Origin: Collinsella ihumii | GTDB taxonomy: Bacteria; Actinomycetota; Coriobacteriia; Coriobacteriales; Coriobacteriaceae | Length of the DNA: 64,000 nt | Direction: 5' to 3' | Assembly: GCF_900046475.1 (NCBI RefSeq) | Contig: NZ_FCOU01000012.1 | Span: 317,924-381,923, forward strand | Part shown: piece after piece, positions 1 to 64,000 of the stretch | How the letters are laid out: each line of letters begins with the position of its first letter | Numbering within the stretch: position 1 is the first letter of the stretch | Position numbers and translations under genes: made by a program | Notes under the pieces: model-generated | The model's database searches: none | What the model was told of the DNA's origin: nothing | Seen by the model: only the letters and a program-made list of their open reading frames with translations

Positions 1-113
1 TGAAGGTACGTCCTTCGGTCAAGAAGATGTGCGATAAGTGCAAGATCATCCGACGCCACGGCAAGGTTCTTGTCATCTGCGAGAACCCCCGTCACAAGCA
101 GCGTCAGGGCTAA
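1..113 (+). CDS. rpmJ: Ribosomal protein L36, first base of start codon outside the window
   Basis: The window opens on the last two bases of a start codon. The remaining 36 codons encode a complete bL36, a small zinc-binding protein of the large ribosomal subunit. The zinc ligands are visible as Cys11, Cys14, Cys27 and His32, so this is the C+ form. The product ends NPRHKQRQG, the usual family end, at a TAA. It sits 15 bases before rpsM in the standard order of the spc/alpha ribosomal operon and is surely cotranscribed with it. Confidence 0.95.
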
Positions 114-128
114 GAGAGGAGACCAACG

Positions 129-503
129 TTGGCCCGTATCAATGGTGTCGACCTTCCGCGCGAGAAGCGTGTTGAGATCGGTCTGACCTACATCTACGGC
201 ATCGGCCGCACCACCGCCACGAAGATTTGCAATGATTGCAACATCAACGTTGACACGCGCGTCCGCGACCTCACCGACGAGGAAGTCGACGCGATCCGTA
301 AGTACATCGACGAGAATCAGATCATGGTCGAGGGCGACCTCCGCCGTGAGCGCAACCAGAACGTTAAGCGTCTGATGGACATCGGCTGCAACCGCGGCCT
401 CCGTCACCGCAAGGGCCTCCCTGTTCGTGGTCAGCGCACCCACACCAACGCTCGCACCCGCAAGGGCCCGAAGCGTCAGATCGGTGCCAAGAAGAAGAAA
501 TAA
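129..503 (+). CDS. rpsM: Ribosomal protein S13
   Basis: The 124-residue product is uS13, which sits in the head of the small subunit and contacts the large subunit and the P-site tRNA. The N-terminus [23 protein letters not shown] and the basic tail [15 protein letters not shown] ending in four lysines are typical of the family, and the length is normal. The start is TTG, preceded by an AGAGAGGAGACC ribosome-binding site; no ATG fits the conserved N-terminus. It lies between rpmJ and rpsK with a 16-base gap to rpsK, as expected for one operon. Confidence 0.97.
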
Positions 504-519
504 GGGAGACTGACTACCA

Positions 520-930
520 ATGGCTACTGCTAAGAACAAGCGTAATGCTCAGGCCGGTCGTATCAAGCGCTCCGACCGTAAGAACATTTCCGTGGGTCAG
601 GCCCACATCCGTTCCACGTTCAATAACACGATCGTGTCCATCACGGACGCCCAGGGCAATGTCATCGCCTGGAAGTCCGCTGGCACCGTCGGTTTCAAGG
701 GTTCCCGTAAGTCCACGCCGTTTGCCGCCCAGATGGCTGCCGAGGCTTGCGCCAAGATCGCCATGGAGCACGGCATGCACAAGGTTGCCGTCTTCGTGAA
801 GGGCCCCGGCTCCGGTCGTGAGACCGCCATCCGCTCCCTCCAGGCCGCCGGCCTCGAGGTTTCGAGCATCCAGGACAAGACTCCCATCCCGCACAACGGC
901 TGCCGCCCCAAGAAGCGTCGCCGCGTGTAA
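520..930 (+). CDS. rpsK: Ribosomal protein S11
   Basis: The 136-residue product is uS11, a platform protein of the small subunit that helps shape the mRNA exit channel. Family hallmarks are [19 protein letters not shown] near residue 30, [22 protein letters not shown] in the middle and the basic C-terminus [10 protein letters not shown]. The ATG start has GGGAGA about 10 bases upstream. The N-terminal extension of about 20 residues ([20 protein letters not shown]) is basic, as in other Gram-positive S11 proteins. It is an internal gene of the ribosomal operon. Confidence 0.97.
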
Positions 931-952
931 CTCCTGAAAGGATCGATAAACT

Positions 953-1546
953 ATGGCAATCGATAGGACTCCGGTTCTCAAGCGCTGCCGTCAGCTCGGG
1001 ATCGATCCCGCTGAGCTGGGCTACAGCGGCAAGGAATCCAAGCGTCAGCCCAAGCGTCGCCGCAAGGAATCCGAGTATGGTATGCAGCTTCGCGAGAAGC
1101 AGAAGGTCAAGTTCATCTACGGCGTGCTCGAGAAGCAGTTCCACGGCTACTTCGTCCGCGCCCGCAAGATGAACGGCATCACCGGCGAGAACCTCATGAA
1201 GATTCTCGAGACCCGTCTCGACAACGTGGTCTTCCGTCTGGGCTTCGCCCGCACTCGCAAGGAGGCGCGCCAGACCGTGCGTCACGGTCACTTCACCGTG
1301 AACGGCCGTCGCGTCGACATCCCGTCCTACCTCGTCAAGCCCGGCGACGTCATCGCCGTCGGCGAGAAGTATCGTGACCTCCTCCCCATCAAGGAGGCCC
1401 TCATCCAGTCTGAGCGTTTTGAGGTCCCCGGCTGGCTCGAGGTTGATATCGAGAAGCTGTCCGGCAACGTGCTGTCCTACCCGGCGCGCGAGCAGATCAG
1501 CGGCGACATCAACGAGCAGCTCATCGTCGAGCTCTACTCTAAGTAG
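953..1546 (+). CDS. rpsD: Ribosomal protein S4
   Basis: The 197-residue product is uS4, a primary 16S rRNA binder that nucleates small-subunit assembly and in many bacteria regulates the alpha operon. The S4 RNA-binding fold is clear: LDNVVFRLGFARTRKEARQTVRHGHFTVNGRRVD at about residues 92-125. The N-terminal segment RTPVLKRCRQLGIDPAELG lacks the four-cysteine zinc motif, so this is the C-minus form. An AAAGGATCG site precedes the ATG. It lies between rpsK and rpoA. Confidence 0.96.
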   Translation: MAIDRTPVLKRCRQLGIDPAELGYSGKESKRQPKRRRKESEYGMQLREKQKVKFIYGVLEKQFHGYFVRARKMNGITGENLMKILETRLDNVVFRLGFARTRKEARQTVRHGHFTVNGRRVDIPSYLVKPGDVIAVGEKYRDLLPIKEALIQSERFEVPGWLEVDIEKLSGNVLSYPAREQISGDINEQLIVELYSK

Positions 1547-1578
1547 TCCTTTTGGGCTGCTGAAGCTGGAGGTATTAC

Positions 1579-2520
1579 ATGTCAGAATTCATTAGGCCCC
1601 AGGTTCAGGTCGAGGAAATCAACGAGACGTCCGCCCGCGTGTCCGTCGAGCCGCTTGAGCGCGGTTACGGCGATACGCTGGGCAACTCGCTGCGCCGTGT
1701 TCTGCTCTCCTCTCTGGAGGGCGTCGCGGTCGAGGCTATCCAGATCGATGGTGCTCAGCACGAGTTCATGACCATCCCGAACATGGTCGAGGATGTCACG
1801 GACATCGTCCTGAACGTCAAGGGTCTGGTGTTCCGTTCGCTCGGTACCACGGACGAGGGTACCGCGACCATCTCGGTTGACGGCCCTTGCGAGGTCACCG
1901 GTGCGGATTTCTTCATCCCGTCCGAGTTTGAGCTCGTCAACCCCGACAAGCACATCGCCACCCTCAACGAGGGCGGCCATCTCACCATGAGCATGCGCAT
2001 CGGCTACGGCCGCGGCTACGTGTCCTATGAGGGCAACAAGCGCGACAACGATCCCATCGGTGTCATCCATGTGGATTCGCTGTACTCGCCGGTCCGTCGC
2101 TGCGCCAAGCTCGTCGAGGCGTGCCGCGTCGGGCAGCACACGGACTACGACCGCCTGGTCCTCGAGATCGAGACCAACGGCGCGCTCTCGCCGCGTGAGG
2201 CCGTCGTCCAGGCTGCTAACATCATCAACCAGCACATGGCTGCCTTCATGAACCTCGCGGACGCCCCCGAGGCTGAGGAAGAGGTTTCGATCTTCGCCCC
2301 CGAGACCACCAGCGACAACGCTGAGCTCGACAAGCAGATCGAGGATCTCGACCTCTCGGTGCGCTCGTACAACTGCCTGAAGCGCGCGAGCATCCACTCC
2401 GTGCGTCAGCTTGTCGAGTTCTCCGAGAACGACCTGCTCAACATTCGCAACTTCGGCGTGAAGTCCATCGAGGAAGTCAAGGACAAGCTCGAGTCCATGG
2501 GCCTGAGCCTGAAGGCTTAA
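1579..2520 (+). CDS. rpoA: RNA polymerase alpha subunit
   Basis: The 313-residue product is the alpha subunit, whose dimer starts assembly of core RNA polymerase. The N-terminal dimerisation domain (about 1-230) includes LERGYGDTLGNSLRRVLLSSLEG and the late motif GALSPREAVVQAANI. After an acidic linker the C-terminal domain (about 250-313) carries LDLSVRSYNCLKRASI and LLNIRNFGVKSIEEVKDKL, the helix-hairpin-helix surface that touches UP-element DNA and activators. The length is normal. A GGAGGT site lies 9 bases before the ATG. It follows rpsD in the conserved alpha-operon order. Confidence 0.98.
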   Translation: MSEFIRPQVQVEEINETSARVSVEPLERGYGDTLGNSLRRVLLSSLEGVAVEAIQIDGAQHEFMTIPNMVEDVTDIVLNVKGLVFRSLGTTDEGTATISVDGPCEVTGADFFIPSEFELVNPDKHIATLNEGGHLTMSMRIGYGRGYVSYEGNKRDNDPIGVIHVDSLYSPVRRCAKLVEACRVGQHTDYDRLVLEIETNGALSPREAVVQAANIINQHMAAFMNLADAPEAEEEVSIFAPETTSDNAELDKQIEDLDLSVRSYNCLKRASIHSVRQLVEFSENDLLNIRNFGVKSIEEVKDKLESMGLSLKA

Positions 2521-2554
2521 CGCGCCGTCATCTGTACCAGAGGAGACCATACTC

Positions 2555-3034
2555 ATGCGTCATAACAGGAAGAAGGGCCTGAAGCTCGGCACCGACGCGA
2601 GCCACACCAAGGCCATGAAGAAGAGCCTGGCCCAGGCGCTCTTCACCAACGACCGTATCAAGACCACCGTTCCGCGCGCCAAGGCGCTCCGTGGTTTTGC
2701 CGAGCCCATCATCACGTGGGCCAAGCGCGGCGACCTGCACTCCCGTCGTCTTGCTATCGCCAAGCTCGGCGACAAGCAGCTCGTCAAGGAGATCTTCGAG
2801 AAGGCCGCTCAGGGCATGTGGGCCGACCGCGACGGCGGTTACACCCGCATCATGCGCCTCGGCACCCGTAAGGGCGACAACGCCGAGATGTGCATCATCG
2901 AGCTCGTGACCGAGCCCTGCGTGAAGAAGGCCCCCAAGAAGGTCGCCACGCCGAAGCAGGCTCCCAAGAAGGTCGAGGAGGCTCCCGTCGAGGAGACCGC
3001 CGAGGCTGCCGAGACCGAGGCTGCTGCCGAGTAA
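2555..3034 (+). CDS. rplQ: Ribosomal protein L17 with a C-terminal Ala/Lys/Glu tail
   Basis: The product is bL17, at the exit side of the large subunit. The core (MRHNRKKGLKLGTDASHTKAM through MCIIELVTE, about 120 residues) matches the family. The protein is 159 residues because of a tail of about 36 residues built from PKK, AP and acidic stretches and ending TEAAAE. L17 proteins are usually near 120-130 residues. A very similar tail is present on L31 in this window. It is the last gene of the ribosomal operon and is followed by a strong terminator. Confidence 0.97.
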   Translation: MRHNRKKGLKLGTDASHTKAMKKSLAQALFTNDRIKTTVPRAKALRGFAEPIITWAKRGDLHSRRLAIAKLGDKQLVKEIFEKAAQGMWADRDGGYTRIMRLGTRKGDNAEMCIIELVTEPCVKKAPKKVATPKQAPKKVEEAPVEETAEAAETEAAAE

Positions 3035-3061
3035 CTTCGGGTGCATTCTTGATATTGCATG

Positions 3062-3093
3062 AAAGGGCTCGTCGCGAGACGGGCCCTTTTTCG
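3062..3093 (+). terminator. Rho-independent terminator of the ribosomal operon
   Basis: A stem AAAGGGCTCGTC pairs with GACGGGCCCTTT (one G-U pair) around a short loop and is followed by TTTTTCG. It lies 28 bases after rplQ and ends the rpmJ-rplQ transcript before the ECF genes. Confidence 0.9.
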
Positions 3094-3153
3094 TTTGTAT
3101 AGGATTGGGTTTCGCGGCGTCGCCGCATTGTCGATACGGGAGGAGGAACGCGC

Positions 3154-4821
3154 GTGATCGAGGTTCGCGGTGCTTGCGTGAGCTACCGGACGGATGAGCC
3201 GCCCGCCGTCGCTGACGTGACCTTGGATTTCGAGCCCGGGCGCGTGGTATCGCTTGTCGGCGCCAACGGCTCGGGAAAGTCGACGCTGGCTTCGCTTCTG
3301 TGCGCGATGCGCCTGTGCGATGGCGGTGCGGTGAGGGTCGACGGCATCGATCCCGCCGATGGCGCCAGCGCGCGTCGCGAGGTGCGCAGGCGCGTGGGTC
3401 TGGTGCGCCAGCATCCCACAGAGCAGCTCGTCTCTACCGTCGTGTTCGATGAGGTCGCGTTCGGCCCCCGCAACCTGGGCCTGGCGCCCGACGAGGTGCG
3501 CCGCCGCGTGACCTCGGCGCTCGCGCGCGTGGGGCTCGACGGATACGACATGCGTGACACCTCGTCGCTGTCCGGCGGCCAGCAGCAGCTGCTCGCCATA
3601 GCCGGCGTGCTTGCCATGGAGCCTTCCTATCTCGTGCTCGACGAGGCGTCCTCCATGCTCGATTCGTCCGCACGCCCCGCCCATCGCGCGCTTGTGGGGC
3701 GCCTGGCGTACGAGATGGGGGTCGGGGTCGTCCAGGTGACCCACGATCCGCTCGAGGTGCTCGCGTCCGATCGCGTCGTGATCATGGATCGCGGCAGCGT
3801 CGCTTTCGACGGCGCTCCTTTGGACTTGCTCATGGGGCAGTCCGCCTTGTGGGATGCGACCGTGCTCCCGAGCGCGTCTGTAGAGGCGCTGAGACGCGTC
3901 TGCGCGCTTGGTTTTGACGGTTGCCCTTCTGCTACCCCGGAGGCCGCCGCAGCGTGGCTTGTGCGCGGGCTCGCGGCGGGACGTGTGTCTGCCGACGACG
4001 TTCGGGGGACGCTCGATGCGCTTGCAGGCGCGCTTCCGCGTGCCCTGTCCGCTGGCTCGGGCGCCGATGCGGGTCTCTTGCTGTCGCACGTTTGCTATGG
4101 ATACGATGGGGCGTCTTACGTCCTGCGCGACATCGAGCTTGCGGTGGCGCCCGGAGAGGTCCTGCTTGTGGCGGGCCGGTCCGGATCGGGAAAGTCGACG
4201 CTGGCATCGGTCGCGGCGGGCCTGTTCGAGCCGGATGCGGGCACGGTCTCCGTGCGCGGACGGGCCCCTCGGCCCGGGGACGCAGGCATCGCCTTCCAGC
4301 GGCCCGAGGACCAGCTCTTCTGCGAGAGCGTTCGCGACGAGCTCGCCTTCGCTCCGCGCAACATGGGGGCGGACGAGCCCGAGGTCGCCCGCCGTATCGA
4401 GCATGCGGCGAGGATGGTCGGTCTCGATGAGGCGCTGTTCGATTGGTATCCGTTCGACCTCTCGGGCGGGCAGGCGCGGCGCGTGGCCATCGCGTCGGTT
4501 CTGGCGCTCGATGCCGCAGCCTACCTGTTTGACGAGCCCACGGCGGGTCTCGACGCGGCGGGGCGCTCCCAGATGCATGCGCTGGCGCGCGCCTGCGCGG
4601 ATGACGGCCGCGCCGTCATCGTGATCAGCCACGACCTCGAGGAGTGGATGACCGAGGTCGATCGCGTGGCGCTTCTGAGCGATGGGCGCATCGCATGGAT
4701 GGGGACTCCCGGGGAGCTTTCGCGTGATCGGGGCGCCTTCGAGGCGGCATCGATGGAGCCCCCGCTCAACATCGCGCTCGCCCGGCTTCTTGAAGATGCG
4801 CTGCGGGGAGGTGAGCGATGA
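3154..4821 (+). CDS. ECF transporter ATPase, two ATPase domains fused
   Basis: The 555-residue protein holds two complete ABC ATPase domains in tandem, equivalent to EcfA1 plus EcfA2 fused in one chain, which energise vitamin or cofactor uptake at the membrane. Domain 1 has Walker A GANGSGKST (residues 36-44), signature LSGGQQQ (about 142) and Walker B YLVLDEAS. Domain 2 has Walker A GRSGSGKST (about 340), signature LSGGQARR (about 435) and Walker B YLFDEPT. The GTG start follows GGGAGGAGG. Its stop overlaps the EcfT start by four bases (ATGA), so the two are translationally coupled. No substrate-binding S component is nearby, so the substrate is unknown; a group-II ECF module sharing several S components is likely. 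Confidence 0.9.
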   Translation: MIEVRGACVSYRTDEPPAVADVTLDFEPGRVVSLVGANGSGKSTLASLLCAMRLCDGGAVRVDGIDPADGASARREVRRRVGLVRQHPTEQLVSTVVFDEVAFGPRNLGLAPDEVRRRVTSALARVGLDGYDMRDTSSLSGGQQQLLAIAGVLAMEPSYLVLDEASSMLDSSARPAHRALVGRLAYEMGVGVVQVTHDPLEVLASDRVVIMDRGSVAFDGAPLDLLMGQSALWDATVLPSASVEALRRVCALGFDGCPSATPEAAAAWLVRGLAAGRVSADDVRGTLDALAGALPRALSAGSGADAGLLLSHVCYGYDGASYVLRDIELAVAPGEVLLVAGRSGSGKSTLASVAAGLFEPDAGTVSVRGRAPRPGDAGIAFQRPEDQLFCESVRDELAFAPRNMGADEPEVARRIEHAARMVGLDEALFDWYPFDLSGGQARRVAIASVLALDAAAYLFDEPTAGLDAAGRSQMHALARACADDGRAVIVISHDLEEWMTEVDRVALLSDGRIAWMGTPGELSRDRGAFEAASMEPPLNIALARLLEDALRGGER

Positions 4822-5624
4822 TGAAAAAGCCCCTTTCGCCGCTCGGCTCGTTCGTGGCCCGCGATACGCCGGTCGCGCGCATCGACGCGCGCGTCAAGAT
4901 CGTCTTGCTGCTCGCGCTGACCGTGGCCGTGTTCGCCACGGGGGCGTCGCCGGTGTTCGCCCTGTGGGCGGTGCTGCTCGCCGCAGCCGTGCGGCTTGCG
5001 CGCATGGACGTTGCCGCGCACCTGAGGGCGCTCAAACCGGTCGCCTTCATCTTGGCGTTCACGCTGCTGGCGAATGCGGTGGCGCTCGACGGCCACGGCG
5101 ACATCGCCCTGTGGGGCGGCTTCGGGCTGGACACGGCGGGCGCCCTGCGCGGCTTTCTCGCCATCGCGCGCATCGCGCTGCTGCTGGGGTTCTCGCTCGT
5201 GGTCTCGGCCTCCTCGACGCCGCCTCAGCTGGCCGACGCCAGCGTGAGCTTGCTGGCGCCCCTGGGGCGGCTGGGGGTTCCCGTGTCCGATGTGGGCCTC
5301 ATGCTCTCGCTGGCGCTGCGCTTCATCCCCATCGTGTCCGAGGAGTTCTTTCGCGTGCAGCTCGCGCAGCGCTCGCGCGGCGTCGACTTTTCGGGCGGAA
5401 GCATCCTGCATCGGATACGGGCGTGGGCGTCGGTGCTCACGCCGCTGGTCGTGAGCCTCTTTCGGCGCGCCGACCGGCTGGGCGAGTCCATGTGCGCCCG
5501 ATGCTATGCTGAAGGGGGCCAGATCAGCGTGGAGATGCCGCCGGTGCCGGTTCGCGACCGCCTGGTGCTTGTCTGCGGCCTTGCCGTCTGCGCGCTGATA
5601 CCGACTTTGGCGTGGCTGCTGTAG
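4818..5624 (+). CDS. ecfT: ECF transporter transmembrane coupling protein EcfT
   Basis: The 268-residue membrane protein is the T component that links the ATPases to the substrate-binding S component. It has several hydrophobic segments (residues about 30-75, 90-145 and 245-265). The cytoplasmic coupling helix carries the Ala-Arg-Gly-type motif as QLAQRSRGVDFSGG and a second RADRLGESMCARCY segment, both hallmarks of CbiQ/EcfT. It overlaps the ATPase gene by four bases. It is followed by a gap of about 80 bases before truA and is probably the last gene of its operon. Confidence 0.88.
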   Translation: MMKKPLSPLGSFVARDTPVARIDARVKIVLLLALTVAVFATGASPVFALWAVLLAAAVRLARMDVAAHLRALKPVAFILAFTLLANAVALDGHGDIALWGGFGLDTAGALRGFLAIARIALLLGFSLVVSASSTPPQLADASVSLLAPLGRLGVPVSDVGLMLSLALRFIPIVSEEFFRVQLAQRSRGVDFSGGSILHRIRAWASVLTPLVVSLFRRADRLGESMCARCYAEGGQISVEMPPVPVRDRLVLVCGLAVCALIPTLAWLL

Positions 5625-5703
5625 GGGAGGGGCCGCAGCGGCGCCCATGGCCCGCCGGGCCCTCGACAATATGACCGATATTCACGATACGCGGGGAGGC
5701 CGC

Positions 5704-6522
5704 ATGGAACCGATGGATACCGCCGAAGATCTGCGCGCAGGCACGCTCGTGTTGCGCCTGGGATACGACGGAAGCGCCTATTCGGGGTTCGCCGAGCAGA
5801 TTGAGCAGAAGACCGTGGCAGGGGAGGTCCGTCGCGCGCTCGAGACGTTCCTGCGCCGCGAGATCGACCTGACCTGCGCGGGCCGCACCGATGCCGGCGT
5901 GCACGCGATCGGCCAATACGTCAGCGTTCCCGTCGACGCCGCGGAGCTCGAGGTCACCCGAACGCGCTGGATGCGCGCGTTCGCGGCGCTGCTGCCGCAC
6001 GACATCGCGGTGAGCGAGGTGTACCACGCGGCACCCGGCTTCTCGGCCCGTTTCGACGCCCGTGCGCGCACGTATACCTATCGCATCGCCACGGGGGACG
6101 CGCCGCCGCTGCTGACGCGCTCGGTCACCTGGTGGCACCGGTGGCCGCTCGACGTAGATGCCATGGACGACGCGGCTCAGCGCCTGGTGGGGGAGCGCGA
6201 TTTCAAGAGCTTCTGCAAGACGGCGTCGGCGGTGGGCAAGCCCACGTGCCGCAACGTCATGGACGTCTCGTTTGCCCGCGAGACGAATCTGGGCGAGGAG
6301 TGCCTGGCGTTCACGATCAAGGGGAACGCGTTTCTGCATTCCATGGTGCGCACGATCGTGGGGACGCTCGTCGAGGTCGGCTGCCATCGGCGCGAGCCCG
6401 CGTGGATCGATGAGGTGCTCGCAGCCTGCGACCGCGCCGCCGCGGGCCCCACGGCTCCTGCGTGCGGACTGTGCTTCATGGGTGTCGACTACGACAAGGA
6501 CGCCCTCGTCGTGTGCCCGTAA
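5704..6522 (+). CDS. truA: tRNA pseudouridine(38-40) synthase TruA
   Basis: The enzyme isomerises uridines 38-40 in the anticodon stem of many tRNAs. The catalytic Asp is in CAGRTDAGVHAIGQYV (about residue 60), and the middle contains FSARFDARARTYTYRI and ERDFKSFCK, all TruA signatures. The chosen ATG has GGGGAGG just upstream and gives 272 residues, a normal size. An ATG at 5647 is in frame but would add a non-conserved leader with no ribosome-binding site; a start at 5713 is also possible. In many Gram-positive genomes truA follows the ribosomal and ECF genes, as here. Confidence 0.95.
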   Translation: MEPMDTAEDLRAGTLVLRLGYDGSAYSGFAEQIEQKTVAGEVRRALETFLRREIDLTCAGRTDAGVHAIGQYVSVPVDAAELEVTRTRWMRAFAALLPHDIAVSEVYHAAPGFSARFDARARTYTYRIATGDAPPLLTRSVTWWHRWPLDVDAMDDAAQRLVGERDFKSFCKTASAVGKPTCRNVMDVSFARETNLGEECLAFTIKGNAFLHSMVRTIVGTLVEVGCHRREPAWIDEVLAACDRAAAGPTAPACGLCFMGVDYDKDALVVCP

Positions 6523-6538
6523 GGGGTGTTCGGCTATC

Positions 6539-6575
6539 GGGCCGGCCGCCGGTGCCCGTCCCCGATGGCCGGCCC
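6539..6575. terminator. GC hairpin after truA, possible terminator
   Basis: Perfect 9-bp arms GGGCCGGCC and GGCCGGCCC enclose a 19-base loop 17 bases after the truA stop. There is no T tract, so it may be a weak or factor-dependent terminator. The rest of the gap up to 6719 shows nothing else that I recognise. Confidence 0.4.
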
Positions 6576-6719
6576 TGCCTCCATGGATTGCCCCAAATTG
6601 CAGAAAGTGTGGCGGCGCGATGTGCGCCATTTGAAGCTTGGCCGTCCTGGCCGTCATGGCCTCTCGGCTCGCATTACGGGTGGTACCATGACCAAAAGAT
6701 TGTTCTCCAGGAGGCTGAC

Positions 6720-7781
6720 GTGGGTCATCGTGCATCCAGGCGTCCCAATGTATCCGTGGTTCTGGCGGCCAGCGATGGCGCCGATCATCTTGTGCGGGCC
6801 GTGGAGAGCGTTCTCAACCAGTCGTATTCCGACTTCGAGCTGCTGACGGTCGACTGCGCGTCGCATGACCGCACGGCCTCCATCCTTTCCAGTTTCCATG
6901 ATCGAGATATCCGCGTCGAGGTCATCGAGCGCGATGATTCCGCGCTCGCCTCGGGTGTTGTCGAGGCGCTCGGCCGCGCACGCGGGGCCTACGTGATGTT
7001 CGTGCGCCCCGAGGACTGGCTCGCCCCCAATGCGCTAGGCAACCTGGTGGAATTCGCCGAGGAGCATCGCCTCGACATCGCGGCTCCCATGCGTTCCGAT
7101 GACGTCTGGGACGCTCAGGACCGCTCCTCGAGCTCGCAGCCCCGTCGCGCCGCCTCCTGCGTGCTCGATGGTCGCGACGCGGCTCGCCATGGGATGTCGG
7201 ACCTCTACGAACAGGGCCTGCTCTCCCAGGCGACCGGTCTTTTGATCGAGCGGATGCGCGCCGTCGATCACCGGCTCGCGCTTGCCACCGACGATGAGGG
7301 CCTCGGCTTCGTCATCGCCTGCCTTGAGGATGCCGAGCGCATCGGCGCCTGCGACACGGCGTGCTATCATCGCGTCGCGTTCGGCAAGAAGGGCCAGCGC
7401 ACGTTCGACCCCGCCTTCATGTCCCGCTGCGCCAACGAGCACACCCAGATGATGGGGCTCGTGCGCCGCTGGGGTCTCGATTGCGACCCCGACGTCGTGG
7501 TTCCGCTCCATCGCCGGCATGTGCGCCGCCTGATCGAGTGCATCGACAACACGACGGTCGGAAAGAGCCGCGTGTCGTCCATCGAGCGCCTGGGCCGCGT
7601 GCAGGAGATGCTCAACGCGGAGGACGCGCGCGCCTCGCTGGCTGCGGTCAAGCCGGCAGCGAGCGATTTCGGCATCATGTACAAGCCGATGACGCAGGGC
7701 AATGCGGCGGCGTGCTGCATGGGTTCCCATCTGCGCGAATTCGCACGTCAATCGCATCTGCCGCTGTTCGCACAGCGCTGA
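6720..7781 (+). CDS. Family 2 glycosyltransferase
   Basis: The 353-residue protein has a GT-A glycosyltransferase domain at its N-terminus: PNVSVVLAASDGADHLVRAVESVLNQSYSDFELLTVDCASHDRT, then YVMFVRPEDWLAPNAL, which resembles the region of the DxD metal site although here it reads RPEDW. No membrane segment is seen. The C-terminal half is not recognised. The GTG start is chosen because AGGAGG lies five bases upstream and the conserved domain begins straight after. It probably transfers a sugar from a nucleotide donor during envelope polysaccharide synthesis; the acceptor cannot be told. It stands alone between truA and argR. Confidence 0.75.
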   Translation: MGHRASRRPNVSVVLAASDGADHLVRAVESVLNQSYSDFELLTVDCASHDRTASILSSFHDRDIRVEVIERDDSALASGVVEALGRARGAYVMFVRPEDWLAPNALGNLVEFAEEHRLDIAAPMRSDDVWDAQDRSSSSQPRRAASCVLDGRDAARHGMSDLYEQGLLSQATGLLIERMRAVDHRLALATDDEGLGFVIACLEDAERIGACDTACYHRVAFGKKGQRTFDPAFMSRCANEHTQMMGLVRRWGLDCDPDVVVPLHRRHVRRLIECIDNTTVGKSRVSSIERLGRVQEMLNAEDARASLAAVKPAASDFGIMYKPMTQGNAAACCMGSHLREFARQSHLPLFAQR

Positions 7782-7986
7782 GAGGCGCTGTGGCGCGCCT
7801 GTCTCATCGCCCTTATCGATATGCGTAAAATCAGGCTAAAGTCACGGAACTATGCATCAATACGCGTAATCTTGCCGTTATATGGAGTATTGAGTCATAA
7901 CGGTTAATTCGCGCGCCGACCGTCTCTCATGGACGTGCATACGACTAGAGTTGTTATGCGAGAACATGAGTAGAGGGGACGGCTTC
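7782..7986. promoter_or_regulatory. AT-rich promoter region before argR
   Basis: This 205-base gap is clearly richer in A+T than its neighbours around 7820-7900. It contains several ATGCGTAA, AATACGCGTAAT and AGTCATAAC stretches that loosely resemble ARG-box half sites (consensus near TGAATNNNNATTCA). ArgR commonly represses its own gene, so a binding site is expected here, but no convincing full box could be fixed by eye. Confidence 0.35.
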
Positions 7987-8424
7987 ATGGCAAAAAAGCG
8001 CAACGGGCGTCAAGACGCGATCCGAGAGATCGTCCGCAACAAGGAGGTCAGGACGCAGCGCAACCTGGTCGAGGAACTGAAGAGCGCCGGGTACGAGTGC
8101 ACGCAGGCGACGGTTTCGCGCGACATCGCTGATATGGGCTTGAGAAAGCTGCCCGAAGGCGTCTACGTGCTCGCTGAGGATCTGCATCTGCAGCGCATGG
8201 TGTCCGAGCTCGTCGTCGACGTGCTCCGCACCGGAAACCTGGTGCTCGTGAAGGCGCAACCGGGCACGGCGTCGGGTATCGCGGCGGCGATCGATGCGGC
8301 GGAGCTGCCCGACGTGCTGGGGTCTCTCGCCGGCAACGACACCATTCTGGTCATCGCGCAGACCGCTGAGGACGGCGAGCGGCTCGAAGGCATGATCTCC
8401 AAGCTGAGGAGCGTGCGCAAGTAG
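7987..8424 (+). CDS. argR: Arginine repressor ArgR
   Basis: The 145-residue protein is the arginine-responsive hexameric regulator. The N-terminal winged helix-turn-helix is visible as RQDAIREIVRNKEVRTQRNLVEELKSAGYECTQATVSRDIADMGL, and the C-terminal oligomerisation and arginine-binding domain as VLVKAQPGTASGIAAAIDAAELPDVLGSLAGNDTILVI. The GTxSGI/GTASGIA motif and GNDTI are the ligand-site hallmarks. The ATG at 7987 gives the family N-terminus MAKKRNGRQ; upstream ATGs at 7951 and 7966 are less likely. No arginine biosynthesis genes lie in the window. Confidence 0.93.
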   Translation: MAKKRNGRQDAIREIVRNKEVRTQRNLVEELKSAGYECTQATVSRDIADMGLRKLPEGVYVLAEDLHLQRMVSELVVDVLRTGNLVLVKAQPGTASGIAAAIDAAELPDVLGSLAGNDTILVIAQTAEDGERLEGMISKLRSVRK

Positions 8425-8526
8425 ATGATGGTCGCAGCCTTCCATATCATCCTGTTCGCACTGCTCATCCTGCTTCCCGTGGCGCTCGTGGTGCTGCTCG
8501 TGTGCTACTACAGGCGCACGCACTGA
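8425..8526 (+). CDS. 33-residue single-pass membrane peptide behind argR
   Basis: An ATG begins at the base after the argR stop codon and opens a 33-codon frame. The peptide has a short N-terminus (MMVAAFH), one strongly hydrophobic stretch of about 19 residues (IILFALLILLPVALVVLLV) and a basic end CYYRRTH. This is the layout of a small membrane protein with its C-terminus in the cytoplasm. Zero spacing suggests coupled translation with argR. The function is unknown. It could also be a chance frame, but the codon composition and the clean hydrophobic pattern argue for a real gene. Confidence 0.55.
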   Translation: MMVAAFHIILFALLILLPVALVVLLVCYYRRTH

Positions 8527-8690
8527 GGGCGCGCTTCGGGGCCGATGACACAGCAGTGCGTCCGCGCTCCGGAAGCCTGGTCAGCAGGGAAAAACGTGTG
8601 CGGGATCGCTTCCTGCAGCTCAGGCATCCAGGCGTCCGTCATGGGATTGATCGCCGCGAGAGCAAACAATCGGCGTTTCTCTAGTCAAAA

Positions 8691-8738
8691 GAACGAAAAA
8701 GAGCGGGGCCCGACGAATCGCTTCGTCGGGCCCCGCTC
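8691..8738 (-). terminator. Terminator of the penicillin-binding protein gene, possibly bidirectional
   Basis: Perfect arms GAGCGGGGCCCGACGAA and TTCGTCGGGCCCCGCTC (17 bp) leave a four-base loop at 8718-8721. On the minus strand the stem is followed by TTTTTCGTTC, so it ends the leftward transcript just after the stop at 8745. It also faces the argR transcript. Confidence 0.9.
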
Positions 8739-8744
8739 GCGGTT

Positions 8745-11003
8745 CTAAGCCGTTGTCGAGGGCGTGGTCGGATTGGGATCCGGCTCGGGTTCAGGCTCGG
8801 GCTCGGGTTCCGGTTCGGGCTCCGGCTCCGGATCGGGGGTCGTCGGGCTCGGCGGCGTCGTCGGCGTCGTCGGCGTCGAGGGCGAGCCGGTGTTCGGCGT
8901 CGACGGGGACGACGGAGATGACGGGGATGACGGGGACGACGGCGAGGAGGGCGACTCGGGGGAGTCGGCGGTCTCCGGCGTCTCGGGCGTCTCTGCGGTC
9001 TCCGGAGTCTCGGCGGTCTCGGCCGTCTCGGTGGTATCGGTGCCGCTGACGTTGCCGCCCACGAAGTCCCAAGAGCTTGCGGGCTTGTAGTCGGGGGTGT
9101 CGCCGGTCGGGAACTCCTCGCGCGCAACGCCGGCAAGCGCGGTGTTCATGAAGGTGCGGAAGATCGGCAGCACGGTGTTGTAGGTGTGCAGCGACGAGGG
9201 CAGAGGCGAGTTGGACTGGGAGTTGCCGATCCACACGGCCACGGAGAGCTGCGGGGTGTAGCCGACGAACCACAGGTCGGTGGCCTGGGAAGACGTGCCG
9301 GCGGTACCGGTCTTGCCGGCAACGGGCTGGTTGATCTCGTACGGGTAGCCGGAGGCGCCGGAGCCCTCACCGACCATGACGCCCTCGAGAACGCCCGTCA
9401 CGGCCTCGGCCTCGCCGGCGGTGAGGACCTCCTCGGGGCTGTCCTGGTGCTGGTAGAGGATCTCGCCGTCACGGTTCAGGATCTCGGTGACCGCCACCGA
9501 GTTGCGATGCTGGCCGCCGGCCGCATACGTGCCGAACGCTTCGGCCATCTCGAGCGTGGAGCAGCCGACGGAACCGCCGGTGAGCGTCATCGACGGCGCG
9601 TAGGAATCGAGCCCGGCCTCCTCGGTGTTGATGCCGAGCTGCTCGGCCATATCGATGATCTTGTCGTTGCCGATGGCGAGGGCGACCTGCACGTAGCCGG
9701 TGTTGGACGACACGGCCGTCGCGCGCGCCAGCGTGGAGACGCCGTAGGAGTAGCCGCCGTAGTTTTGCAGCGTGTAGTCGTCGGTGATCTTCATGGGCGA
9801 GCTGCAGTTGATGAGCGTGTCGGGGCTCATGCCCTCGTTGATCGCCGCGGCCAGCGTGATGCCCTTGAACGACGAGCCGGTGGAGCGGCGCAGCGTGGCG
9901 TAGTTGATGTGGTTCTCGTCGGCATAGTAGTCACGGCCGCCGACCATGGCCTTGATGTAGCCGGTCTTGGGGTCGATGACGGTCATGCCCACGTTGAGTT
10001 CGTCGACGCCCAGCTCGTTCACGTACTCGAGCGCGGCCTGCTCGGCCTGCTGCTGGATGGTCGGGTCGATGGTGGTCTTGATGGTAAGGCCGCCGGCGAA
10101 AAGCACGTCGGTCGCGAACTCCTCGGTGAGCATGCCGCGCACGTACTCGACGAAGTAGGGGTAGGCGTACATGCCGTTGTCGGGCTGCTCGGTCACGTTC
10201 AGCGCGAGCTGCTCGGCCGCGGCGGCGTCGGCCTCCTCCTGGGAGATGACCCCGTTTCGCACCATGCGCGACAAAACGATGTTGCGGCGCTGGATCGCGA
10301 GGTCCGGGTTCACGGTCGGGTCGTACTGCGAGGGCGCGTTGGGCAGGCCGATGAGCAGCGCCGCCTCGGCGAGGGTGAGGTCGGAGGCGTTCTTGGAGAA
10401 ATAGGTCTGGGCGGCCGCCTGAATGCCGTAGGCGCCGTGGCCGAAGTAGATGGTGTTGAGGTACATGGTGAGGATCTCCTCCTTGGAGAAGATCTTTTCC
10501 ATCTGCAGCGCGATCCACGCCTCGCGCACCTTGCGCTCGATGGTGTTGTCGAACTGCTCCTCGGACAGGATCGTGTTGCGCACGAGCTGCTGGGTGATGG
10601 TCGAGGCGCCCTCGGAGCCGCCGGTGAGCTGAACCACCACGGCGCGCATGATGCCGACGACGTCGACGCCGTGGTGCTGATAGAAGCGCTCGTCCTCGGT
10701 GGCGACGGTGCCCTGGAGCACGTAGTCGGAGATCTGGTCGTACTCGACGATGTCGCGGTTCTGCACGTACAGGCTCGCGATCTCGTTGCCGTTGGCGTCC
10801 AGGATGGACGTGGGCTCCGACACCATGTAGTTGTCCGCGTCGGTGTAGTCGGGAAGATCCGACAGCCACCTGGAGACGTTTCCGACCATGCCCACGCCGA
10901 ACGCGACGCAGAAGATCAGGAAAAAGGCGAAGAAGGAGCCGAAGATGACGGGAAGCGTATGCGTCTTGGCGCGATGACGTGTTTGGCGCTCGCGAGGACC
11001 CAT
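8745..11003 (-). CDS. Class A penicillin-binding protein (transglycosylase-transpeptidase)
   Basis: The 752-residue protein builds and cross-links peptidoglycan outside the membrane. A transmembrane anchor lies at about residues 18-45. The GT51 domain has EDERFYQHHG (about 98) and GASTITQQLVRN (about 128). The transpeptidase domain has the SxxK nucleophile in STGSSFKG (about 378), SSNTG (about 430) and KTGTAG (about 564). A tail of roughly 100 residues is extracellular and low-complexity: TAETPETPE repeats, an SPSSPS run and an EP run, probably a wall-spanning spacer. The DNA for the tail is made of short tandem repeats. It is monocistronic and divergent from the peptidase U32 gene. Confidence 0.95.
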   Translation of the reverse strand: MGPRERQTRHRAKTHTLPVIFGSFFAFFLIFCVAFGVGMVGNVSRWLSDLPDYTDADNYMVSEPTSILDANGNEIASLYVQNRDIVEYDQISDYVLQGTVATEDERFYQHHGVDVVGIMRAVVVQLTGGSEGASTITQQLVRNTILSEEQFDNTIERKVREAWIALQMEKIFSKEEILTMYLNTIYFGHGAYGIQAAAQTYFSKNASDLTLAEAALLIGLPNAPSQYDPTVNPDLAIQRRNIVLSRMVRNGVISQEEADAAAAEQLALNVTEQPDNGMYAYPYFVEYVRGMLTEEFATDVLFAGGLTIKTTIDPTIQQQAEQAALEYVNELGVDELNVGMTVIDPKTGYIKAMVGGRDYYADENHINYATLRRSTGSSFKGITLAAAINEGMSPDTLINCSSPMKITDDYTLQNYGGYSYGVSTLARATAVSSNTGYVQVALAIGNDKIIDMAEQLGINTEEAGLDSYAPSMTLTGGSVGCSTLEMAEAFGTYAAGGQHRNSVAVTEILNRDGEILYQHQDSPEEVLTAGEAEAVTGVLEGVMVGEGSGASGYPYEINQPVAGKTGTAGTSSQATDLWFVGYTPQLSVAVWIGNSQSNSPLPSSLHTYNTVLPIFRTFMNTALAGVAREEFPTGDTPDYKPASSWDFVGGNVSGTDTTETAETAETPETAETPETPETADSPESPSSPSSPSSPSSPSSPSTPNTGSPSTPTTPTTPPSPTTPDPEPEPEPEPEPEPEPEPDPNPTTPSTTA

Positions 11004-11283
11004 GTGATGACCTCCAACCGAAATGGCTTAGCATAGATGCCCATACATTACCGCAAGACCTTGGCGGGTGCTGTCGTGTATCCTGAGCGGTGTCAAATTC
11101 CAGACCGTTTGCATACTGCCTTAAGGCAGGCAGACGTGCTGCTTCAACCTGTTGTCGAAGGAGGGGCGAACGACGTGAGAAGACCCGTGCCCGAGCTGCT
11201 GGCCCCTGCGGGGTCGGCCGATGCGCTGTTCGCGGCGGTCGCCGCCGGCGCCGACGCCGTGTATACGGGGCTCGGCGCGCGAG

Positions 11284-11386
11284 TTCCGCCGGCGTGGCGC
11301 GACGCCTGATCGACGGCGGCGGCGTCAAGACCGACCAGCGGCCGGTCGCGTCCAAGTCCTACGCCGGCGACCCGGAGCTGCTGCAG
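11284..11386 (+). other. tyrS-like fragment misplaced in the U32 gene
   Basis: These 103 bases align without gaps to 15248-15350 inside tyrS, with about 94 identities, and encode the end of the TyrS S4 domain (RRLIDGGGVKTDQRPVASKSYAGDPELLQ). The differences include changed residues, so it is not a copy from this genome but from a related tyrS. It abuts the synthetic mosaic end at 11387, which marks it as part of a chimeric read or join. Confidence 0.8.
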
Positions 11387-11424
11387 CTGTCTCTTATACA
11401 CATCTAGATGTGTATAAGAGACAG
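11387..11424. other. Head-to-head synthetic Tn5 mosaic ends (library artefact)
   Basis: CTGTCTCTTATACACATCT is followed directly by its reverse complement, a perfect 38-base palindrome. This 19-mer is the engineered mosaic end of tagmentation kits and is not either natural IS50 end. It lies inside the U32 gene and joins non-contiguous sequence. Confidence 0.97.
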
Positions 11425-12026
11425 GTCGGGGTCGATGCGTATCGAATCGCCGAGGATCCCGGCTGGGAGGAGCTGCTGGGCAGCCTGACGGTCGTGCTCG
11501 ACGAGCCGTGTCGCGTCTCGGACGAGCCCCGCGTGCGCGAGCTGTGCGCGCGGGCGCGGGCGGTGGTGTGCCGCAACCTGGGCGCCATCGAGCTTGCGCG
11601 CGAAAGCGGGGCCGCGTTCGAGGTCGCGGCGCCGGTGTCGGCGACCAACAGCGCGACGGTGCGCTGGCTGCTCGATCTCGGCGCCCGGCGCGTCTGGCTT
11701 CCCGACGAGCTTGCGGACGACCAGGTGCGCGCGCTCGTGGACGCGGCCCCCGCCGGCTCGTGCGGCGTGCGCGTCGCCGGCTCGCCCGAGCTCATGATCT
11801 GCGAGCACTGCCTGCTCACGGCCGAGGGGCCCTGCGACGGCGACCATGCCGCCTGCGCGCGTCGGTCCGCTGTGCGCTATCTCGTGGAGGCAGACGGCAC
11901 CCGCCTGCCCGTCTCCGTGGACGTCTGGGGGCGCACGCGCATCTTCGATGCCTGCCCGCAAGATCGCCGGGGCCTGGCGCACGCGCTTGCCGCCCGCGGC
12001 CTCGGCGCCGTGTTCGTCGACACGGT

Positions 12027-12128
12027 CCCGGTTTCTGGATGGGTTGAAACGAACACGTCCCCAACCAACCCAGAAACCGTCACTTCGTCAAGAATGGGTT
12101 GAAACGAACGCGTCCCCAACCAACCCAT
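12027..12128. repeat. Palindromic repeat, family B (two degenerate units)
   Basis: Two hairpin units each contain ATGGGTTGAAACGAAC and CGTCCCCAACCAACCC. In the first, CGGTTTCTGG and its complement flank the unit; in the second, ATGGGTTG pairs with CAACCCAT. The core resembles the long palindrome at 57850-57940 (GGGTTGAAATGAAC and CGTCCCCAACGAAC). It overlaps the 3' end of the U32 reading frame and supplies its stop codon. Confidence 0.75.
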
Positions 12129-12230
12129 CGCCCGGCTGAGTTACAGCGCATCGTGCATCCGGGGTGCCCAAACCGCTCGATTCCGCGCATTTTGACGGAC
12201 CGGAACTGGCAAAATGCATCAACGTTTCCC

Positions 12231-12468
12231 TATGATTCTCGAATCGTGGTCAATTTACCCATCGAACCGGGAATCATGAGGCTCGAGGGGCGTTCTCGCG
12301 GCCTCTGATGTCCTTCTTCAAACTGATAAAGGAGACAAGATGGCCATAACGACAGACTCAACGAGGGGCGATTCCGTCCAGACGGGCGCCACGACCGCCC
12401 CTGCGCACTTCAAACGCCCCGAAACGCCCCGGTTCGATGGGCATATTGACCACGATTCCGAAATCATA
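12231..12468. repeat. 38-base imperfect inverted repeat around the start of the DUF6056-like gene
   Basis: Bases 12231-12268 (core GAATCGTGGTCAAT and CCCATCGAACC) recur in inverted orientation at 12431-12468 with 33 of 38 identities. The right copy lies inside the coding region (residues RFDGHIDHDSEI). The 162 bases between hold the ribosome-binding site and ATG of the gene. It could be an mRNA hairpin that hides the start, a relic of a duplicated site, or an invertible segment. Confidence 0.6.
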
Positions 12469-14034
12469 CCGTCCGACGCCTCGGGTTCGGCACCTCGCCT
12501 GGGATGGCGCGCCGTCTACCTGGCGTCGGCGGCGGCGCTGGTGGCCCTGCTCGTCGCCGCGCTCGTGCCGCTTCTTGCCATCTGCCCGTACAACCACAGC
12601 TTTGCCGACGACTGGCACTACGGTGTCGATGCGCATCTGGCGCTGCAGGCGGGCGGCAGCGTGATTGACGCGATCGACGCCGCGCTGCAGGAGGCGTGCG
12701 ACACGTTTTTCTCCTGGCAGGGCACCTATTCGGCCATCGTGCTCATGGCCTTGCAGCCCGGCGTGTTCAGCGAGGCGCTCTACGGGCTCGGCGCGGTGGG
12801 GATCCTCGCCGCGCTCATGCTCTCGACGTGGTACTTCGCCTCGGTGCTCGTGCGCGACGTGCTCGACGCCGGCCGGCTGCCCCTGGTCGCGTTCGCAAGC
12901 CTCATCCTGTTGCTGCAGACGCAGCTGCTCCCGAGCCCCGTCGAGGGCATCTACTGGTACAACGCCGCGATCTACTACACGTTCTACCACGCCCTCATGC
13001 TCGTGATGGCGGGCCTCTCGGTGCGTCTGGTCCGCGGCCGCACGCGCAAGGGGCCGCTTTCCGGTCGGGGCTCTGCGGCGCGCGCGGTCGCGCTGGTGCT
13101 GCTTGCGTTCGTGGTCGCCGGCGGCAACTTCGTGACGGGCATCGTGTCGGCGCTCCTGCTCGGCGGGGCATGCGTCGCCGCGGTGCTCAAGGCGCGCGGG
13201 AGGCTCAAGTTCATCGTGCCGGCGTTCGTGGTGTTCGTCGCGGGCTTCGCGGTGTCCATGGCGGCACCCGGCAACGCGGCGCGCCAGGCGTCGCAGTTCG
13301 CCGGTGACAACCTCGGCGTCGTGCTCACGCTTGCCAACAGCGCTCTGTCCGGCATGGAGTACGTCGTGCTGTGGTCGAACGGTTACCTCGTCTGCGCGCT
13401 TGCGGTGGCCCTTCCCTTCATGGTGCTTGCCGCCAAGCGCTCGACCTGCTCGTTTGCGCACCCTCTGGCGGTCGCCGGCCTGTCGCTCGCGCTTCTCATG
13501 GCGAGCTTCACACCCACGTTCTACTCGATGGGCAACGTCGGGCCGGGGCGCGTCCAGAACATCCGCTACGACCTGTTCGTGATCCTCGTGTTCATCTGCG
13601 TCATGTGGGCGGTCGGCTGCATCGTCCGCCTGACCGAGGCGCGCGCGGCGGACGCGGGGGAGCGCGCGGCGTGGCCTCGCCTGTTCTCCAGTCCGCGGGC
13701 GTATGCGGCTTACGTGCTCGCCTGTCTGCTTCTCATCGTCGGCTCGGTCGGCGCGCTCGCGCTCGACAGCCGCCATGCCGACGACCTGACCTCGGTTTCC
13801 GCCTCCCGCTCGCTGCTTTCCGGAGAGGCCGCCGCCTACGACCGCGAGGTCTGGGAGCGCTACGCCATCATCGAGTCGAGCGACAGCGACGAGGTCGACG
13901 TGCCGTATTACACGATCGGCCCCAAGGCGCTCTTCATGGGCGACATCTACGACAACATGGACAACTACATGAACTATCGCCTGGCGCAATGGTTCGGCAA
14001 GAAGTCCATCCTCGCCTACCACAGCCAGCTGTGA
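12340..14034 (+). CDS. Large polytopic membrane protein, DUF6056-like
   Basis: The 564-residue protein has a polar N-terminus of about 55 residues, then about ten hydrophobic segments starting at AVYLASAAALVALLVAALVPLLAICP. The first outer loop carries NHSFADDWHYGVDAHLALQAGG, which resembles the DUF6056 family of glycosyltransferase-C-like envelope proteins (DD/DW motif after the first membrane helix). The last about 100 residues are soluble and end YRLAQWFGKKSILAYHSQL. AAAGGAG lies 8 bases before the ATG. The function is unknown; a role in transferring lipid-linked sugars at the membrane is only a guess from the fold. It is monocistronic before tyrS. Confidence 0.7.
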   Translation: MAITTDSTRGDSVQTGATTAPAHFKRPETPRFDGHIDHDSEIIPSDASGSAPRLGWRAVYLASAAALVALLVAALVPLLAICPYNHSFADDWHYGVDAHLALQAGGSVIDAIDAALQEACDTFFSWQGTYSAIVLMALQPGVFSEALYGLGAVGILAALMLSTWYFASVLVRDVLDAGRLPLVAFASLILLLQTQLLPSPVEGIYWYNAAIYYTFYHALMLVMAGLSVRLVRGRTRKGPLSGRGSAARAVALVLLAFVVAGGNFVTGIVSALLLGGACVAAVLKARGRLKFIVPAFVVFVAGFAVSMAAPGNAARQASQFAGDNLGVVLTLANSALSGMEYVVLWSNGYLVCALAVALPFMVLAAKRSTCSFAHPLAVAGLSLALLMASFTPTFYSMGNVGPGRVQNIRYDLFVILVFICVMWAVGCIVRLTEARAADAGERAAWPRLFSSPRAYAAYVLACLLLIVGSVGALALDSRHADDLTSVSASRSLLSGEAAAYDREVWERYAIIESSDSDEVDVPYYTIGPKALFMGDIYDNMDNYMNYRLAQWFGKKSILAYHSQL

Positions 14035-14186
14035 TGTCCGCTGCGCGTCGGGTGTGATAGGTTGACGTATTTGCGCCCCCGTTCGCGCAACTCCGCTACA
14101 CTGAAACGGTTGCATGCGAATGAGCACCGCCTGAGGTGGCCGCCGGTTGCCGGGCGAGGGTGCTAGAGACTTAGGAGGACGCAGGT

Positions 14187-15401
14187 ATGCTGCCAGTTGA
14201 TGAGCAGATGCGCATCATCACCTCGGGCGCTGCACAGATTGTGCCCGAATCCGACCTCAGAAAGAAGCTCGAGCGCGGGGTGCCCTTGAACATCAAGCTC
14301 GGTGTCGACCCCACGAGCCCCGATCTGCACCTCGGCCACGCCGTCCCGCTGCGCAAGATGCGCCAGTTCCAGGACCTCGGCCACAAGGTGACCCTCATCA
14401 TCGGCAACGGCACCGCCATGATCGGCGACCCGTCCGGCAAGAACACGACGCGCCCGCAGCTGACCCAGGAGCAGGTCGAGGCCAACGCCGCGACCTACGT
14501 CTCGCAGGCCATGAAGATCCTCGATCCCGAGAAGACGACCATCGTCCACAACGGCGACTGGATCCTGTCGCTCGACCTCAAGGGCATGCTCGAGCTGTGC
14601 TCCAAGTTCACGGTCGCGCGCATCCTCGAGCGCGACGACTTCACCAAGCGCTACCAGAGCCAGACGCCGATCGCCCTGCATGAGTTCCTCTACCCGGTCA
14701 TGCAGGCCTTTGACTCGGTGAAGATCGACGCCGACGTCGAGATGGGCGGCACCGACCAGCTGTTCAACCTGCTCGCCGGCCGCGAGCTCATGGAGAAGAT
14801 GGGCATGGAGCCCCAGGTGGCACTCACCATGCCGCTGCTCGAGGGCACCGACGGCGTGCGCAAGATGTCCAAGAGCTACGGCAACTACATCGGCCTGACC
14901 GACGAGCCGGCCGATATGTTCGGCAAGACGATGTCGATTCCCGACGAGATGATCGGCAAGTACTACCGCCTGGCGAGCTCGCTGTCGCCCGACGAGGTCG
15001 ACAAGATCGAGGCCGCGCTGGCCGACGGTTCCGCCGACCCCTATGAGCTCAAGCGCGCGCTCGGCCGCGACCTGTGCGACACCTACCACGGTGCCGGCGC
15101 GGGCGAGGAGGCCGAGGCGGCGTTCGACCGCGTGTTCAAGCAGTCCCAGCTGCCCGAGGACATCGCCGAGATCCATGTCGACCTCGAGGTGAACGACGAG
15201 GGCAAGGTGTACCTGGCGGGCGTGCTGAAGGATGCCGGTCTGGCTCCTTCCGCCGGCGAGGCGCGCCGCCTGATCGACGGCGGCGGCGTCAAGATCGACC
15301 AGCAGCCGGTCGCGCCCAAGTCCTACAACGTCGACCCGGAGCTGCTGCACGTCGGCGTCGTGCTGCAGGTGGGCAAGCGCAAGTTCGCGCGCCTGGTGTA
15401 G
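14187..15401 (+). CDS. tyrS: Tyrosyl-tRNA synthetase
   Basis: The 404-residue class I synthetase charges tRNA-Tyr. The HIGH motif appears as HLGHAVPL (about residue 49), the KMSKS motif as KMSKSYGN (about 231), and the C-terminal S4-like RNA-binding domain as AGEARRLIDGGGVKIDQQPV. It belongs to the TyrS2-like (TyrZ) type by its N-terminus LPVDEQMRIITSGAAQIVPESDL. AGGAGG lies about 10 bases before the ATG. No T-box leader could be recognised in the 150 bases upstream. It is followed by a strong terminator. A stray fragment of a related tyrS sits at 11284-11386. Confidence 0.97.
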   Translation: MLPVDEQMRIITSGAAQIVPESDLRKKLERGVPLNIKLGVDPTSPDLHLGHAVPLRKMRQFQDLGHKVTLIIGNGTAMIGDPSGKNTTRPQLTQEQVEANAATYVSQAMKILDPEKTTIVHNGDWILSLDLKGMLELCSKFTVARILERDDFTKRYQSQTPIALHEFLYPVMQAFDSVKIDADVEMGGTDQLFNLLAGRELMEKMGMEPQVALTMPLLEGTDGVRKMSKSYGNYIGLTDEPADMFGKTMSIPDEMIGKYYRLASSLSPDEVDKIEAALADGSADPYELKRALGRDLCDTYHGAGAGEEAEAAFDRVFKQSQLPEDIAEIHVDLEVNDEGKVYLAGVLKDAGLAPSAGEARRLIDGGGVKIDQQPVAPKSYNVDPELLHVGVVLQVGKRKFARLV

Positions 15402-15440
15402 GAGCGCGGCGGCGAGTCCGCCGACAAGTTGAACCCCTAG

Positions 15441-15476
15441 AGCGGGTGCCGAGAATCGCCTCGGCACCCGCTTTTT
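15441..15476 (+). terminator. Rho-independent terminator of tyrS
   Basis: Perfect 12-bp arms AGCGGGTGCCGA and TCGGCACCCGCT enclose GAATCGCC and are followed by TTTTTC. It lies 40 bases after the tyrS stop. Confidence 0.92.
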
Positions 15477-15493
15477 CATAACTAGCACAAGCA

Positions 15494-15603
15494 TGCAAAT
15501 TCAGGGACGTACCTCCCGCGTGCACTTTTGCAAATTCAGGGACGTACCTTCCGCATGCATTTTTGCAAATCGGGGACACCCCTTGGGTGTGAACGTTTGC
15601 ATG
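15494..15603. repeat. Palindrome family A array (three units)
   Basis: Two units TGCAAATTCAGGGACGTACC plus TCCCGCGTGCA or TTCCGCATGCA are followed by a third, TGCAAATCGGGGACACCCC plus TTGGGTG. The same two-plus-one pattern is at 60946-61044, a one-plus-one version at 62356-62420, and full inverted pairs at 29312-29375 and 38065-38130. The array lies between the convergent tyrS and ABC permease genes. Confidence 0.85.
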
Positions 15604-15664
15604 GGCCGCTGTCAGTCCGTCGCGGATACGTCGGTTCCTGCGGGTCGGGGCAGCCCGGCCGGCG

Positions 15665-16690
15665 TCAACCCAACAGCGCGATGGAGGCGACGGGGCCCAG
15701 CAGCAAGAGGGCGAAGGGGACCAGGTACTTGCGGGGGTGGCGCCACAGATCGCTTTCGGCGGACCAGCCGCGCACGGGGCGGAAGCGCTCGAGCGCGGCG
15801 CTTGCGCAGGCGGCGGCACCCGCCATGAGGGCGGCGAGCACGGCAAAGCGCGCGTCGAGCCCGTGGGCCAGCGCCCATGAGGCAAGAAAGAGGCCGTCGG
15901 TGGCGAGAAAGACGCCGAAGAGCATGCCGGCGTAGGGGATGAAGAACATCCGGCCGGAATCGGGCAGCATGGCGAGCTCGTCCGAGAGATCGGGCTCGCC
16001 GGATGCGACCGTGCACAAGGGCGTGTTGATCGACAGGATCGCGAGGCCGATGGGGACGCCCATCACGGGCCCGATATCCCCGAGCAGCAAGGGGAGCGCC
16101 AGGGCCATCACGGCGAATCCCGCCGTGTTCGCCAGGATCGAGCCGCTGGACATCAGGCGGCGCGCGATGAGGACGCACGCGCTGCCCCGTGAGGAGCCCG
16201 GAGCGCTCGGTGCGAACGCGCGTCGCGTCCGGAGGGAGAATCCCCGCAGCGGCTGGCCGAAGGCGCCGCGGATGGCGGCGATGCCGAGAAAGGTGGCGCC
16301 GCCTACGACCGTGCCGATCCCGCACCCCGCGATGCACGTCTGCGCGGGGACGCCGAGCGCGGTCAGCGCGGCGGCGAGGGGGACGAGCTTGGTGAGCGCC
16401 CCGTGCGCCAGGGTGGCGACCGCGTATCCGGCGACGGCCTCATGCGGGGTGACGGGCAGGGCGCACACCGCCTCCATCTCGATGGCGGCGGCGCGGGAGC
16501 TCCAAGACGCGATCGCGTCGGCCGCCATGGCCACGGAGGTCGCGGCGAGCACGACCGCGGGGGCGATGTTAAACGTCGGGTTCAGGCTCTGCGCGGCCAG
16601 GTAGAGTGCAAGCGCCGCGACGAGCGGGCCGATGACCGCTTTCGGCCCTCGTCCGAAATACATCTGCATGAACGCCCTACAGCTCGTCAT
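15665..16690 (-). CDS. Probable ABC-2 type permease of a LytTR-controlled exporter
   Basis: The 341-residue protein is highly hydrophobic, with about eight to ten membrane segments and no recognisable enzymatic motif. Its gene starts 14 bases inside the end of the ABC ATPase gene, so it is surely the membrane partner of that ATPase. An AGGAG site lies just before the ATG. The family is not certain by sequence alone; ABC-2 type is inferred from the operon. The substrate is unknown, and export of a peptide, lipid or drug is the usual role for such LytTR-linked transporters. Confidence 0.7.
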   Translation of the reverse strand: MTSCRAFMQMYFGRGPKAVIGPLVAALALYLAAQSLNPTFNIAPAVVLAATSVAMAADAIASWSSRAAAIEMEAVCALPVTPHEAVAGYAVATLAHGALTKLVPLAAALTALGVPAQTCIAGCGIGTVVGGATFLGIAAIRGAFGQPLRGFSLRTRRAFAPSAPGSSRGSACVLIARRLMSSGSILANTAGFAVMALALPLLLGDIGPVMGVPIGLAILSINTPLCTVASGEPDLSDELAMLPDSGRMFFIPYAGMLFGVFLATDGLFLASWALAHGLDARFAVLAALMAGAAACASAALERFRPVRGWSAESDLWRHPRKYLVPFALLLLGPVASIALLG

Positions 16691-17396
16691 GGCCCAGCAC
16701 GCTCCTAATCGATGCCGGCGAGATCTCCTCGCCGGAAAACGTCTTGCGTATGCGCCCGGCGCCGTCTGTGCGCTCGAGCACCAGCACGCGGTCGCAGGTG
16801 AGGCACACGCTCTCCAGCACGTGCGAGGAGAACAGCACGGACCCGTGCTCGCGGTAGTCCCGGATGAGGCGGTACAGGTATTCGGTGCTCTCGAAGTCCA
16901 ACCCGTTCACGGGCTCGTCGAGGATGAGCAGGTCGGGGGAGAGCGCGAACGCGGCGATGAGCGACGCCTTCTTGCGGCTGCCGAGCGACAGCTCCCGCAG
17001 GGGCGTCTCCACGTAGCGTTCGAATCCGAAGCCCTGCACGATGCGGGAGCAGTCCGCAAGCGGCGTGCGGTAGGCGCGAAACACGAACGACAGGTACTCG
17101 AGGAAGGTGAAGTTGCCGAATGCCCGCTCATCGGAAAACACCATGATGCGGCGGCGCTTCACGGCGCGGTCCGTGAGGCCCACGCGTCGTCCGTCGAGGC
17201 AGGCCTCGTCATAGCGGCAGGTACCCAGCACGCCGGCGATCGCCTTGAACAGGGTCGTCTTGCCCGCTCCGTTCATGCCGATGACGCCGACCACCTCGCC
17301 GCGTGCGATCGAGAGCGCGACGTCCTCGATGACGGGGTCGGCCGTTCCGTACCACGCGGAGAGCCCGGAGATTCCGAACAGCTCGGAGGTCTCCAT
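16677..17396 (-). CDS. ABC transporter ATPase
   Basis: The 239-residue ATPase has Walker A GMNGAGKTT (about residue 40), a Q-loop region IMVFSDERAFGNFTFLEYL, an unusual signature LSLGSRKK in place of LSGGQ (about 135), Walker B LLILDEPVNGLD and the switch His in LFSSHVL. The LSLG(S/M)KKK-type signature is common in ABC-2 exporters of the CcmA/BcrA group. The ATG at 17396 lies three bases from the end of the small membrane protein gene. It powers the permease encoded next (overlap 14 bases). Confidence 0.88.
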   Translation of the reverse strand: METSELFGISGLSAWYGTADPVIEDVALSIARGEVVGVIGMNGAGKTTLFKAIAGVLGTCRYDEACLDGRRVGLTDRAVKRRRIMVFSDERAFGNFTFLEYLSFVFRAYRTPLADCSRIVQGFGFERYVETPLRELSLGSRKKASLIAAFALSPDLLILDEPVNGLDFESTEYLYRLIRDYREHGSVLFSSHVLESVCLTCDRVLVLERTDGAGRIRKTFSGEEISPASIRSVLGHDEL

Positions 17397-17398
17397 GA

Positions 17399-17569
17399 CT
17401 AGCGCCCCTCGCGGTCGCGGCGGGCGGCGATGCGCGCGCCCTGGGCCATGATCGCGGACAGGGAGCCGCAGAGCAGAAGGCCCGAGACGTTCATGGTCGC
17501 CAGGCAGATGAGCGCGGCGATGCCCAAGATGATGGCGATGGCGATGCGGATATAGACGTGGCGGCTCAT
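17399..17569 (-). CDS. 56-residue membrane protein leading the ABC operon
   Basis: The peptide MSRHVYIRIAIAIILGIAALICLATMNVSGLLLCGSLSAIMAQGARIAARRDREGR has two hydrophobic stretches (about 8-25 and 28-45) and a basic C-terminus. An AAAGGAG site lies 7 bases before the ATG. It is the first gene after the paired direct repeats and is followed without a gap by the ATPase gene. Its function is unknown. Small membrane proteins in LytTR-linked operons can act as modulators of the kinase, transporter subunits or immunity proteins. Confidence 0.7.
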   Translation of the reverse strand: MSRHVYIRIAIAIILGIAALICLATMNVSGLLLCGSLSAIMAQGARIAARRDREGR

Positions 17570-17638
17570 GGGATGCTCCTTTTGTCTGGTTCCTGCGGTG
17601 CATCCCGAGCATCGCAAAAGAGAGGGCCCCGTGCCTAT

Positions 17639-17674
17639 TTGTCCGTGAATCGCAGGGTATTGTCCGCGAATTGC
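17639..17674 (-). promoter_or_regulatory. Paired direct repeats, likely LytTR regulator binding site
   Basis: TTGTCCGTGAATCGC (17639-17653) and TTGTCCGCGAATTGC (17660-17674) are direct repeats 21 bases apart, two helical turns, with 13 of 15 identities. A weaker TCGTCCG follows at 17685. LytTR-domain regulators typically bind two direct repeats spaced about 21 bases. The site is 70-100 bases upstream of the small membrane protein gene on the minus strand and just downstream of the kinase gene. Confidence 0.7.
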
Positions 17675-17739
17675 GGGCGGGGTTTCGTCCGTTCGAGGGG
17701 CGGGTGCGCTCGGCACGAAAGCAATTGGTCAGCGGTTCC

Positions 17740-19023
17740 CTAATCGCGCACGCCGTCGAAGCACATGGTCGCGATCGCGCAGAAGCTGTCGTCGGTGCTG
17801 GTGAGCGACAGGCTCCCATCGTAGCGGTCGAGCGTCGCCTCGACGCTTTTCAGACCCCAGCCGTGATGCTCCGCGTCCTCCTTGGTGGTCGCGATGCGGC
17901 CCTCGCCGTCCGCCTCGACCGGCCCTGTGGCCGTGTTCTCGACCTTGATGATCACCATGTTGTTCACGCGCCTTGCCGTCAGGCGGACGGTGCGCGCACG
18001 GCCCTCGGGAACCTGCGCGGCGGCTTCGATGGCGTTGTCCAGCAGGTTTGCCACCACCGTGCTGAGGTCCGCCGGTCGGATGCCGGTGTTGGGAGGCAGG
18101 CAGACGTCGAAATCCGCGGCGATGCCCAGCTCGGTGCAGCGCGCCTGCTTGAGGGCGAAAAGATGGTCGATGGCCGGATCGCCCGTCCATGCGGCGCTGC
18201 CGCCTGCGTCCTGCGGCCCCACGAGCGCGTCGATGTAGGCGCTCACGGCGGGCATGTCGCCTGCGCGCGCATAGCCCTTCAGGGTTGCCAGGTGGTTGCG
18301 AAAATCGTGGTAGAGGCGGGAATTCTGCTCATACGACTCGCGGAGCGTGCGGTAGTTGCGCTCGAGGAGCTCCGCTTGCGCCGCCGCGGCGTCTGCCAGG
18401 CGCTGCTGCTGGGCCGCATGGGCGTTGACGGCGTTTATCGGGTAGAGAAGGATGAGCGTGGCGCAGATCACGAGCCGGACGGGCGCTCCGGCATCGCCCG
18501 CCGCGTCCGCCTCGCCCATGGTCGCGACGGTGAGCGCGAGGCAGGCGACCGCCGTGAATCCCAAGCGCTTCAGGCCCGGGGTCGACAGCGGCGTCAGGCG
18601 GTCCGATTCGCCGGCGGGGTCTTCGCCGGACGCGCTGAGGGCGAGCGCGAGCGCCGACCCGATGACATGGGGCAGGACCGGGTCGAGATGGGAGAACGCG
18701 GCGGGGGCGGCTGCCGCCAAGGTATCGCCGCAGGTGAATGCGGTGGCCGCGGCGGCATAGGCGGCAAGGATCGACGCCTGGGCGCCGCGGCGGGAAAGCA
18801 GGATGAGCCCGACGGCGAGCGCGACGCTAAGCGCCGCCTCCCCCGAAAGGGGCAAAGGGCCGATGAGGTCCACGGCACCCGCTATCGCGCCCGCGACGGC
18901 GCCGAGGGCCGCGGCGATGAGCCGCTGGCGCCTGTCGGTTTCAAGCAGGGCGAGCGCGGCGGGAGCGGTCAGCGCGCCAAGCGCCGCGAGCAGCGCGACG
19001 TGCGCGACGAGGGGCGCGCTCAT
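17740..19023 (-). CDS. GHKL-type sensor histidine kinase
   Basis: The 427-residue protein has an N-terminal block of about six membrane helices (residues 1-210) and a cytoplasmic kinase part. The phosphorylated His is in the coiled segment SRLYHDFRNHLATLKGY (about residue 238). The N box is LLDNAIEAA (about 330) and the late glycine box HGWGLKSV. This is the AgrC/GHKL type that pairs with LytTR regulators. The ATG overlaps the regulator stop as ATGA, so the two are translated together. It probably senses a peptide or envelope-active compound that the neighbouring ABC module handles. Confidence 0.88.
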   Translation of the reverse strand: MSAPLVAHVALLAALGALTAPAALALLETDRRQRLIAAALGAVAGAIAGAVDLIGPLPLSGEAALSVALAVGLILLSRRGAQASILAAYAAAATAFTCGDTLAAAAPAAFSHLDPVLPHVIGSALALALSASGEDPAGESDRLTPLSTPGLKRLGFTAVACLALTVATMGEADAAGDAGAPVRLVICATLILLYPINAVNAHAAQQQRLADAAAAQAELLERNYRTLRESYEQNSRLYHDFRNHLATLKGYARAGDMPAVSAYIDALVGPQDAGGSAAWTGDPAIDHLFALKQARCTELGIAADFDVCLPPNTGIRPADLSTVVANLLDNAIEAAAQVPEGRARTVRLTARRVNNMVIIKVENTATGPVEADGEGRIATTKEDAEHHGWGLKSVEATLDRYDGSLSLTSTDDSFCAIATMCFDGVRD

Positions 19024-19739
19024 AGCTTCGACCCCCAAAAGACGGCGAGCGCACGCTTCGTCTCCTTGAGGCGCCCGCGGCTGATGGGCAGCTCGGTGCC
19101 GTCCAAAAGGAGGGCGGACTGCCCGCGTACGCGCTTGACCTTCGTGAGGTTCACCACGATGCCCCGGTCGATGAAGATGAACTCATCGGAATCGAGGGCG
19201 CAGACCAGCTCCTGCAGGCTCATGCGCACGCGCGATTCCGATCCCGCATGGTGGATGACGCAGTCTTTGCCGCTGCGGTCGATGTAGTCCATCGCGCGGT
19301 AGGCGATGCGCTCCATGCGGCCCGCGCGCTCGAATGCAAACGAACGGTCCGCGTCGACCGCGATGATGCGCAGGGCGTCGTCGAGCGCGCGCGGCAGGCG
19401 CTGATCGATGTCCGATTTGGGGACGTAGCGAAACACCGAAAGCTCGAAGGCGTCTATGGCGTATTCGGTGTGCGAGGTGATGAAGATGATCTTGGCATCG
19501 GGAAGATGGGGCTTGATCTGCGCGGCGAGGTCCATGCCGTCGACGTTCGGCATCTCGATGTCGAGAAGCAGCAGGTCGAAATGGGCCCCGTCCTCGATGA
19601 TGTCATACAGGAGCGCGTCGCTGCGCGTATAGGGGACCACGTCGGCCTGGAGGTGGAGGCGCGCTGCGCTGGAGCGCGCCTGCTCGCTCGAGCGCTCCAG
19701 CGAGGGCTGCTCGTCATCGCAGACGGCGATCTCGATCAT
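19020..19739 (-). CDS. LytTR-family response regulator
   Basis: The 239-residue protein has a receiver domain with the acidic pair in CDDEQ and the phospho-acceptor Asp60 in LLLDIEMPN, followed by the switch ITSHTEYAIDAFE. The C-terminal LytTR DNA-binding domain shows DRSGKDCVIHHAGSESRVRMSLQELV and FIFIDRGIVVNLTKVKRVRG. The ATG at 19739 is preferred over the GTG at 19748 because the GGGAGGTGAG site lies at the right distance. It is the first gene of the regulator-kinase pair and probably binds the direct repeats at 17639-17674. Confidence 0.92.
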   Translation of the reverse strand: MIEIAVCDDEQPSLERSSEQARSSAARLHLQADVVPYTRSDALLYDIIEDGAHFDLLLLDIEMPNVDGMDLAAQIKPHLPDAKIIFITSHTEYAIDAFELSVFRYVPKSDIDQRLPRALDDALRIIAVDADRSFAFERAGRMERIAYRAMDYIDRSGKDCVIHHAGSESRVRMSLQELVCALDSDEFIFIDRGIVVNLTKVKRVRGQSALLLDGTELPISRGRLKETKRALAVFWGSKL

Positions 19740-19986
19740 GTGGCTCACCTCCCAATGAGGCGGACGGTCGTGCTATAGCATAGCGCTGATTCGAGAGCGA
19801 CGTGACGAACGCGCTGGGTGTTCGCGTGCGCGTTCGCTGCGAGGCGCCTCTCGCAGCGAACGCGCCCGATGCGCTGTTTGCGCGGGATGTGGCCCCTTTT
19901 GCGTCGCCTGGCGTGTGGGGCGGCTCTCACGGTAAGATGGAAATACGGTACGTGCTGTGAGAATGCAGCAGAAAGGGGCGCGCGGC

Positions 19987-21804
19987 ATGTCATCTACGCA
20001 GTTGCAAGGCATCATCGACGCGGCGGAGGGGCGCGTGACGGCGGATACGCTGTTCACGAACGCCCGGATCGTGGACGTGTACGGCCATCGGGTCGTTTCC
20101 GGTCGGGTGGCGGTGAAGGGCGGGGTCATCGTGGGCGTGCTCTTCGATGGCCGTGACGACGATGCGCGCTACGACGCCGAGCGGGTCGTCGACTGCGAGG
20201 GGCGCTATCTCTGCCCGGGCCTTATCGACGGCCATCTGCATATCGAGTCGTCAAACATCCGTCCGGCGGAGTACGCGCGCATGGCGCTCGCCCGCGGCAC
20301 GACGACCGCCATCGCCGACAGCCACGAGATCGCCAACGTGTGCGGCCTCGACGGCCTCGCGTTCATGATCGCCGACGCCCGCCGCGCTCCGCTCGACATC
20401 AAGTTCATGATGCCGTCTTGCGTGCCGGCGCTGCCTGACGAGCAGGCCGGCGCCGAGATCTCGGCGGCCGACATGGAGGCGTTTTTCGCAGAGCATCCGG
20501 GCGAGATCTTCGGTCTGGGCGAGATGATGAACATGCCGGGCGTGACGGGGGCGGATCCGGAGACCTGCGCGCGCATCGATGCCGCCCGCCACACGGTTAC
20601 CGGCCTGACCGACGGGCACGCCCCCTTGGTTTCGGGCCTCGACCTGAACGCATACGCCGCGGCGGGCATCATCGCCGACCACGAGTGCACCCTGCCCGAG
20701 GAGGCGCTCGACAAGCTGTCGCGCGGCATGTACATCATGCTGCGCGAGGGCACGTGCAGCCATGACCTGGAGCAGCTCGCGCCGCTCCTGATCGAGGATC
20801 CCGCGCGCTCGCGGCGCTGCTGCTTCGCGACCGATGACCGCGCGCCCTCCGACGCGCTGGCGACCGGCATGATCGACAACGCCTGCCGCCTGGCGATCGA
20901 GCACGGCATCGATCCGGTGCGCGCCATCTCCATGGCGACCCTGTCGGCGGCCGAGTGCTTCGGTTTCGATCACGGGATGGGCGATGCGCGCGAGCGTCGC
21001 GGCGCGGTGGCGCCCGGCAAGCGCGCGGATTTGCTGCTGCTCGATGACCTGACGTTTGCCGAGGCCCCTGCCGCCGTGTACGCGGCGGGCGTGCTCGTCG
21101 CCGAGCACGGGCGCTTCGTGGGCGAGATCGCCCCGGCAAACGATGAGGTCCGTCGGCTTGCCGACGAGCTGCGCGGCTCGGTGCATCTGCCCGAGCTCTC
21201 GCTCGACGTGTTCTCCTATCCGTTCCGTCCGGGCGAGGCGGTCATCGACGTCATCCCGGGCAACGCCGTGACCGGGATCGCGCATCCCGAGTCGGCTGAC
21301 GGGCTGCGCCGCATCGCGCTCATCGAGCGCCACGGGCGCGGCTGCTTTGCGCAAGAGGCCGGCGCGGACGGCGACGGGCCCGCGGGGTTGGGCCTTGTGG
21401 GCAAGCATATCGGGTGCGGATGGCTGCGCGGCTACACGATCACGGGCGGCGCCATCGCCTCGACGATCGGTCACGACTCGCACAACATCTGCGTGGTCGG
21501 CGACAATCCGGAGGACATGCTCGTCGCCGTGAGCAACGTGCACCAGGGCGGTCACGTTCTCGTTCGCGACGGCGAGGTCGTCGCCCGCATCGACCTGCCG
21601 CTCGGAGGGCTTATGAGCGAGGGGACCGCCGAGGAGGTCGCCCAGGACCACGAGCGCTTCATGGAGCAGGCGCGCGCTATGGGCATCGAGCCCCCGCTCG
21701 ATCCCATCATGGGCGTGATCTTCCTGCCGCTGCCGGTCATCCCGACGCTGCGCATCCGGCCCGAGGGCATGTTCGACGTCACGACGTTCTCCTACGCGAG
21801 CTGA
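19987..21804 (+). CDS. ade: Adenine deaminase
   Basis: The 605-residue amidohydrolase converts adenine to hypoxanthine and ammonia for purine salvage. The metal-binding motif is GLIDGHLHIESS (about residue 85), followed by TTTAIADSHEIANVCG and the later TDGHAPLVSG and CFATDDRAPSDAL motifs. The C-terminal family domain has HDSHNICVVGDNPEDML and GIEPPLDPIMGVIFLPLPVIP. The length is normal for the family. AAAGGGG lies 10 bases before the ATG. It stands alone between the divergent regulator gene and the DeoR gene, and has its own terminator. Confidence 0.95.
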   Translation: MSSTQLQGIIDAAEGRVTADTLFTNARIVDVYGHRVVSGRVAVKGGVIVGVLFDGRDDDARYDAERVVDCEGRYLCPGLIDGHLHIESSNIRPAEYARMALARGTTTAIADSHEIANVCGLDGLAFMIADARRAPLDIKFMMPSCVPALPDEQAGAEISAADMEAFFAEHPGEIFGLGEMMNMPGVTGADPETCARIDAARHTVTGLTDGHAPLVSGLDLNAYAAAGIIADHECTLPEEALDKLSRGMYIMLREGTCSHDLEQLAPLLIEDPARSRRCCFATDDRAPSDALATGMIDNACRLAIEHGIDPVRAISMATLSAAECFGFDHGMGDARERRGAVAPGKRADLLLLDDLTFAEAPAAVYAAGVLVAEHGRFVGEIAPANDEVRRLADELRGSVHLPELSLDVFSYPFRPGEAVIDVIPGNAVTGIAHPESADGLRRIALIERHGRGCFAQEAGADGDGPAGLGLVGKHIGCGWLRGYTITGGAIASTIGHDSHNICVVGDNPEDMLVAVSNVHQGGHVLVRDGEVVARIDLPLGGLMSEGTAEEVAQDHERFMEQARAMGIEPPLDPIMGVIFLPLPVIPTLRIRPEGMFDVTTFSYAS

Positions 21805-21849
21805 CGTCGCGGGGGCGACATCGGTCGCATCAGCCTGCAGATCATGATT

Positions 21850-21878
21850 TCGGGCGGCCGCACGGCCGCCCGATTTGT
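21850..21878. terminator. Bidirectional terminator between ade and deoR-type gene
   Basis: Perfect 11-bp arms TCGGGCGGCCG and CGGCCGCCCGA, loop CA, followed by TTTGTTT on the plus strand. It lies between convergent genes. On the minus strand it is followed by AAATCATGAT, so it mainly serves ade. Confidence 0.8.
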
Positions 21879-21911
21879 TTGCGCGCGGAGTGCCCGCAGC
21901 CTGCTTGCGGC

Positions 21912-22667
21912 CTACAGGATGCGCACGCCGGCTTTCTCGCAGCGCATCTTCAGCTCGTCCGGCAGGTCCCCTTCGGTCACGATGACGTCGAGGTCGCTGA
22001 TATCGCAGAACGTGAACGTCGATGTGCGGTCGACCTTGCTCGAGTCGAGCAGCATGATCCGCGTGTCGGCGCGCGCGATGGCGACCCGCTTGAGCTCGGC
22101 CTCCTCGTCGGAGCCGCAGGTGAACCCGGAGTCCGGGGTGTAGCCGGAGGCGCCGATGAACACCTGGTCGAAATGCATGCGCGAGACCTCGCGCACCGCT
22201 CGGCTCCCGTGCAGGCACATGTTGAAGCGGTTGAGCGCGCCTCCGGGGACGATCGTCTTGATGTAGCTGTACTTGCCGAGTTCCAGCACGTTGTAGATGC
22301 CGCAGGTGAACACCTGGAGCTGCACGTCGGGAAGGCTCGCGGCAAGCGCGGCGACCGTGCTGCCCGAGTCGAGGTAGACGTGCGTGTTCGCCGCGATGAG
22401 CCCCGCCGCCTTGCGGGCGATGGCGCCTTTTGCCGCGACGTTTCTGCTGCGGCGCAGGTCGATGAGGCCGTCCGCGCCGACCGCGGTCTCGATGGAGCGC
22501 ACGCCGCCGTAGATGCGCACGAGGCGGTGCTCGGCGTCGAGCGCCTTGATGTCGTTGCGGATGGTCATCTCCGACACCTCGGGGAAGGCGTCCTTCAGCT
22601 GCGTGATGGTGGCGCTGCCCTGGTTGTTGACCAGGCGCACGATGGCCTCGCGGCGTTCGTTCATCAT
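21912..22667 (-). CDS. DeoR-family transcriptional regulator
   Basis: The 251-residue protein has a DeoR helix-turn-helix at the N-terminus (RREAIVRLVNNQGSATITQLKDAFPEVSEMTIRNDIKALD) and a DeoRC sugar-phosphate sensor domain, with LDSGSTVAALAASL, VFTCGIYNVLEL and VFIGASGYTPDSGFT. Its ligand is probably a phosphorylated sugar or aldolase intermediate. GAAAGGAC precedes the ATG. It is divergent from the aldolase gene and the shared 191-base gap holds three TTCTAAAA-type sites, so it most likely represses that operon. Confidence 0.9.
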   Translation of the reverse strand: MMNERREAIVRLVNNQGSATITQLKDAFPEVSEMTIRNDIKALDAEHRLVRIYGGVRSIETAVGADGLIDLRRSRNVAAKGAIARKAAGLIAANTHVYLDSGSTVAALAASLPDVQLQVFTCGIYNVLELGKYSYIKTIVPGGALNRFNMCLHGSRAVREVSRMHFDQVFIGASGYTPDSGFTCGSDEEAELKRVAIARADTRIMLLDSSKVDRTSTFTFCDISDLDVIVTEGDLPDELKMRCEKAGVRIL

Positions 22668-22692
22668 GGGCGTGTCCTTTCGGTTCTCATTG

Positions 22693-22818
22693 AAATTCTA
22701 AAAGACCTTCCGCACATTCGCCTCGTTTTTCAGAAAAGATTTTAGAAACTACAATTCAAGTTTGAGAAAGGTGCTATAAACACTTGCTACAGTCGCTAAA
22801 CAGATATAAATTCTAAAG
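22693..22818. promoter_or_regulatory. AT-rich divergent control region with three TTCTAAAA-type sites
   Basis: AAATTCTAAAA occurs at 22693-22703 and AAATTCTAAAG at 22808-22818, and the reverse complement TTTTAGAA at 22740-22747. The gap is far richer in A+T than either gene. One copy lies near each gene start and one between, as expected for a DeoR operator set acting on both the regulator and the aldolase operon. Confidence 0.6.
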
Positions 22819-22858
22819 TGTCATACAGCTCTCAGCGATCAGAGGGGGACTGATTGTC

Positions 22859-23707
22859 ATGCTCGAGCCGATGCGGGATCTGCTCATCGAGGCGAAGCGG
22901 GGCGGATATGCCGTCGCGGCGCCCAACGTGTACAACGAGGAGAGCGTCAAGGCGGCGTTTCGCGCGGCCGAGGAGCTCGACGCGCCCATCATCCTCGACG
23001 TGGGCTTTGCCATGGATATCGAGGTGACCGGCGAGATCGTGCGCTTCGTCGGGGCGCGCCACCCCAGGATCCCCTGGGCGCTCAACCTCGATCACGGCGG
23101 GCCGTTCGAGCACATCATGCGCGCCATCCGCGCGGGGTACAGCTCCGTTATGGTCGACCGCTCGACGCTTCCGTTCGAGGAGAACGTCGCCCAGACCGCG
23201 GAGGTCGTGCGTATCGCCCATGCCGTCGGCGTCTCGGTCGAGGCGGAACTCGGGCATGTCGGCGTGGGGGCGGAGTACGAGCAGACCCGCGACGCCGGCC
23301 TCACGCGCCCCGAGGAGGCATCGGCGTTCGTCGAGCGTACGGGCGTCGACTGCCTCGCGGTCGCCGTGGGCACGTCGCACGGCACCTACAAGGGCACGCC
23401 GCATCTCGAGTTCGACCTGCTCGAGACCCTGAGCGGCATGCTCGATATCCCACTCGTGCTGCACGGCGGCTCGGGCACCGGCGACGACAACCTGCGCCGC
23501 GCCGTGAAGACGGGCGTGCAGAAGGTGAACCTGTACACCGAGCTGGGCGAAGCGTGGTTCGATGCGCTCGAGCGCGAGCTCGCCGAGCGCGCGCAGGCGA
23601 GCGTCAAGAAGAAACCCGCCCAGGTCATGGAGGACAGCTGCCGTGACGGCTATCAGCAGAAGCTCATGCACTACATCAGGCTGTTCGATTCGGCCGGCAG
23701 GATCTGA
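22859..23707 (+). CDS. Class II (zinc) fructose/tagatose-bisphosphate-type aldolase
   Basis: The 282-residue protein is a class II aldolase that cleaves or forms a ketose phosphate to dihydroxyacetone phosphate and an aldehyde. Metal-site residues are seen in ALNLDHGGPFEH, VGTSHGTYKG and LVLHGGSGTGDDNL, and the phosphate loop near VQKVNLYTEL. The length fits the GatY/KbaY/FbaA group. A GAGGGGG site precedes the ATG. It is the first gene of an operon with two dehydrogenases and is divergent from the DeoR gene. The natural substrate may be tagatose- or fructose-bisphosphate or a deoxy-ketose-1-phosphate. Confidence 0.85.
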   Translation: MLEPMRDLLIEAKRGGYAVAAPNVYNEESVKAAFRAAEELDAPIILDVGFAMDIEVTGEIVRFVGARHPRIPWALNLDHGGPFEHIMRAIRAGYSSVMVDRSTLPFEENVAQTAEVVRIAHAVGVSVEAELGHVGVGAEYEQTRDAGLTRPEEASAFVERTGVDCLAVAVGTSHGTYKGTPHLEFDLLETLSGMLDIPLVLHGGSGTGDDNLRRAVKTGVQKVNLYTELGEAWFDALERELAERAQASVKKKPAQVMEDSCRDGYQQKLMHYIRLFDSAGRI

Positions 23708-23770
23708 TACCGCCTTCGCAACCGTTGTGTGCCGCCGGGCGTGAGGTCGCGGCGGCAGAAAGGGGAGACC

Positions 23771-24835
23771 ATGAAACCCATCGTCACCGAGACCCGCGCG
23801 GCCATCATCGCAGGCGTCCGCGACGCCCGGATCGTCACGCGCCGCCTGCGCGACCTCGCTCCGCATGACGTGCTCGTCAAGATCCTGTCGTGCAATCTGT
23901 GCACCTCGGAATTCGGCCTGTGGAGCGGCAAGCGGACAAACCGCCCGCTGCCCATGACGTTCGGCCATGAATGGGCGGGCGAGGTGCTCCAGGTCGGCGA
24001 GGCGGTGCGCGGCATCGAGCCCGGCGATTTCGTGGGCGGCTCGCACGAGTACGACCCCTATTCGGACGAGGCCCGCGCGGGCCGCACCTCGGAGGCGCCG
24101 GGCGTGAAGTCCTACGACACGCAGTGGGACGACGGTTACTTTGGACGCTACGAGGGCTGCGCCGAGTATGTCGTGCAGTCGCAGGAGTCCATCTACAAGT
24201 TCGCGCATCGCATCCCGGCTCCCGAGGCGGGCTTCTTGGAGCCGCTCGCGACGGTGATGAACGGCCTGCGCAAGATCGACCCGCACGAGGGCGAGACGAT
24301 CGTCGTGATCGGCGCGGGCACCATGGGCGTGCTGAACGCGCTCGTGGCGGCGCGCAGCGGTGCGCGCGTCATCGTGACCGAGGTGAGTCCCGAGAAGGTC
24401 GGCGTGGCCGAGCGGCTCGGGCTCGAGGTGGTCGACGGCTCGGCGTGCGACGCCGTGGAGGAGGTCCGCCGCCGCACCGGCGGGCGCGGGGCCGACAGCG
24501 TCGTGATCGCCGTGGGCCTCACGCTCGCCGACCAGCAGGCCTTCGCCATGCTCAAGAAGTTCCACGGCAAGGTGCTCTTCTTCGCGGCGGGCTACCCCGC
24601 GCCCGAGGTCGGCGTCGATGTGAACAAGATCCATTACGGCAAGATGGAGCTCTACGGGACCCTCATGGCCGACTACGTCGACTTCAAGGAGTCGTGCCGG
24701 CTTCTGGGCGAGGGCATCATCGACGTGTCGACGCTCGTGAGCGCCCGCTACCCGTTCGACGACATCACGGCGGCCTTCGAGCACGCCGTGCAGCCCGGCG
24801 GCTACCGCACCGCCGTCATCATGGGGAAGGAGTGA
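23771..24835 (+). CDS. Zinc-type medium-chain alcohol/polyol dehydrogenase
   Basis: The 354-residue MDR enzyme has the catalytic-zinc motif in SCNLCTSEFGLW and GHEWAGEV, and a Rossmann fold with VIGAGTMGVLNALVAARSGA (about residue 180). It probably oxidises a sugar alcohol or its phosphate with NAD(P)+, like galactitol-1-phosphate or sorbitol dehydrogenases. The ATG at 23771 has AGGGGAG close upstream. It lies 63 bases after the aldolase gene and three bases before the iron dehydrogenase gene, clearly one transcript. The four-Cys structural zinc loop is not obvious. Confidence 0.82.
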   Translation: MKPIVTETRAAIIAGVRDARIVTRRLRDLAPHDVLVKILSCNLCTSEFGLWSGKRTNRPLPMTFGHEWAGEVLQVGEAVRGIEPGDFVGGSHEYDPYSDEARAGRTSEAPGVKSYDTQWDDGYFGRYEGCAEYVVQSQESIYKFAHRIPAPEAGFLEPLATVMNGLRKIDPHEGETIVVIGAGTMGVLNALVAARSGARVIVTEVSPEKVGVAERLGLEVVDGSACDAVEEVRRRTGGRGADSVVIAVGLTLADQQAFAMLKKFHGKVLFFAAGYPAPEVGVDVNKIHYGKMELYGTLMADYVDFKESCRLLGEGIIDVSTLVSARYPFDDITAAFEHAVQPGGYRTAVIMGKE

Positions 24836-24838
24836 CAG

Positions 24839-25993
24839 ATGGCCCATCAATTCACCGTGCCCGGCCGCATCGTGACGGGAGAGGGCGCGCTCGAGGCGTC
24901 GCTTGAGGTGCTGCGGTCGTTCGGCACGCGCGCCTTCGTGGTATGCGACCCGCTGATGGTATCGCTCGGCAATCTCGAGGTGCTGATAAGCGCGCTCGCC
25001 TCGGTCGGCATCTCGTGCGAGGCGTTCAGCGAGATCACCGGCGAGCCGACCGACGAGATGGTCGCGCGCGGGGTCGAGCGCGCCCGCGTCTGGCCGTGCG
25101 ACATGTACATCGGGCTCGGCGGCGGCAGCCCCATCGACGCCATGAAGGCCATCGCCTGCATGGTCGCCCTCGACGCGGATGTCGACGACCAGATGGGCGC
25201 CGAGATCGCCTGCGACCGGCCGCCGCTCGTGGCGATTCCCACCACGGCGGGAACCGGGTCGGAGGTGACGCGGTTCACCATCATCAGCAACACGCGTGAT
25301 GACGTGAAGATGCTGCTCGCCGGTTCCTCGGTCATGCCGGACGTCGCCATCGTGGACCCGCGCTTCACGCTCACGGCGCCGGCCGACGTCACCGCCAACG
25401 CGGGCGTGGACGCGCTGTGCCATGCGCTCGAGGCGGCGACGTCGAGAAGGATGCAGCCGATGAGCTACACCTTCTCGGTCTCCGCCATCAGGCGCATCTT
25501 CGCGAACCTGCCGGCGTGCTGGCGCGATGGGGCGAACGTGGGGGCGCGCGAGCAGATGGCCATCGCCGCGACGGAGGCGGGCATCGCCTTCTCGAACGCC
25601 AGCGTCACGATCGTGCACGGCATGAGCCGGCCCATCGGCGCGCTGTTCCATGTGCCGCACGGCCTGTCGAACGCCATGATCGTGCTCGAGTGCCTGCGCT
25701 TCGTGGTCGACGGGGCCTATCCGCAGTTCGCCGCCGTCGCGCGCGATGCCGGCGTGAGCCGCGCCGAGGACGATCGGGCGGCCGCCCTGGAGCTGCTCGA
25801 CGCGCTGCAGGGCCTGCTCGAGGAGCTGCGGATCCCGACGCTGCGCGAGCACGGCATCGATGAAGCCGCGTTTCGGGCGCAGATCCCCAAGATGGCGGCC
25901 GACGCCATTGCGAGCGGCAGCCCCTCCAACACCATCAAGCCGCTTTGCGCGGCAGACCTCGAGGCCATCTACGATCGCCTTATCAGCGCATAG
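24839..25993 (+). CDS. Iron-containing alcohol dehydrogenase
   Basis: The 384-residue protein is a group III (Fe) alcohol dehydrogenase. The NAD-binding motif is GLGGGSPIDAMKA (about residue 95), then AIPTTAGTGSEVT. The metal ligands are in NAGVDALCHALEA and in HGMSRPIGALFHVPHG (about 260-276). Members such as FucO reduce lactaldehyde, and others oxidise 1,3-propanediol or butanol. Placed behind an aldolase it may reduce the aldehyde that the aldolase releases. The start is three bases after the previous stop. Confidence 0.88.
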   Translation: MAHQFTVPGRIVTGEGALEASLEVLRSFGTRAFVVCDPLMVSLGNLEVLISALASVGISCEAFSEITGEPTDEMVARGVERARVWPCDMYIGLGGGSPIDAMKAIACMVALDADVDDQMGAEIACDRPPLVAIPTTAGTGSEVTRFTIISNTRDDVKMLLAGSSVMPDVAIVDPRFTLTAPADVTANAGVDALCHALEAATSRRMQPMSYTFSVSAIRRIFANLPACWRDGANVGAREQMAIAATEAGIAFSNASVTIVHGMSRPIGALFHVPHGLSNAMIVLECLRFVVDGAYPQFAAVARDAGVSRAEDDRAAALELLDALQGLLEELRIPTLREHGIDEAAFRAQIPKMAADAIASGSPSNTIKPLCAADLEAIYDRLISA

Positions 25994-26083
25994 GCGCCCG
26001 TGGCGTCCTCGGCGCGAGCGCAGCCGGTCCGGCGCCGCTGCGCGCGCCACGCGCGTGTCATGGAGACGTAAAGGTATGGTCAG

Positions 26084-26118
26084 ACAGCCCGGATCCCTGT
26101 TAGGTCCGGGCTGTTTTT
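26084..26118 (+). terminator. Terminator of the aldolase-dehydrogenase operon
   Basis: Perfect 10-bp arms ACAGCCCGGA and TCCGGGCTGT, with loop TCCCTGTTAGG, are followed by TTTTTGG. It lies about 90 bases after the iron dehydrogenase and separates it from the next HAD gene. Confidence 0.9.
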
Positions 26119-26171
26119 GGGTAGGAAGCCCCACAGTGTGCAAAAAGATAGGAAATGAAGGGAATGCCCCT

Positions 26172-26966
26172 ATGATCAAACTCATCGCATCCGATATGGA
26201 CGGCACGCTGCTCGACGAGCGCAGCCAGGTGCCGCCCGAGACCTATGACCTCATCCGCGCGCTGCGCGAGAAGGGCGTGCGCTTCGCAGCCTCCTCGGGC
26301 CGTCGCTACGACCGCCTGTGCGAGTTCTTCGAGCCCGTGGTCGACCTGATGGATTTCGTCGCGTCCAACGGCGCGCAGGTGTATGCGGAAGGCGAGCTCG
26401 TCGACCGCGAGGTCTATTCGCACCTGGCCATAAAAAGGCTGGCGCGCACCGTCGGCATGTTCGACAACCTGCACCTGGCGCTGTTCGACCGCACGAAGTC
26501 CTACCTGCTCGACGACGAGGGCAAGTTCGTGCGCGAGGTCGACAAGGACCTTCCAAACGTCGAGCGGATCTGGGAGCTGCCGAGCGCCGAGGTCAACATC
26601 ATCAAGGCGAGCGTGTTTTGCGACGACGGCGCGGTGATGGATTACGCGTACGTGCTGTCGCGCGAGCTGGGCGACGAGTTCGTGTTCGCGCCTTCGGGCA
26701 ATGCGTGGATCGACGCCATGCAGGCGGGCGTGTCGAAGGCGACCGGCATCGCGCAGCTCATGGACCATTACGGCATCGCGCCCGAGGAGGTCATGGCCTT
26801 CGGCGACTCCATGAACGACTACGAGATCATCCGTCTCGTCGGATGCGGCTGCGCGATGGCGAACGGCCGCCCCGCTCTGCGCGCCGTGGCGGATCGCGTG
26901 GTCGGCTGCAACCGCGACCATGCCGTGCAGGCGGAGCTGCGCCGCGTGCTGGAGGAGCTGGACTAG
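26172..26966 (+). CDS. Cof-type HAD hydrolase
   Basis: The 264-residue protein is a haloacid-dehalogenase phosphatase of the Cof/IIB group acting on sugar phosphates or cofactors. Motif I is IASDMDGTLLDE (Asp nucleophile Asp8), motif II is FAASSGR, the Lys is in the KATGIAQL stretch, and motif III/IV is VMAFGDSMNDYEII. The cap inserts between motifs II and III. The ATG follows a weak AGGGAATGCCCC site. It lies after the operon terminator, so it may have its own promoter. Confidence 0.88.
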   Translation: MIKLIASDMDGTLLDERSQVPPETYDLIRALREKGVRFAASSGRRYDRLCEFFEPVVDLMDFVASNGAQVYAEGELVDREVYSHLAIKRLARTVGMFDNLHLALFDRTKSYLLDDEGKFVREVDKDLPNVERIWELPSAEVNIIKASVFCDDGAVMDYAYVLSRELGDEFVFAPSGNAWIDAMQAGVSKATGIAQLMDHYGIAPEEVMAFGDSMNDYEIIRLVGCGCAMANGRPALRAVADRVVGCNRDHAVQAELRRVLEELD

Positions 26967-26972
26967 AAAAGC

Positions 26973-27001
26973 GCCGACCGGCTCCTTTCGTGCCGGTCGG
27001 C
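26973..27001. terminator. Terminator between two convergent HAD genes
   Basis: Perfect 10-bp arms GCCGACCGGC and GCCGGTCGGC surround TCCTTTCGT. The minus strand reads GCGCTTTTC after the stem, so it best serves the leftward HAD gene but can stop both. Confidence 0.75.
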
Positions 27002-27044
27002 CCCGTGCCGGGCGCCTGCGCGAAAGCAATCGATCGGCGTCTTC

Positions 27045-27884
27045 CTAGCTGAGGCCGAGGCGTTCGAGGATGACGCTGGCCACGCCGTCCTCGTCGTTGC
27101 TCGCGCAGCACATGTCCGCCGCCTCGCGCACCTCGGTCTCGGCGTTCGCGACGGCCACGCCGAGACCCGCAAGCTCGATCATGCTCATGTCGTTGAAGTT
27201 GTCGCCGAACGCGACGGCATCGGCAGCGCTCATGCCTAGCTGCTCGCACAGCCACGCCATCGACGCCGCCTTGGACGCGTCCTTGTCCATGACCTCGATG
27301 TTCATGGGGTAGGAGCGGGTCACGGTGATGTTGTCGACATGGCGGAGCGCCTCGACGATGGCGTCACGGTCGCTCGGGTCGTACCAGTACATGGCGAGGC
27401 GCTCGAGCGCGTCGACGCGCGCGATCGTCTGCTCGGGTTCCTCGTCGACCGGCGTGCGGTTCCAGCGCATGGATGCGAGCGTGCTCGGGTCCGGGACGAA
27501 CTCCGCCATGCGGTCGTACAGGTCGCAGCGCAGGTAGCTGTGGCCGTCGGCGAAGATGTCGAACGTCACGTCGTGGTCGCGCGCGATGTCCCAGACCGCA
27601 AGGGCGCTCTCGGGCGCCAGGGGGACCAGGCGCAGCGCGGTGGCCGCGTCCGCAGTCTTGTTCTCGGGGTCGAGCCTGCTGACGACCGCTCCGTTCGAGC
27701 TGATGGCATAGTGCACCGCCGGGTGGCCGAGCACCTCGGGCGGAATGCCCACGAGCGCGCGCCCCGTGCAGGGGACGAACTCGATGCCGCGCGCGGCAAG
27801 CGCGTCGAGCGCTTCCAGGGAGCGTGCGCTCACGGCCTTGGTGCTCGTGAGGAACGTTCCATCCATGTCGGAAAACACAATCAT
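27045..27884 (-). CDS. Cof-type HAD hydrolase
   Basis: The 279-residue protein has the same HAD-IIB layout as the neighbour at 26172 but is only distantly similar. Motif I is IVFSDMDGTFLTS, motif II is FVPCTGRAL, the Lys motif lies in DKDASKAASMAWL and motif IV is AVAFGDNFNDMSMI. The ATG at 27884 is preceded by GAAAGAGAC. It follows an ACT-domain gene with a 47-base gap on the same strand and may be cotranscribed with it. The substrate is unknown. Confidence 0.87.
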   Translation of the reverse strand: MIVFSDMDGTFLTSTKAVSARSLEALDALAARGIEFVPCTGRALVGIPPEVLGHPAVHYAISSNGAVVSRLDPENKTADAATALRLVPLAPESALAVWDIARDHDVTFDIFADGHSYLRCDLYDRMAEFVPDPSTLASMRWNRTPVDEEPEQTIARVDALERLAMYWYDPSDRDAIVEALRHVDNITVTRSYPMNIEVMDKDASKAASMAWLCEQLGMSAADAVAFGDNFNDMSMIELAGLGVAVANAETEVREAADMCCASNDEDGVASVILERLGLS

Positions 27885-27931
27885 GGCGTCTCTTTCGTAA
27901 GGCGCGCGGGGGCCGCGCGGACCTTTTGGCT

Positions 27932-28219
27932 CTACAGGCGGTACATGAAGTTGAAGACGTCCTCGCGCTGGACGGTCACGGTGACGCCCGAGAGCTCGCC
28001 GGCCTCGGTGAGCGCGCCCTGCAGCTCGTGGAAGTCGAGCTTGGAGGCGGAGATGTCGGCAAGCATGGTCATGGTGAAGATGTCGTCGAGGATGGACTGG
28101 GTGATGTCGCGGATGTCGACGTTCGCCTCGCCCAGGACGCGCGTGACGCCGGCGACGATGCCCGGACGGTTCTTGCCCAGCACGGTGATGACGATGCGGT
28201 TGGATGCGGTCTCGGCCAT
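27932..28219 (-). CDS. ACT-domain protein (UPF0237-like)
   Basis: The 95-residue protein is a single ACT ligand-binding domain: IVITVLGKNRPGIVAGVTRVLGEANVDIRDITQSIL, then the second strand set FTMTMLADIS. The KNRPGIVA and DI.DITQ motifs match the UPF0237 family, usually next to a DUF711/PFL-like gene that is not present here. ACT domains often bind amino acids; the role here is unknown. It is the first gene of a short leftward unit with the HAD gene. Confidence 0.85.
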   Translation of the reverse strand: MAETASNRIVITVLGKNRPGIVAGVTRVLGEANVDIRDITQSILDDIFTMTMLADISASKLDFHELQGALTEAGELSGVTVTVQREDVFNFMYRL

Positions 28220-28373
28220 GGGGGACCCTTCTCTTATGCGGTGAATATGCGACCCCATTGTACCGATTGCCGGCAACGCGTGCGCGCACGGCGGGCAATG
28301 TGTGCGAGACATTGTGACGAAGCGTATGGGGGTGCTAGGTAGGATGATAGGTAGTCGAGCGATGGGAGGGGCC

Positions 28374-28670
28374 ATGGAGACGGCCGGGATTTCATTGGCG
28401 CAGATTGTCCTGGGCGTGCTCGCGGTCGCGCTCGCCGCCGCGGGCGCAATCCTGCAGAGGGGGACGCGGGCATGCGTGCTCGCGAGCTTTGCCGCGGCGC
28501 TGGCCTCGGTTGCCCTGACGGTCGTGTACTTCAAGTGCGAGGCCGAGACGGGTGACCTCGCGGCGATTCTCGACACGGCCGATGCGTTCGTGCTCTGCTC
28601 GGTCGTGCTGGGCGTCATCGTCCTCGCTCTCGATGCGGCGGCGCTCGCGCGGGCGGGACGGCGGGGCTGA
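28374..28670 (+). CDS. 98-residue membrane protein of unknown function
   Basis: The protein has three hydrophobic segments (about residues 8-27, 34-52 and 70-90) joined by short polar loops (LQRGTRAC, KCEAETGDLAAILDT) and a basic end ARAGRRG. The ATG at 28374 is chosen because GGGAGGGG lies 5-8 bases upstream; in-frame upstream starts lack this. No family is recognised. It stands alone between the divergent ACT gene and rpmE. Confidence 0.6.
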   Translation: METAGISLAQIVLGVLAVALAAAGAILQRGTRACVLASFAAALASVALTVVYFKCEAETGDLAAILDTADAFVLCSVVLGVIVLALDAAALARAGRRG

Positions 28671-28711
28671 CGTGCGGTCCGCGCGCCTGCATGCAGCGTT
28701 GCGTGTGCCTT

Positions 28712-28740
28712 TTGTGGCCATGATGCGGATGTGGTATTCT
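28712..28740 (+). promoter_or_regulatory. Promoter of rpmE
   Basis: TTGTGG (28712-28717) and TATTCT (28735-28740) are separated by exactly 17 bases, a good vegetative promoter. Transcription would start about 28747, just before two hairpins and about 80 bases before rpmE. Confidence 0.65.
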
Positions 28741-28753
28741 AGGCAGGCTGTTT

Positions 28754-28806
28754 TGTCTTGGTCGGAAACCAAGACACCCCTTATGTCCTGATTGGTAACC
28801 AGGACA
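28754..28806 (+). promoter_or_regulatory. Twin-hairpin leader of rpmE, probable L31 autoregulatory RNA
   Basis: Two similar hairpins stand in tandem in the 5' leader. The first (28754-28776) has perfect 9-bp arms TGTCTTGGT and ACCAAGACA with loop CGGAA. The second (28784-28806) has arms TGTCCTG and CAGGACA. Both read TGTCYTG ... AACCARGACA. Ribosomal-protein leaders for rpmE have been proposed in several bacterial groups, so autogenous control by L31 is a reasonable inference. No terminator follows, so control of translation is likely. Confidence 0.6.
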
Positions 28807-28827
28807 ACGAAGAAGAGGAGCCCTGCC

Positions 28828-29256
28828 ATGAAGTCTGGAATCCATCCGGAGTACGTCGAGTGCACGGTGCGCTGCAGCTGCGGCAACACCTTCAAGACCC
28901 GCTCGACCAAGTCCGAGATCGTCGTCGAGCTCTGCAATGAGTGCCACCCGTTCTACACGGGCCAGCAGAAGTTCGTCGACACCGGCGGACGCGTTCAGCG
29001 CTTCGCCGACAAGTTCGGTGGCGCCGCCCAGGCCGCTCTCGAGCGCGAGGCCGCCAAGAAGGCCGCCCGTGCCAAGAAGGCCGAGGAGGAGCAGGCCAAG
29101 CGCGCTGCTGAGCGTGAGGCCAAGGCCGCTGCCAAGGCCAAGCGTGCCGCCGAGTTCGAGAAGAAGGCTGCCGCCGAGGCTGCCAAGGCCCCTGCTGAGG
29201 CTCCCGCCGAGGAGACCGCTGCCGAGGCCGAGGCCACTGAGGCCGCTGTCGAGTAG
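28828..29256 (+). CDS. rpmE: Ribosomal protein L31 with a long Ala/Lys/Glu tail
   Basis: The first about 67 residues are a zinc-binding (C+) bL31: [22 protein letters not shown] with Cys16 and Cys18, then [26 protein letters not shown] with the second cysteine pair. The protein continues for about 75 residues of Ala-, Lys- and Glu-rich sequence, first basic and helical ([20 protein letters not shown]) and then acidic ([19 protein letters not shown]). L31 is normally about 70 residues. The tail closely resembles the L17 tail. GAGGAG lies upstream of the ATG. Confidence 0.95.
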
Positions 29257-29281
29257 CATCTGCTGCACAAGCTTCGAGCTG

Positions 29282-29312
29282 AAAAGGGTCCCGCCAAGCG
29301 GGACCCTTTTTT
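29282..29312 (+). terminator. Rho-independent terminator of rpmE
   Basis: Perfect 13-bp arms AAAAGGGTCCCGC and GCGGGACCCTTTT with loop CAA, followed by TT and directly by a family A palindrome. Confidence 0.92.
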
Positions 29313-29375
29313 GCAAATCGGGGACGTACCTTCCGCGTGCACAAGTGCACGCGGAAGGTACGTCCCCGATTTGCA
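29312..29375. repeat. Palindrome family A, full inverted pair
   Basis: A 31-bp arm beginning TGCAAATCGGGGACGTACC and ending GCGTGCAC is followed after two bases by its perfect inverse. It lies between the rpmE terminator and the convergent flavin-binding protein gene, only three bases from the latter's stop. Confidence 0.9.
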
Positions 29376-29378
29376 CTC

Positions 29379-29897
29379 CTATGGCTCGCGGTTCTCCTTT
29401 TGTTTGCGTTCCTTGGCGGTGAGCTCGTTCGCGTCGAGACGGAAGATGGCGACCCGCGCGAGCCCCTCCGGCGAAAACGATGCGGCGACGCCCGGGGCGG
29501 CGTGCTCCATGATGCGCTCGAGGGCGCACCGGCGCTCGGTCTCGTCCTCGACCGCGCGGACGGTGCCGTTTCCCATGATGCTTGCATAGGAACGCGAGTA
29601 TGCGCAGCTGTAGTCGCCGACGATGTTGCCCCGGTCGCAGTCGAGCTCGAACGCGACGGGCACCCCGCGGTCCCCGCCCGCATAAAACGCGTCCGCCTTG
29701 CGGCCTTCGCGCGCGGAGTGCAGGTAGAAGCAGGGGAGCGCCTGATCGGCCTCCCACACATAGCCGAAGTTCACCGGGACGATGAACATCCCTTCCGCAT
29801 CGACGACGCCGAGGCGCAACACCTGGCACGCCTCGATGATGGCGCGTATCTGCGCGGGGTCGGTGACGGCGCGTTTGCCGAGTCGCATGGGGCGCAT
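29379..29897 (-). CDS. Pyridoxamine 5'-phosphate oxidase-family flavin-binding protein
   Basis: The 172-residue protein has the split-barrel flavin fold: MRLGKRAVTDPAQIRAIIEACQVLRLGVVDAEGMFIVPVNFGYVWE, then FYLHSAREGRKADAF and the core YSRSYASIMGNGTVR. This is the NimA-like group of the PNPOx superfamily, which binds FMN and includes nitroimidazole reductases and many proteins of unknown use. AGGGAGGA precedes the ATG. The gene is single and leftward, with the 279-350 bases upstream holding a palindrome and divergent promoters. Confidence 0.85.
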   Translation of the reverse strand: MRPMRLGKRAVTDPAQIRAIIEACQVLRLGVVDAEGMFIVPVNFGYVWEADQALPCFYLHSAREGRKADAFYAGGDRGVPVAFELDCDRGNIVGDYSCAYSRSYASIMGNGTVRAVEDETERRCALERIMEHAAPGVAASFSPEGLARVAIFRLDANELTAKERKQKENREP

Positions 29898-30010
29898 GGT
29901 TCCTCCCTGGTTGTCGCGGAGCACGATTACTCCATGGTAGCGCTTCGTTGTTGGAGTGAGACGCTCCGAGTGCGGGATGGATCGCGCGGCCCCTTCGTGA
30001 AGGCGCCAGG

Positions 30011-30103
30011 GGGTCAATGACACAAACTGGGCAGTTTGGCACGCTAAAGGGGGCCAGCAGAAGCTGTTAGCGTGCCAAATTGCCCAGTTTGTGTCATTGA
30101 CCC
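30011..30103. repeat. Palindrome family C
   Basis: A 37-bp arm beginning GGGTCAATGACACAAACTGG (30011-30047) is inverted at 30067-30103 with a single mismatch; the centre is 19 bases. It is the only palindrome here that lies between divergent genes (29379-29897 minus and 30260 plus). The rest of the 362-base gap holds no gene that I can support. Confidence 0.85.
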
Positions 30104-30259
30104 ACCTTGGCTGACCTTTCCCGATACTACGTGGTCGCGCTATCGCGTGTTCGCAGCGTGGGTGTTCTGGGGAACGCGTCGAGCTCATGCCGCCGCTCGG
30201 CCGCCTTATTCGAAAGCAACTATAATGGAGGCTTGGTAATCCACACGACAAGGGGACAT

Positions 30260-31900
30260 ATGTCTGTTCGATTCCTTTCCCTGCGAGCGAGCCTCGCGGT
30301 TACCTGCGGCCTGATGCTCTGCGCGACCGGGGCCCTCGTGCCCGTTTCCGCGTTCGCCGCCGATGAGACGGCTCCGGCGATCGGCGCGCCCGCGCCCGCA
30401 GATGCGGAAGATGCCGCCGACGACCTGCCGGCAGGCGACGATTCCGCTGGCGACGCCGACGCGGAGCTGCCCGGCTCCGAAGACCCCGACACCGACGGTG
30501 GCTCCGATACGGCCGATCCCGAGAACCCTGACGCGCCGGGAGACGCGGATGATCCGGATGATCCCGAGGATCCGGATACGCCCGAGACCCCTGACAACCC
30601 CGATAACCCCGACCAGACCGGACCCGAGGCTCCTGCGGGAGGCACCGGCTGGTCGGTATGGGCGGGCGAGCGCTACTGGTACGACGACGGCGTCATGGCC
30701 CGCGACAAGCAGGTCTACGACCCCGGGAGCAACGCCTGGTACTGGTTCGACGCCGACGGTACGATGGCCCGCGACAAGGACGTCTACATCCCGGTGTCCA
30801 ACGAGGACCGCTCCCGCGGCAAGTGGGTGCGCTACGACGGCGAGGGCCACATGGTCAAGGGGGAGGACTTCCGCTACGGCGGCTGGTATTACCTCGATCC
30901 GATAACCGGTGAGATGGCCAAAGGTTTTCGCTATATCGAGCAGAGCCAGAAGTGGGTGTTCTACGACTACACCACCGGAAAGATGCTCTACGGCGAGCAG
31001 GGTATCGACGGCAGCTGGTACTACCTCGACGAGGTGACGGGCGCGGTGACGTACGGCTGGCACTACCTCGCGTCCCAGAACAAGACCGTGTACTACTCGT
31101 GGCCCGCAGGAACCATGGTCCACGGGGATTGCCTGATCGGCCAGACCTGGTACCGCTTCGACCCCTATACCGGCGCGCTCGCTGGCGGCCAGCAGCGCCC
31201 CTCCACGACGATCCCCGCCGGGTTCGCGTCCGCGCTGCCCCTCGACACGCTGCTGAGCTCCGAGGGGGTGGACTCGGTGCGCATCCTCGGCGACAGCATC
31301 ATGGCCGGCCTGGGGGCTCCCGGGTTCGTCCCGGGCTCCGAGAACCTCCTGTTCTCCCTCGACGGCGAGTCGTATTACGAGCCGTCCGCGTCGGTCGACT
31401 GCGCGGCGAACCGCCTGCGCTCGGCGCTTGCCGCCCGCGGCGCGACCATGGTGAACGCAAGCGTGAGCGGCAAGGGCAGCATGAACTTCTTCAACCGCTT
31501 GGGCGAGGACGCGCTGGGCGATGAGGACGCGGCCATCGTCATCTTGGGCACCAACGATCGCGGGGCGTACGACCGCACCGAGACGCTGGCGGATTTCCGC
31601 AGGTATGCCGAGGAGCTGCTCACGCGCGTGGCGGAGCGCTACCAGGGCCGCATGATCGTGCTGTCGAGCATGCCGGTCGTGCGCGAGACCTACAACTTCT
31701 CGCTCGCCGAGGTCTCGAGCACGCTGAGGTCGCTGTGCTCCGAGCACGGCTGGGCATTCGGATCGCTCTACGATGCGTACCGCTACGTCGCCTCTGCCGA
31801 GGGGTTGCCGCTGGAGGCCTTTTATACCGACGGCACGCATCCCAACCACCTGGGGCAGGAGGTCCTCTGGAGCGCCCTGAGCCAGGTGCTGAGGATATAG
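30260..31900 (+). CDS. Secreted SGNH hydrolase with cell-wall-binding repeats
   Basis: The 546-residue protein starts with a signal peptide (basic MSVRFLSLRASLAV, then a hydrophobic core, cleavage near SAFAADE). An acidic Asp/Pro/Glu linker (about 34-125) leads to five or so aromatic wall-binding repeats such as GGWYYLDPITGEMAKGFRYI and GSWYYLDEVTGAVTYGWHYL (about 130-310). The C-terminal SGNH domain has block I VRILGDSIMAG, the oxyanion Gly near VSGKGSMN, ILGTNDRG and the catalytic pair in DGTHPNHLG. It probably deacylates a wall or surface glycan. The ATG has AGGGGAC upstream. It lies 161 bases before the export genes. Confidence 0.85.
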   Translation: MSVRFLSLRASLAVTCGLMLCATGALVPVSAFAADETAPAIGAPAPADAEDAADDLPAGDDSAGDADAELPGSEDPDTDGGSDTADPENPDAPGDADDPDDPEDPDTPETPDNPDNPDQTGPEAPAGGTGWSVWAGERYWYDDGVMARDKQVYDPGSNAWYWFDADGTMARDKDVYIPVSNEDRSRGKWVRYDGEGHMVKGEDFRYGGWYYLDPITGEMAKGFRYIEQSQKWVFYDYTTGKMLYGEQGIDGSWYYLDEVTGAVTYGWHYLASQNKTVYYSWPAGTMVHGDCLIGQTWYRFDPYTGALAGGQQRPSTTIPAGFASALPLDTLLSSEGVDSVRILGDSIMAGLGAPGFVPGSENLLFSLDGESYYEPSASVDCAANRLRSALAARGATMVNASVSGKGSMNFFNRLGEDALGDEDAAIVILGTNDRGAYDRTETLADFRRYAEELLTRVAERYQGRMIVLSSMPVVRETYNFSLAEVSSTLRSLCSEHGWAFGSLYDAYRYVASAEGLPLEAFYTDGTHPNHLGQEVLWSALSQVLRI

Positions 31901-32061
31901 GGATGCGCCGACCGACCCGCTTCGCACGGCATGATGCCCCGCGAGGCGGGTCTCGGCGATTTTAGGGCGCGTCTCGCCCGGCGCCTTCGGTGCGCGGCGG
32001 ATGCGCGGTATGCTTATCCCATTGTGTCGGCTATCGGGTATCGGTGCGGAGGTGCGGGTAC

Positions 32062-32556
32062 ATGGCGTCAAGCCTCTTCAGGGAAAAGAGCCTCAAGCGC
32101 ATTTCTTCCCCAGAGCAGCTCAACGATTACATCAAGGTGTCCCAGCCGAGCGTATGGATCGCCTTGGCCGCCGCCGCGGCCTTTGTCGTGGCGGTGTTCA
32201 TCTGGTCCGTTGCGGGCACGGTGCCCACGAGGGTGGAGGCCGTGGCCGTGGAGGACGGCGGCGGGCTCACATGCTACCTGTCGACCGAGGACGCCGCGGA
32301 CGTGGCCCCCGGCATGACGGTGGAGCTCTCGACCGGCGAGCACGGCGCCGTCACCGCGGTGGACGACCTGCCGCTTTCCGTCGAGGAGGTCTCGCAGAGC
32401 CTGACGAGCGACTACGCCCGCGACAGCGTGGTCACGTCCGACTGGAGCATCCCGGTTCAGATCGATGTCGACGGGGCGCTCGAGCCAGGGCACCTCTACC
32501 AGGTCTACATTACGACGGGCTCGGTGAGCCCCATATCGTTTTTGCTGAGCAGCTAG
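32062..32556 (+). CDS. Short HlyD-like membrane-fusion protein of an NHLP-type export system
   Basis: The 164-residue protein begins SSLFREKSLKRISSPEQLNDYIKVSQPSVWI, the typical start of NHLM/NHLP secretion proteins, then has one membrane helix (about 33-55) and an outer beta-rich part (VPTRVEAVAVEDGGGLTCYLSTEDAADVAPGMTVEL ... GHLYQVYITTGSVSPISFLL). Known family members are longer and carry a coiled-coil hairpin that is missing here. It is nine bases upstream of the C39 peptidase-ABC gene and surely cotranscribed. It would link the ABC subunits to the cell surface. Confidence 0.75.
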   Translation: MASSLFREKSLKRISSPEQLNDYIKVSQPSVWIALAAAAAFVVAVFIWSVAGTVPTRVEAVAVEDGGGLTCYLSTEDAADVAPGMTVELSTGEHGAVTAVDDLPLSVEEVSQSLTSDYARDSVVTSDWSIPVQIDVDGALEPGHLYQVYITTGSVSPISFLLSS

Positions 32557-32565
32557 GGGAGGGCC

Positions 32566-34833
32566 ATGGCGAACACGATCGCGCGCGTGCCCATCATCAT
32601 GCAGATGGAAGCGCTCGAATGCGGCGCCGCCAGCCTGGCCATGGTGCTCGCATACTACAGGAAATGGGTCCCGCTCGAGCAGGTGAGGCTCGACTGCGGC
32701 GTCTCGCGCGACGGCTCGAACGCCGCGAACCTGCTCAAGGCCGCGCGGGCCTACGGGCTCGAGGCCAAGGGCTATCGCTTCGAGCCTGTGGCGCTGCGCG
32801 AGCACGGGCAGTTCCCCTGCATCCTCCACTGGAACTTCAACCACTTCGTCGTGCTGTGCGGCTTCAAGGGCGACCGCGCGGTGCTCGCCGATCCGGCGCG
32901 CGGCAGCGTGACGGTGACCATGGAGGAGTTCGACCAGGCGTTCACAGGCATCTGCCTCATGATGAAGCCCGGGTCGGCGTTCGAGCCCGGCGGCAAGCCC
33001 CACAGCGTGCTCGGGTTCGCGCGCGAGCGCCTGCGCGGTTCGGCGCCGGCGTTCGCCATCGTCATCGCAACGACGCTGTTCGTCACCGCGACGGGCATCA
33101 TGACCTCGGTGTTCTCGCGCGTCTTCACCGACCGCATCCTCACGGGCGACAACCCCGACTGGCTCTATCCGCTGCTGGCGCTCATGGCGGGCGTCGTGGT
33201 GGTCCAGGCGGCGGTGAGCATCGTGCGGGCCGTCTGCATGGAGCGCATCGAGGGCAAGTTCGCCATCGTGGGCAACGCGACCTTCATGTGGCACGTGCTG
33301 CGCCTGCCCATGGAGTTCTTCTCGCAGCGCATGGCGGGCGACATCGCGTCGCGCCAGGCGACCAACGCGACGATCGCCTCTACGCTCATCTCCGCTGTGG
33401 CCCCGGCGGCGCTGAACCTCATCATGCTCGTGTTCTACCTGGTCGTCATGCTGCGCTACAGCGTGGTCCTGACGGTTGTGGGTCTGGCGACGACCGTCAT
33501 CAACGCCGCGGTCGCGCGCATCGTCTCGAACAAGCGCACGAACATCACGCGCGTGCAGATGCGCGACGAGGGAAAGCTGGCGAGCACGACCGTGGCGGGC
33601 ATCGAGATGATCGAGTCCATCAAGTCGTCGGGCGCCGAGAACGGCTTCTTTGCGCGCTGGGCCGGCTATCAGGCGTCGGTGAACTCCTCCGAGGTGCACG
33701 TCCATCGCGTGAACCAGCTTCTGGGCGAGATCCCGACCCTCGTCCAGGGCATCGCCAATGCCGTGGTCCTCGTGATGGGCTGCGCGCTGATCATGTCGGG
33801 CGAGTTCACGCCCGGCGCGCTCATGGCGTTCCAGGGCTTTTTGGCCTCCTTCCTGGCACCGTGCCAAAGCCTCATCGCGACGGCGCAGAGCCTGCAGGAG
33901 ATGCGCACGAACATGGAGCGCATCGAGGACGTGATGGACTATCCGGTGGCGGTCGACCCCGAGCCGGGAGAGCGCTCGGTGCACGACGTCCGCGTGTCGG
34001 GCGGCGCGCCGAAGACATCCGTGACCTCGGGGGACGCGCGCGACCTTGCGCAGGCTGGATCCGGCCCCGCATCCGCCGCGGCATCCGACGCGGAGGGACT
34101 CTCCTTCGACAAGCTGTCCGGTCGCCTTACCATGGAGCACGTGACCTTCGGCTACTCGCGCCTCGCCGCCCCGCTCATCGAGGACTTCAGCCTGGACCTC
34201 AAGCCGGGCGGCAGCGTGGCGTTCGTCGGCCCCTCAGGCTGCGGCAAGTCGACGCTCGCCAAGCTCATCTCGGGCCTGTACGAGCCTTGGGAGGGCGCGA
34301 TCCTGTTCGACGGCAAACCGCGCGAGGCATATATGCGCGAGGTCCTGACCGGGTCGCTCGCCGTGGTCGATCAGGATATCGTGCTGTTCGAGGACACCAT
34401 CGCCAACAACATCAAGATGTGGGACAGCTCGATCGAGGACTTCGAGATGATCATGGCGGCGCGCGACGCCCATATCCACGATGCGATCATGGAGCGCGAC
34501 GGCGGCTACAGCTACAAGATCCTCGAGGGCGGCCGCGACTTCTCCGGCGGCCAGCGCCAGCGCCTGGAGATCGCACGCGTGCTCGCGCAGGATCCGACCC
34601 TCATCATCATGGACGAGGCCACCAGCGCGCTCGACGCCAAGACCGAATACGAGGTCATGCGCTCGGTGCGCGACCGCGGCATCACGACCATCGTCGTGGC
34701 GCACCGCCTGTCGACGATTCGCGACTGCGACGAGATCATCGTGCTCGATCGCGGCCACGTCGTCGAGCGCGGGACGCACGAGGAGCTGTACCGCGCGGGC
34801 GGGCTGTACACCACGCTGGTCACGAGCGAGTAG
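32566..34833 (+). CDS. NHLP-type peptidase/permease/ATPase exporter
   Basis: The 755-residue protein has an N-terminal C39 peptidase domain with Cys19 in MEALECGAASLAMVL, the His in WNFNHFVVLCGF and the Asp in VLADPARG. It cuts leader peptides after a double-Gly type site. Six membrane helices follow (about 160-430), then an ABC ATPase with Walker A GPSGCGKST (about 555), FSGGQRQR, and Walker B LIIMDEATSALD. A polar insert (about 465-520) separates the parts. It is the first ABC subunit of the NHLM/NHLP pair and should mature and export a ribosomal peptide. Confidence 0.88.
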   Translation: MANTIARVPIIMQMEALECGAASLAMVLAYYRKWVPLEQVRLDCGVSRDGSNAANLLKAARAYGLEAKGYRFEPVALREHGQFPCILHWNFNHFVVLCGFKGDRAVLADPARGSVTVTMEEFDQAFTGICLMMKPGSAFEPGGKPHSVLGFARERLRGSAPAFAIVIATTLFVTATGIMTSVFSRVFTDRILTGDNPDWLYPLLALMAGVVVVQAAVSIVRAVCMERIEGKFAIVGNATFMWHVLRLPMEFFSQRMAGDIASRQATNATIASTLISAVAPAALNLIMLVFYLVVMLRYSVVLTVVGLATTVINAAVARIVSNKRTNITRVQMRDEGKLASTTVAGIEMIESIKSSGAENGFFARWAGYQASVNSSEVHVHRVNQLLGEIPTLVQGIANAVVLVMGCALIMSGEFTPGALMAFQGFLASFLAPCQSLIATAQSLQEMRTNMERIEDVMDYPVAVDPEPGERSVHDVRVSGGAPKTSVTSGDARDLAQAGSGPASAAASDAEGLSFDKLSGRLTMEHVTFGYSRLAAPLIEDFSLDLKPGGSVAFVGPSGCGKSTLAKLISGLYEPWEGAILFDGKPREAYMREVLTGSLAVVDQDIVLFEDTIANNIKMWDSSIEDFEMIMAARDAHIHDAIMERDGGYSYKILEGGRDFSGGQRQRLEIARVLAQDPTLIIMDEATSALDAKTEYEVMRSVRDRGITTIVVAHRLSTIRDCDEIIVLDRGHVVERGTHEELYRAGGLYTTLVTSE

Positions 34834-34843
34834 GGGGGCGAAG

Positions 34844-37024
34844 ATGGGACTGTACGACGAGCAGATCAAGCAGCGCAAGCGCAACGACGAGAAGCGCTTC
34901 TCCGACTCCTTCGCCGACCTCGCCTCGGTCATCATGGGCGAGAAGGCCGCCGCCAAGACGCTGAACGAGCAGGAGAAGGCCACCAACGCCATCGGCGAGA
35001 TCCTCAAGTTCTTCCATGCGCCTGCAGGCGAGCTGCCCGCGCATCCGGGCGGCATCGACGACCAGATCGAGTACCTGTGCCGGCCGTCGGGCATCATGCG
35101 GCGCACGGTCGAGCTCGAGGGCGGCTGGTATAGGAACGCCTCCGGTCCCTACCTCGGCTTTTTAGAGGATGGCTCGCCGGTGGCGCTCATCCCGCACGGG
35201 AACGCGGGCTACCGGTATTTCGACTGGGGCGAGCAGCGCACGGTGGACGTCGACGCCGCAAGCGCGAAAAGACTGCAGCGCGAGGCCATCTGCTTCTACC
35301 GGCCCCTGCCGCTGCGCGAGCTCGGCGTGGCCGATCTGGCACGCTTCGCCCTCGACTCGTTCACGCCCGCCGACTACGCCATGATCCTCGTGGCCACGGG
35401 CGCCTCGACGCTGCTCGGATTCGTCACGCCGATCATCACGCAGTTCCTCTACGGCAGCGTAATCCCCGTCGGCGCCTCGACGGCGCTGATGTCGACGCTC
35501 GTGCTGCTCGTGGGCATGGTGCTGTCCTCCTCGCTCATCAACATCGTGCGCAGCGCGGTGCTCGCGCGCATGCAGACGCGCCTTTCCGTCTCGATCGAGG
35601 CGGCGGTCATGGCGCGCGTCCTGTCGCTGCCCGCGTCGTTTTTCAAGCGCTACGGCTCCGGTGACCTCGCGAGCCGCGTGCAGGGCGTGCGCCAGGTCTG
35701 CACGGTGCTGTCCGACATGGTGCTGACGGTCGGCTTGAGCTCGGTGTTCTCGCTGGCGTACCTTGTCCAGGCCATCGGGTTCGCCCCGCAGCTCGTGCTG
35801 CCGTCGCTTATCGTGACCTTGGTGAACATCGCGATCGTCGTGGTGTCAGGCCTCGTCAAGGCCTCCTTTGCGCGCCGCCAGCTGCAGTATTCGGCCAAGA
35901 ACTCGAGCGTGGTGCTGGCGCTGATCGGCGGCATCCAGAAGATTCGCCTCGCCGGTGCCGAGCGGCGCGCCTTCGCCCATTGGGCCGACGGGTATCGCAA
36001 GCAGGCGAGCTGCCAGTACGGGCTGCCCAGGGTCGCCGTCGTCGGCCCGGCGCTCACGGCCGCCATCACGCTTGCGGGCAACATCGTGATCTACCATGTA
36101 GCTGCGACGGCGGGCATCGCGGTCGCCGACTACATGGCGTTCAGCTCGTCGTACGGCATGGTGTCGGGCGGCGTGGCCCAGCTCGCGTCGCTCGCGCTGG
36201 TGGTGGCGCAGATCCAGCCGTTGCTTGAGATGGTCGAGCCGGTGCTCAAGGAGGTGCCCGAGGTGTCCGAGGGCAAGCGCGTGGTGACGCGCCTGTCCGG
36301 CTCCATCGAGCTGTCCCGGGTGAGCTTCCGCTACACCGAGGGCGGTCCCGACATCATCCACAACCTGTCGCTACGCATCCGTCCGGGCCAATACGTCGCG
36401 GTGGTCGGCGAGACCGGTTGCGGCAAGTCGACGCTCATGCGCCTGATGCTCGGATTCGAGAAGCCGCGCAAGGGCGCCATCTACTTCGACGGGCGCGATA
36501 TCGACAAGATCGACCTGCGCTCCCTGCGTCGCCATATCGGCGTGGTGATGCAGGACGGCAAGCTGTTCCAGGGGGACATCTTCTCGAACATCGTCATCTC
36601 CGCACCCCAGCTGACGCTGGACGATGCGTGGGAGGCGGCCGAGATGGCGGGCATCGCCGACGATATCCGCGCCATGCCGATGGGGATGCACACCATCATC
36701 TCCGAGGGCAGCGGCGGCATCTCGGGCGGCCAGCGCCAGCGGCTCATGATCGCGCGCGCCATCGCGCCGAAGCCGAAGATCCTGTTTTTCGACGAGGCGA
36801 CCAGCGCGCTGGACAACGTGACACAAAAGATCGTGTCCGACTCGCTCGACAGCCTGCGCAGCACGCGCGTCGTCATCGCGCATCGCCTGTCGACGATCCG
36901 GCACTGCGACCGCATCCTGGTCATGCGGCAGGGCGGGATCGTGGCAGACGGCACCTACGATGAGCTGCTGGAGACCTGCCCGTACTTCGCCGACCTCGTG
37001 AGCAGGCAGCGCGTCGAGGCGTAG
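34844..37024 (+). CDS. NHLP-type permease/ATPase exporter subunit
   Basis: The 726-residue protein is the second ABC subunit. Its N-terminal about 170 residues are soluble and contain the family pieces RPSGIMRRTVELEGGWYRNASGPYLGF and VALIPHGNAGYRYFDW. Six membrane helices span about 185-430. The ATPase has Walker A GETGCGKST (about 525), signature ISGGQRQR and Walker B ILFFDEATSALDN. There is no C39 peptidase. It begins ten bases after the first ABC gene. Together they form the heteromeric NHLP exporter; the precursor is not found in this window. Confidence 0.88.
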   Translation: MGLYDEQIKQRKRNDEKRFSDSFADLASVIMGEKAAAKTLNEQEKATNAIGEILKFFHAPAGELPAHPGGIDDQIEYLCRPSGIMRRTVELEGGWYRNASGPYLGFLEDGSPVALIPHGNAGYRYFDWGEQRTVDVDAASAKRLQREAICFYRPLPLRELGVADLARFALDSFTPADYAMILVATGASTLLGFVTPIITQFLYGSVIPVGASTALMSTLVLLVGMVLSSSLINIVRSAVLARMQTRLSVSIEAAVMARVLSLPASFFKRYGSGDLASRVQGVRQVCTVLSDMVLTVGLSSVFSLAYLVQAIGFAPQLVLPSLIVTLVNIAIVVVSGLVKASFARRQLQYSAKNSSVVLALIGGIQKIRLAGAERRAFAHWADGYRKQASCQYGLPRVAVVGPALTAAITLAGNIVIYHVAATAGIAVADYMAFSSSYGMVSGGVAQLASLALVVAQIQPLLEMVEPVLKEVPEVSEGKRVVTRLSGSIELSRVSFRYTEGGPDIIHNLSLRIRPGQYVAVVGETGCGKSTLMRLMLGFEKPRKGAIYFDGRDIDKIDLRSLRRHIGVVMQDGKLFQGDIFSNIVISAPQLTLDDAWEAAEMAGIADDIRAMPMGMHTIISEGSGGISGGQRQRLMIARAIAPKPKILFFDEATSALDNVTQKIVSDSLDSLRSTRVVIAHRLSTIRHCDRILVMRQGGIVADGTYDELLETCPYFADLVSRQRVEA

Positions 37025-37041
37025 ACGCGGTTTGCGCCCGC

Positions 37042-37058
37042 GCGGGGTTCGGCCCCGC
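37042..37058. terminator. Hairpin between the exporter and STAS genes
   Basis: Six-bp arms GCGGGG and CCCCGC with loop TTCGG sit between the convergent genes. There is no T tract, so termination is only possible, not shown. Confidence 0.35.
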
Positions 37059-37072
37059 CATGGGACTCGGGG

Positions 37073-37372
37073 CTACTCGATCGTGAGGATATCGATGAAG
37101 CCCGTCATCTCGAAGATCTCCATGATCTCGTCGTTCACGCCGGTGAGCGTGAGGCTCGTGCCGCGCGCGGCGCTCTGCTTCTGGGCGGCGAGCAGCACGC
37201 GCAGGCCCGCGGAGCTCACGTACTCGAGGTGGGAGAAGTCGAGCACCACGTCATGGGTGCCGTCGATGGCGGGAATCAGCTCCTCGTGCAGCTTCGGGCT
37301 CGTCGTGGTGTCGAGTCGCCCCTCGAGGGAAAACGTCAGGATGCCGTCCTGTTCAGCGCACGTAACGTTCAT
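37073..37372 (-). CDS. STAS-domain protein (anti-sigma factor antagonist type)
   Basis: The 99-residue protein is a single STAS domain: ILTFSLEGRLDTTTSPKLHEEL, then VVLDFSHLEYVSSAGLRVLLAA with the conserved Ser pair where SpoIIAA-like proteins are phosphorylated, and FEMTGFIDILTI. Such proteins release a sigma factor by binding its anti-sigma kinase. No kinase, phosphatase or sigma factor lies in the window, so the partner is unknown. GGATCC-rich DNA and AAAGGATCC precede the ATG. It is monocistronic. Confidence 0.88.
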   Translation of the reverse strand: MNVTCAEQDGILTFSLEGRLDTTTSPKLHEELIPAIDGTHDVVLDFSHLEYVSSAGLRVLLAAQKQSAARGTSLTLTGVNDEIMEIFEMTGFIDILTIE

Positions 37373-37754
37373 GTCTTCGGATCCTTTCGGTTGCGGCGCG
37401 GACGCGCCGTGAGCTCAAGTTCCCATTGTAGGCCACAGGGGACGGGTATGATGGGGCTGAAACGTTTTCGTATGAAAAGGGGGAGCCATGGATACACCGG
37501 TGCGGTTTCGCTTCGCCGAGCGCGAGGACACGCCGCTCGTGCTCGAATTCATCATCGAGCTCGCGCGCTATGAGAAGCTTGAAGACCAGGTGGTCGCCGA
37601 CGTGGAGACGCTCGAGCGTGAGTTGTTCGACGAGGGCGGGGCACAGGTTCTGATCGCCGAGGTCGACAGGCAGCCGGTCGGGTTCGCGCTGTTCTTCCAC
37701 AACTTCTCGACGTTTCTGGGCAGGCGCGGCCTGTACCTCGAAGACCTGTACGTG

Positions 37755-37792
37755 GTGTCCTTTATACACATCTATGTGTGTATAAGAGAACG
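37755..37792. other. Degraded head-to-head Tn5 mosaic ends (library artefact)
   Basis: TTTATACACATCT followed by ATGTGTGTATAAGAGA matches the tagmentation mosaic end and its inverse with a few errors at the outer bases. It splits the GNAT gene and adjoins unrelated sequence. Confidence 0.88.
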
Positions 37793-37872
37793 AGGCTGTC
37801 CGTCTCGCTAGGCGCAACCTCTTCGTCCCGGTCCCGCAGGTCTGGGACGTGAAGGCCTACAACGAGCGGCTG
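37789..37872 (+). other. Fragment like an IS21 transposase (IstA), misplaced
   Basis: These bases read NEAVRLARRNLFVPVPQVWDVKAYNERLL. The pattern RRN-L-VPVP ... D--AYN--LL is typical of the region after the catalytic core in IS21-family IstA transposases. No IS21 element surrounds it, and it abuts the artefact, so it is probably part of a chimeric join. Confidence 0.6.
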
Positions 37873-38064
37873 CTGCTGGCGCGCCTGGCGCGCATCGCAT
37901 GCGAGCGCGGGTGCGGCAGGCTCGAGTGGTGGTGCCTTGACTGGAACGAGTCGAGCATCGGGTTTTACCGGTCTTTGGGCGCCGAGGCCATGGACGAGTG
38001 GACGGTCTATCGGATCGCGGGCGACACCCTCCGCCACCTCGCCCACGAGTCCGCTCCCGAGTAA

Positions 38065-38130
38065 GTGCAAACTAAAGGTACGTCCCCAATTTGCATTTTT
38101 GCAAATTGGGGACGTACCTTTAGTTTGCAC
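38065..38130. repeat. Palindrome family A variant, full inverted pair
   Basis: Arms GTGCAAACTAAAGGTACGTC plus CCCAATTTGC and their inverse surround a TTTTT-containing centre. The outer part (CTAAAG) differs from the CCGCGTG arm of other family A copies. It lies right after the GNAT stop. Confidence 0.88.
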
Positions 38131-38165
38131 TCGTGTGTCTACCAGGGGTTTGGGGAGAGGATGCC

Positions 38166-38999
38166 ATGAAGATCACGGTACTGCTGGAAAACGCCACGCC
38201 CTCGAGTCGGTTTGTGGCAAAGCACGGGCTGAGCCTGCTGTTGGAGGCCAACGGGGCGCGCGTGCTGTTCGATATGGGGCCCGACGGCAGCTTTCTCGAC
38301 AACGCGCGGGCGCTGGGCGTCGATGCCGTGCATGTCGACTGCGCCGTCATCTCGCACGGGCACTACGACCACGGGGGAGGCCTGCGCGCGTATCTGGAAG
38401 CGAGCGAGGCCGCGCAGGTGGAGACGCCCATCTACGTGCGACGCGGCGCGTTCGCCGAGCACGTTTCGGGGACGGCCGAGCACCATCACGACATCGGGCT
38501 CGACGCTTCGCTCGACGCGTGCCCGCGCCTGGTTCCGACCGATGATATGCGTCTGCTTGGACGCGGCATGATGCTGTTCTCGGGTGTCGGGGGCGCATGG
38601 CCGAGGCCCTCGTCGAACGGCAGGCTGCTTGAGCGGCGCGATGCGGGGCTCGTGCCGGACCCCTTTGTCCACGAGCAGAGCCTGCTCGTCCATGAAGGCG
38701 ATCGCTACCTGCTGGTCTCGGGGTGCTCCCATGCGGGCATCTTGAACATCATGGACCGCGCCGAGACGCTGGCGGGCGCGCCGATCGATACGGTGATTGC
38801 CGGCTTCCACCTCACGGCGCCGAGCGCGGGAGGCGTGCCGGATGCGTCGTCGGTGCGCGAGATGGCGCGCGAGCTCGCGCGCAGGCCGACGCGGTATGCG
38901 ACGTTTCACTGCACGGGGCTCGATGCCTACAGCATCCTCCGCGATGAGTTGGGCGAGCGCATCCGCTACCTCTACACCGGGTCGTCGGTCGAGCTGTAA
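38166..38999 (+). CDS. Metallo-beta-lactamase-fold hydrolase
   Basis: The 277-residue protein has the metal motif SHGHYDHGGG (His64, His66, Asp68, His69), a second site in VSGCSHAGILNIMDRA and a last His in TFHCTGLDAY. This arrangement, with GCSHAGI, matches the group that includes archaeal methanopterin-type beta-ribofuranosylaminobenzene phosphate synthases and many bacterial MBL proteins of unknown use. The ATG follows GGGGAGAGG. It is monocistronic, between the palindrome and the convergent YhgE operon. The substrate is unknown. Confidence 0.85.
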   Translation: MKITVLLENATPSSRFVAKHGLSLLLEANGARVLFDMGPDGSFLDNARALGVDAVHVDCAVISHGHYDHGGGLRAYLEASEAAQVETPIYVRRGAFAEHVSGTAEHHHDIGLDASLDACPRLVPTDDMRLLGRGMMLFSGVGGAWPRPSSNGRLLERRDAGLVPDPFVHEQSLLVHEGDRYLLVSGCSHAGILNIMDRAETLAGAPIDTVIAGFHLTAPSAGGVPDASSVREMARELARRPTRYATFHCTGLDAYSILRDELGERIRYLYTGSSVEL

Positions 39000-39085
39000 G
39001 GTGCGGTCGGCTGCCTGCGGTGGAGCCGGGCCATGCGCGAGGCAGGTGGAATCGAGGGGCTCGGGCGCGGTCCCGGTCCGCACGC

Positions 39086-41149
39086 CTACATGATGCGGGT
39101 CGATTCGAGCGCGTGCTCGAGCTTCTCGTTCACGCGGATGACCGGACGACGGGCGACGAGGCCCAGTAGCAGCGCGGGTGCCAGGTACAGCGCGAGCAGC
39201 CCCAGCTCGATCCAGAAATCGGCGCCGTACATCCCGAACATGGCCGCCCTCATGGCCCCCTCGGCGTGCACGAACGGAAGCCAGGGGAAGATCGCCTGGA
39301 ACGCTGCAGGCAGCATCTGGGGCGGGAACGTGCCGCCGGCACCGGCGACCTGCAGGACCATGAGGACGACGGCGATCGCCTTGCCCACATCGCCGAACGA
39401 GGTGGTGAGCGCGAAGATGATGTTGACGAACACGAGCGACGCGACGCATCCCGCGAGCAGGAACAGAACGGGATGGGCGCACTGGACGCCCAGATAGCAC
39501 AGGTCGCCTCCGCAGATCAGAAGCGCCTGCGCTATGCCGGTCCCGGCGAACAGGGCGAACCTGCCCAGATAGGACTGCGTGAGCGTGCAGCCGGTCTCGC
39601 GGAGGGCGGCCTCGCTGGGCGTCGCCTTCACGAGCGCGGCGAGCACGACGCCGCCGATCCAGATGGAGAGCGTCGTGTAGAACGGGGCCATCGCGGAGCC
39701 GTTGTTCTCAACCGGGTACACGGCATGGCGCTCGACCGTGACGGGGGACGCCACGAACGAGCCGAGCTCGGCCGGCGAGGTCAAGAGGATAGAGCGCAGG
39801 CTGTCCATGTCCGAGGATGCGAGGGCGTCCCCGATGCGCCCGGACAGCTGGTCGAGCGCGGATGCGCGGTCCTCGAGCTCGCCTGCCGCCGTATCGAGCG
39901 CCGTGCGGGCGTCGGCAAGCCCCGCGCCGTCGTCGACGAGCTGCGCGAGCTCGCCGCGCGCGGTGCCGGCGTCGGTCAGGGAGCGCTCGATGTCCTGCGA
40001 GGTCTGCTGCAGGCCGCTCGACAGCTCCTCGAGCTCGGCGATCGCTTGCTGAACGCGCTCGTTTATGCCCTCGATGGTCACGCGGATCTCGTGGACGCGG
40101 CTGAATTCGACGGAACCCACCTGGAAGCGGTCCTCGTAGCGTTTCACGAGCGTATCCTGTCCGTTCAGGCTGTCCGACAGCTTGCGCAGCGCATCGATGC
40201 GCGCCCGCACGCTCCCGTCGATCTCACCGAGCGCTCCGGAGAGTTCGTTCGCCTGGCCGGAGGCGGTGTCGAAGGCCGCGTCGATGGCGGCGCCCACGTC
40301 GTCGAGACCCGAGGTGCTGCCGGCGAGCGCACCGTCCACGGCGCCGACGGCGTCATCGATCGCGGCGTCCAGACCGCGCAGGCCGTCCGCGCTCTCGACG
40401 AGCGCATCCTCAAGCTCGCGGTTGGGGGCGCTCGCCGCGTCGAGCGTCACGACGCTGGTGTCGAGCAGCGCCTGCGAGGAGCCGGCGAGGGAGGAGAACG
40501 ACCGGGCGATGCCGGCCGTCTCCCTGAGGGTCTGGGACGCGCCGCCGAGCGCTCCTTCGAGGTTGGCGGCGGCGCCGGCCAGCTGGTCGTCGTCCAAAAG
40601 ACCGCTCAGCTCCTCGAGCGCGCCGGCGCCCACGTCGGTCACGGCCTCGGCGAACCCACTGTCGATGTCCTGCTGCACGGCGGCCGACGCCTTGTTCGTG
40701 ACGATCTGGGCGATGGCGTTGGCCTTCTGGTTCTGATAGAACGGCACCTCGGCTTGGCGCGGATCGCTCGAAAGCCCGCTCAGCAGGCATGTCGAGAAGT
40801 CCTCCGGGATGATCACCGCGGCGTAGTAGGCGCCCGAGCGGACCCCCTCGATCGCCTCGTCATGCGTGGTGGGCGTGTAGCCGATCGACGTCGATTCGGT
40901 CAGCTCGGACACCACGCGGTCGCCGAGGTTGAGCTTGACGGGGACGAGCTCGCCCTCAAAGCCCGCATCGTCGTTGGCGACGGCGACCTTGAGGTTGCTT
41001 GTCTCGCCATAGGGGTCCCAGCTTCCGGCGATGTTGAACCATGCGTAGAACGAAGGGACCGTGATGATGCCGACCATGACGACGATGCTGATGGCGTTCG
41101 CGTAGGCGTGGCGCGCGTCGCGACGGATGAATGCCCAGATGCGGTTCAT
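39086..41149 (-). CDS. YhgE/Pip-type membrane protein
   Basis: The 687-residue protein has the YhgE/Pip start MNRIWAFIRRDARHAYANAISIVVMVGIITVPSFYAWFNI with one membrane helix, then a large outer region (about 45-470) that is rich in Ala, Ser, Leu and Asp and predicted to be coiled coil. Five membrane helices follow at the C-terminus (WIGGVVLAALV ... WIELGLLALYLAPALLLGLV). This is the ABC-2-permease-like family found in phage receptors (Pip) and in type VII secretion-linked loci. It starts six bases after its paralogue and forms an operon with it. Confidence 0.88.
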   Translation of the reverse strand: MNRIWAFIRRDARHAYANAISIVVMVGIITVPSFYAWFNIAGSWDPYGETSNLKVAVANDDAGFEGELVPVKLNLGDRVVSELTESTSIGYTPTTHDEAIEGVRSGAYYAAVIIPEDFSTCLLSGLSSDPRQAEVPFYQNQKANAIAQIVTNKASAAVQQDIDSGFAEAVTDVGAGALEELSGLLDDDQLAGAAANLEGALGGASQTLRETAGIARSFSSLAGSSQALLDTSVVTLDAASAPNRELEDALVESADGLRGLDAAIDDAVGAVDGALAGSTSGLDDVGAAIDAAFDTASGQANELSGALGEIDGSVRARIDALRKLSDSLNGQDTLVKRYEDRFQVGSVEFSRVHEIRVTIEGINERVQQAIAELEELSSGLQQTSQDIERSLTDAGTARGELAQLVDDGAGLADARTALDTAAGELEDRASALDQLSGRIGDALASSDMDSLRSILLTSPAELGSFVASPVTVERHAVYPVENNGSAMAPFYTTLSIWIGGVVLAALVKATPSEAALRETGCTLTQSYLGRFALFAGTGIAQALLICGGDLCYLGVQCAHPVLFLLAGCVASLVFVNIIFALTTSFGDVGKAIAVVLMVLQVAGAGGTFPPQMLPAAFQAIFPWLPFVHAEGAMRAAMFGMYGADFWIELGLLALYLAPALLLGLVARRPVIRVNEKLEHALESTRIM

Positions 41150-41155
41150 GGAGCT

Positions 41156-43723
41156 TCACGACCTTTCCGAGTCGGAGGGGAAATGGCTGCCCGTGCCGGC
41201 GCGCCCATGCGCCGCTGCGTGCACCGCCGCAACCGGTGCCGCCAGGCTGTGCAGGTATTCGATGACGATGAGGTAGGCGCACGAGCAGGCAAGCGAGACG
41301 ATCCAGCAGATGAGCAGCGGGAGCTTCGCGGGCAGCACGAAAAGCGCGAGCAGCAGCACGGCGGGAACCCATCCGAGGGCGATGAGGCCGCGGTGCACGA
41401 GGCGCGGGTAGGCCCGTTCGAATCCGCGGGCGCGGGCGGAATCGGCGAGCAGGGCGCCCGCGCCGCCGAGATTCTCGGGCGCGCGGACCGCCTCGGTGGC
41501 GTCGGTGCGCTCGGCGATCATGAGGTCGGTTTGCGCCAGGCGCCGGTCGAACAGGGTGTTGATGCGCAGCAGCCGGCGACGGGCGCCGATGCCGACGATG
41601 AGCGCGGGTGCGCAGAACAGCATGAGGACGGCGAGGTTCTGGACGTAGTACATGCCGTAGAAGCCGGCGACCGCCTCGCGCATGGCGTCGATGCCGTAGG
41701 TGAACGGCAGCCAGGGGTGCAGCGCCCGGAAGAACCCGGGCATCATCTCGATGGGGTAGGTGCCCGCCGCCCCCGGAATCTGCAGCACGACGAGCAGGAC
41801 GCCGAGCGCCTTGCCGATATGCTTGAACGAGACGGCGAGCGCGTAGACGATGAGCACGTAGACGAGCGACGCGACCATGCCGGCGAACACGTACGCGACG
41901 GGCGAGACGCACTGGATCCCGAGGAGCACGTCGCCGGTGCAGCAGATGATCGCCTGGATCTGCCCGAGTGCGGCCAGAAGCAGCCAGCGTCCGAAGAACG
42001 CCTGGTAGGGGAGCACGGTCCCGATGCCCTCCGCGTCGACTTCGAGCTTGTAGATGGCGACCAGCACAAAGCCGCCGACCCACAGGGCGAGGTTCGTGTA
42101 GAACGGCGCCACGCCCGAGCCGTAGTTCTCGACCGGGAAGACCGCCTTGTCGACCATGGCCGCGGGCGACCCCATGAAGGAGCCGATGCGCGCGGGGTCG
42201 AGGTCGACGAGACGGGAGAGCTCGCTGGCCGCCTGCGCGCTGCCGAGCGCATCGAGGTCGTCGGCGAGGCCGCGCACCCGCGCGGACGTGTCGCGGATGG
42301 TGCTGGACGTGTCGCGCGCAGTCGAGGCGGTCTGGTCGAGCAGCGTGTCGAGCTGGCCGAGCAGGGAGGACGCTTGCTCGGTGAGCGGGCGGACGGATGC
42401 GAGCGCGCCGGACAGACGGCCGCCGGCGCTGGCGAACGCGTCGAGCGACGAGGTGAGCTCGGGCAGGGCGCCGCCAGAAAGCTGGGCCTGCAGGTCGGCG
42501 ATGCGCTCGGTGCCGTCCTGCACGGCGCCCGCGACCGAGCCCGACAGGTCGCGCACGTCCCCTGCGGCCCGCTTGATGTCGTCGGAGATCTGCTGCAGGC
42601 GGTCGAGCTGGGCATTCTGCGCGTCGGAGAGCTCCACGAGCGCCTGGATCTGGACGTCGAGCTCCTTGACGATATCGGTCTGGATGGTCGTCTGCTCGCC
42701 GTCTTGCGGGGTGAGGGTCACGATGGTGGAGCGGACGGTCTCGAGCGAGGTCTTGAAGGTCTGGACCGTTCCGTCGAGCGCACGGATCCGCGCGATGGCG
42801 GCATCGACGGTGCTCTGTGCCCACGCGACGTCGCCGGCGAGCGCGCTCAGGTCGTAGGCGGAGGTCGAGGAGATGCGTGCGATGGTGCCCGTTCCGGTAC
42901 CGAGGGCGTCCGAGAGCGTCGACGCCATCTCCCGCATGCCGCTCCGCGCGTCGCCCAGCGTGCCCAGCGAGGAGTCGAGGGTGCCGGCGAGCGCGTCGGA
43001 GGTGCCGGCGATCGAGGCGAGCGAGGCGCGCGCGTCGGCGATCGCGTCGCGCGAAGAGGACAGCGTGGCGTCGAGCCCGTCGATGTCGCGGGAGAGGCCG
43101 TCGAGGGAGCTCGCGGTGTCGCGCAGCGCGCTTGCGGCGCCCGTCGTACCCCGGTCGATATCGGCGAGCGCGCCGGCTGCCGCCCCCTTGAGCTTTTCGG
43201 AGGCGACCTCGCCCACCACGCGGACGAACTCGTTGGAGATCTGGTCCTCGAGGGTGGTCGCCCCGGTGTCGGTGACCTTGGGCGCGATGGCGTTTTCCTT
43301 CTCGTTGACGTAGTAGGCGATATGCGCCGGCTGCGCGCTCCCGTCGAGCACGCCTGCAAGCGTGGACGTGAAGTCGCGCGGGATGATGAAGGCGGCGTAG
43401 GCGTCTCCTGCCCGCACCTTGTCCGTCGCCTCCTTTTCGGTGTCCACGAACGTCCATCCGAGCTGGTCGTTTTCCTCCAAGCGCTCGCGCACCATCTCGC
43501 CCGCGTTCGTGGGTCCGCGGTCGGGGATGTCCGCGCCCGCGTCCTCGATCACGACCGCTACGGGCACGGTGCTCGTGTTCTCGTAGGGGTCCCAGTTGGC
43601 CAGGATGTTGATCCATGCGTACAGCGACGGGATGATGCACACGCCGAGGGCAATGACGACGGCGGCGGGGTTGCGCACGATGCGTTTGAGGTCGCGCGCG
43701 AAGATGCGAAAGACGGTTCTCAT
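41156..43723 (-). CDS. YhgE/Pip-type membrane protein, larger paralogue
   Basis: The 855-residue protein shares the architecture of the next gene: MRTVFRIFARDLKRIVRNPAAVVIALGVCIIPSLYAWINILANWDPYENT, a long coiled-coil outer region, and a C-terminal set of helices (LWVGGFVLVAIYKLEVD ... AVLMLFCAPALIVGIGARR). It continues for about 130 residues with two further membrane helices (IALGWVPAVLLLALFVLP, LICWIVSLACSCAYLIVI). GAGGAGAACC precedes the ATG. It is divergent from a TetR gene that probably controls it. Roles proposed for the family include drug efflux and surface adhesion. Confidence 0.88.
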   Translation of the reverse strand: MRTVFRIFARDLKRIVRNPAAVVIALGVCIIPSLYAWINILANWDPYENTSTVPVAVVIEDAGADIPDRGPTNAGEMVRERLEENDQLGWTFVDTEKEATDKVRAGDAYAAFIIPRDFTSTLAGVLDGSAQPAHIAYYVNEKENAIAPKVTDTGATTLEDQISNEFVRVVGEVASEKLKGAAAGALADIDRGTTGAASALRDTASSLDGLSRDIDGLDATLSSSRDAIADARASLASIAGTSDALAGTLDSSLGTLGDARSGMREMASTLSDALGTGTGTIARISSTSAYDLSALAGDVAWAQSTVDAAIARIRALDGTVQTFKTSLETVRSTIVTLTPQDGEQTTIQTDIVKELDVQIQALVELSDAQNAQLDRLQQISDDIKRAAGDVRDLSGSVAGAVQDGTERIADLQAQLSGGALPELTSSLDAFASAGGRLSGALASVRPLTEQASSLLGQLDTLLDQTASTARDTSSTIRDTSARVRGLADDLDALGSAQAASELSRLVDLDPARIGSFMGSPAAMVDKAVFPVENYGSGVAPFYTNLALWVGGFVLVAIYKLEVDAEGIGTVLPYQAFFGRWLLLAALGQIQAIICCTGDVLLGIQCVSPVAYVFAGMVASLVYVLIVYALAVSFKHIGKALGVLLVVLQIPGAAGTYPIEMMPGFFRALHPWLPFTYGIDAMREAVAGFYGMYYVQNLAVLMLFCAPALIVGIGARRRLLRINTLFDRRLAQTDLMIAERTDATEAVRAPENLGGAGALLADSARARGFERAYPRLVHRGLIALGWVPAVLLLALFVLPAKLPLLICWIVSLACSCAYLIVIEYLHSLAAPVAAVHAAAHGRAGTGSHFPSDSERS

Positions 43724-43925
43724 GGGTTCTCCTCGGCATCGTCTGGGCGATGCCCTCGACAGCACACTGCAGATACCCGTTTTCTTACCATGATTCCAAT
43801 AATTTTGAGAAAAGTTCAAAAAACTTAAGAGATGATAGAATTTCGAGTGAGCAAGGGAGACCACCGCGTCCGTCTCGGACGGTTCCGCGTTTTTCCCGAT
43901 GAGGGTTTCGGCAGAGGGTGCAGGT
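43724..43925. promoter_or_regulatory. AT-rich divergent promoter between YhgE and TetR genes
   Basis: The stretch 43775-43850 is much richer in A+T than its surroundings and has AAGTTCAAAAAACTT at about 43813-43827, an inverted repeat with 5-bp arms. A TetR-type operator controlling both directions is expected here; the site is only a candidate. Confidence 0.4.
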
Positions 43926-44576
43926 ATGAAGAAACAAGTCGAGAAGCGCGACGCTGCGGAAGCGGCCGGCGCCCAGGCGCGGACGCGCAAGAGCGCGGCG
44001 ACGCGCGAGCGCATCATGGCGGCGGCGACCGAGCTCATGCTCGAGCACGGGGGCACCGGCTTTCAGATCGGTGAGGTGTCGGAGCGCTGCGGCATGTCCA
44101 AGGGGTCGCTGTACTACTACTTCGCCGACAAGGGCGCGCTCGTGCAGGCGATCTTCGACCGCTCGATGGACGGCCTTGTCGCCGACGTCGAGGCCGCGGT
44201 GGCGCACGCCCCGTCGGCGAGCGCGTCGATTTTGGGCCTGGTCGAGGCGGTGGCGCGCGCGGTCCGCCCGGGCAGCGCGCTCACGCTGGCGCTCGCCCAT
44301 GGCATCTGGGACGTGGAGCACGAGGTCCTGCCGCACATCAAGGAGCATCTCGACCGCATCATCGCCGTGCTGGAGGCCCAGCTGGAGCGCGCCAAGGGGG
44401 AGGGGATAGTGCGCCCGGGCGCCAACAGCCACCTGGTGGCGGTCGCCATCATCGGCGCCTTTGCGATCACGGAGTACGCGGGCGAGGTCGTCGACGAAAA
44501 CGACGATCCCGAGGCCTTCGTCCACGGCGTGCTCGACGTCGTCTTCCACGGCATCGGCGCGGACGGGCAGCACTGA
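43926..44576 (+). CDS. TetR-family transcriptional regulator
   Basis: The 216-residue protein has the TetR N-terminal DNA-binding domain: TRERIMAAATELMLEHGGTGFQIGEVSERCGMSKGSLYYYFADKGALVQAIFD. The C-terminal ligand-binding half (ALTLALAHGIWDVEHEVLPHIKEHL) is not specific enough to name a ligand. A basic 25-residue leader precedes the domain. The ATG has AGGGTGCAGGT upstream. It is divergent from the two YhgE genes and most likely represses them. Confidence 0.9.
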   Translation: MKKQVEKRDAAEAAGAQARTRKSAATRERIMAAATELMLEHGGTGFQIGEVSERCGMSKGSLYYYFADKGALVQAIFDRSMDGLVADVEAAVAHAPSASASILGLVEAVARAVRPGSALTLALAHGIWDVEHEVLPHIKEHLDRIIAVLEAQLERAKGEGIVRPGANSHLVAVAIIGAFAITEYAGEVVDENDDPEAFVHGVLDVVFHGIGADGQH

Positions 44577-44625
44577 GCTGCTCATTAGATGGTTATTGGT
44601 TTATAAGGTGGTAAGGTGAAAGCTT

Positions 44626-44742
44626 ATGAAACGTTGTCTTTTAATTGCATTACTACTGCTCATAGCATTTGCTTTTATCGTGCTATCCAATAGGTTCCTT
44701 CCAAGTACCCGGATTGGATGCTACCCGATAACCATCGGCTGA
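44626..44742 (+). CDS. 38-residue membrane or secreted peptide in a low-GC patch
   Basis: The peptide MKRCLLIALLLLIAFAFIVLSNRFLPSTRIGCYPITIG has a basic start and a 17-residue hydrophobic core, as in a signal anchor. AAGGTG lies 10 bases before the ATG. The surrounding 44577-44950 is strikingly AT-rich compared with the rest of the window and holds no other gene I can support. The stretch is probably acquired DNA. Whether the peptide is made is uncertain. Confidence 0.4.
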   Translation: MKRCLLIALLLLIAFAFIVLSNRFLPSTRIGCYPITIG

Positions 44743-44952
44743 CGAGGGCAACCACTGCTAAAAGTCGTGACAGGTTGGGGAGTAAAGCAGCTTTCGCAAT
44801 ACAGCTCGCCATCAACAGCGGAAAGCATGGCAAAGGCTCTATAGCCTGCATGTTCATCGTCAATCGAGCGCGTCGATCGTCCGCTTTTGCGTCGAGTGCC
44901 CCGCGCGTGGCACGGTAAGATGTATTCACGTTCGCGATGGAAAGGGAGTTCC

Positions 44953-45243
44953 ATGGCAGATATCGATCGGGTGTATCGACAGATCGCGCAGATTGCCGAG
45001 AGGGAGGGCGCGCAGCGGGTCATCTTGTTTGGATCCCGTGCGCGAGGGACCAATCTGCCCAAAAGCGACATCGATATCGCCGTCGAGGGCTGTCCCCATC
45101 CAGAAGCGTTCGAGGATGCCGTGCAAAACGACCTCTGGTCGTTGCTCATGGTGGACGTCGTCAATCTCGATGAGACGGTTTCGCCTGCTCTGCGCGCAGA
45201 GATCGAGCGGGACGGAAGGGTGCTGTATGAAAAAGCTCGATAA
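44953..45243 (+). CDS. MNT-type nucleotidyltransferase (antitoxin of MNT-HEPN pair)
   Basis: The 96-residue protein is a minimal nucleotidyltransferase with GSRARGTNLPKSDIDIAVEG, in which the GS(x)9-10-DxD core holds the metal-binding Asp pair. In MNT-HEPN toxin-antitoxin systems this enzyme adds AMP to the HEPN toxin. AAAGGGAG precedes the ATG. Its last 17 bases overlap the start of the HEPN partner, so both are translated together. It lies next to a low-GC patch, which fits a mobile module. Confidence 0.85.
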   Translation: MADIDRVYRQIAQIAEREGAQRVILFGSRARGTNLPKSDIDIAVEGCPHPEAFEDAVQNDLWSLLMVDVVNLDETVSPALRAEIERDGRVLYEKAR

Positions 45244-45637
45244 CTACCGCTCGGCGCTCAGGGTGCTCGAGCAGGCTCCTCTCCAGGACCGGACCAATGA
45301 GTTTGTGCAAAGCGGCATCATCGGCAAGTTTTCCCTTCAGTTCGAGTTCGGCTGGAAGCTGCTCGGTGCACTGTTGACATACGAAGGGGATCAGGTCTCG
45401 GCGTCGGGCTCTCCCCGGGAGATCATCAAGCGTGCGTTTCGGTATTTCGACGGCATGGATGAAGAGGCATGGCTCTCCATGCTACGCAACCGAAACGACA
45501 TGACACGCATCTACGATGCAGTGCGCGCCTCAGCGCTCGTGGAGCGCATCGTTGATGACTACATCCCCGTCTTCCAGCGGCTTGAGGCATTCGTGCTCGA
45601 GCGCTATGCATCCGGCGAGCTCGACGAGCTGGCCTGA
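45227..45637 (+). CDS. HEPN-type nucleotidyltransferase-partner protein (HI0074-like)
   Basis: The 136-residue helical protein begins MKKLDNYRSALRVLEQA and contains FSLQFEFGWKLLGALLTYEGDQ and FRYFDGMDEEAWLSMLRNRNDMTRIYD, matching the HI0074 substrate-binding/HEPN family. The usual catalytic pattern in this place is RNxxxHxYD; here the His is Arg (RNDMTRIYD), so RNase activity is probably lost. It overlaps the MNT gene. It could be a dead toxin or a system that now serves another purpose. Confidence 0.82.
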   Translation: MKKLDNYRSALRVLEQAPLQDRTNEFVQSGIIGKFSLQFEFGWKLLGALLTYEGDQVSASGSPREIIKRAFRYFDGMDEEAWLSMLRNRNDMTRIYDAVRASALVERIVDDYIPVFQRLEAFVLERYASGELDELA

Positions 45638-45737
45638 GGGAGCGTCTTCGCAGTTGCGCTGACGGTGCCGGATCATTGGCAGGCGCAGATTTTTATCAAC
45701 GCCACCGAGAGCATGCCCAGAAGATGTACCCAGATAA

Positions 45738-45797
45738 CGGGCCCAGAACTGGCAGAGAAGAGCTCAAAGGAGGCTCTCACTGCAAGTTCTGGGCCCG
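45738..45797. repeat. Palindrome family F
   Basis: CGGGCCCAGAACT (45738-45750) is inverted at 45785-45797, and the inside is also partly paired (AGAAGAGC with GCTCTC). It lies between the convergent HEPN and lipoprotein genes and could end both transcripts. Confidence 0.7.
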
Positions 45798-45843
45798 CTT
45801 GGAGGGTGTTCAACACTTCGTCCGCCGGGGAGCAGGCACCCTG

Positions 45844-46725
45844 CTATCCCTCGCGCACGGTGAACAGGTAGCCTACCGTGCCCGCATCGAAGGTCGCCTC
45901 AAAGAAGTACCGGTATCCGGGTTCGATCGTGAACGCGTATGCCCCATCAGACGCAGTGACCTGCGCGTCCTCTCCGGGAAAGTTGATCGAGTTGGGGTCC
46001 GCAGCACCCGAGATGTCAGCTTCGCTCCAGCGGGTGACGTGGAGGTCGGAGGCGGGCACGTCGAATGACACGGTGGCGTCGGTCGGACCGTCAACCTGCG
46101 CGTCGATAAGGTCGTCCGCCTTGACCTGAACCGGGTCGGCAACGTCCGCCGTCACGGTCACACCCTCGCCGTTCTCCTCGTAGCTCCAGGTGTAGCCGTT
46201 GGTTTGCGGCATGAGCGAGACGAGGGCCTGCTCGGTCCGGTACTCGACGGTCGCCTGCGCCGGCTCGGCGGGGTCGCGCTCCACGTTCAGCTCGGAGATC
46301 ATATCCGCATACGGCTCGAGGTTTTCGGGTGCGCCCTCGTCGATGATCGCGATGGCGGTGATGCCGGGGTATTGTGCCGGATAGCTCTCCAGCATGATTC
46401 CGTTGCCGGTGACGCGCACGACGTTGCCGCTGGCGAGCGCATCCGCAGAGATCTCACTGGCGTCCGCGTCGACGATGCGCGCGGTATCGAGGCCGGGGTA
46501 GTAGGGCGACTCGGTGTCTTGGTCGATGAGCAGTATACTGCCGTCGTCGAGGAGGGCGACCAGCGCGGTGCTGGTAAACGATGCGGCCGCTTCACCGCTT
46601 CCCCGGTCGGTCTGCGTGTTTCCCGCAGCCGGAGACGACGACGGGGACGAGCAGCCCGCGTTGAAAGCAAGGCTTGCCGCAAGCGATGCCGTGGCGAACA
46701 GGGTGAGGCACGGATGCGTCTTCAT
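45844..46725 (-). CDS. Lipoprotein of unknown function
   Basis: The 293-residue protein has a lipoprotein signal (MKTHPCLTLFATASLAASLAFNAGC, lipobox FNAGC with Cys25), then a Ser/Pro/Gly linker and two beta-rich parts. One resembles a small OB or carrier domain (TALVALLDDGSILLIDQDTESPYYPG ... GNVVRVTGNGIMLESYPAQYPGITAI). The end is a single beta-sandwich with YAFTIEPGYRYFFEATF. No family is recognised. GAGGAGACC precedes the ATG. It starts 13 bases after the esterase gene and shares its transcript. Confidence 0.75.
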   Translation of the reverse strand: MKTHPCLTLFATASLAASLAFNAGCSSPSSSPAAGNTQTDRGSGEAAASFTSTALVALLDDGSILLIDQDTESPYYPGLDTARIVDADASEISADALASGNVVRVTGNGIMLESYPAQYPGITAIAIIDEGAPENLEPYADMISELNVERDPAEPAQATVEYRTEQALVSLMPQTNGYTWSYEENGEGVTVTADVADPVQVKADDLIDAQVDGPTDATVSFDVPASDLHVTRWSEADISGAADPNSINFPGEDAQVTASDGAYAFTIEPGYRYFFEATFDAGTVGYLFTVREG

Positions 46726-46738
46726 GGCCGGTCTCCTC

Positions 46739-47443
46739 TCAGTCGAGGTACATCGTATCATGCCCGTCGTCTTGTCTGCCGAGGAAGGAGTCGAGGGCGG
46801 ATATGCCCGCCTCGAGGCGCTCCTGGTGATGTTGCATATGGTTGCCGGGCCCCATGGCGATGTCGACGTCGCATCCATATGCGCGGCAGAGTTCCGCGCA
46901 GCGCTCCATGCGGGCCTGTACGCGTCGCATGATCGGGGCGCCCGAGCGCGGCTCCTTCTTGCCGAGCGAGAAGTACGCGTAGCGGCCCGCGCCGTTGAAG
47001 GGATGCCGCTCGAGGTCCTCAACCAGCCCTTCATACCACAGCGAGCCGGAGAGGCTCGCGCAGGCGATAAGGCGCGCGTCGCGGCAAAACGTGTGGAAGG
47101 CGAACAGCCCGCCGAGGGAGTAGCCGCAGATGGCGAGCGCGCGGGGCCGGATGCCGTGGCGCCGCTCGAGGGCGGGGACGACGGAATCGAGCAGCTCGCG
47201 GAGCGTGCGGTCGCCGTGCCCCCCGAACGGGGCGTTGCCATCGCGCAGGCCCGGTGCCGGCCACGGGGTGAGGTTGTCGCCCCATGCCGCAATCGGAATG
47301 CGCGCGACCGAGGCGCGTCTGCCTTGCGCTGCCTCGGCGATGCCGAAGGGATGCTCCGGCAGGTCGATGACGCAGATGAGGGGAGCGGTCGGTCCTTCGG
47401 CCCCTTGGAACACCTCGCATGTCTCAAGATCGATGCAGTCCAT
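46739..47443 (-). CDS. Alpha/beta hydrolase, Fes/IroE or esterase-D-like
   Basis: The 234-residue protein is an alpha/beta hydrolase. The nucleophile elbow is ALAICGYSLGGLFAFH (Ser about 117) and a late His lies in MGPGNHMQHH. FFVIDLPEHP-like and SGSLWYEGLVEDLE segments suggest the enterochelin-esterase/esterase-D group. An AGGAGGTG site fixes the ATG at 47443. There is no signal peptide, so it acts in the cytoplasm. It is divergent from the GTPase gene and is followed by the lipoprotein gene. Confidence 0.82.
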   Translation of the reverse strand: MDCIDLETCEVFQGAEGPTAPLICVIDLPEHPFGIAEAAQGRRASVARIPIAAWGDNLTPWPAPGLRDGNAPFGGHGDRTLRELLDSVVPALERRHGIRPRALAICGYSLGGLFAFHTFCRDARLIACASLSGSLWYEGLVEDLERHPFNGAGRYAYFSLGKKEPRSGAPIMRRVQARMERCAELCRAYGCDVDIAMGPGNHMQHHQERLEAGISALDSFLGRQDDGHDTMYLD

Positions 47444-47567
47444 GATGCACACCTCCTCATCCAGTATACGAGGCACCCGGTCGTTTCGTTCCCGGCCCAA
47501 AAAGCACCAGCCCCTGCGCTTCGTGTGCGACAATGGTGAGCGCAGCAATCGGTTGGAGGAGGCGTGC

Positions 47568-49604
47568 ATGAAGCAGGCGGTGGTGGGGCTTTTGGCCCAT
47601 GTCGATGCGGGCAAGACGACCCTTGCCGAGGCGATGCTGTTCGCCGCTGGCGCCATCCGCACGCGCGGGCGCGTCGACCACGGCGACGCCCATCTGGACA
47701 CCGACGCCATGGAGCGCGAGCGCGGCATCACGATCTTCTCCAAGCAGGCGCACTTCGACCACGACGGTACGCACTACATGCTGCTCGACGCGCCGGGCCA
47801 CGTCGATTTCTCCGCCGAGGCGGAGCGCACGCTGCAGGCGCTCGACTACGCGATCCTCGTCATCGGGGCGAACGACGGCGTGCAGGGCCATACCGAGACC
47901 ATGTGGGATCTGCTGGAGCGCTACGGCGTGCCCACGGTCCTCTTCGTGAACAAGATCGACCTGGCCACGGCCGATACCGAGGCGCTCATGCATCAGGTGC
48001 GCGCACGGCTTTCGGCTTCGTGTCTGGACGGGGTCGCGCTTGCCTGCGCGGCGGGGGTGCGCGTGCCGGAGGGCTGCGCGACGGACCCGGGCGCTCTGGA
48101 AGATGCCGCGGCGACCGACGAGGCGGCGCTCGACGAATACCTCGAGACCGAAACCCTGGCGCGCACGACGGTGCGCCGCCTGGTGTCGGAACGGCGCGTG
48201 TTTCCCGTGCTGTTCGGTTCCGCGCTCAAGGGCGAAGGCGTCGAGGAGCTACTGTGTTGTCTCGATGCGCTGGTCGACGAGCGGACCTGGCCCGACGAGT
48301 TCGCCGCGCGCGTGTACAAGGTGAGCCGCTCTCCCCGCGGCGAGCGGCTCGCATGGCTCAAGGTGACCGGCGGGACGCTGCGCGCCAAGATGTTCGTATC
48401 GGGCACCGAGCGCGGCGAGGCGTGGGAGGAGAAGATCGACCAGGTCCGCATCTACCAGGCCGAAACGTTCCAGACGGTCACTGAGGTCCCCGCCGGCCAG
48501 ATCTGCGCGGTCACGGGGCTCACGCATGTGGTGCCCGGCAGCGCACTGGGCGCCGAGCCCGCGGGCATGGCGCCGCAGCTCGCACCGGTCCTGTCCTATC
48601 AGGTGCTTCCCGGATCCAACGACGTGCACATCGTCGTGCGCGCCCTGCGCGAGCTCGCCGACGAGGATCCGCTGCTGGGCGTGTCGTGGCAAGAGCACCT
48701 GCAGGAAGCGCACGTGCAGCTGATGGGCGCGGTCCAGCGCGAGGTCATCCAGCAGACGCTCTCCGAGCGCTTCGGGCTGGATGTCGAGTTCGGCCCGGGA
48801 GGCATCTTATATAAAGAGACCGTGACCGCGCCGGTCGAGGGCATCGGCCATTACGAGCCGCTGCGCCATTATGCCGAGGCGCACCTGCTGATCGAGCCGC
48901 TGCCGCGCGGCGCGGGCATCGAGGTGGGCACGAGGTGCTCGGAAGACGACCTCGACCGCAACTGGCAGCGCCTCATCCTCACGCACGTGCTGGAACGCGA
49001 GCATCTGGGGGTGCTCACCGGCTCGCCGATCGCCGACGTGCGCATCACGCTGCTCGCCGGCCGTGCGCACGCCAAGCATACCGAGGGCGGCGACTTCCGG
49101 CAGGCGACGTATCGCGCCATCCGGCACGCGCTGATGTGCGCGCGGGAGCAGGGCGCCTGCATGCTGCTGGAGCCGTGGTATCGGTTCCGCCTGACGGTAC
49201 CTGCCGACAAGGTGGGCCGCGCGCTCGCCGATGTGCAGCGCATGGGCGCCGAGTTCGATGCACCGGAGATCGCGGGCGACACCGCGCAGCTTGTCGGCAC
49301 GGTGCCCGCGTCCGAGATGCGCGAGTACGCGCTCGAGGTAAGCGGCTACACGGGCGGCATGGGGCGCTTGGCGCTCGAATACGCAGGGTACCGGGCGTGC
49401 CATGATGCCGAGCGCGTGAACGAGGAGGCTGCCTACGATCCGGAGGCCGATCTGCCCAACACGCCCGACTCGGTGTTTTGCAGCCACGGCGCGGGATACA
49501 CGGTCAAGTGGTTCGATGTGGCCGAGCACGCGCATGTCGAGGTGGATCCCGCGCGCCTGCGCCCCTGGCGCGAGGCGGATGCGGCGTTCTTCTCGCGCGG
49601 GTAG
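47568..49604 (+). CDS. TetM-like translation GTPase (ribosomal-protection-type)
   Basis: The 678-residue protein is an EF-G-like GTPase with G1 AHVDAGKTTL, G2 ERGITIF, G3 DAPGHVDF, G4 NKID and G5 SAL. Later parts are domain III (VQREVIQQTLSERFGLDVEFG) and domain IV/V (SGYTGGMGRLALEYAGYR). The overall length is somewhat above that of TetM/TetO proteins (about 640). The three loop residues of domain IV that displace tetracycline cannot be judged by eye. Many gut Gram-positives carry chromosomal relatives of this kind that do not give resistance. GGAGGA precedes the ATG. Confidence 0.85.
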   Translation: MKQAVVGLLAHVDAGKTTLAEAMLFAAGAIRTRGRVDHGDAHLDTDAMERERGITIFSKQAHFDHDGTHYMLLDAPGHVDFSAEAERTLQALDYAILVIGANDGVQGHTETMWDLLERYGVPTVLFVNKIDLATADTEALMHQVRARLSASCLDGVALACAAGVRVPEGCATDPGALEDAAATDEAALDEYLETETLARTTVRRLVSERRVFPVLFGSALKGEGVEELLCCLDALVDERTWPDEFAARVYKVSRSPRGERLAWLKVTGGTLRAKMFVSGTERGEAWEEKIDQVRIYQAETFQTVTEVPAGQICAVTGLTHVVPGSALGAEPAGMAPQLAPVLSYQVLPGSNDVHIVVRALRELADEDPLLGVSWQEHLQEAHVQLMGAVQREVIQQTLSERFGLDVEFGPGGILYKETVTAPVEGIGHYEPLRHYAEAHLLIEPLPRGAGIEVGTRCSEDDLDRNWQRLILTHVLEREHLGVLTGSPIADVRITLLAGRAHAKHTEGGDFRQATYRAIRHALMCAREQGACMLLEPWYRFRLTVPADKVGRALADVQRMGAEFDAPEIAGDTAQLVGTVPASEMREYALEVSGYTGGMGRLALEYAGYRACHDAERVNEEAAYDPEADLPNTPDSVFCSHGAGYTVKWFDVAEHAHVEVDPARLRPWREADAAFFSRG

Positions 49605-49626
49605 CGGGGGATTGCGCGGGTTGTCA

Positions 49627-49905
49627 GCGGGTCTGCCGGGCGCGCCAGCCTGCCCGGATTTTGGCATGTATAAAGCGCTGATAAACCTGCAGGTAGCGAG
49701 CATTCTCGTGCATAAAAATCAGGCCGAAGTAAAACCCATCAAGGACACAGGTTGAGTTTGGTGCGATTTTTGAGTGCCTTTTCACCCTATGCGCCGTACC
49801 CCTCGACAAAACCGCAGGATTCAACTGGGCTTTTGTCGAGAGGTACGGCGCATGTGGGCAGAAGGCACTCAAAAATCGCACCAAACTCGTATACATGGTT
49901 TTTGG
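49627..49905. repeat. 279-base direct repeat, copy 1, with a long hairpin
   Basis: This block recurs at 51959-52236 with over 90% identity. Its right half is a palindrome (49754-49888) with arms of about 60 bases beginning GAGTTTGGTGCGATTTTTGA and containing TCGACAAAA and TTTTGTCGA near the centre. No gene is encoded. It ends the GTPase gene side and faces the ATPase gene. Confidence 0.9.
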
Positions 49906-50141
49906 ACCCGCCCCAGAAAGGGGTCGGCATATTGAGGCAGCGGCTTTGCACCGGGCCGCCGGCATGAGTGGGCGGCCTGTCTGCGATTTTGTGTAAAGCC
50001 GGAGTGATATCTGCTATTTGGCACCGTGCTGTCCGGAAGCCTTTGCAACGCGAGCTCTACGGTGGGCTGTCGCCCTCCCAACGCGAACATCGGGTTTCAG
50101 CGCAGCGCGCATCCGTCCCGGATGGCAGGATGGCGAACGAA
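49906..50141. other. Gap with no recognised feature
   Basis: Between copy 1 of the repeat and the ATPase stop there are 236 bases in which I see no gene, terminator or clear repeat. Confidence 0.6.
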
Positions 50142-51428
50142 TCAGCGCGACGCGGTTCCGACGCATTCGGTAAGAAGGAACCTCCAAGCAGGGATGACCT
50201 CAATCAAGACCTCGTCCTGCTCGATGGTCTCTTCTTCCTCTTTGGTGACGATAACCAGCCGCTCGATAGCGGTGTCTGCTTTGGCCAGCCGGACGAGATT
50301 GCCGATTTCACGGCCGCGCGCTTCCCCTGCGATTGAGTAGGCAACCTGGACCGCCAGCCGTGCCTCAGGCAGATAGAAGTCCACGTCGATGCCGGTTTTT
50401 GAAGACTTTGCATAGTGGAGGTCGGCCCCAAAGCGATCATAGAGGGCAACGGCTATCTCGTTTTCCAGAAGGGCTGTCTCACGGTCGACGATAAACAGGT
50501 TGAGCAGCCCGTTATCCGAGAAGTAGTACTTGGGGCTTCCCTCGCGCTCAACGAATTTCGCCGTGGCATTAGTGATTCTGAACAGGAGATACGCCTCTTG
50601 TGCATATTCGAGGTACGCTATCAACGTATCTTTCGAGATCGAGAATCCGATATTTTTCAAGGTGTTGTGGAGCGTCGAGAACGAAACCTCGGTGCGGACC
50701 ACCTCGGCGATTTTCTTCATGAGCACACGGAGCGCGTCGACATTGCGCACGCTGTAGCGAGCTGCGATATCTCCGAGAAGCACCTTCTGGTACACGTTTT
50801 CAACATATTCGCGAGGAGAGACGTAGCGCAGCGATTCGGGGAACCCGCCAAGTTGATAGAACGTGTCGAAATGGCGCGCGATGCGTCCGATTTCGCGCGT
50901 CGTGAAAAGGGCGGTTTCAGTGCGCGCCTGCTGCCTTGCATCAAGATACTCATCAAAGCGGTAGGGGGTTACGTGCAATGGAAAGAAGCGACCTCCCAGC
51001 GTCGAGGAAATCTGCCTGCTGAGCATCGTGGCGTTGCTGCCTGTGATGTAGACGCGCTCACCGGCGTCGGCGAGCCTGCGGGCAAACTTCTCCCAATGCG
51101 CGATGTTTTGGATCTCGTCGAAGAAGAAGTAGCCGCGCTCGTCGCTCAGCTCGTTTTGCACGAGCAGGATATCCTGAAAGTCTCTCGCTGAAAAATCTGC
51201 AAGCCGCTCATCTTCGAAGTTGATATAGATGATGCGCTCCCAAGCCACGCCATGAGCGACGAGGTCCTGCACCACGCTATACAGGAGCGTCGACTTTCCT
51301 GCACGGCGCAAACCGGTGATGACATAGTTTGCCTCGGGGTCGAGTTCGTATCTACGTGGAACGATGTGTGCGTTGCGGATGATTTCATGCTGATCGAAGA
51401 TGATTCGCTTAAGTGCTGCGTGGTTCAT
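50142..51428 (-). CDS. AAA ATPase with DUF4143-type C-terminus
   Basis: The 428-residue protein has a P-loop GLRRAGKSTLLYSVVQDL (about residue 40), Walker B as YFFFDEIQN, sensor YITGSNATML and the FDTFYQLGGFPE segment typical of this family. The C-terminal DUF4143 part shows FSDNGLLNLF and GIDVDFYLPEARLAVQV, a nuclease-like D-x-D fold that seems structural. Such ATPases are widespread in gut bacteria and their role is unknown. The base composition is less GC-rich than its neighbours. Two palindromic operators lie 15-70 bases before the ATG. The ribosome-binding site is weak. Confidence 0.85.
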   Translation of the reverse strand: MNHAALKRIIFDQHEIIRNAHIVPRRYELDPEANYVITGLRRAGKSTLLYSVVQDLVAHGVAWERIIYINFEDERLADFSARDFQDILLVQNELSDERGYFFFDEIQNIAHWEKFARRLADAGERVYITGSNATMLSRQISSTLGGRFFPLHVTPYRFDEYLDARQQARTETALFTTREIGRIARHFDTFYQLGGFPESLRYVSPREYVENVYQKVLLGDIAARYSVRNVDALRVLMKKIAEVVRTEVSFSTLHNTLKNIGFSISKDTLIAYLEYAQEAYLLFRITNATAKFVEREGSPKYYFSDNGLLNLFIVDRETALLENEIAVALYDRFGADLHYAKSSKTGIDVDFYLPEARLAVQVAYSIAGEARGREIGNLVRLAKADTAIERLVIVTKEEEETIEQDEVLIEVIPAWRFLLTECVGTASR

Positions 51429-51442
51429 ACGGCGTCATCCAA

Positions 51443-51498
51443 TCTGTCGAATATACTCGACAGAATCATATACTTTTTGTCGAGTACATTCGACAAAA
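51443..51498 (-). promoter_or_regulatory. Two matched palindromic operators over the ATPase promoter
   Basis: TCTGTCGA-N6-TCGACAGA (51443-51464) and TTTTGTCGA-N6-TCGACAAAA (51475-51498) share TGTCGA-N6-TCGACA and lie 33 bases apart centre to centre, about three helical turns. A likely -10 TATGAT (minus strand, 51465-51470) sits between. The layout fits a dimeric repressor binding cooperatively. No gene for such a regulator is next to it. Confidence 0.75.
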
Positions 51499-51555
51499 GA
51501 GAGCGTATTGCTGTGCGGACGGAACAGTTCGCGTTGAGTACGGCCCGCGGCCTTT

Positions 51556-51870
51556 TTAAGAGCGACCGTCCTGCTCAAGGAGCCAGCCAAGCGCGTAGAC
51601 CTGCTGGATGCCGTCGTGCGAGATGGGCCTGACGTCATCCAGGGTGATGAGATACTTCGGATGATTGTCTCGAACGGACTTCAGGGGGGCAGCTCGCGCT
51701 CGAGCGCGGCGGGATTGGCGACCGTTTCCGCGACCTAGTAGTGCACCATGCCGTTTGCCCCGTTGGCGATGAAGTCGATTTCGCCAGCAGGCGTCTTGTC
51801 AACGACGCGTTCGACCCTCGCCGACAGGGGGACGGCCGATCCGAGCCGGCGCATCGTCTCCCCGCGCCTG
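51556..51870 (-). pseudogene. Remnant of a DUF4143-type ATPase, C-terminal part
   Basis: On the minus strand the bases encode DKTPAGEIDFIANGANGMVHY, a stop (TAG), then VAETVANPAALERELPPLKSVRDNHPKYLITLDDVRPISHDGIQQVYALGWLL to a TAA at 51558-51556. This is the usual end of a DUF4143 ATPase, in which the residue at the stop is normally Gln, so one CAG-to-TAG change explains it. The upstream frame is degraded and the N-terminal about 350 residues are absent. It lies just upstream of the intact ATPase on the same strand but is not a copy of it. Confidence 0.8.
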
Positions 51871-51958
51871 TCGCTGCGCACGAAGTGAGCTGCGCTCGCC
51901 GAGCAGCTCGAAGCCCTGACCGGGGAGGCAATGCCCGCAAGACGGCGCGGACTGGCGG

Positions 51959-52236
51959 CGGGTCTGCCGGGCGCGCCAGCCCGCCCGGTTTTTGGCATGT
52001 ATAAAGCGCTGATAAACCCACAGGTAGCGAGCACTCGCGTGCATAAAAATCAGCTCAAAGTAAAACCCATCAAGGACACAGGTTGAGTTTGGTGCGATTT
52101 TTGAGTGCCTTTTCACCCTATGCGCCGTACCCCTCGACAAAACCGCAGGATTCAACTGGGCTTTTGTCGAGAGGTACGGCGCATGTGGGCAGAAGGCACT
52201 CAAAAATCGCACCAAACTCGTATACATGGTTTTTGG
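51959..52236. repeat. 279-base direct repeat, copy 2, with a long hairpin
   Basis: This is the second copy of the block at 49627-49905, with the same hairpin at 52085-52219. The two copies flank the ATPase gene and the ATPase remnant. The hairpin half is nearly unchanged between copies while the left half differs at several bases. Confidence 0.9.
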
Positions 52237-52493
52237 GTCGGACACCACGGCAGATGCTCGACGGATCTCATGCCGGCGACCGATGCGGACTGAATCAACG
52301 ATCGTTTCCCGAGGCGAGTGCACCCAGCTGAAAGACGCGGAGCTTTCGCAGGCGCCCCACCACCCACTCCATTCAACTAAAACATTTCCAGCACTTTTCC
52401 AAACCGTTAACGGACGGTTCGACGCTTTACTTAACCAGAGTGCTGGTTTATACCATTATCCACGGAGGATGAGATATCTAGGAGGTACGGAAG
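52237..52493 (+). promoter_or_regulatory. Promoter region of the peptide-binding protein gene
   Basis: TTTACT (52426-52431) and TATACC (52449-52454) are 17 bases apart and form a fair promoter. An inverted repeat CCAGCACT (52388-52395) and AGTGCTGG (52439-52446) encloses the -35 region, and AACCG...CGGTT lies between, so a regulator may bind here. No gene is seen in the rest. Confidence 0.5.
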
Positions 52494-54188
52494 ATGGCAA
52501 GCGAATCGAATCGTATGCCCATGATGGGCCGCAGGCAGTTTATCGGCAGTGCCCTTGCGGTGAGCGCCCTGACCGCGCTTGCCGGATGCAGCGGCGGCAC
52601 CGGGTCCACGAGCGGGTCTGCGCCGACCGGCGATACGGGCAGCGCCTCGTCGGGCGACAACGTCATGAGCATCTACACGAGCGAGCCTGCGTTCATCGAT
52701 CCGTACAACGCAAAGGAAGTCCAGGGCACCATGGTCGTGCTCGCGTGCTTCGACACGCTCGTCTCCTGGGACTGGGACACCAACACCGCGGTGCCCCTGG
52801 CCGCAGCCGAGCTTCCGTCGCTTTCGGATGACAAGCTCACCTACACGTTCAAGCTGCGCGAGGGCATGACCTTCCACAACGGCGATCCCGTCGACGCCGC
52901 CTCGTTCAAGCGCGCGTGGGAGCGCCTGGCCGACCCCACGATGTCCACGCCGTCCGATATCGGTTACCACCTGCAGCCGGTCGCGGGCTATCAGGGCATG
53001 GTCGACGGCAACGCGACCGAGATGAGCGGCCTTGCCTGCCCCGACGACCTCACCTTCGAGGTGACGCTCACCGCACCCATGGCCGACTTCCTGGCCGTCT
53101 GCTGCCACCCGGGCCTCTCGCCCGTGCCGCAGGCCGCTATCGACGACCCGGCGACCTTCCTCGAGCAGCCGATTGGCAACGGCCCGTTCATGCTCGACGA
53201 GCCCTGGCAGCACAACCAGTACATCTCCTGCTCCCGCTTCGAGGGCTACTACGGCGATGCGCCCAAGCTCGACGGCGTGTACTTCGCCATCCACAGCCAG
53301 CCCGACACGGCGTTCAACGAGTTCGAAGCCGGCTCGCTCGATTTCGCCCAGATTCCGTCCGGCCGCATTCAGCAGACGATCGACGCTTACGGTCAATCGG
53401 ATGACGGCTACACGGTCGAGCCGGGCAAGCAGGTGCTCGTGGGCAGCCAGGTCTCCACGTACTTCATCGCCCTCAACACGCAGGACGATCTGCTTTCCAA
53501 CGTGGACCTGCGCCGCGCCGTGTCGCTCGCGATCAACCGCCAGAACATCGTCGACACGCTGTTCGAGGGGACGCGCGAGGTGGCCGACACCATCTTCCCG
53601 CGCGCCATCGACTCCGACGACGAGAACATCTGGCAGTACTGCACCTACGATCCCGAGCAGGCCGCCCAGCTGCTCGACGCGGCCGGCTACCCGGCGGCCG
53701 ACGACGGCAGCCGCGGGCTCACGCTCACGCTGAGCTACGACAGCGGGCGCGGCCACGAGGACATCATGAGCTCCATCCAGGCGGACCTCGAGGCCGTGGG
53801 CATCACGGTCACCCAGGACACGGCCGAGTGGGCGGTGCACCTCACCAAGATGAGCGAGGGCTCGTTCCAGATGGCGCGCAGCGGTTGGACGGCGGACTAT
53901 CCGACCATGGACAACTTCCTGTACCCCAACTTCTACAGCACCGCGGCCGACAACTACCCGCACTACAACAACCCCGAGGTCGACGCGGCGATCGATGCCG
54001 CGCGCCAGATCGAGGACGAGGACGAGCGCAAGGCCGCCTATCGCAAGGTCTGCCATATGATCGGCGAGGACATGCCGCTCGTGCCGATCATGTACTACGC
54101 GCATAACTACGTGGGCTCCGAGCGCGTCCAGTCGTTCTACTACGACGCGCAGCAGCATCCCGACTTCAGGACTGCCGAGCTGGCGTAA
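52494..54188 (+). CDS. Oligopeptide ABC transporter substrate-binding lipoprotein
   Basis: The 564-residue protein belongs to the SBP family 5 (OppA/DppA). It has a lipoprotein signal MGRRQFIGSALAVSALTALAGC (Cys about 32), with an RR pair and thus possibly Tat-dependent export, then a Gly/Ser/Thr linker. Family motifs are KLTYTFKLREGMTFHNGDPVDAASFKRAW and RRAVSLAINRQNIV, then MARSGWTADYPTMDNFL. It captures peptides outside the membrane. No permease or ATPase gene is nearby, so it either serves a distant Opp system or works alone. AGGAGGTA precedes the ATG. Confidence 0.9.
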   Translation: MASESNRMPMMGRRQFIGSALAVSALTALAGCSGGTGSTSGSAPTGDTGSASSGDNVMSIYTSEPAFIDPYNAKEVQGTMVVLACFDTLVSWDWDTNTAVPLAAAELPSLSDDKLTYTFKLREGMTFHNGDPVDAASFKRAWERLADPTMSTPSDIGYHLQPVAGYQGMVDGNATEMSGLACPDDLTFEVTLTAPMADFLAVCCHPGLSPVPQAAIDDPATFLEQPIGNGPFMLDEPWQHNQYISCSRFEGYYGDAPKLDGVYFAIHSQPDTAFNEFEAGSLDFAQIPSGRIQQTIDAYGQSDDGYTVEPGKQVLVGSQVSTYFIALNTQDDLLSNVDLRRAVSLAINRQNIVDTLFEGTREVADTIFPRAIDSDDENIWQYCTYDPEQAAQLLDAAGYPAADDGSRGLTLTLSYDSGRGHEDIMSSIQADLEAVGITVTQDTAEWAVHLTKMSEGSFQMARSGWTADYPTMDNFLYPNFYSTAADNYPHYNNPEVDAAIDAARQIEDEDERKAAYRKVCHMIGEDMPLVPIMYYAHNYVGSERVQSFYYDAQQHPDFRTAELA

Positions 54189-54262
54189 GCGATTCGCCTT
54201 TCTCGTGCCGTCCCGCGATCCCGCCATCCTCCTTGTATCGTTGCGGACGGCGTCATGAACCT

Positions 54263-54295
54263 GCCCCTGGCCACCTTTCTCCAACGGCCAGGGGC
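54263..54295. terminator. Hairpin after the peptide-binding protein gene
   Basis: Arms GCCCCTGGCC and GGCCAGGGGC surround ACCTTTCTCCAAC about 75 bases after the stop. There is no T tract on either side, so termination is plausible rather than certain. Confidence 0.5.
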
Positions 54296-54349
54296 ATCGC
54301 TGTATCGAGCGGTCGGGCTCCTCCCCGATGGCGGGTATCGGAAAAACGG

Positions 54350-54410
54350 GGGACGGGTGCCATGGGCCTGCCGTTTGCCAGGGAGGCGGCAGGCCCATGG
54401 CACCCGTCCC
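54350..54410. repeat. Palindrome family D
   Basis: A 24-bp arm beginning GGGACGGGTGCCATGGGCC is inverted perfectly at 54387-54410 around a 13-base centre. It lies between the convergent peptide-binding and amylosucrase-like genes. It shares only GGGACG with families A and B. Confidence 0.88.
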
Positions 54411-54429
54411 GATTTGCTCGGCGGTCAGC

Positions 54430-56680
54430 CTACTTGAGCATCCAGATGAAGCTCCAGCTCGGCATGTCGACGGTGGCGACCTCGGCGGTCGTGCCGCTCA
54501 TCAGGTCGGTGTAGGTCGCCGTCTCCGGCATCCAGACCGTCTTCGCGTCGTCGCTGAAGTTGAAGACCGCGTGCAGCTCGCGCCCGCCGGCGCGGCGCAC
54601 GATCCACAGGATCGAGGTGTCGCTGTAGTCCTTGGTGCAGACCTCTGCCTCGGCGCCGAAGATCGCCTCGGTGCGGCGGATGTCCTCGAGCTGCGCGAGC
54701 GCGCTGAAGATGCGCTGCTGGATCGTGCCGGGCTTCTCGATGTTTTCCGTCAGCTCCCAGTCGAACGCGCCGCGGTGGATGTAGCGGGAGTCGGCGGCCT
54801 TCTCGGGATCCTCTTTGTAGGAGTAGTCGTTCACCTGGCCGATCTCGTCACCGCTGTAGATGATGGGCAGGCCGGACTGGGTGAACATGTAGGCGTGCAG
54901 CATGATGTCCTTGCGGATGGCCACGTCCATGGCCGCCTCGTCGCCCTCGAAGCCCGCCGCCTCGATGCCGCACATGGACGCGGTGGTGCCGCAGAAGCGC
55001 GCGTCGCCCGTCACGGGGTCGGCGTTGTACAGCTCGCCGCGCGAGACGCTGCCGGGCGCGACGCCGCAGAAGTAGTCGTTCAGGAACTGCTTGTGCGGCA
55101 CCTCGGCCATGCCCCATGCGGACAGTGTGCCGTAGTCGAGGCCCCAGCCGATATCGTCATGGCAGCGCAGGTAGTTCAGGAACGTGTACTCGCGCGGCAA
55201 CCCGAAGACGGCGTCGAGCTGGGAGCGCAGCAGGCGCGTGTCGCGGCAGGCCACGGTGTTCCAGGTCGTCGCCATGGTGGTGACGTTGTAGAGCATGTGG
55301 CATTCGGGCTTCTCGACCGTGCCGAAATATGGCACGACCTCGACCGGCGCCATGACGACCTCTCCCAAAAGCACGATGCCCGGGCAGACGATCTCGCCGA
55401 TCATGCGCATCATGCGCACGATGGTGTGGACCTGCTTGAGGTTGCGGCAGTTGGTGCCGAGCTGCTTCCAAATGTAGGGCACCGCGTCGATGCGGATGAT
55501 GTCCATGCCCTGGTTCGCCAGGAACAGGAAGTTGTACATCATCTCGTTGAACACGCGCGGGTTGCGGTAGTTGAGGTCCCACTGGTAGGGGTAGAACTGC
55601 GTCATGACGCACTGGTCGAGCTCGGGCAGGTAGGTGAAGTGGCCGGGCGCGGTGGTGGGGAAGACCTGCGGGACGTCGCGGGTGTAGCGGTCGATGATGC
55701 CCTGGTCCTTCACGAAGAAGTAGCGGCTCATGTACTCGCCCTCGCCGGCGCGGGCGCGGCGGGCCCACTCGTGGTCCTCGGAGGTGTGGTTCATGACGAA
55801 GTCCATGCACAGGCTGATGCCGCGCGCATGGCATTCGTCGGCGAGGTGGGCGAGGTCGTCCATGGTGCCGAGCTCGGGCTTCACGCGGCGGAAGTCGGAG
55901 ACCGCGTATCCTCCGTCGGAGCGGCTCTTGTCCGCCGGCGTGTCGAGGAACGGCATCAGGTGGAGGTAGTTGACGTTGCACTGCTGGACGTAGTCGAGCT
56001 TCTCCTCGACGCCCTTGATGGTGCCGGCGAAGTTGTCGATGTACATCTGCATGCCGAGCATGTCGCTCGCGCGATACCAGGCGCCGGCGGTCTCGCGCTG
56101 GGCGTCGAGCTCCTTGAGCTTGGCGCTGCGCTCGTCGAAGAAGCGCTTCATCTGGTCGCAGAGCTCGGCGAACATGTCGCCGTTGTCGTAGAGCTCCATG
56201 TAGAGCCAGCGCAGCTCGTCGTGATGGCGGGCGAGGCGCTCGGCGAAGATTTTGTCCGCGGCCTCCTTCTGGGCCTTGGTCATGCGGGCGCTTGCAGGCT
56301 TTGCGGCTGCGGGGGACGCGGTCTTGGGCGCGGCCTTCTTCGCGGCGGCCTTCGGCTTGGGTGCGGCCTTGGCCTTGGGGGCCGCGGCGGTCGGCTTCTT
56401 GGCCGTCGATGTCGCGGAGCCGGCCCGTGCCGCCGTCTTCCTGGTCGCGGCGGTCTTCGTGCCGGCCGCCTTGGACGTCGCCTTCTTCGCGGCCGACGGC
56501 TCCTTGCCCGCGGCGCTCGCGGAGCCGGACGCGGGGTCGTCGGTTAGGATGGGGTCGGAGGGGAGCTGTCTCTTATACTCATCTAGATGTGTATAAGGGA
56601 CAGGGCTTGGCCTTCGGGGCTGCGGGGGTGTCGGTTACGACGGTTTCCTGCGATGCGGCAGGTTGAGGAGTCTCTGCCAT
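54430..56680 (-). CDS. Amylosucrase-like GH13 enzyme with H1-like N-terminal tail; reading frame broken by artefact
   Basis: The catalytic part (54430-56283) is a GH13 subfamily 4-type enzyme. It has an N-terminal helical domain, region I FVMNHTSEDHEW, the nucleophile in MDIIRIDAVPYIW, the acid/base Glu in GIVLLGEVV and the transition-state Asp in LRCHDDIGWG. It should split sucrose and pass glucose to an alpha-glucan. Before it, the same gene encodes about 120 residues rich in Ala, Lys and Pro (KPKAAAKKAAPKTASP), like a histone-H1 tail. The ATG is at 56680 with GAAAGGA upstream. The synthetic mosaic end at 56566-56603 interrupts this tail, and simple removal does not restore the frame, so some bases are lost. 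Confidence 0.8.
56566..56603. other. Head-to-head Tn5 mosaic ends (library artefact)
   Basis: CTGTCTCTTATACTCATCT is followed by AGATGTGTATAAGGGACAG, two near-perfect inverse copies of the tagmentation mosaic end with one error each. It lies in the N-terminal tail of the amylosucrase-like gene. Confidence 0.95.
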
Positions 56681-56916
56681 GTGACGTGTTCCTTTCGCGG
56701 CGAAGCATGGGAAAATGAACGGGACAATTGTATGCTCTCGCGCGTCACCCGCATGCCGGACCGATGCAAATTAGCCCGATGAGCTGCAAGGATGTATATT
56801 TTCAACGGCATCCAGCAGGCATGAGGGAACATTATGTGTAATCGGTTTCACATATGGGCGAACCGTATCCGGCAGGACGGCGGGACGGGATGCGGCGAGG
56901 CGGAAAGGGGTTTCGC

Positions 56917-57831
56917 ATGGCTATCGAGAAGGTCGCAATCGTCGGCAGGGGAGCGGTCGGGCTTCTGCACGGCACGGTCATCGCCGAGCATCTCGGCTGC
57001 GACGCCGTCGAGTTCGTGATGGATGACGAGCGCTTTGCGCGCAAGGGCGCCGATGCCGTCATGGTCAACGGGTCGCCCTGCCCGATCCGGACGATCCCGG
57101 CGAGCGCGGCGGTGCCGGTCGACCTGGTCATCCTGGCCGTCAAGGGGCCGGGGCTCGTGGGCGCCCTCGACACCATGGAGCTGCTGGTGGGCCCCGACAC
57201 CAAGATCATGTCGCTGCTCAACGGCGTGATGAGCGAGGAGCGCGTGGCGGAGCGCTACGGCTGGCAGCGGACCGTGATCTCCATCACGCAGGGGATGGAC
57301 GCCGTGTTCATCGGGGGAGAGCTCACGTTCTCGCATCCGGGCGAGATCCGCTTCGGCGCCGCCCCGGGCACCGAGCCGGGCGTGGTCGAGGACATCGACG
57401 GGTTCTTGGACCGCGCGGGCATCGTGCACGCGGTCGAGGAGGACATCCGCCACCGGATCTGGACGAAGCTCATGCTCAACGTGGGCGTGAACCAGACCTG
57501 CATGGTGTACGGCGGGACCTATGGCTCGGTGTGCGATGAGGACGGCGAGCAGTACCGCAGCCTGGTCGCCGCCATGCGCGAGGCGCGCGTCGTGGCGCGT
57601 GCCGAGGGCGTCGCGGTGACGGAGGACGACCTGACCCAGATGGTCGAACTGCTCCGGACCCTCGATCCGGAAGGCATGCCCTCCATGGCGCAGGACCGCA
57701 TCAACAGGAAGCCGACGGAGGTCGAGGAGTTCTCGGGCACGATCATCCGCCTAGCCGAGCGCCACGGCGTGCTCGTGCCGCAGAACCGGTGGCTGTACGC
57801 CCAGATTCGCGCCATCGAGGCCGCCTGGTAG
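56917..57831 (+). CDS. panE: 2-dehydropantoate 2-reductase family protein
   Basis: The 304-residue protein is a ketopantoate reductase (ApbA/PanE): N-terminal Rossmann fold KVAIVGRGAVGLLHG (in place of GxGxxG) and the VKGPGLVGAL segment, then LLNGVMSEE, the catalytic Lys region RIWTKLMLNVGVNQTCMVYGGTYG and the C-terminal PSMAQDRINRKPTEVEEFSG. The last segment with a conserved Glu is typical. NADPH reduction of ketopantoate to pantoate is the known role, but many paralogues act on other keto acids. GGAAAGGGG lies upstream of the ATG. It is monocistronic. Confidence 0.85.
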   Translation: MAIEKVAIVGRGAVGLLHGTVIAEHLGCDAVEFVMDDERFARKGADAVMVNGSPCPIRTIPASAAVPVDLVILAVKGPGLVGALDTMELLVGPDTKIMSLLNGVMSEERVAERYGWQRTVISITQGMDAVFIGGELTFSHPGEIRFGAAPGTEPGVVEDIDGFLDRAGIVHAVEEDIRHRIWTKLMLNVGVNQTCMVYGGTYGSVCDEDGEQYRSLVAAMREARVVARAEGVAVTEDDLTQMVELLRTLDPEGMPSMAQDRINRKPTEVEEFSGTIIRLAERHGVLVPQNRWLYAQIRAIEAAW

Positions 57832-57849
57832 ACTCGGTCGGCTGCAGGA

Positions 57850-57940
57850 GGGGGTTCGTTGGGGACGGGTTCATTTCAACCCATGGCGGCGCTCCGCGCG
57901 CCGCCATGGGTTGAAATGAACCCGTCCCCAACGAACCCCC
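57850..57940. repeat. Palindrome family B, full inverted pair
   Basis: A 43-base arm beginning GGGGGTTCGTTGGGGACGGG and containing TTCATTTCAACCCATGG is followed by its perfect inverse after a short centre. It lies between the convergent panE and transglutaminase genes, seven bases from the latter's stop. Degenerate relatives are at 12027-12128. Confidence 0.9.
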
Positions 57941-57947
57941 TGCCGGC

Positions 57948-58757
57948 TCACACCCGCATGCTCTGGTCGCGCACCGAGATGAAGAGCTCCTGGCGCTGGT
58001 CGGCGCCCCCGCGGAACACGCCGGCCTCGATGGGGCAGTCGGAGAAGTCGCGCCCGTGCGCGAGCTCGATATAGTCGTCGTCGACGTCGCGGTCGTTGGT
58101 GGGGTCGATGCCGCGCCAGCGGGACCCGTCGTGCACCTCCACCCAGGCGTGCGTGGCCCCGTCGCCCACGATGAGGCCGTTGACGTAGCGGGCCGCCGCG
58201 CCCAGCGACCGCAGCGCAGCGATTAGGATGTGCGCGTAGTCCTGGCAGACCCCTCGACGCTGGGCGAACGCCTCGGAGGCGCTGGTGGTGGTGAACGTCG
58301 ACCCCGGTTCGTAGGACATGGCAGCATGCAGCGCGCCCGAGATGCGCCGCACGCAGCCCCACAGGTCGCCCGCCACATCCGCTGAGTCCCGCCCGGCCGC
58401 GTCGCGCGCGAAGGCCGCGATGCCCTCGTCGCAGGCGGCGAGGGCGGACGGCCGCCGGTACATGGGGTGCGCGTGCTCGCAGGGCTGGTCGGCGCGGTCG
58501 ACCAGTACCCGGCCGGCGGACAGAAACGAGAACTCGTCGTGCTCCGCCGCGATCCTCCCGGCGAGCACGGCGTTTCCGAACCCGTCGGTAAGCTCGAGCA
58601 GCCGCGTGTCGGGTGTCACCACGGTCTGGGTGCTCAAGACCGTCTGGCCGCCCGCGCTTTTCGGGCGGCACCGCAGCAGGAAGTCGTGCTCGCGCACGGG
58701 CTCGCTCAGATGGAGGGCGGTCTCGAACGAATAGCTGAGGATGCGCATACGCCTCAC
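57948..58757 (-). CDS. Transglutaminase-like protein
   Basis: The 269-residue cytoplasmic protein has an N-terminal beta domain (MRILSYSFETALHLSEPVREHDFLLRCRP) and a transglutaminase core with Cys in QRRGVCQDYAH, His in ATHAWVEV and Asp in GIDPTND. It belongs to the bacterial family encoded with alpha-E and ATP-grasp proteins. The start may be the GTG at 58757 or the ATG at 58748. It lies six bases after the alpha-E gene. The substrate is unknown; the trio is thought to make or break peptide-type bonds. Confidence 0.88.
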   Translation of the reverse strand: MRRMRILSYSFETALHLSEPVREHDFLLRCRPKSAGGQTVLSTQTVVTPDTRLLELTDGFGNAVLAGRIAAEHDEFSFLSAGRVLVDRADQPCEHAHPMYRRPSALAACDEGIAAFARDAAGRDSADVAGDLWGCVRRISGALHAAMSYEPGSTFTTTSASEAFAQRRGVCQDYAHILIAALRSLGAAARYVNGLIVGDGATHAWVEVHDGSRWRGIDPTNDRDVDDDYIELAHGRDFSDCPIEAGVFRGGADQRQELFISVRDQSMRV

Positions 58758-58763
58758 CCCGTC

Positions 58764-59462
58764 CTATGCGAAGATGCCGTTCGCGCACGCGATCATGCGC
58801 TCGAGGCCCTTGTCATCGACATTCTGGGGAAACGCCGGGTCGAAGGTCTGCGCCGCCAGCTCCTTGACCGCCTGGCGGCTGTAGGAGGCCCCGGTGCGGT
58901 CCAGCCTGCTGGCCAGGCGGTCGACCTCGTGCGGAATGCCGTCCAGCCGGTAGCGCAGGCGCGCGCACAGGTCGATGCGCTCTACGGTCATGCCGCATTT
59001 CACCAGGCAGCGCGCCGCGTCGTCCACCACGAAGTCGTCGATGCACCCCTTGAAGGCCATGATGTTGTCCTGGACCAGCTGCAGGTCGAGCAGGGGGCTG
59101 TCCGACGCGCTCGAGGCCTCCAGCGCGTTGACCGCCATCTGGATGTAGCCGAGGCTCTCGGTTCCCAGCGCGTCGCGGCAGGCGATGGCGTTGTCGTAGG
59201 CGGCGTCCATGGAGCGCGCCACCGACGAGGGGTTGTCGCGGTTGAACAGGCACCGCTGGAAGAACTCCAGCGGCGTCTCGGTCTCGCAGTTGAATCCCAG
59301 ATCGACGAGCTGCCCTTTCCAGTCCCCGTCGATATCGTCGAGCGCCCGGTCCGCGACGCGGTCGTAGGCGGTCAGGATGAATCGCTGCGTGGTGAAGGCG
59401 CGTTCCAGGTAGCGCCCCAGCCACAGCAGGTGGTCTATGCGGTTCAGCGAGAGAGTACCCAT
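58764..59462 (-). CDS. Alpha-E domain protein (DUF403)
   Basis: The 232-residue helical protein begins MGTLSLNRIDHLLWLGRYLERAFTTQRFI, the signature of the alpha-E family (R/D-LxWLGRYxERA). It contains NRDNPSSVARSMDAAYDNA, in which the DNPSS motif is conserved. The role is unknown. It lies between, and is translated with, the ATP-grasp and transglutaminase genes; it overlaps the ATP-grasp gene by 19 bases. Members are often nearer 300 residues, so this one is short. Confidence 0.88.
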   Translation of the reverse strand: MGTLSLNRIDHLLWLGRYLERAFTTQRFILTAYDRVADRALDDIDGDWKGQLVDLGFNCETETPLEFFQRCLFNRDNPSSVARSMDAAYDNAIACRDALGTESLGYIQMAVNALEASSASDSPLLDLQLVQDNIMAFKGCIDDFVVDDAARCLVKCGMTVERIDLCARLRYRLDGIPHEVDRLASRLDRTGASYSRQAVKELAAQTFDPAFPQNVDDKGLERMIACANGIFA

Positions 59463-60796
59463 GTGTCCTTGAAGCCTCCTCCTTGGCTTGAGTTGACGAT
59501 GACCGAGCCCTCCTGCCGCGCGTAGCGCGTGAGGCCGCTGGCCCAGACGGTGGTGGTGGGGCCGCTCAGCACGAAGGCGCGCAGGTCCGCCTTGCGGGGC
59601 ACGACCTCGCCGCCGATGTAGGTGGGCAGGCAGGTGAAGTCGACCACCTCCTGCGCGATGAAGCGGCGCGGCTCTGAGCGGATGGCGCGCTTCATCGCCT
59701 CGAGCCCGTCGGCATCCAGGGTGGATCCGAAGACGACCCCGTAGCCTCCCGCCTCGGCGACGTCCTTGATGACGAGCGAGTCCGCATGGTCCAGCACGTA
59801 GGCCATGTCGTCGGGATAGAACGGCAGGTAGGTGGGAGCGTTTTGCAGGATGGGCCGCTCGCCCAGGTAATACTCGACCATCTTGGGGACGAAGTAGTAC
59901 AGGCCCTTGTCGTCGGCCGCGCCGTTGCCCGGGGCGTTGACGATCGCCACGGACCCTGCGCGGTAGGCCGCCATGAGGTTGGGGACGCCGATGAGGCTGT
60001 CGGGGCGGAAGCACAGCGGGTCCAGGAACTCGTCGGACAGACGGCGGTACACGGCACCCACCCGGCGCATCGCCGCGGCGTCGCGGTAGTACAGCCTGCC
60101 GTCCTCGCAGAACAGCTCGTCGGGGGTCGCCAGCAGCGCATCGGCCTGCTCGGCCAGGTAGGCGTGCTCGAAGTACGCGGCGTTGTAGCGTCCCGGGGTC
60201 AGCACCACGTTGATGCCGCCGCGGTTCACGTGGTCCATGACCTCCTTCAGCCTGCGCCCGTAATCGCGGTTGTCCACCACGGGCACGCGCCGGAACGTGG
60301 TGTCGTCGCAGCGGCGGCACAGGCTGCGGGCGATGAGCGGGTAGGAGGCGCCCGACGGGATGCGCAGGTTGTCCTCGAGCACGTACCAGCTGCCGTCGGT
60401 TCCCTCCACCAGATCGATGCCCGAGATGTGGCTGTAGATGCCGCACGGGGGCGTCACGCCCTCGCATTGGGGGAGGTATCCCGAGCTCGCGAACGCGAAG
60501 TCCTCGGGCACCACGCCCTCGCGCACGATCTCCTTTGCGCCGTAGATGTCGCGCAGGTACGCGTTCAGGGCGTCCACGCGCTGGGCGAGGCCGCGCTCGA
60601 GCGTGGCCCAGGTGCGCGCGTCGATGATGCGCGGGATCGCGTCGAAGGGGAAGAGCCGCTCGTTGAAGGTCCCGTCTTTATAGATGCCGAACTTCACGCC
60701 GTAGCGCGCGAGCTGCTGGTTGATCTTGGGCGTGTGGGGGACGAGCCCGGTGTAGGGGGCGACGTCCGTGCGGCCGGCGGGGTCGTGTGCATCCAT
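59444..60796 (-). CDS. Circularly permuted ATP-grasp protein
   Basis: The 450-residue protein belongs to the DUF404/407 family of circularly permuted ATP-grasp enzymes. Motifs are RTWATLERGLAQRVDALNAYLRDIYG, SGYLPQCEGVTPPCGIYSHISGIDLVEGTDGSWYVLEDNLRIPSGASY, and VIKDVAEAGGYGVVFG. The ATG at 60796 has GAAGAGGA upstream. It leads the operon with the alpha-E and transglutaminase genes. It probably activates a carboxylate with ATP and joins it to an amine; the substrate is not known. Confidence 0.9.
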   Translation of the reverse strand: MDAHDPAGRTDVAPYTGLVPHTPKINQQLARYGVKFGIYKDGTFNERLFPFDAIPRIIDARTWATLERGLAQRVDALNAYLRDIYGAKEIVREGVVPEDFAFASSGYLPQCEGVTPPCGIYSHISGIDLVEGTDGSWYVLEDNLRIPSGASYPLIARSLCRRCDDTTFRRVPVVDNRDYGRRLKEVMDHVNRGGINVVLTPGRYNAAYFEHAYLAEQADALLATPDELFCEDGRLYYRDAAAMRRVGAVYRRLSDEFLDPLCFRPDSLIGVPNLMAAYRAGSVAIVNAPGNGAADDKGLYYFVPKMVEYYLGERPILQNAPTYLPFYPDDMAYVLDHADSLVIKDVAEAGGYGVVFGSTLDADGLEAMKRAIRSEPRRFIAQEVVDFTCLPTYIGGEVVPRKADLRAFVLSGPTTTVWASGLTRYARQEGSVIVNSSQGGGFKDTWVLSR

Positions 60797-60945
60797 GGGG
60801 TCCTCTTCCGTAGCAAACCTGTCGAGCGGTCCGTCCGCTCGATTCCGAGTATCGGTGTCGTTTATTTCCGGAAGAAGAACACGGCTGAGGTGGTCCAACG
60901 CGTTGCGATTCTGTTGCCATTCGGAAAACTGCGGGCCGGTGCGGG

Positions 60946-61044
60946 TGCAAATTCGGGGACGTACCTTCCGCGTGCATTTCTGCAAATTCGGGGACGTACC
61001 TTCCGCGTGCACTTATGCAAATCGGGGACACCCCTTCGGCGTGC
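60946..61044. repeat. Palindrome family A array (three units)
   Basis: Two units TGCAAATTCGGGGACGTACC plus TTCCGCGTGCA are followed by TGCAAATCGGGGACACCCC plus TTCGGCGTGC. The arrangement is the same as at 15494-15603. It lies between two leftward genes, 12 bases from the stop of the CDF gene. Confidence 0.88.
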
Positions 61045-61054
61045 CGTCGCCCCG

Positions 61055-62233
61055 TTACTGCTCCGAGCTCACGTAGCTCTCGTCGATGGTGATCTTGGCG
61101 ACGGTGCGCGGGTAGTGGTCGCTCACGATCTGCTTCACGCGGCGGCGCAGCTGCTCCTCGGAGAGCTCAAGGTCGGCGGGGCGCACGCAGTCGAAGATCA
61201 CGTTGGTGTGCGTGGGCCCGGGGACCGTGCGCAGGTCGTGGATGGTGATGCGCGGGTCGATGATCTTGACGGCCTGGTCGATCCAGTTGCGCATGTCGGT
61301 GACGGCGGGGTCGTCGGTCACGATGGGGTCGTAGTGCAGCGTCACGATGAGGCCGTCGTCGTTCTTGAAGTCCTGCTCGATGTTGTCGATCAGATCGTGG
61401 CTCTCCATGGGGTCCGCCTCCACGGGCATCTCCACGTGCGCGCTCGCGAACTGGCGGCCGGGGCCGTAGTCGTGCACCATGAGGTCGTGGGTGCCGAGCA
61501 CGCCGGGGTAGCTCATGATCTTGGCGCGGATGTGCTCCACGAGCTCAGGCGAGGGCGCTTCGCCCAGCAGCGGGTTCACCGTGTCGCGCACAAGGCCGAT
61601 GCCGCTCCAGATGATGAAGACGCCCACCGCGGCGCCCACGATGCCGTCGAGCTGGATGTCCGCATAATGCGCCACCACGGAGGAGAGCAGGACTGCCGCG
61701 GTCGAGATGACGTCGTTGCGCGAGTCCACGGCGGTCGCTTGCAGCGTCTCGGAGTCGATGCGGCGCCCGATGGAGCGGTTGAAAGCTGCCATCCACAGCT
61801 TGACGACGATGGAGAGCAGCAGGATGACCACGAGCACGCCGTTGAACTCGACCGGCGTGGGATGGACGATCTTGTCGACGGAGGAGCCGACCAGGTTGAT
61901 GCCGATGGCGAGCACGAGCGCGGCGACCACGAGCCCTGCCAGGTACTCGTAGCGGCCGTGGCCATAGGGGTGCTCGGGGTCGGCGGGCCGGCTTGCGAGC
62001 TTGAAGCCCAGCAGGCTCACGATGTTGCTCGCCGCGTCGGACAGGTTGTTCACGGCGTCGGCGACGATGGAGACTGAGCCCGCGACAATGCCGATGGCGC
62101 CTTTCGCCACGCACAGGGCCACGTTGCACACGATGCCGACAATGCCCGCGAACTGGCCGTAGCTCGTGCGCACGGCGGCGTCGCCCGTGTTGTCGCAATC
62201 GCGCACAAAGCGGCGTACCAGCCAATCGATCAT
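61055..62233 (-). CDS. Cation diffusion facilitator (metal exporter)
   Basis: The 392-residue CDF-family transporter has six membrane helices (about 25-210). Metal-site residues are in ADAVNNLSDAASN in helix 2 and TAVDSRNDVISTA in helix 5. The C-terminal cytoplasmic domain (about 215-300) shows MSYPGVLGTHDLMVHDYGPGRQFASAHVEMP. It exchanges Zn, Mn, Fe or Cd for protons. An extra about 90 residues (DPRITIHDLRTVPGPTHTNVIFD) repeat the domain type. GAAGGGG precedes the ATG at 62233. A strong hairpin lies in the leader. Confidence 0.9.
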   Translation of the reverse strand: MIDWLVRRFVRDCDNTGDAAVRTSYGQFAGIVGIVCNVALCVAKGAIGIVAGSVSIVADAVNNLSDAASNIVSLLGFKLASRPADPEHPYGHGRYEYLAGLVVAALVLAIGINLVGSSVDKIVHPTPVEFNGVLVVILLLSIVVKLWMAAFNRSIGRRIDSETLQATAVDSRNDVISTAAVLLSSVVAHYADIQLDGIVGAAVGVFIIWSGIGLVRDTVNPLLGEAPSPELVEHIRAKIMSYPGVLGTHDLMVHDYGPGRQFASAHVEMPVEADPMESHDLIDNIEQDFKNDDGLIVTLHYDPIVTDDPAVTDMRNWIDQAVKIIDPRITIHDLRTVPGPTHTNVIFDCVRPADLELSEEQLRRRVKQIVSDHYPRTVAKITIDESYVSSEQ

Positions 62234-62263
62234 GATGCCGACCCCTTCCATCGTCCATATGAG

Positions 62264-62290
62264 ACGACCCCGCCGGTCGGGCGGGGTCGT
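62264..62290 (-). promoter_or_regulatory. Strong hairpin in the leader of the CDF gene
   Basis: Perfect 11-bp arms ACGACCCCGCC and GGCGGGGTCGT with a five-base loop lie about 31 bases before the start codon on the minus strand. No T tract follows, so it is a leader hairpin and not a terminator. It could act in translational control or stabilise the mRNA. Confidence 0.5.
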
Positions 62291-62355
62291 ATAACAAATA
62301 GCAAATTGTAGAGCTTCGCGGGGCGAGATGCCAGCCGAACCCTTCCCGGGGGCGT

Positions 62356-62420
62356 GCAAATTCGGGGACGTACCTTCCGCGTGCATTTTTGCAAATCGGG
62401 GACACCCCTTCGGTATGCAC
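62356..62420. repeat. Palindrome family A array (two units)
   Basis: One TGCAAATTCGGGGACGTACC plus TTCCGCGTGCA unit is followed by the TGCAAATCGGGGACACCCC plus TTCGG unit. It lies upstream of the CDF gene and 68 bases before the IS element. Confidence 0.85.
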
Positions 62421-62488
62421 CGCATCCGGTACGGTTGCCGCGCAGGCCGTCCAGCGGGCGCGTTCTTCATGAAAAAGTGCGATGCTCT

Positions 62489-63940
62489 GGGGGTGCGGCA
62501 GGAATCCTGGAGCGCCGGGGCGGGAAGGAACTGCGATGTTCACACCCGAGGAGAGGGAGGCGGCGCTCGGGCTCTACGACAGGCTCGGGAGCGTCCCCGC
62601 CGTGGTCGCCGAGCTCGGCTACCCCAGCGAGCGCTGCCTCTACGGCTGGATCGCCCGCCGGGACGGCGCCTGCACCCGTCCGCGTGCGGTAAGATACCCC
62701 GCGCAGGAGAAGGCGGCGGCCGCCAGGCGCGTCCTGTCCGGGGAGAGCTGCGCCGCCGTCGCCGCCGACGTCGGGGCCTCCGCCTCGGCGGTCCTGCGCT
62801 GGCGGGACGCCTATGCAGAGGGAGGGATCGGGGCACTCATGGCCAAGGGGGACGTGGTCGCGCCGGGGCCGCGCGCGGACGCGGGCGCGCTGCCCGACGA
62901 CGCGGGGGAGCTCAAGCGGATGGTCCTCGAGCTCCAGCTCGAGAACGACCTCATGCGGCAGGTGGTCGAGCTCGTAAAAAAAGACCCCTGCGTCGACCCG
63001 ACGCGCCTCTCGAACAGGGAGAAGGCCCAGGTGATCGACGCGATGAGGGGGACGTATTCTCTGAGCTGTTTGGCCTCTAGGCTCGGCATCGCCGCGCCCA
63101 GCTACGGCGACGGGCCCCCGATCGCGGGCGGCGCGCCCGACAAGTGGGCCGAGGCGCGCGCGGCGGTCGTCGAGGAGTTCGAGGGCGCCGGGCGCTCGCG
63201 CGGCTACCGCTACGTCCACCGGCGCCTCGCGGAGCGCGGGATAGCCTGCGGGGAGCGCAAGGTGCGCGAGCTCATGGCCGAGGAGGGCTGCGTCGTCGTG
63301 TACCTGAGGCGGCCGAAGAGGTGGAGCTCCTACGCGGGGGAGGTCTCCGAGGCCCCGCCCAACCTCGTGGAGAGGTCGTTCCGCGCCGAGGCCCCCAACA
63401 GGCTCTGGCTGACCGACATCACCGAGTTCGCGCTGCCGGACGCGGGCGAGCCGAAGGTGTACCTCTCGCCCGTCGTCGACTGCTTCGACGGGATGCTGGC
63501 GTCCTGGTCCATCGGCACCTCCCCGAACGCCGAGCTGGCGAACTCCAGCCTGGAGCGCGCGTGCGAGGGGCTCGCCGACGGCGAGGCGCCCGTGGTCCAC
63601 AGCGACCGGGGCGGGCACTACCGGTGGCCCGGCTGGATCTCGATCTGCGAGGAGCGCGGGCTGACCAGGTCGATGTCGAGGAAGGGCTGCAGCCCGGACA
63701 ACGCGGCCTGCGAGGGCTTCTTCGGCAGGCTCAAGAACGAGTTCTTCCACGGCCGTGACTGGCGGGGCGTGGGCGCGGAGGAGTTCATGCGGAGGTTGGA
63801 CGCGTGGCTGAGGTACTATAACGAGGTCCGCATCAAGGAGTCCCTGGGCTGGATGAGCCCGAAGCGGTACCGGGAGTCGCTGGGCCTCGCGGCCTAGCCC
63901 GATGTTTGCCCCGGCGCTCCAGGATTCCTGCCGCACCCCC
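62489..63940 (+). mobile_element. Complete IS3-family insertion sequence, 1452 bp
   Basis: Perfect 33-bp terminal inverted repeats (62489-62521 and 63908-63940, starting GGGGGTGCGGCAGGAATCC) enclose a single transposase gene. TCT stands at both outer borders (62486-62488 and 63941-63943), a likely 3-base target duplication. Perfect ends and an intact gene point to a recent, probably active copy. Confidence 0.9.
62536..63897 (+). CDS. IS3-family transposase (OrfA and OrfB in one frame)
   Basis: The 453-residue protein has an N-terminal helix-turn-helix part (about 1-110) with a leucine-rich segment MVLELQLENDLMRQVVELV, then a DDE domain. The catalytic residues are in WLTDITEF, VVHSDRGGHY and CEGFFGRLKNE. 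OrfA and OrfB are normally joined by a -1 frameshift; here they are one frame. An A7 run (gtaaaaaaag) lies at the domain junction (about 62974-62982), where a -1 slip would instead give an OrfA-like protein ending at 63080. The ATG is 15 bases after the left terminal repeat. Confidence 0.9.
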   Translation: MFTPEEREAALGLYDRLGSVPAVVAELGYPSERCLYGWIARRDGACTRPRAVRYPAQEKAAAARRVLSGESCAAVAADVGASASAVLRWRDAYAEGGIGALMAKGDVVAPGPRADAGALPDDAGELKRMVLELQLENDLMRQVVELVKKDPCVDPTRLSNREKAQVIDAMRGTYSLSCLASRLGIAAPSYGDGPPIAGGAPDKWAEARAAVVEEFEGAGRSRGYRYVHRRLAERGIACGERKVRELMAEEGCVVVYLRRPKRWSSYAGEVSEAPPNLVERSFRAEAPNRLWLTDITEFALPDAGEPKVYLSPVVDCFDGMLASWSIGTSPNAELANSSLERACEGLADGEAPVVHSDRGGHYRWPGWISICEERGLTRSMSRKGCSPDNAACEGFFGRLKNEFFHGRDWRGVGAEEFMRRLDAWLRYYNEVRIKESLGWMSPKRYRESLGLAA

Positions 63941-64000
63941 TCTTTTTCGCCTACCTGCGGAAACGTCGATTCGGGTCCCCTGCATTCATGAAAAAGCGCC

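Follow-up and report, generated by a model that had tools for sequence, protein, structure and literature searches.

The 38-base palindrome at 11387-11424 of the window (the whole stretch of 64,000 nucleotides of Collinsella ihumii DNA that was analysed) lies next to a displaced piece of tyrS, inside a U32-type gene that lacks its middle. We conclude that this arrangement is almost certainly an assembly artefact, produced by a mate-pair read (most likely of the Nextera Mate Pair type) whose adapter had not been trimmed. This mate-pair origin was not recognised in the first-pass annotation, which had read the site from its letters.

A search of the window for the 19-base Tn5 mosaic end, allowing up to three mismatches, returned five matches, whereas none was found in 100 shuffled sequences. 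At the site, two exact copies are placed back to back, one on the minus strand (11387-11405) and one on the plus strand (11406-11424), and the 38-mer that they form is identical to its own reverse complement. The mosaic end presumably derives from the ends of IS50/Tn5, and we take its exact form to be an engineered sequence. The earlier identification of the element as a pair of synthetic mosaic ends is borne out, given that both 19-base copies are exact and that the 38-mer is palindromic.

The segment upstream of the palindrome corresponds to the 3′ part of the tyrS gene that lies farther downstream on the same strand of the window (Table 1). The displaced copy stops one base short of the adapter, because the final base ahead of it, at 11386, does not match tyrS. 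The first base after the adapter, 11425, and the base that follows the matching part of native tyrS, 15350, are on one strand and in the right order to be joined as a circle of 3,926 bp. The order at the site is the end of tyrS, the adapter pair and the start of the remaining U32 sequence, that is, far end, adapter pair and near end. Because the tyrS copy stands before the adapter and the U32 sequence after it, a single circle of 3,926 bp explains the site, and the tyrS piece most likely came from the same genome, from a nearby gene.

The U32 frame (the family name is that of the first-pass reading) consists of approximately 35 N-terminal and approximately 200 C-terminal residues. In the loci of all seven relatives examined, 435-473 residues lie between these two parts, and these residues are absent from the frame in our genome. 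The relatives' genes are each one continuous frame of 727-804 codons from stop to stop, which the gene in the window is not. When we searched the entire assembly for the missing middle, using the middle of one relative as the query, we recovered just a paralogue with 47% identity. Thus the earlier statements that the U32 gene had lost its middle and that the site is a chimeric join, with a tyrS copy and an adapter inside the gene, both agree with our results. The annotation had further advised that 11175-12102 not be read as biology; this advice applies to approximately 11280-11424 but not to 11175-11279 and 11425 to about 12021, which match the U32 proteins of the relatives. Judging from these alignments, the artificial part appears to be limited to the former interval, the two ends of U32 look genuine, and they can be retained as separate pieces of a single gene that has been interrupted.

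Table 1. Features of the window that relate to the junction adapters.
Feature	Position	Strand	Basis
Apparently genuine 5′ part of U32-type gene	11175..11279	+	69-90% identity to 7 relatives' proteins, aligned over 31-35 residues
Unassigned edge bases flanking the displaced tyrS copy	11280-11283, 11386		
Displaced copy of tyrS 3′ part, putative far end of circularised fragment	11284..11385	+	94/102 bases equal to 15248-15349
Mate-pair junction adapter, two inverted exact 19-base Tn5 mosaic ends	11387..11424	.	Motif search
Apparently genuine 3′ part of U32-type gene, putative near end of circularised fragment	11425..12021 (about)	+	56-67% identity to 7 relatives' proteins
Native tyrS place of the displaced copy	15248..15349	+	Sequence match
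Degenerate junction adapter	37754..37791	.	7/38 mismatches
Junction adapter	56566..56603	.	2/38 mismatches

The gene order in related genomes supports the view that U32 and tyrS are genuinely adjacent, since tyrS follows U32 in the stretches of six of the seven relatives, where the matching points are separated by 1,949-2,271 bp as compared with 3,926 bp in our genome. The seventh locus, L210 (G029), where no tyrS occurs within the stretch and the two genes lie about 27 kb apart, was dropped from this range of distances. The distance in our genome is longer because a frame of 564 codons (12340-14034), membrane-bound in look when inspected by eye, sits between U32 and tyrS, and the shorter distance in the six relatives suggests that this frame is missing there.

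One can envision how such a junction would arise. Tn5 tagmentation would have cut the DNA of the strain at 11425 and near 15350, placing a 19-base mosaic-end adapter onto each end of the piece, and circularisation of this 3.9-kb piece would have joined the end of tyrS, the two adapters and the start of the remaining U32 sequence. A junction read that retained the adapter may then have bridged the gap in U32, presumably in a gap-closing step. If so, the true middle of the gene (about 1.3-1.4 kb) is missing because the junction read bridged the gap, and the tyrS-adapter stretch stands in its place.

We take the 38-mer to be, letter for letter, the sequence of Illumina's Nextera Mate Pair kit. 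We did not find it printed as such in the papers searched; the part of the NextClip account that was available gives lengths and no letters, and describes a tagmentation mate-pair library in which each fragment end receives a 19-base adapter, the two being joined upon circularisation into a 38-base pair (PMC3928519). The double junction adapter targeted by NextClip and NxTrim, as far as the available texts describe it, is like the element reported here in that two inverted 19-base adapters form 38 bases between the ends of kilobase-scale fragments; the difference is that here the adapter was left in the assembly instead of being trimmed, and that several copies carry mismatches. The same 38 letters appear, in the accessible part of another publication, as a circularisation ("ring") adapter for a library of approximately 4 kb, which is alike in fragment size as well, but there the adapter was ligated to sonicated DNA (PMC7357533). 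The sequence alone cannot separate these protocols, and the exact kit is therefore unproven. Available portions of two further reports describe gel-free Nextera Mate Pair fragments with a peak at 2-4 kb and a range of 1-15 kb (PMC4676930), and a pipeline in which both trimmed and untrimmed mate-pair reads were assembled before the use of GapCloser (PMC5552949).

If the site arose from a mate-pair library, then similar junctions might be expected elsewhere in the assembly, which comprises 2,836,446 bases in 35 contigs. With up to three mismatches allowed, the mosaic end occurs 83 times (reversed control, 0), and the stretches that were fetched take in all 83 matches. We identified 42 junctions with at most 11 mismatches in 38 positions, 10 of them perfect (reversed control, 0); they account for 76 of the 83 mosaic-end places, with seven lying outside. 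Up to 150 bases of each junction flank, with adapters masked, were then compared with the surrounding stretch of up to 19.9 kb. The best local match was in circle geometry for 20 of the 42 junctions but for 21 of 383 random sites (Fisher p = 4.6e-12). The remaining 22 junctions had no match (15), a match in the wrong direction (5) or an inverted match (2). Three of the five wrong-direction cases are segments between adjoining junctions and one (56566) is a low-complexity repeat, while for the junction C10 162663 (36 bp) no explanation was reached. The 20 circles measure 1,735-7,187 bp, with a median of 3,654.5 bp, and so fall inside the 1-15 kb that the available part of PMC4676930 gives for gel-free Nextera Mate Pair fragments. 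In all 20, the match reached the adapter to within five bases, as compared with 6 of 21 matches of the same geometry when 250 random sites were taken as a further control.

These data bear on the possibility that ordinary Nextera paired-end reads ran through into the adapter, with no circularisation involved. The mosaic end would be identical in that case, and such adapters run on into known tails, as the part of PMC3906532 available to us describes. However, read-through does not account for the pairing of the mosaic ends, 76 of 83 of which belong to the 42 junctions, and it brings in no sequence from kilobases away in a fixed orientation. Moreover, the paired-end tails, searched with up to one mismatch, occur three times anywhere in the 659,560 bases examined. 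We rejected simple read-through on the grounds of the pairing and the kilobase-distance geometry, and regard it as very improbable.

A real insertion in the strain, whether of a Tn5-derived element or in the form of a natural palindrome, would be compatible with an exact element lying inside a gene. Unlike IS50/Tn5, however, the site yielded no transposase, cargo or target duplication, and nothing lies between the two mosaic ends. A 9-base target duplication with two or fewer mismatches was seen at none of 41 junctions (best, 3/9), and the 42 sites include many degenerate copies. Furthermore, a search of 32 further genomes, 20 from the same genus and 12 from the same order, for the 38-mer with up to three mismatches found no copy, yet the exact 38-mer is present in public genomes in at least 111 stretches from at least 18 named assemblies of varied bacteria (loci L082-L192). 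The lack of a target duplication and the absence from the 32 genomes led us to reject a transposon insertion, and we give the idea of a real insertion practically no credence.

Among the public matches listed, the exact 38-mer often occurs many times per assembly. The flanks of the 138 exact junctions among these matches were examined in stretches of at most 8 kb, in which long circles are hidden, and gave a best match in circle geometry for 52, no match for 55, a wrong-direction match for 21 and an inverted match for 10. The flank match abuts the adapter in 49 of the 52 circle cases, 16 of the 21 wrong-direction cases and 1 of the 10 inverted cases listed. The 49 abutting circles among the matches listed comprise 28 that span 545-5,294 bp and 21 that span 213 bp or less. 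The latter are too short for mate-pair fragments, and kilobase-scale circularisation does not explain them. Because of these short circles, the test outside our genome supports the mate-pair interpretation less cleanly than does the test within it.

The tyrS copy differs from the native gene at 8 of 102 positions, and the first-pass annotation had assigned it to a related genome. This is probably wrong, since the piece lies at a mate-pair distance and orientation from the strain's own tyrS and seven of its eight mismatches are at codon positions 1 and 2 and change six residues of TyrS. At these six sites, an alignment showed the residue of our genome in 10, 10, 5, 11, 11 and 7 of 11 relatives, and the residue of the chimera in none of the 11. 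Differences in tyrS among the 11 relatives are at third positions in 80 of 151 cases (Fisher p = 0.03, a weak result that treats related sequences as independent).

For the adapter copies, the correct sequence is known. In the 39 junctions with at most eight mismatches, they carry 95 substitutions, 69 from A/T to G/C and 13 in the opposite direction. In the 20 circles, the displaced flanks contain 138 substitutions, with 69 from A/T to G/C and 28 opposite, and their identity to the local original varies from 70 to 100%.

An alternative source of the mismatches is a related genome or a second close strain, from a mixed culture or a sample of the same run, that was joined through the same adapter mechanism, in which case the assembly would be a mixture of two genomes. 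Consistent with this alternative, the eight mismatches stand beside an adapter that is perfect; by our own estimate, an error-free 38-mer would be expected in about 4% of cases at the error rate of the tyrS copy, unless correction of the adapter drew on the many copies of it that the reads contain. The substitutions in the tyrS piece are only mildly biased, five of the eight being toward G/C, and the nearest relative (L032) likewise has four of its five tyrS differences at codon positions 1 and 2 and one at the third position. On the other hand, a related genome would not readily explain the codon positions of the mismatches, residues that none of the 11 relatives has, or adapter copies that themselves contain substitutions, and the range of flank identities is more like variable read quality than like one second genome. 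These observations favour read error, and we think it quite probable, from the pattern of the substitutions, that the mismatches are read errors in the strain's own DNA; a contribution from a second genome seems unlikely.

Two further junctions in the window, at 37754-37791 and 56566-56603, were missing from the list in the earlier annotation. No source for the flanks of the former was found when we searched the window and the stretch; this junction is inside a frame that resembles an acetyltransferase by eye. The 35 bases just before the latter are 86% identical to 61305-61339 in circle geometry (4,736 bp), but the best match of its flank is a nearby low-complexity repeat and not this circle. 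The junction is located close to where a minus-strand frame rich in lysine and alanine begins.

The relevance of these observations is confined to data quality: the adapter is present at three places in the window and 42 in the assembly, and an adapter inside a gene leads to false gene breaks and fusions. We advise masking approximately 11280-11424, 37754-37791 and 56566-56603, with the flanks of the last two being uncertain. The 38-mer combined with circle geometry provides a simple test for this type of artefact, although degenerate copies require a search that tolerates mismatches.

The window also contains a dispersed hairpin repeat with the core GGTTGAAACGAACCCGTCCCCAA, at 12042-12064, 12097-12119, 57859-57881 and 57909-57931. 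With up to two mismatches, 122 copies of the core are found in the genome (reversed control, 0) and three in one relative (G008), and none in the 19 further relatives searched. Long hairpins arise from inverted pairs whose starts are separated by about 50 bases, for example, 57840-57950 of the window, for which −106.4 kcal/mol was calculated as RNA, and the repeat appears to be REP- or MITE-like. The U32 frame overlaps at its 3′ end with a direct pair of the repeat.
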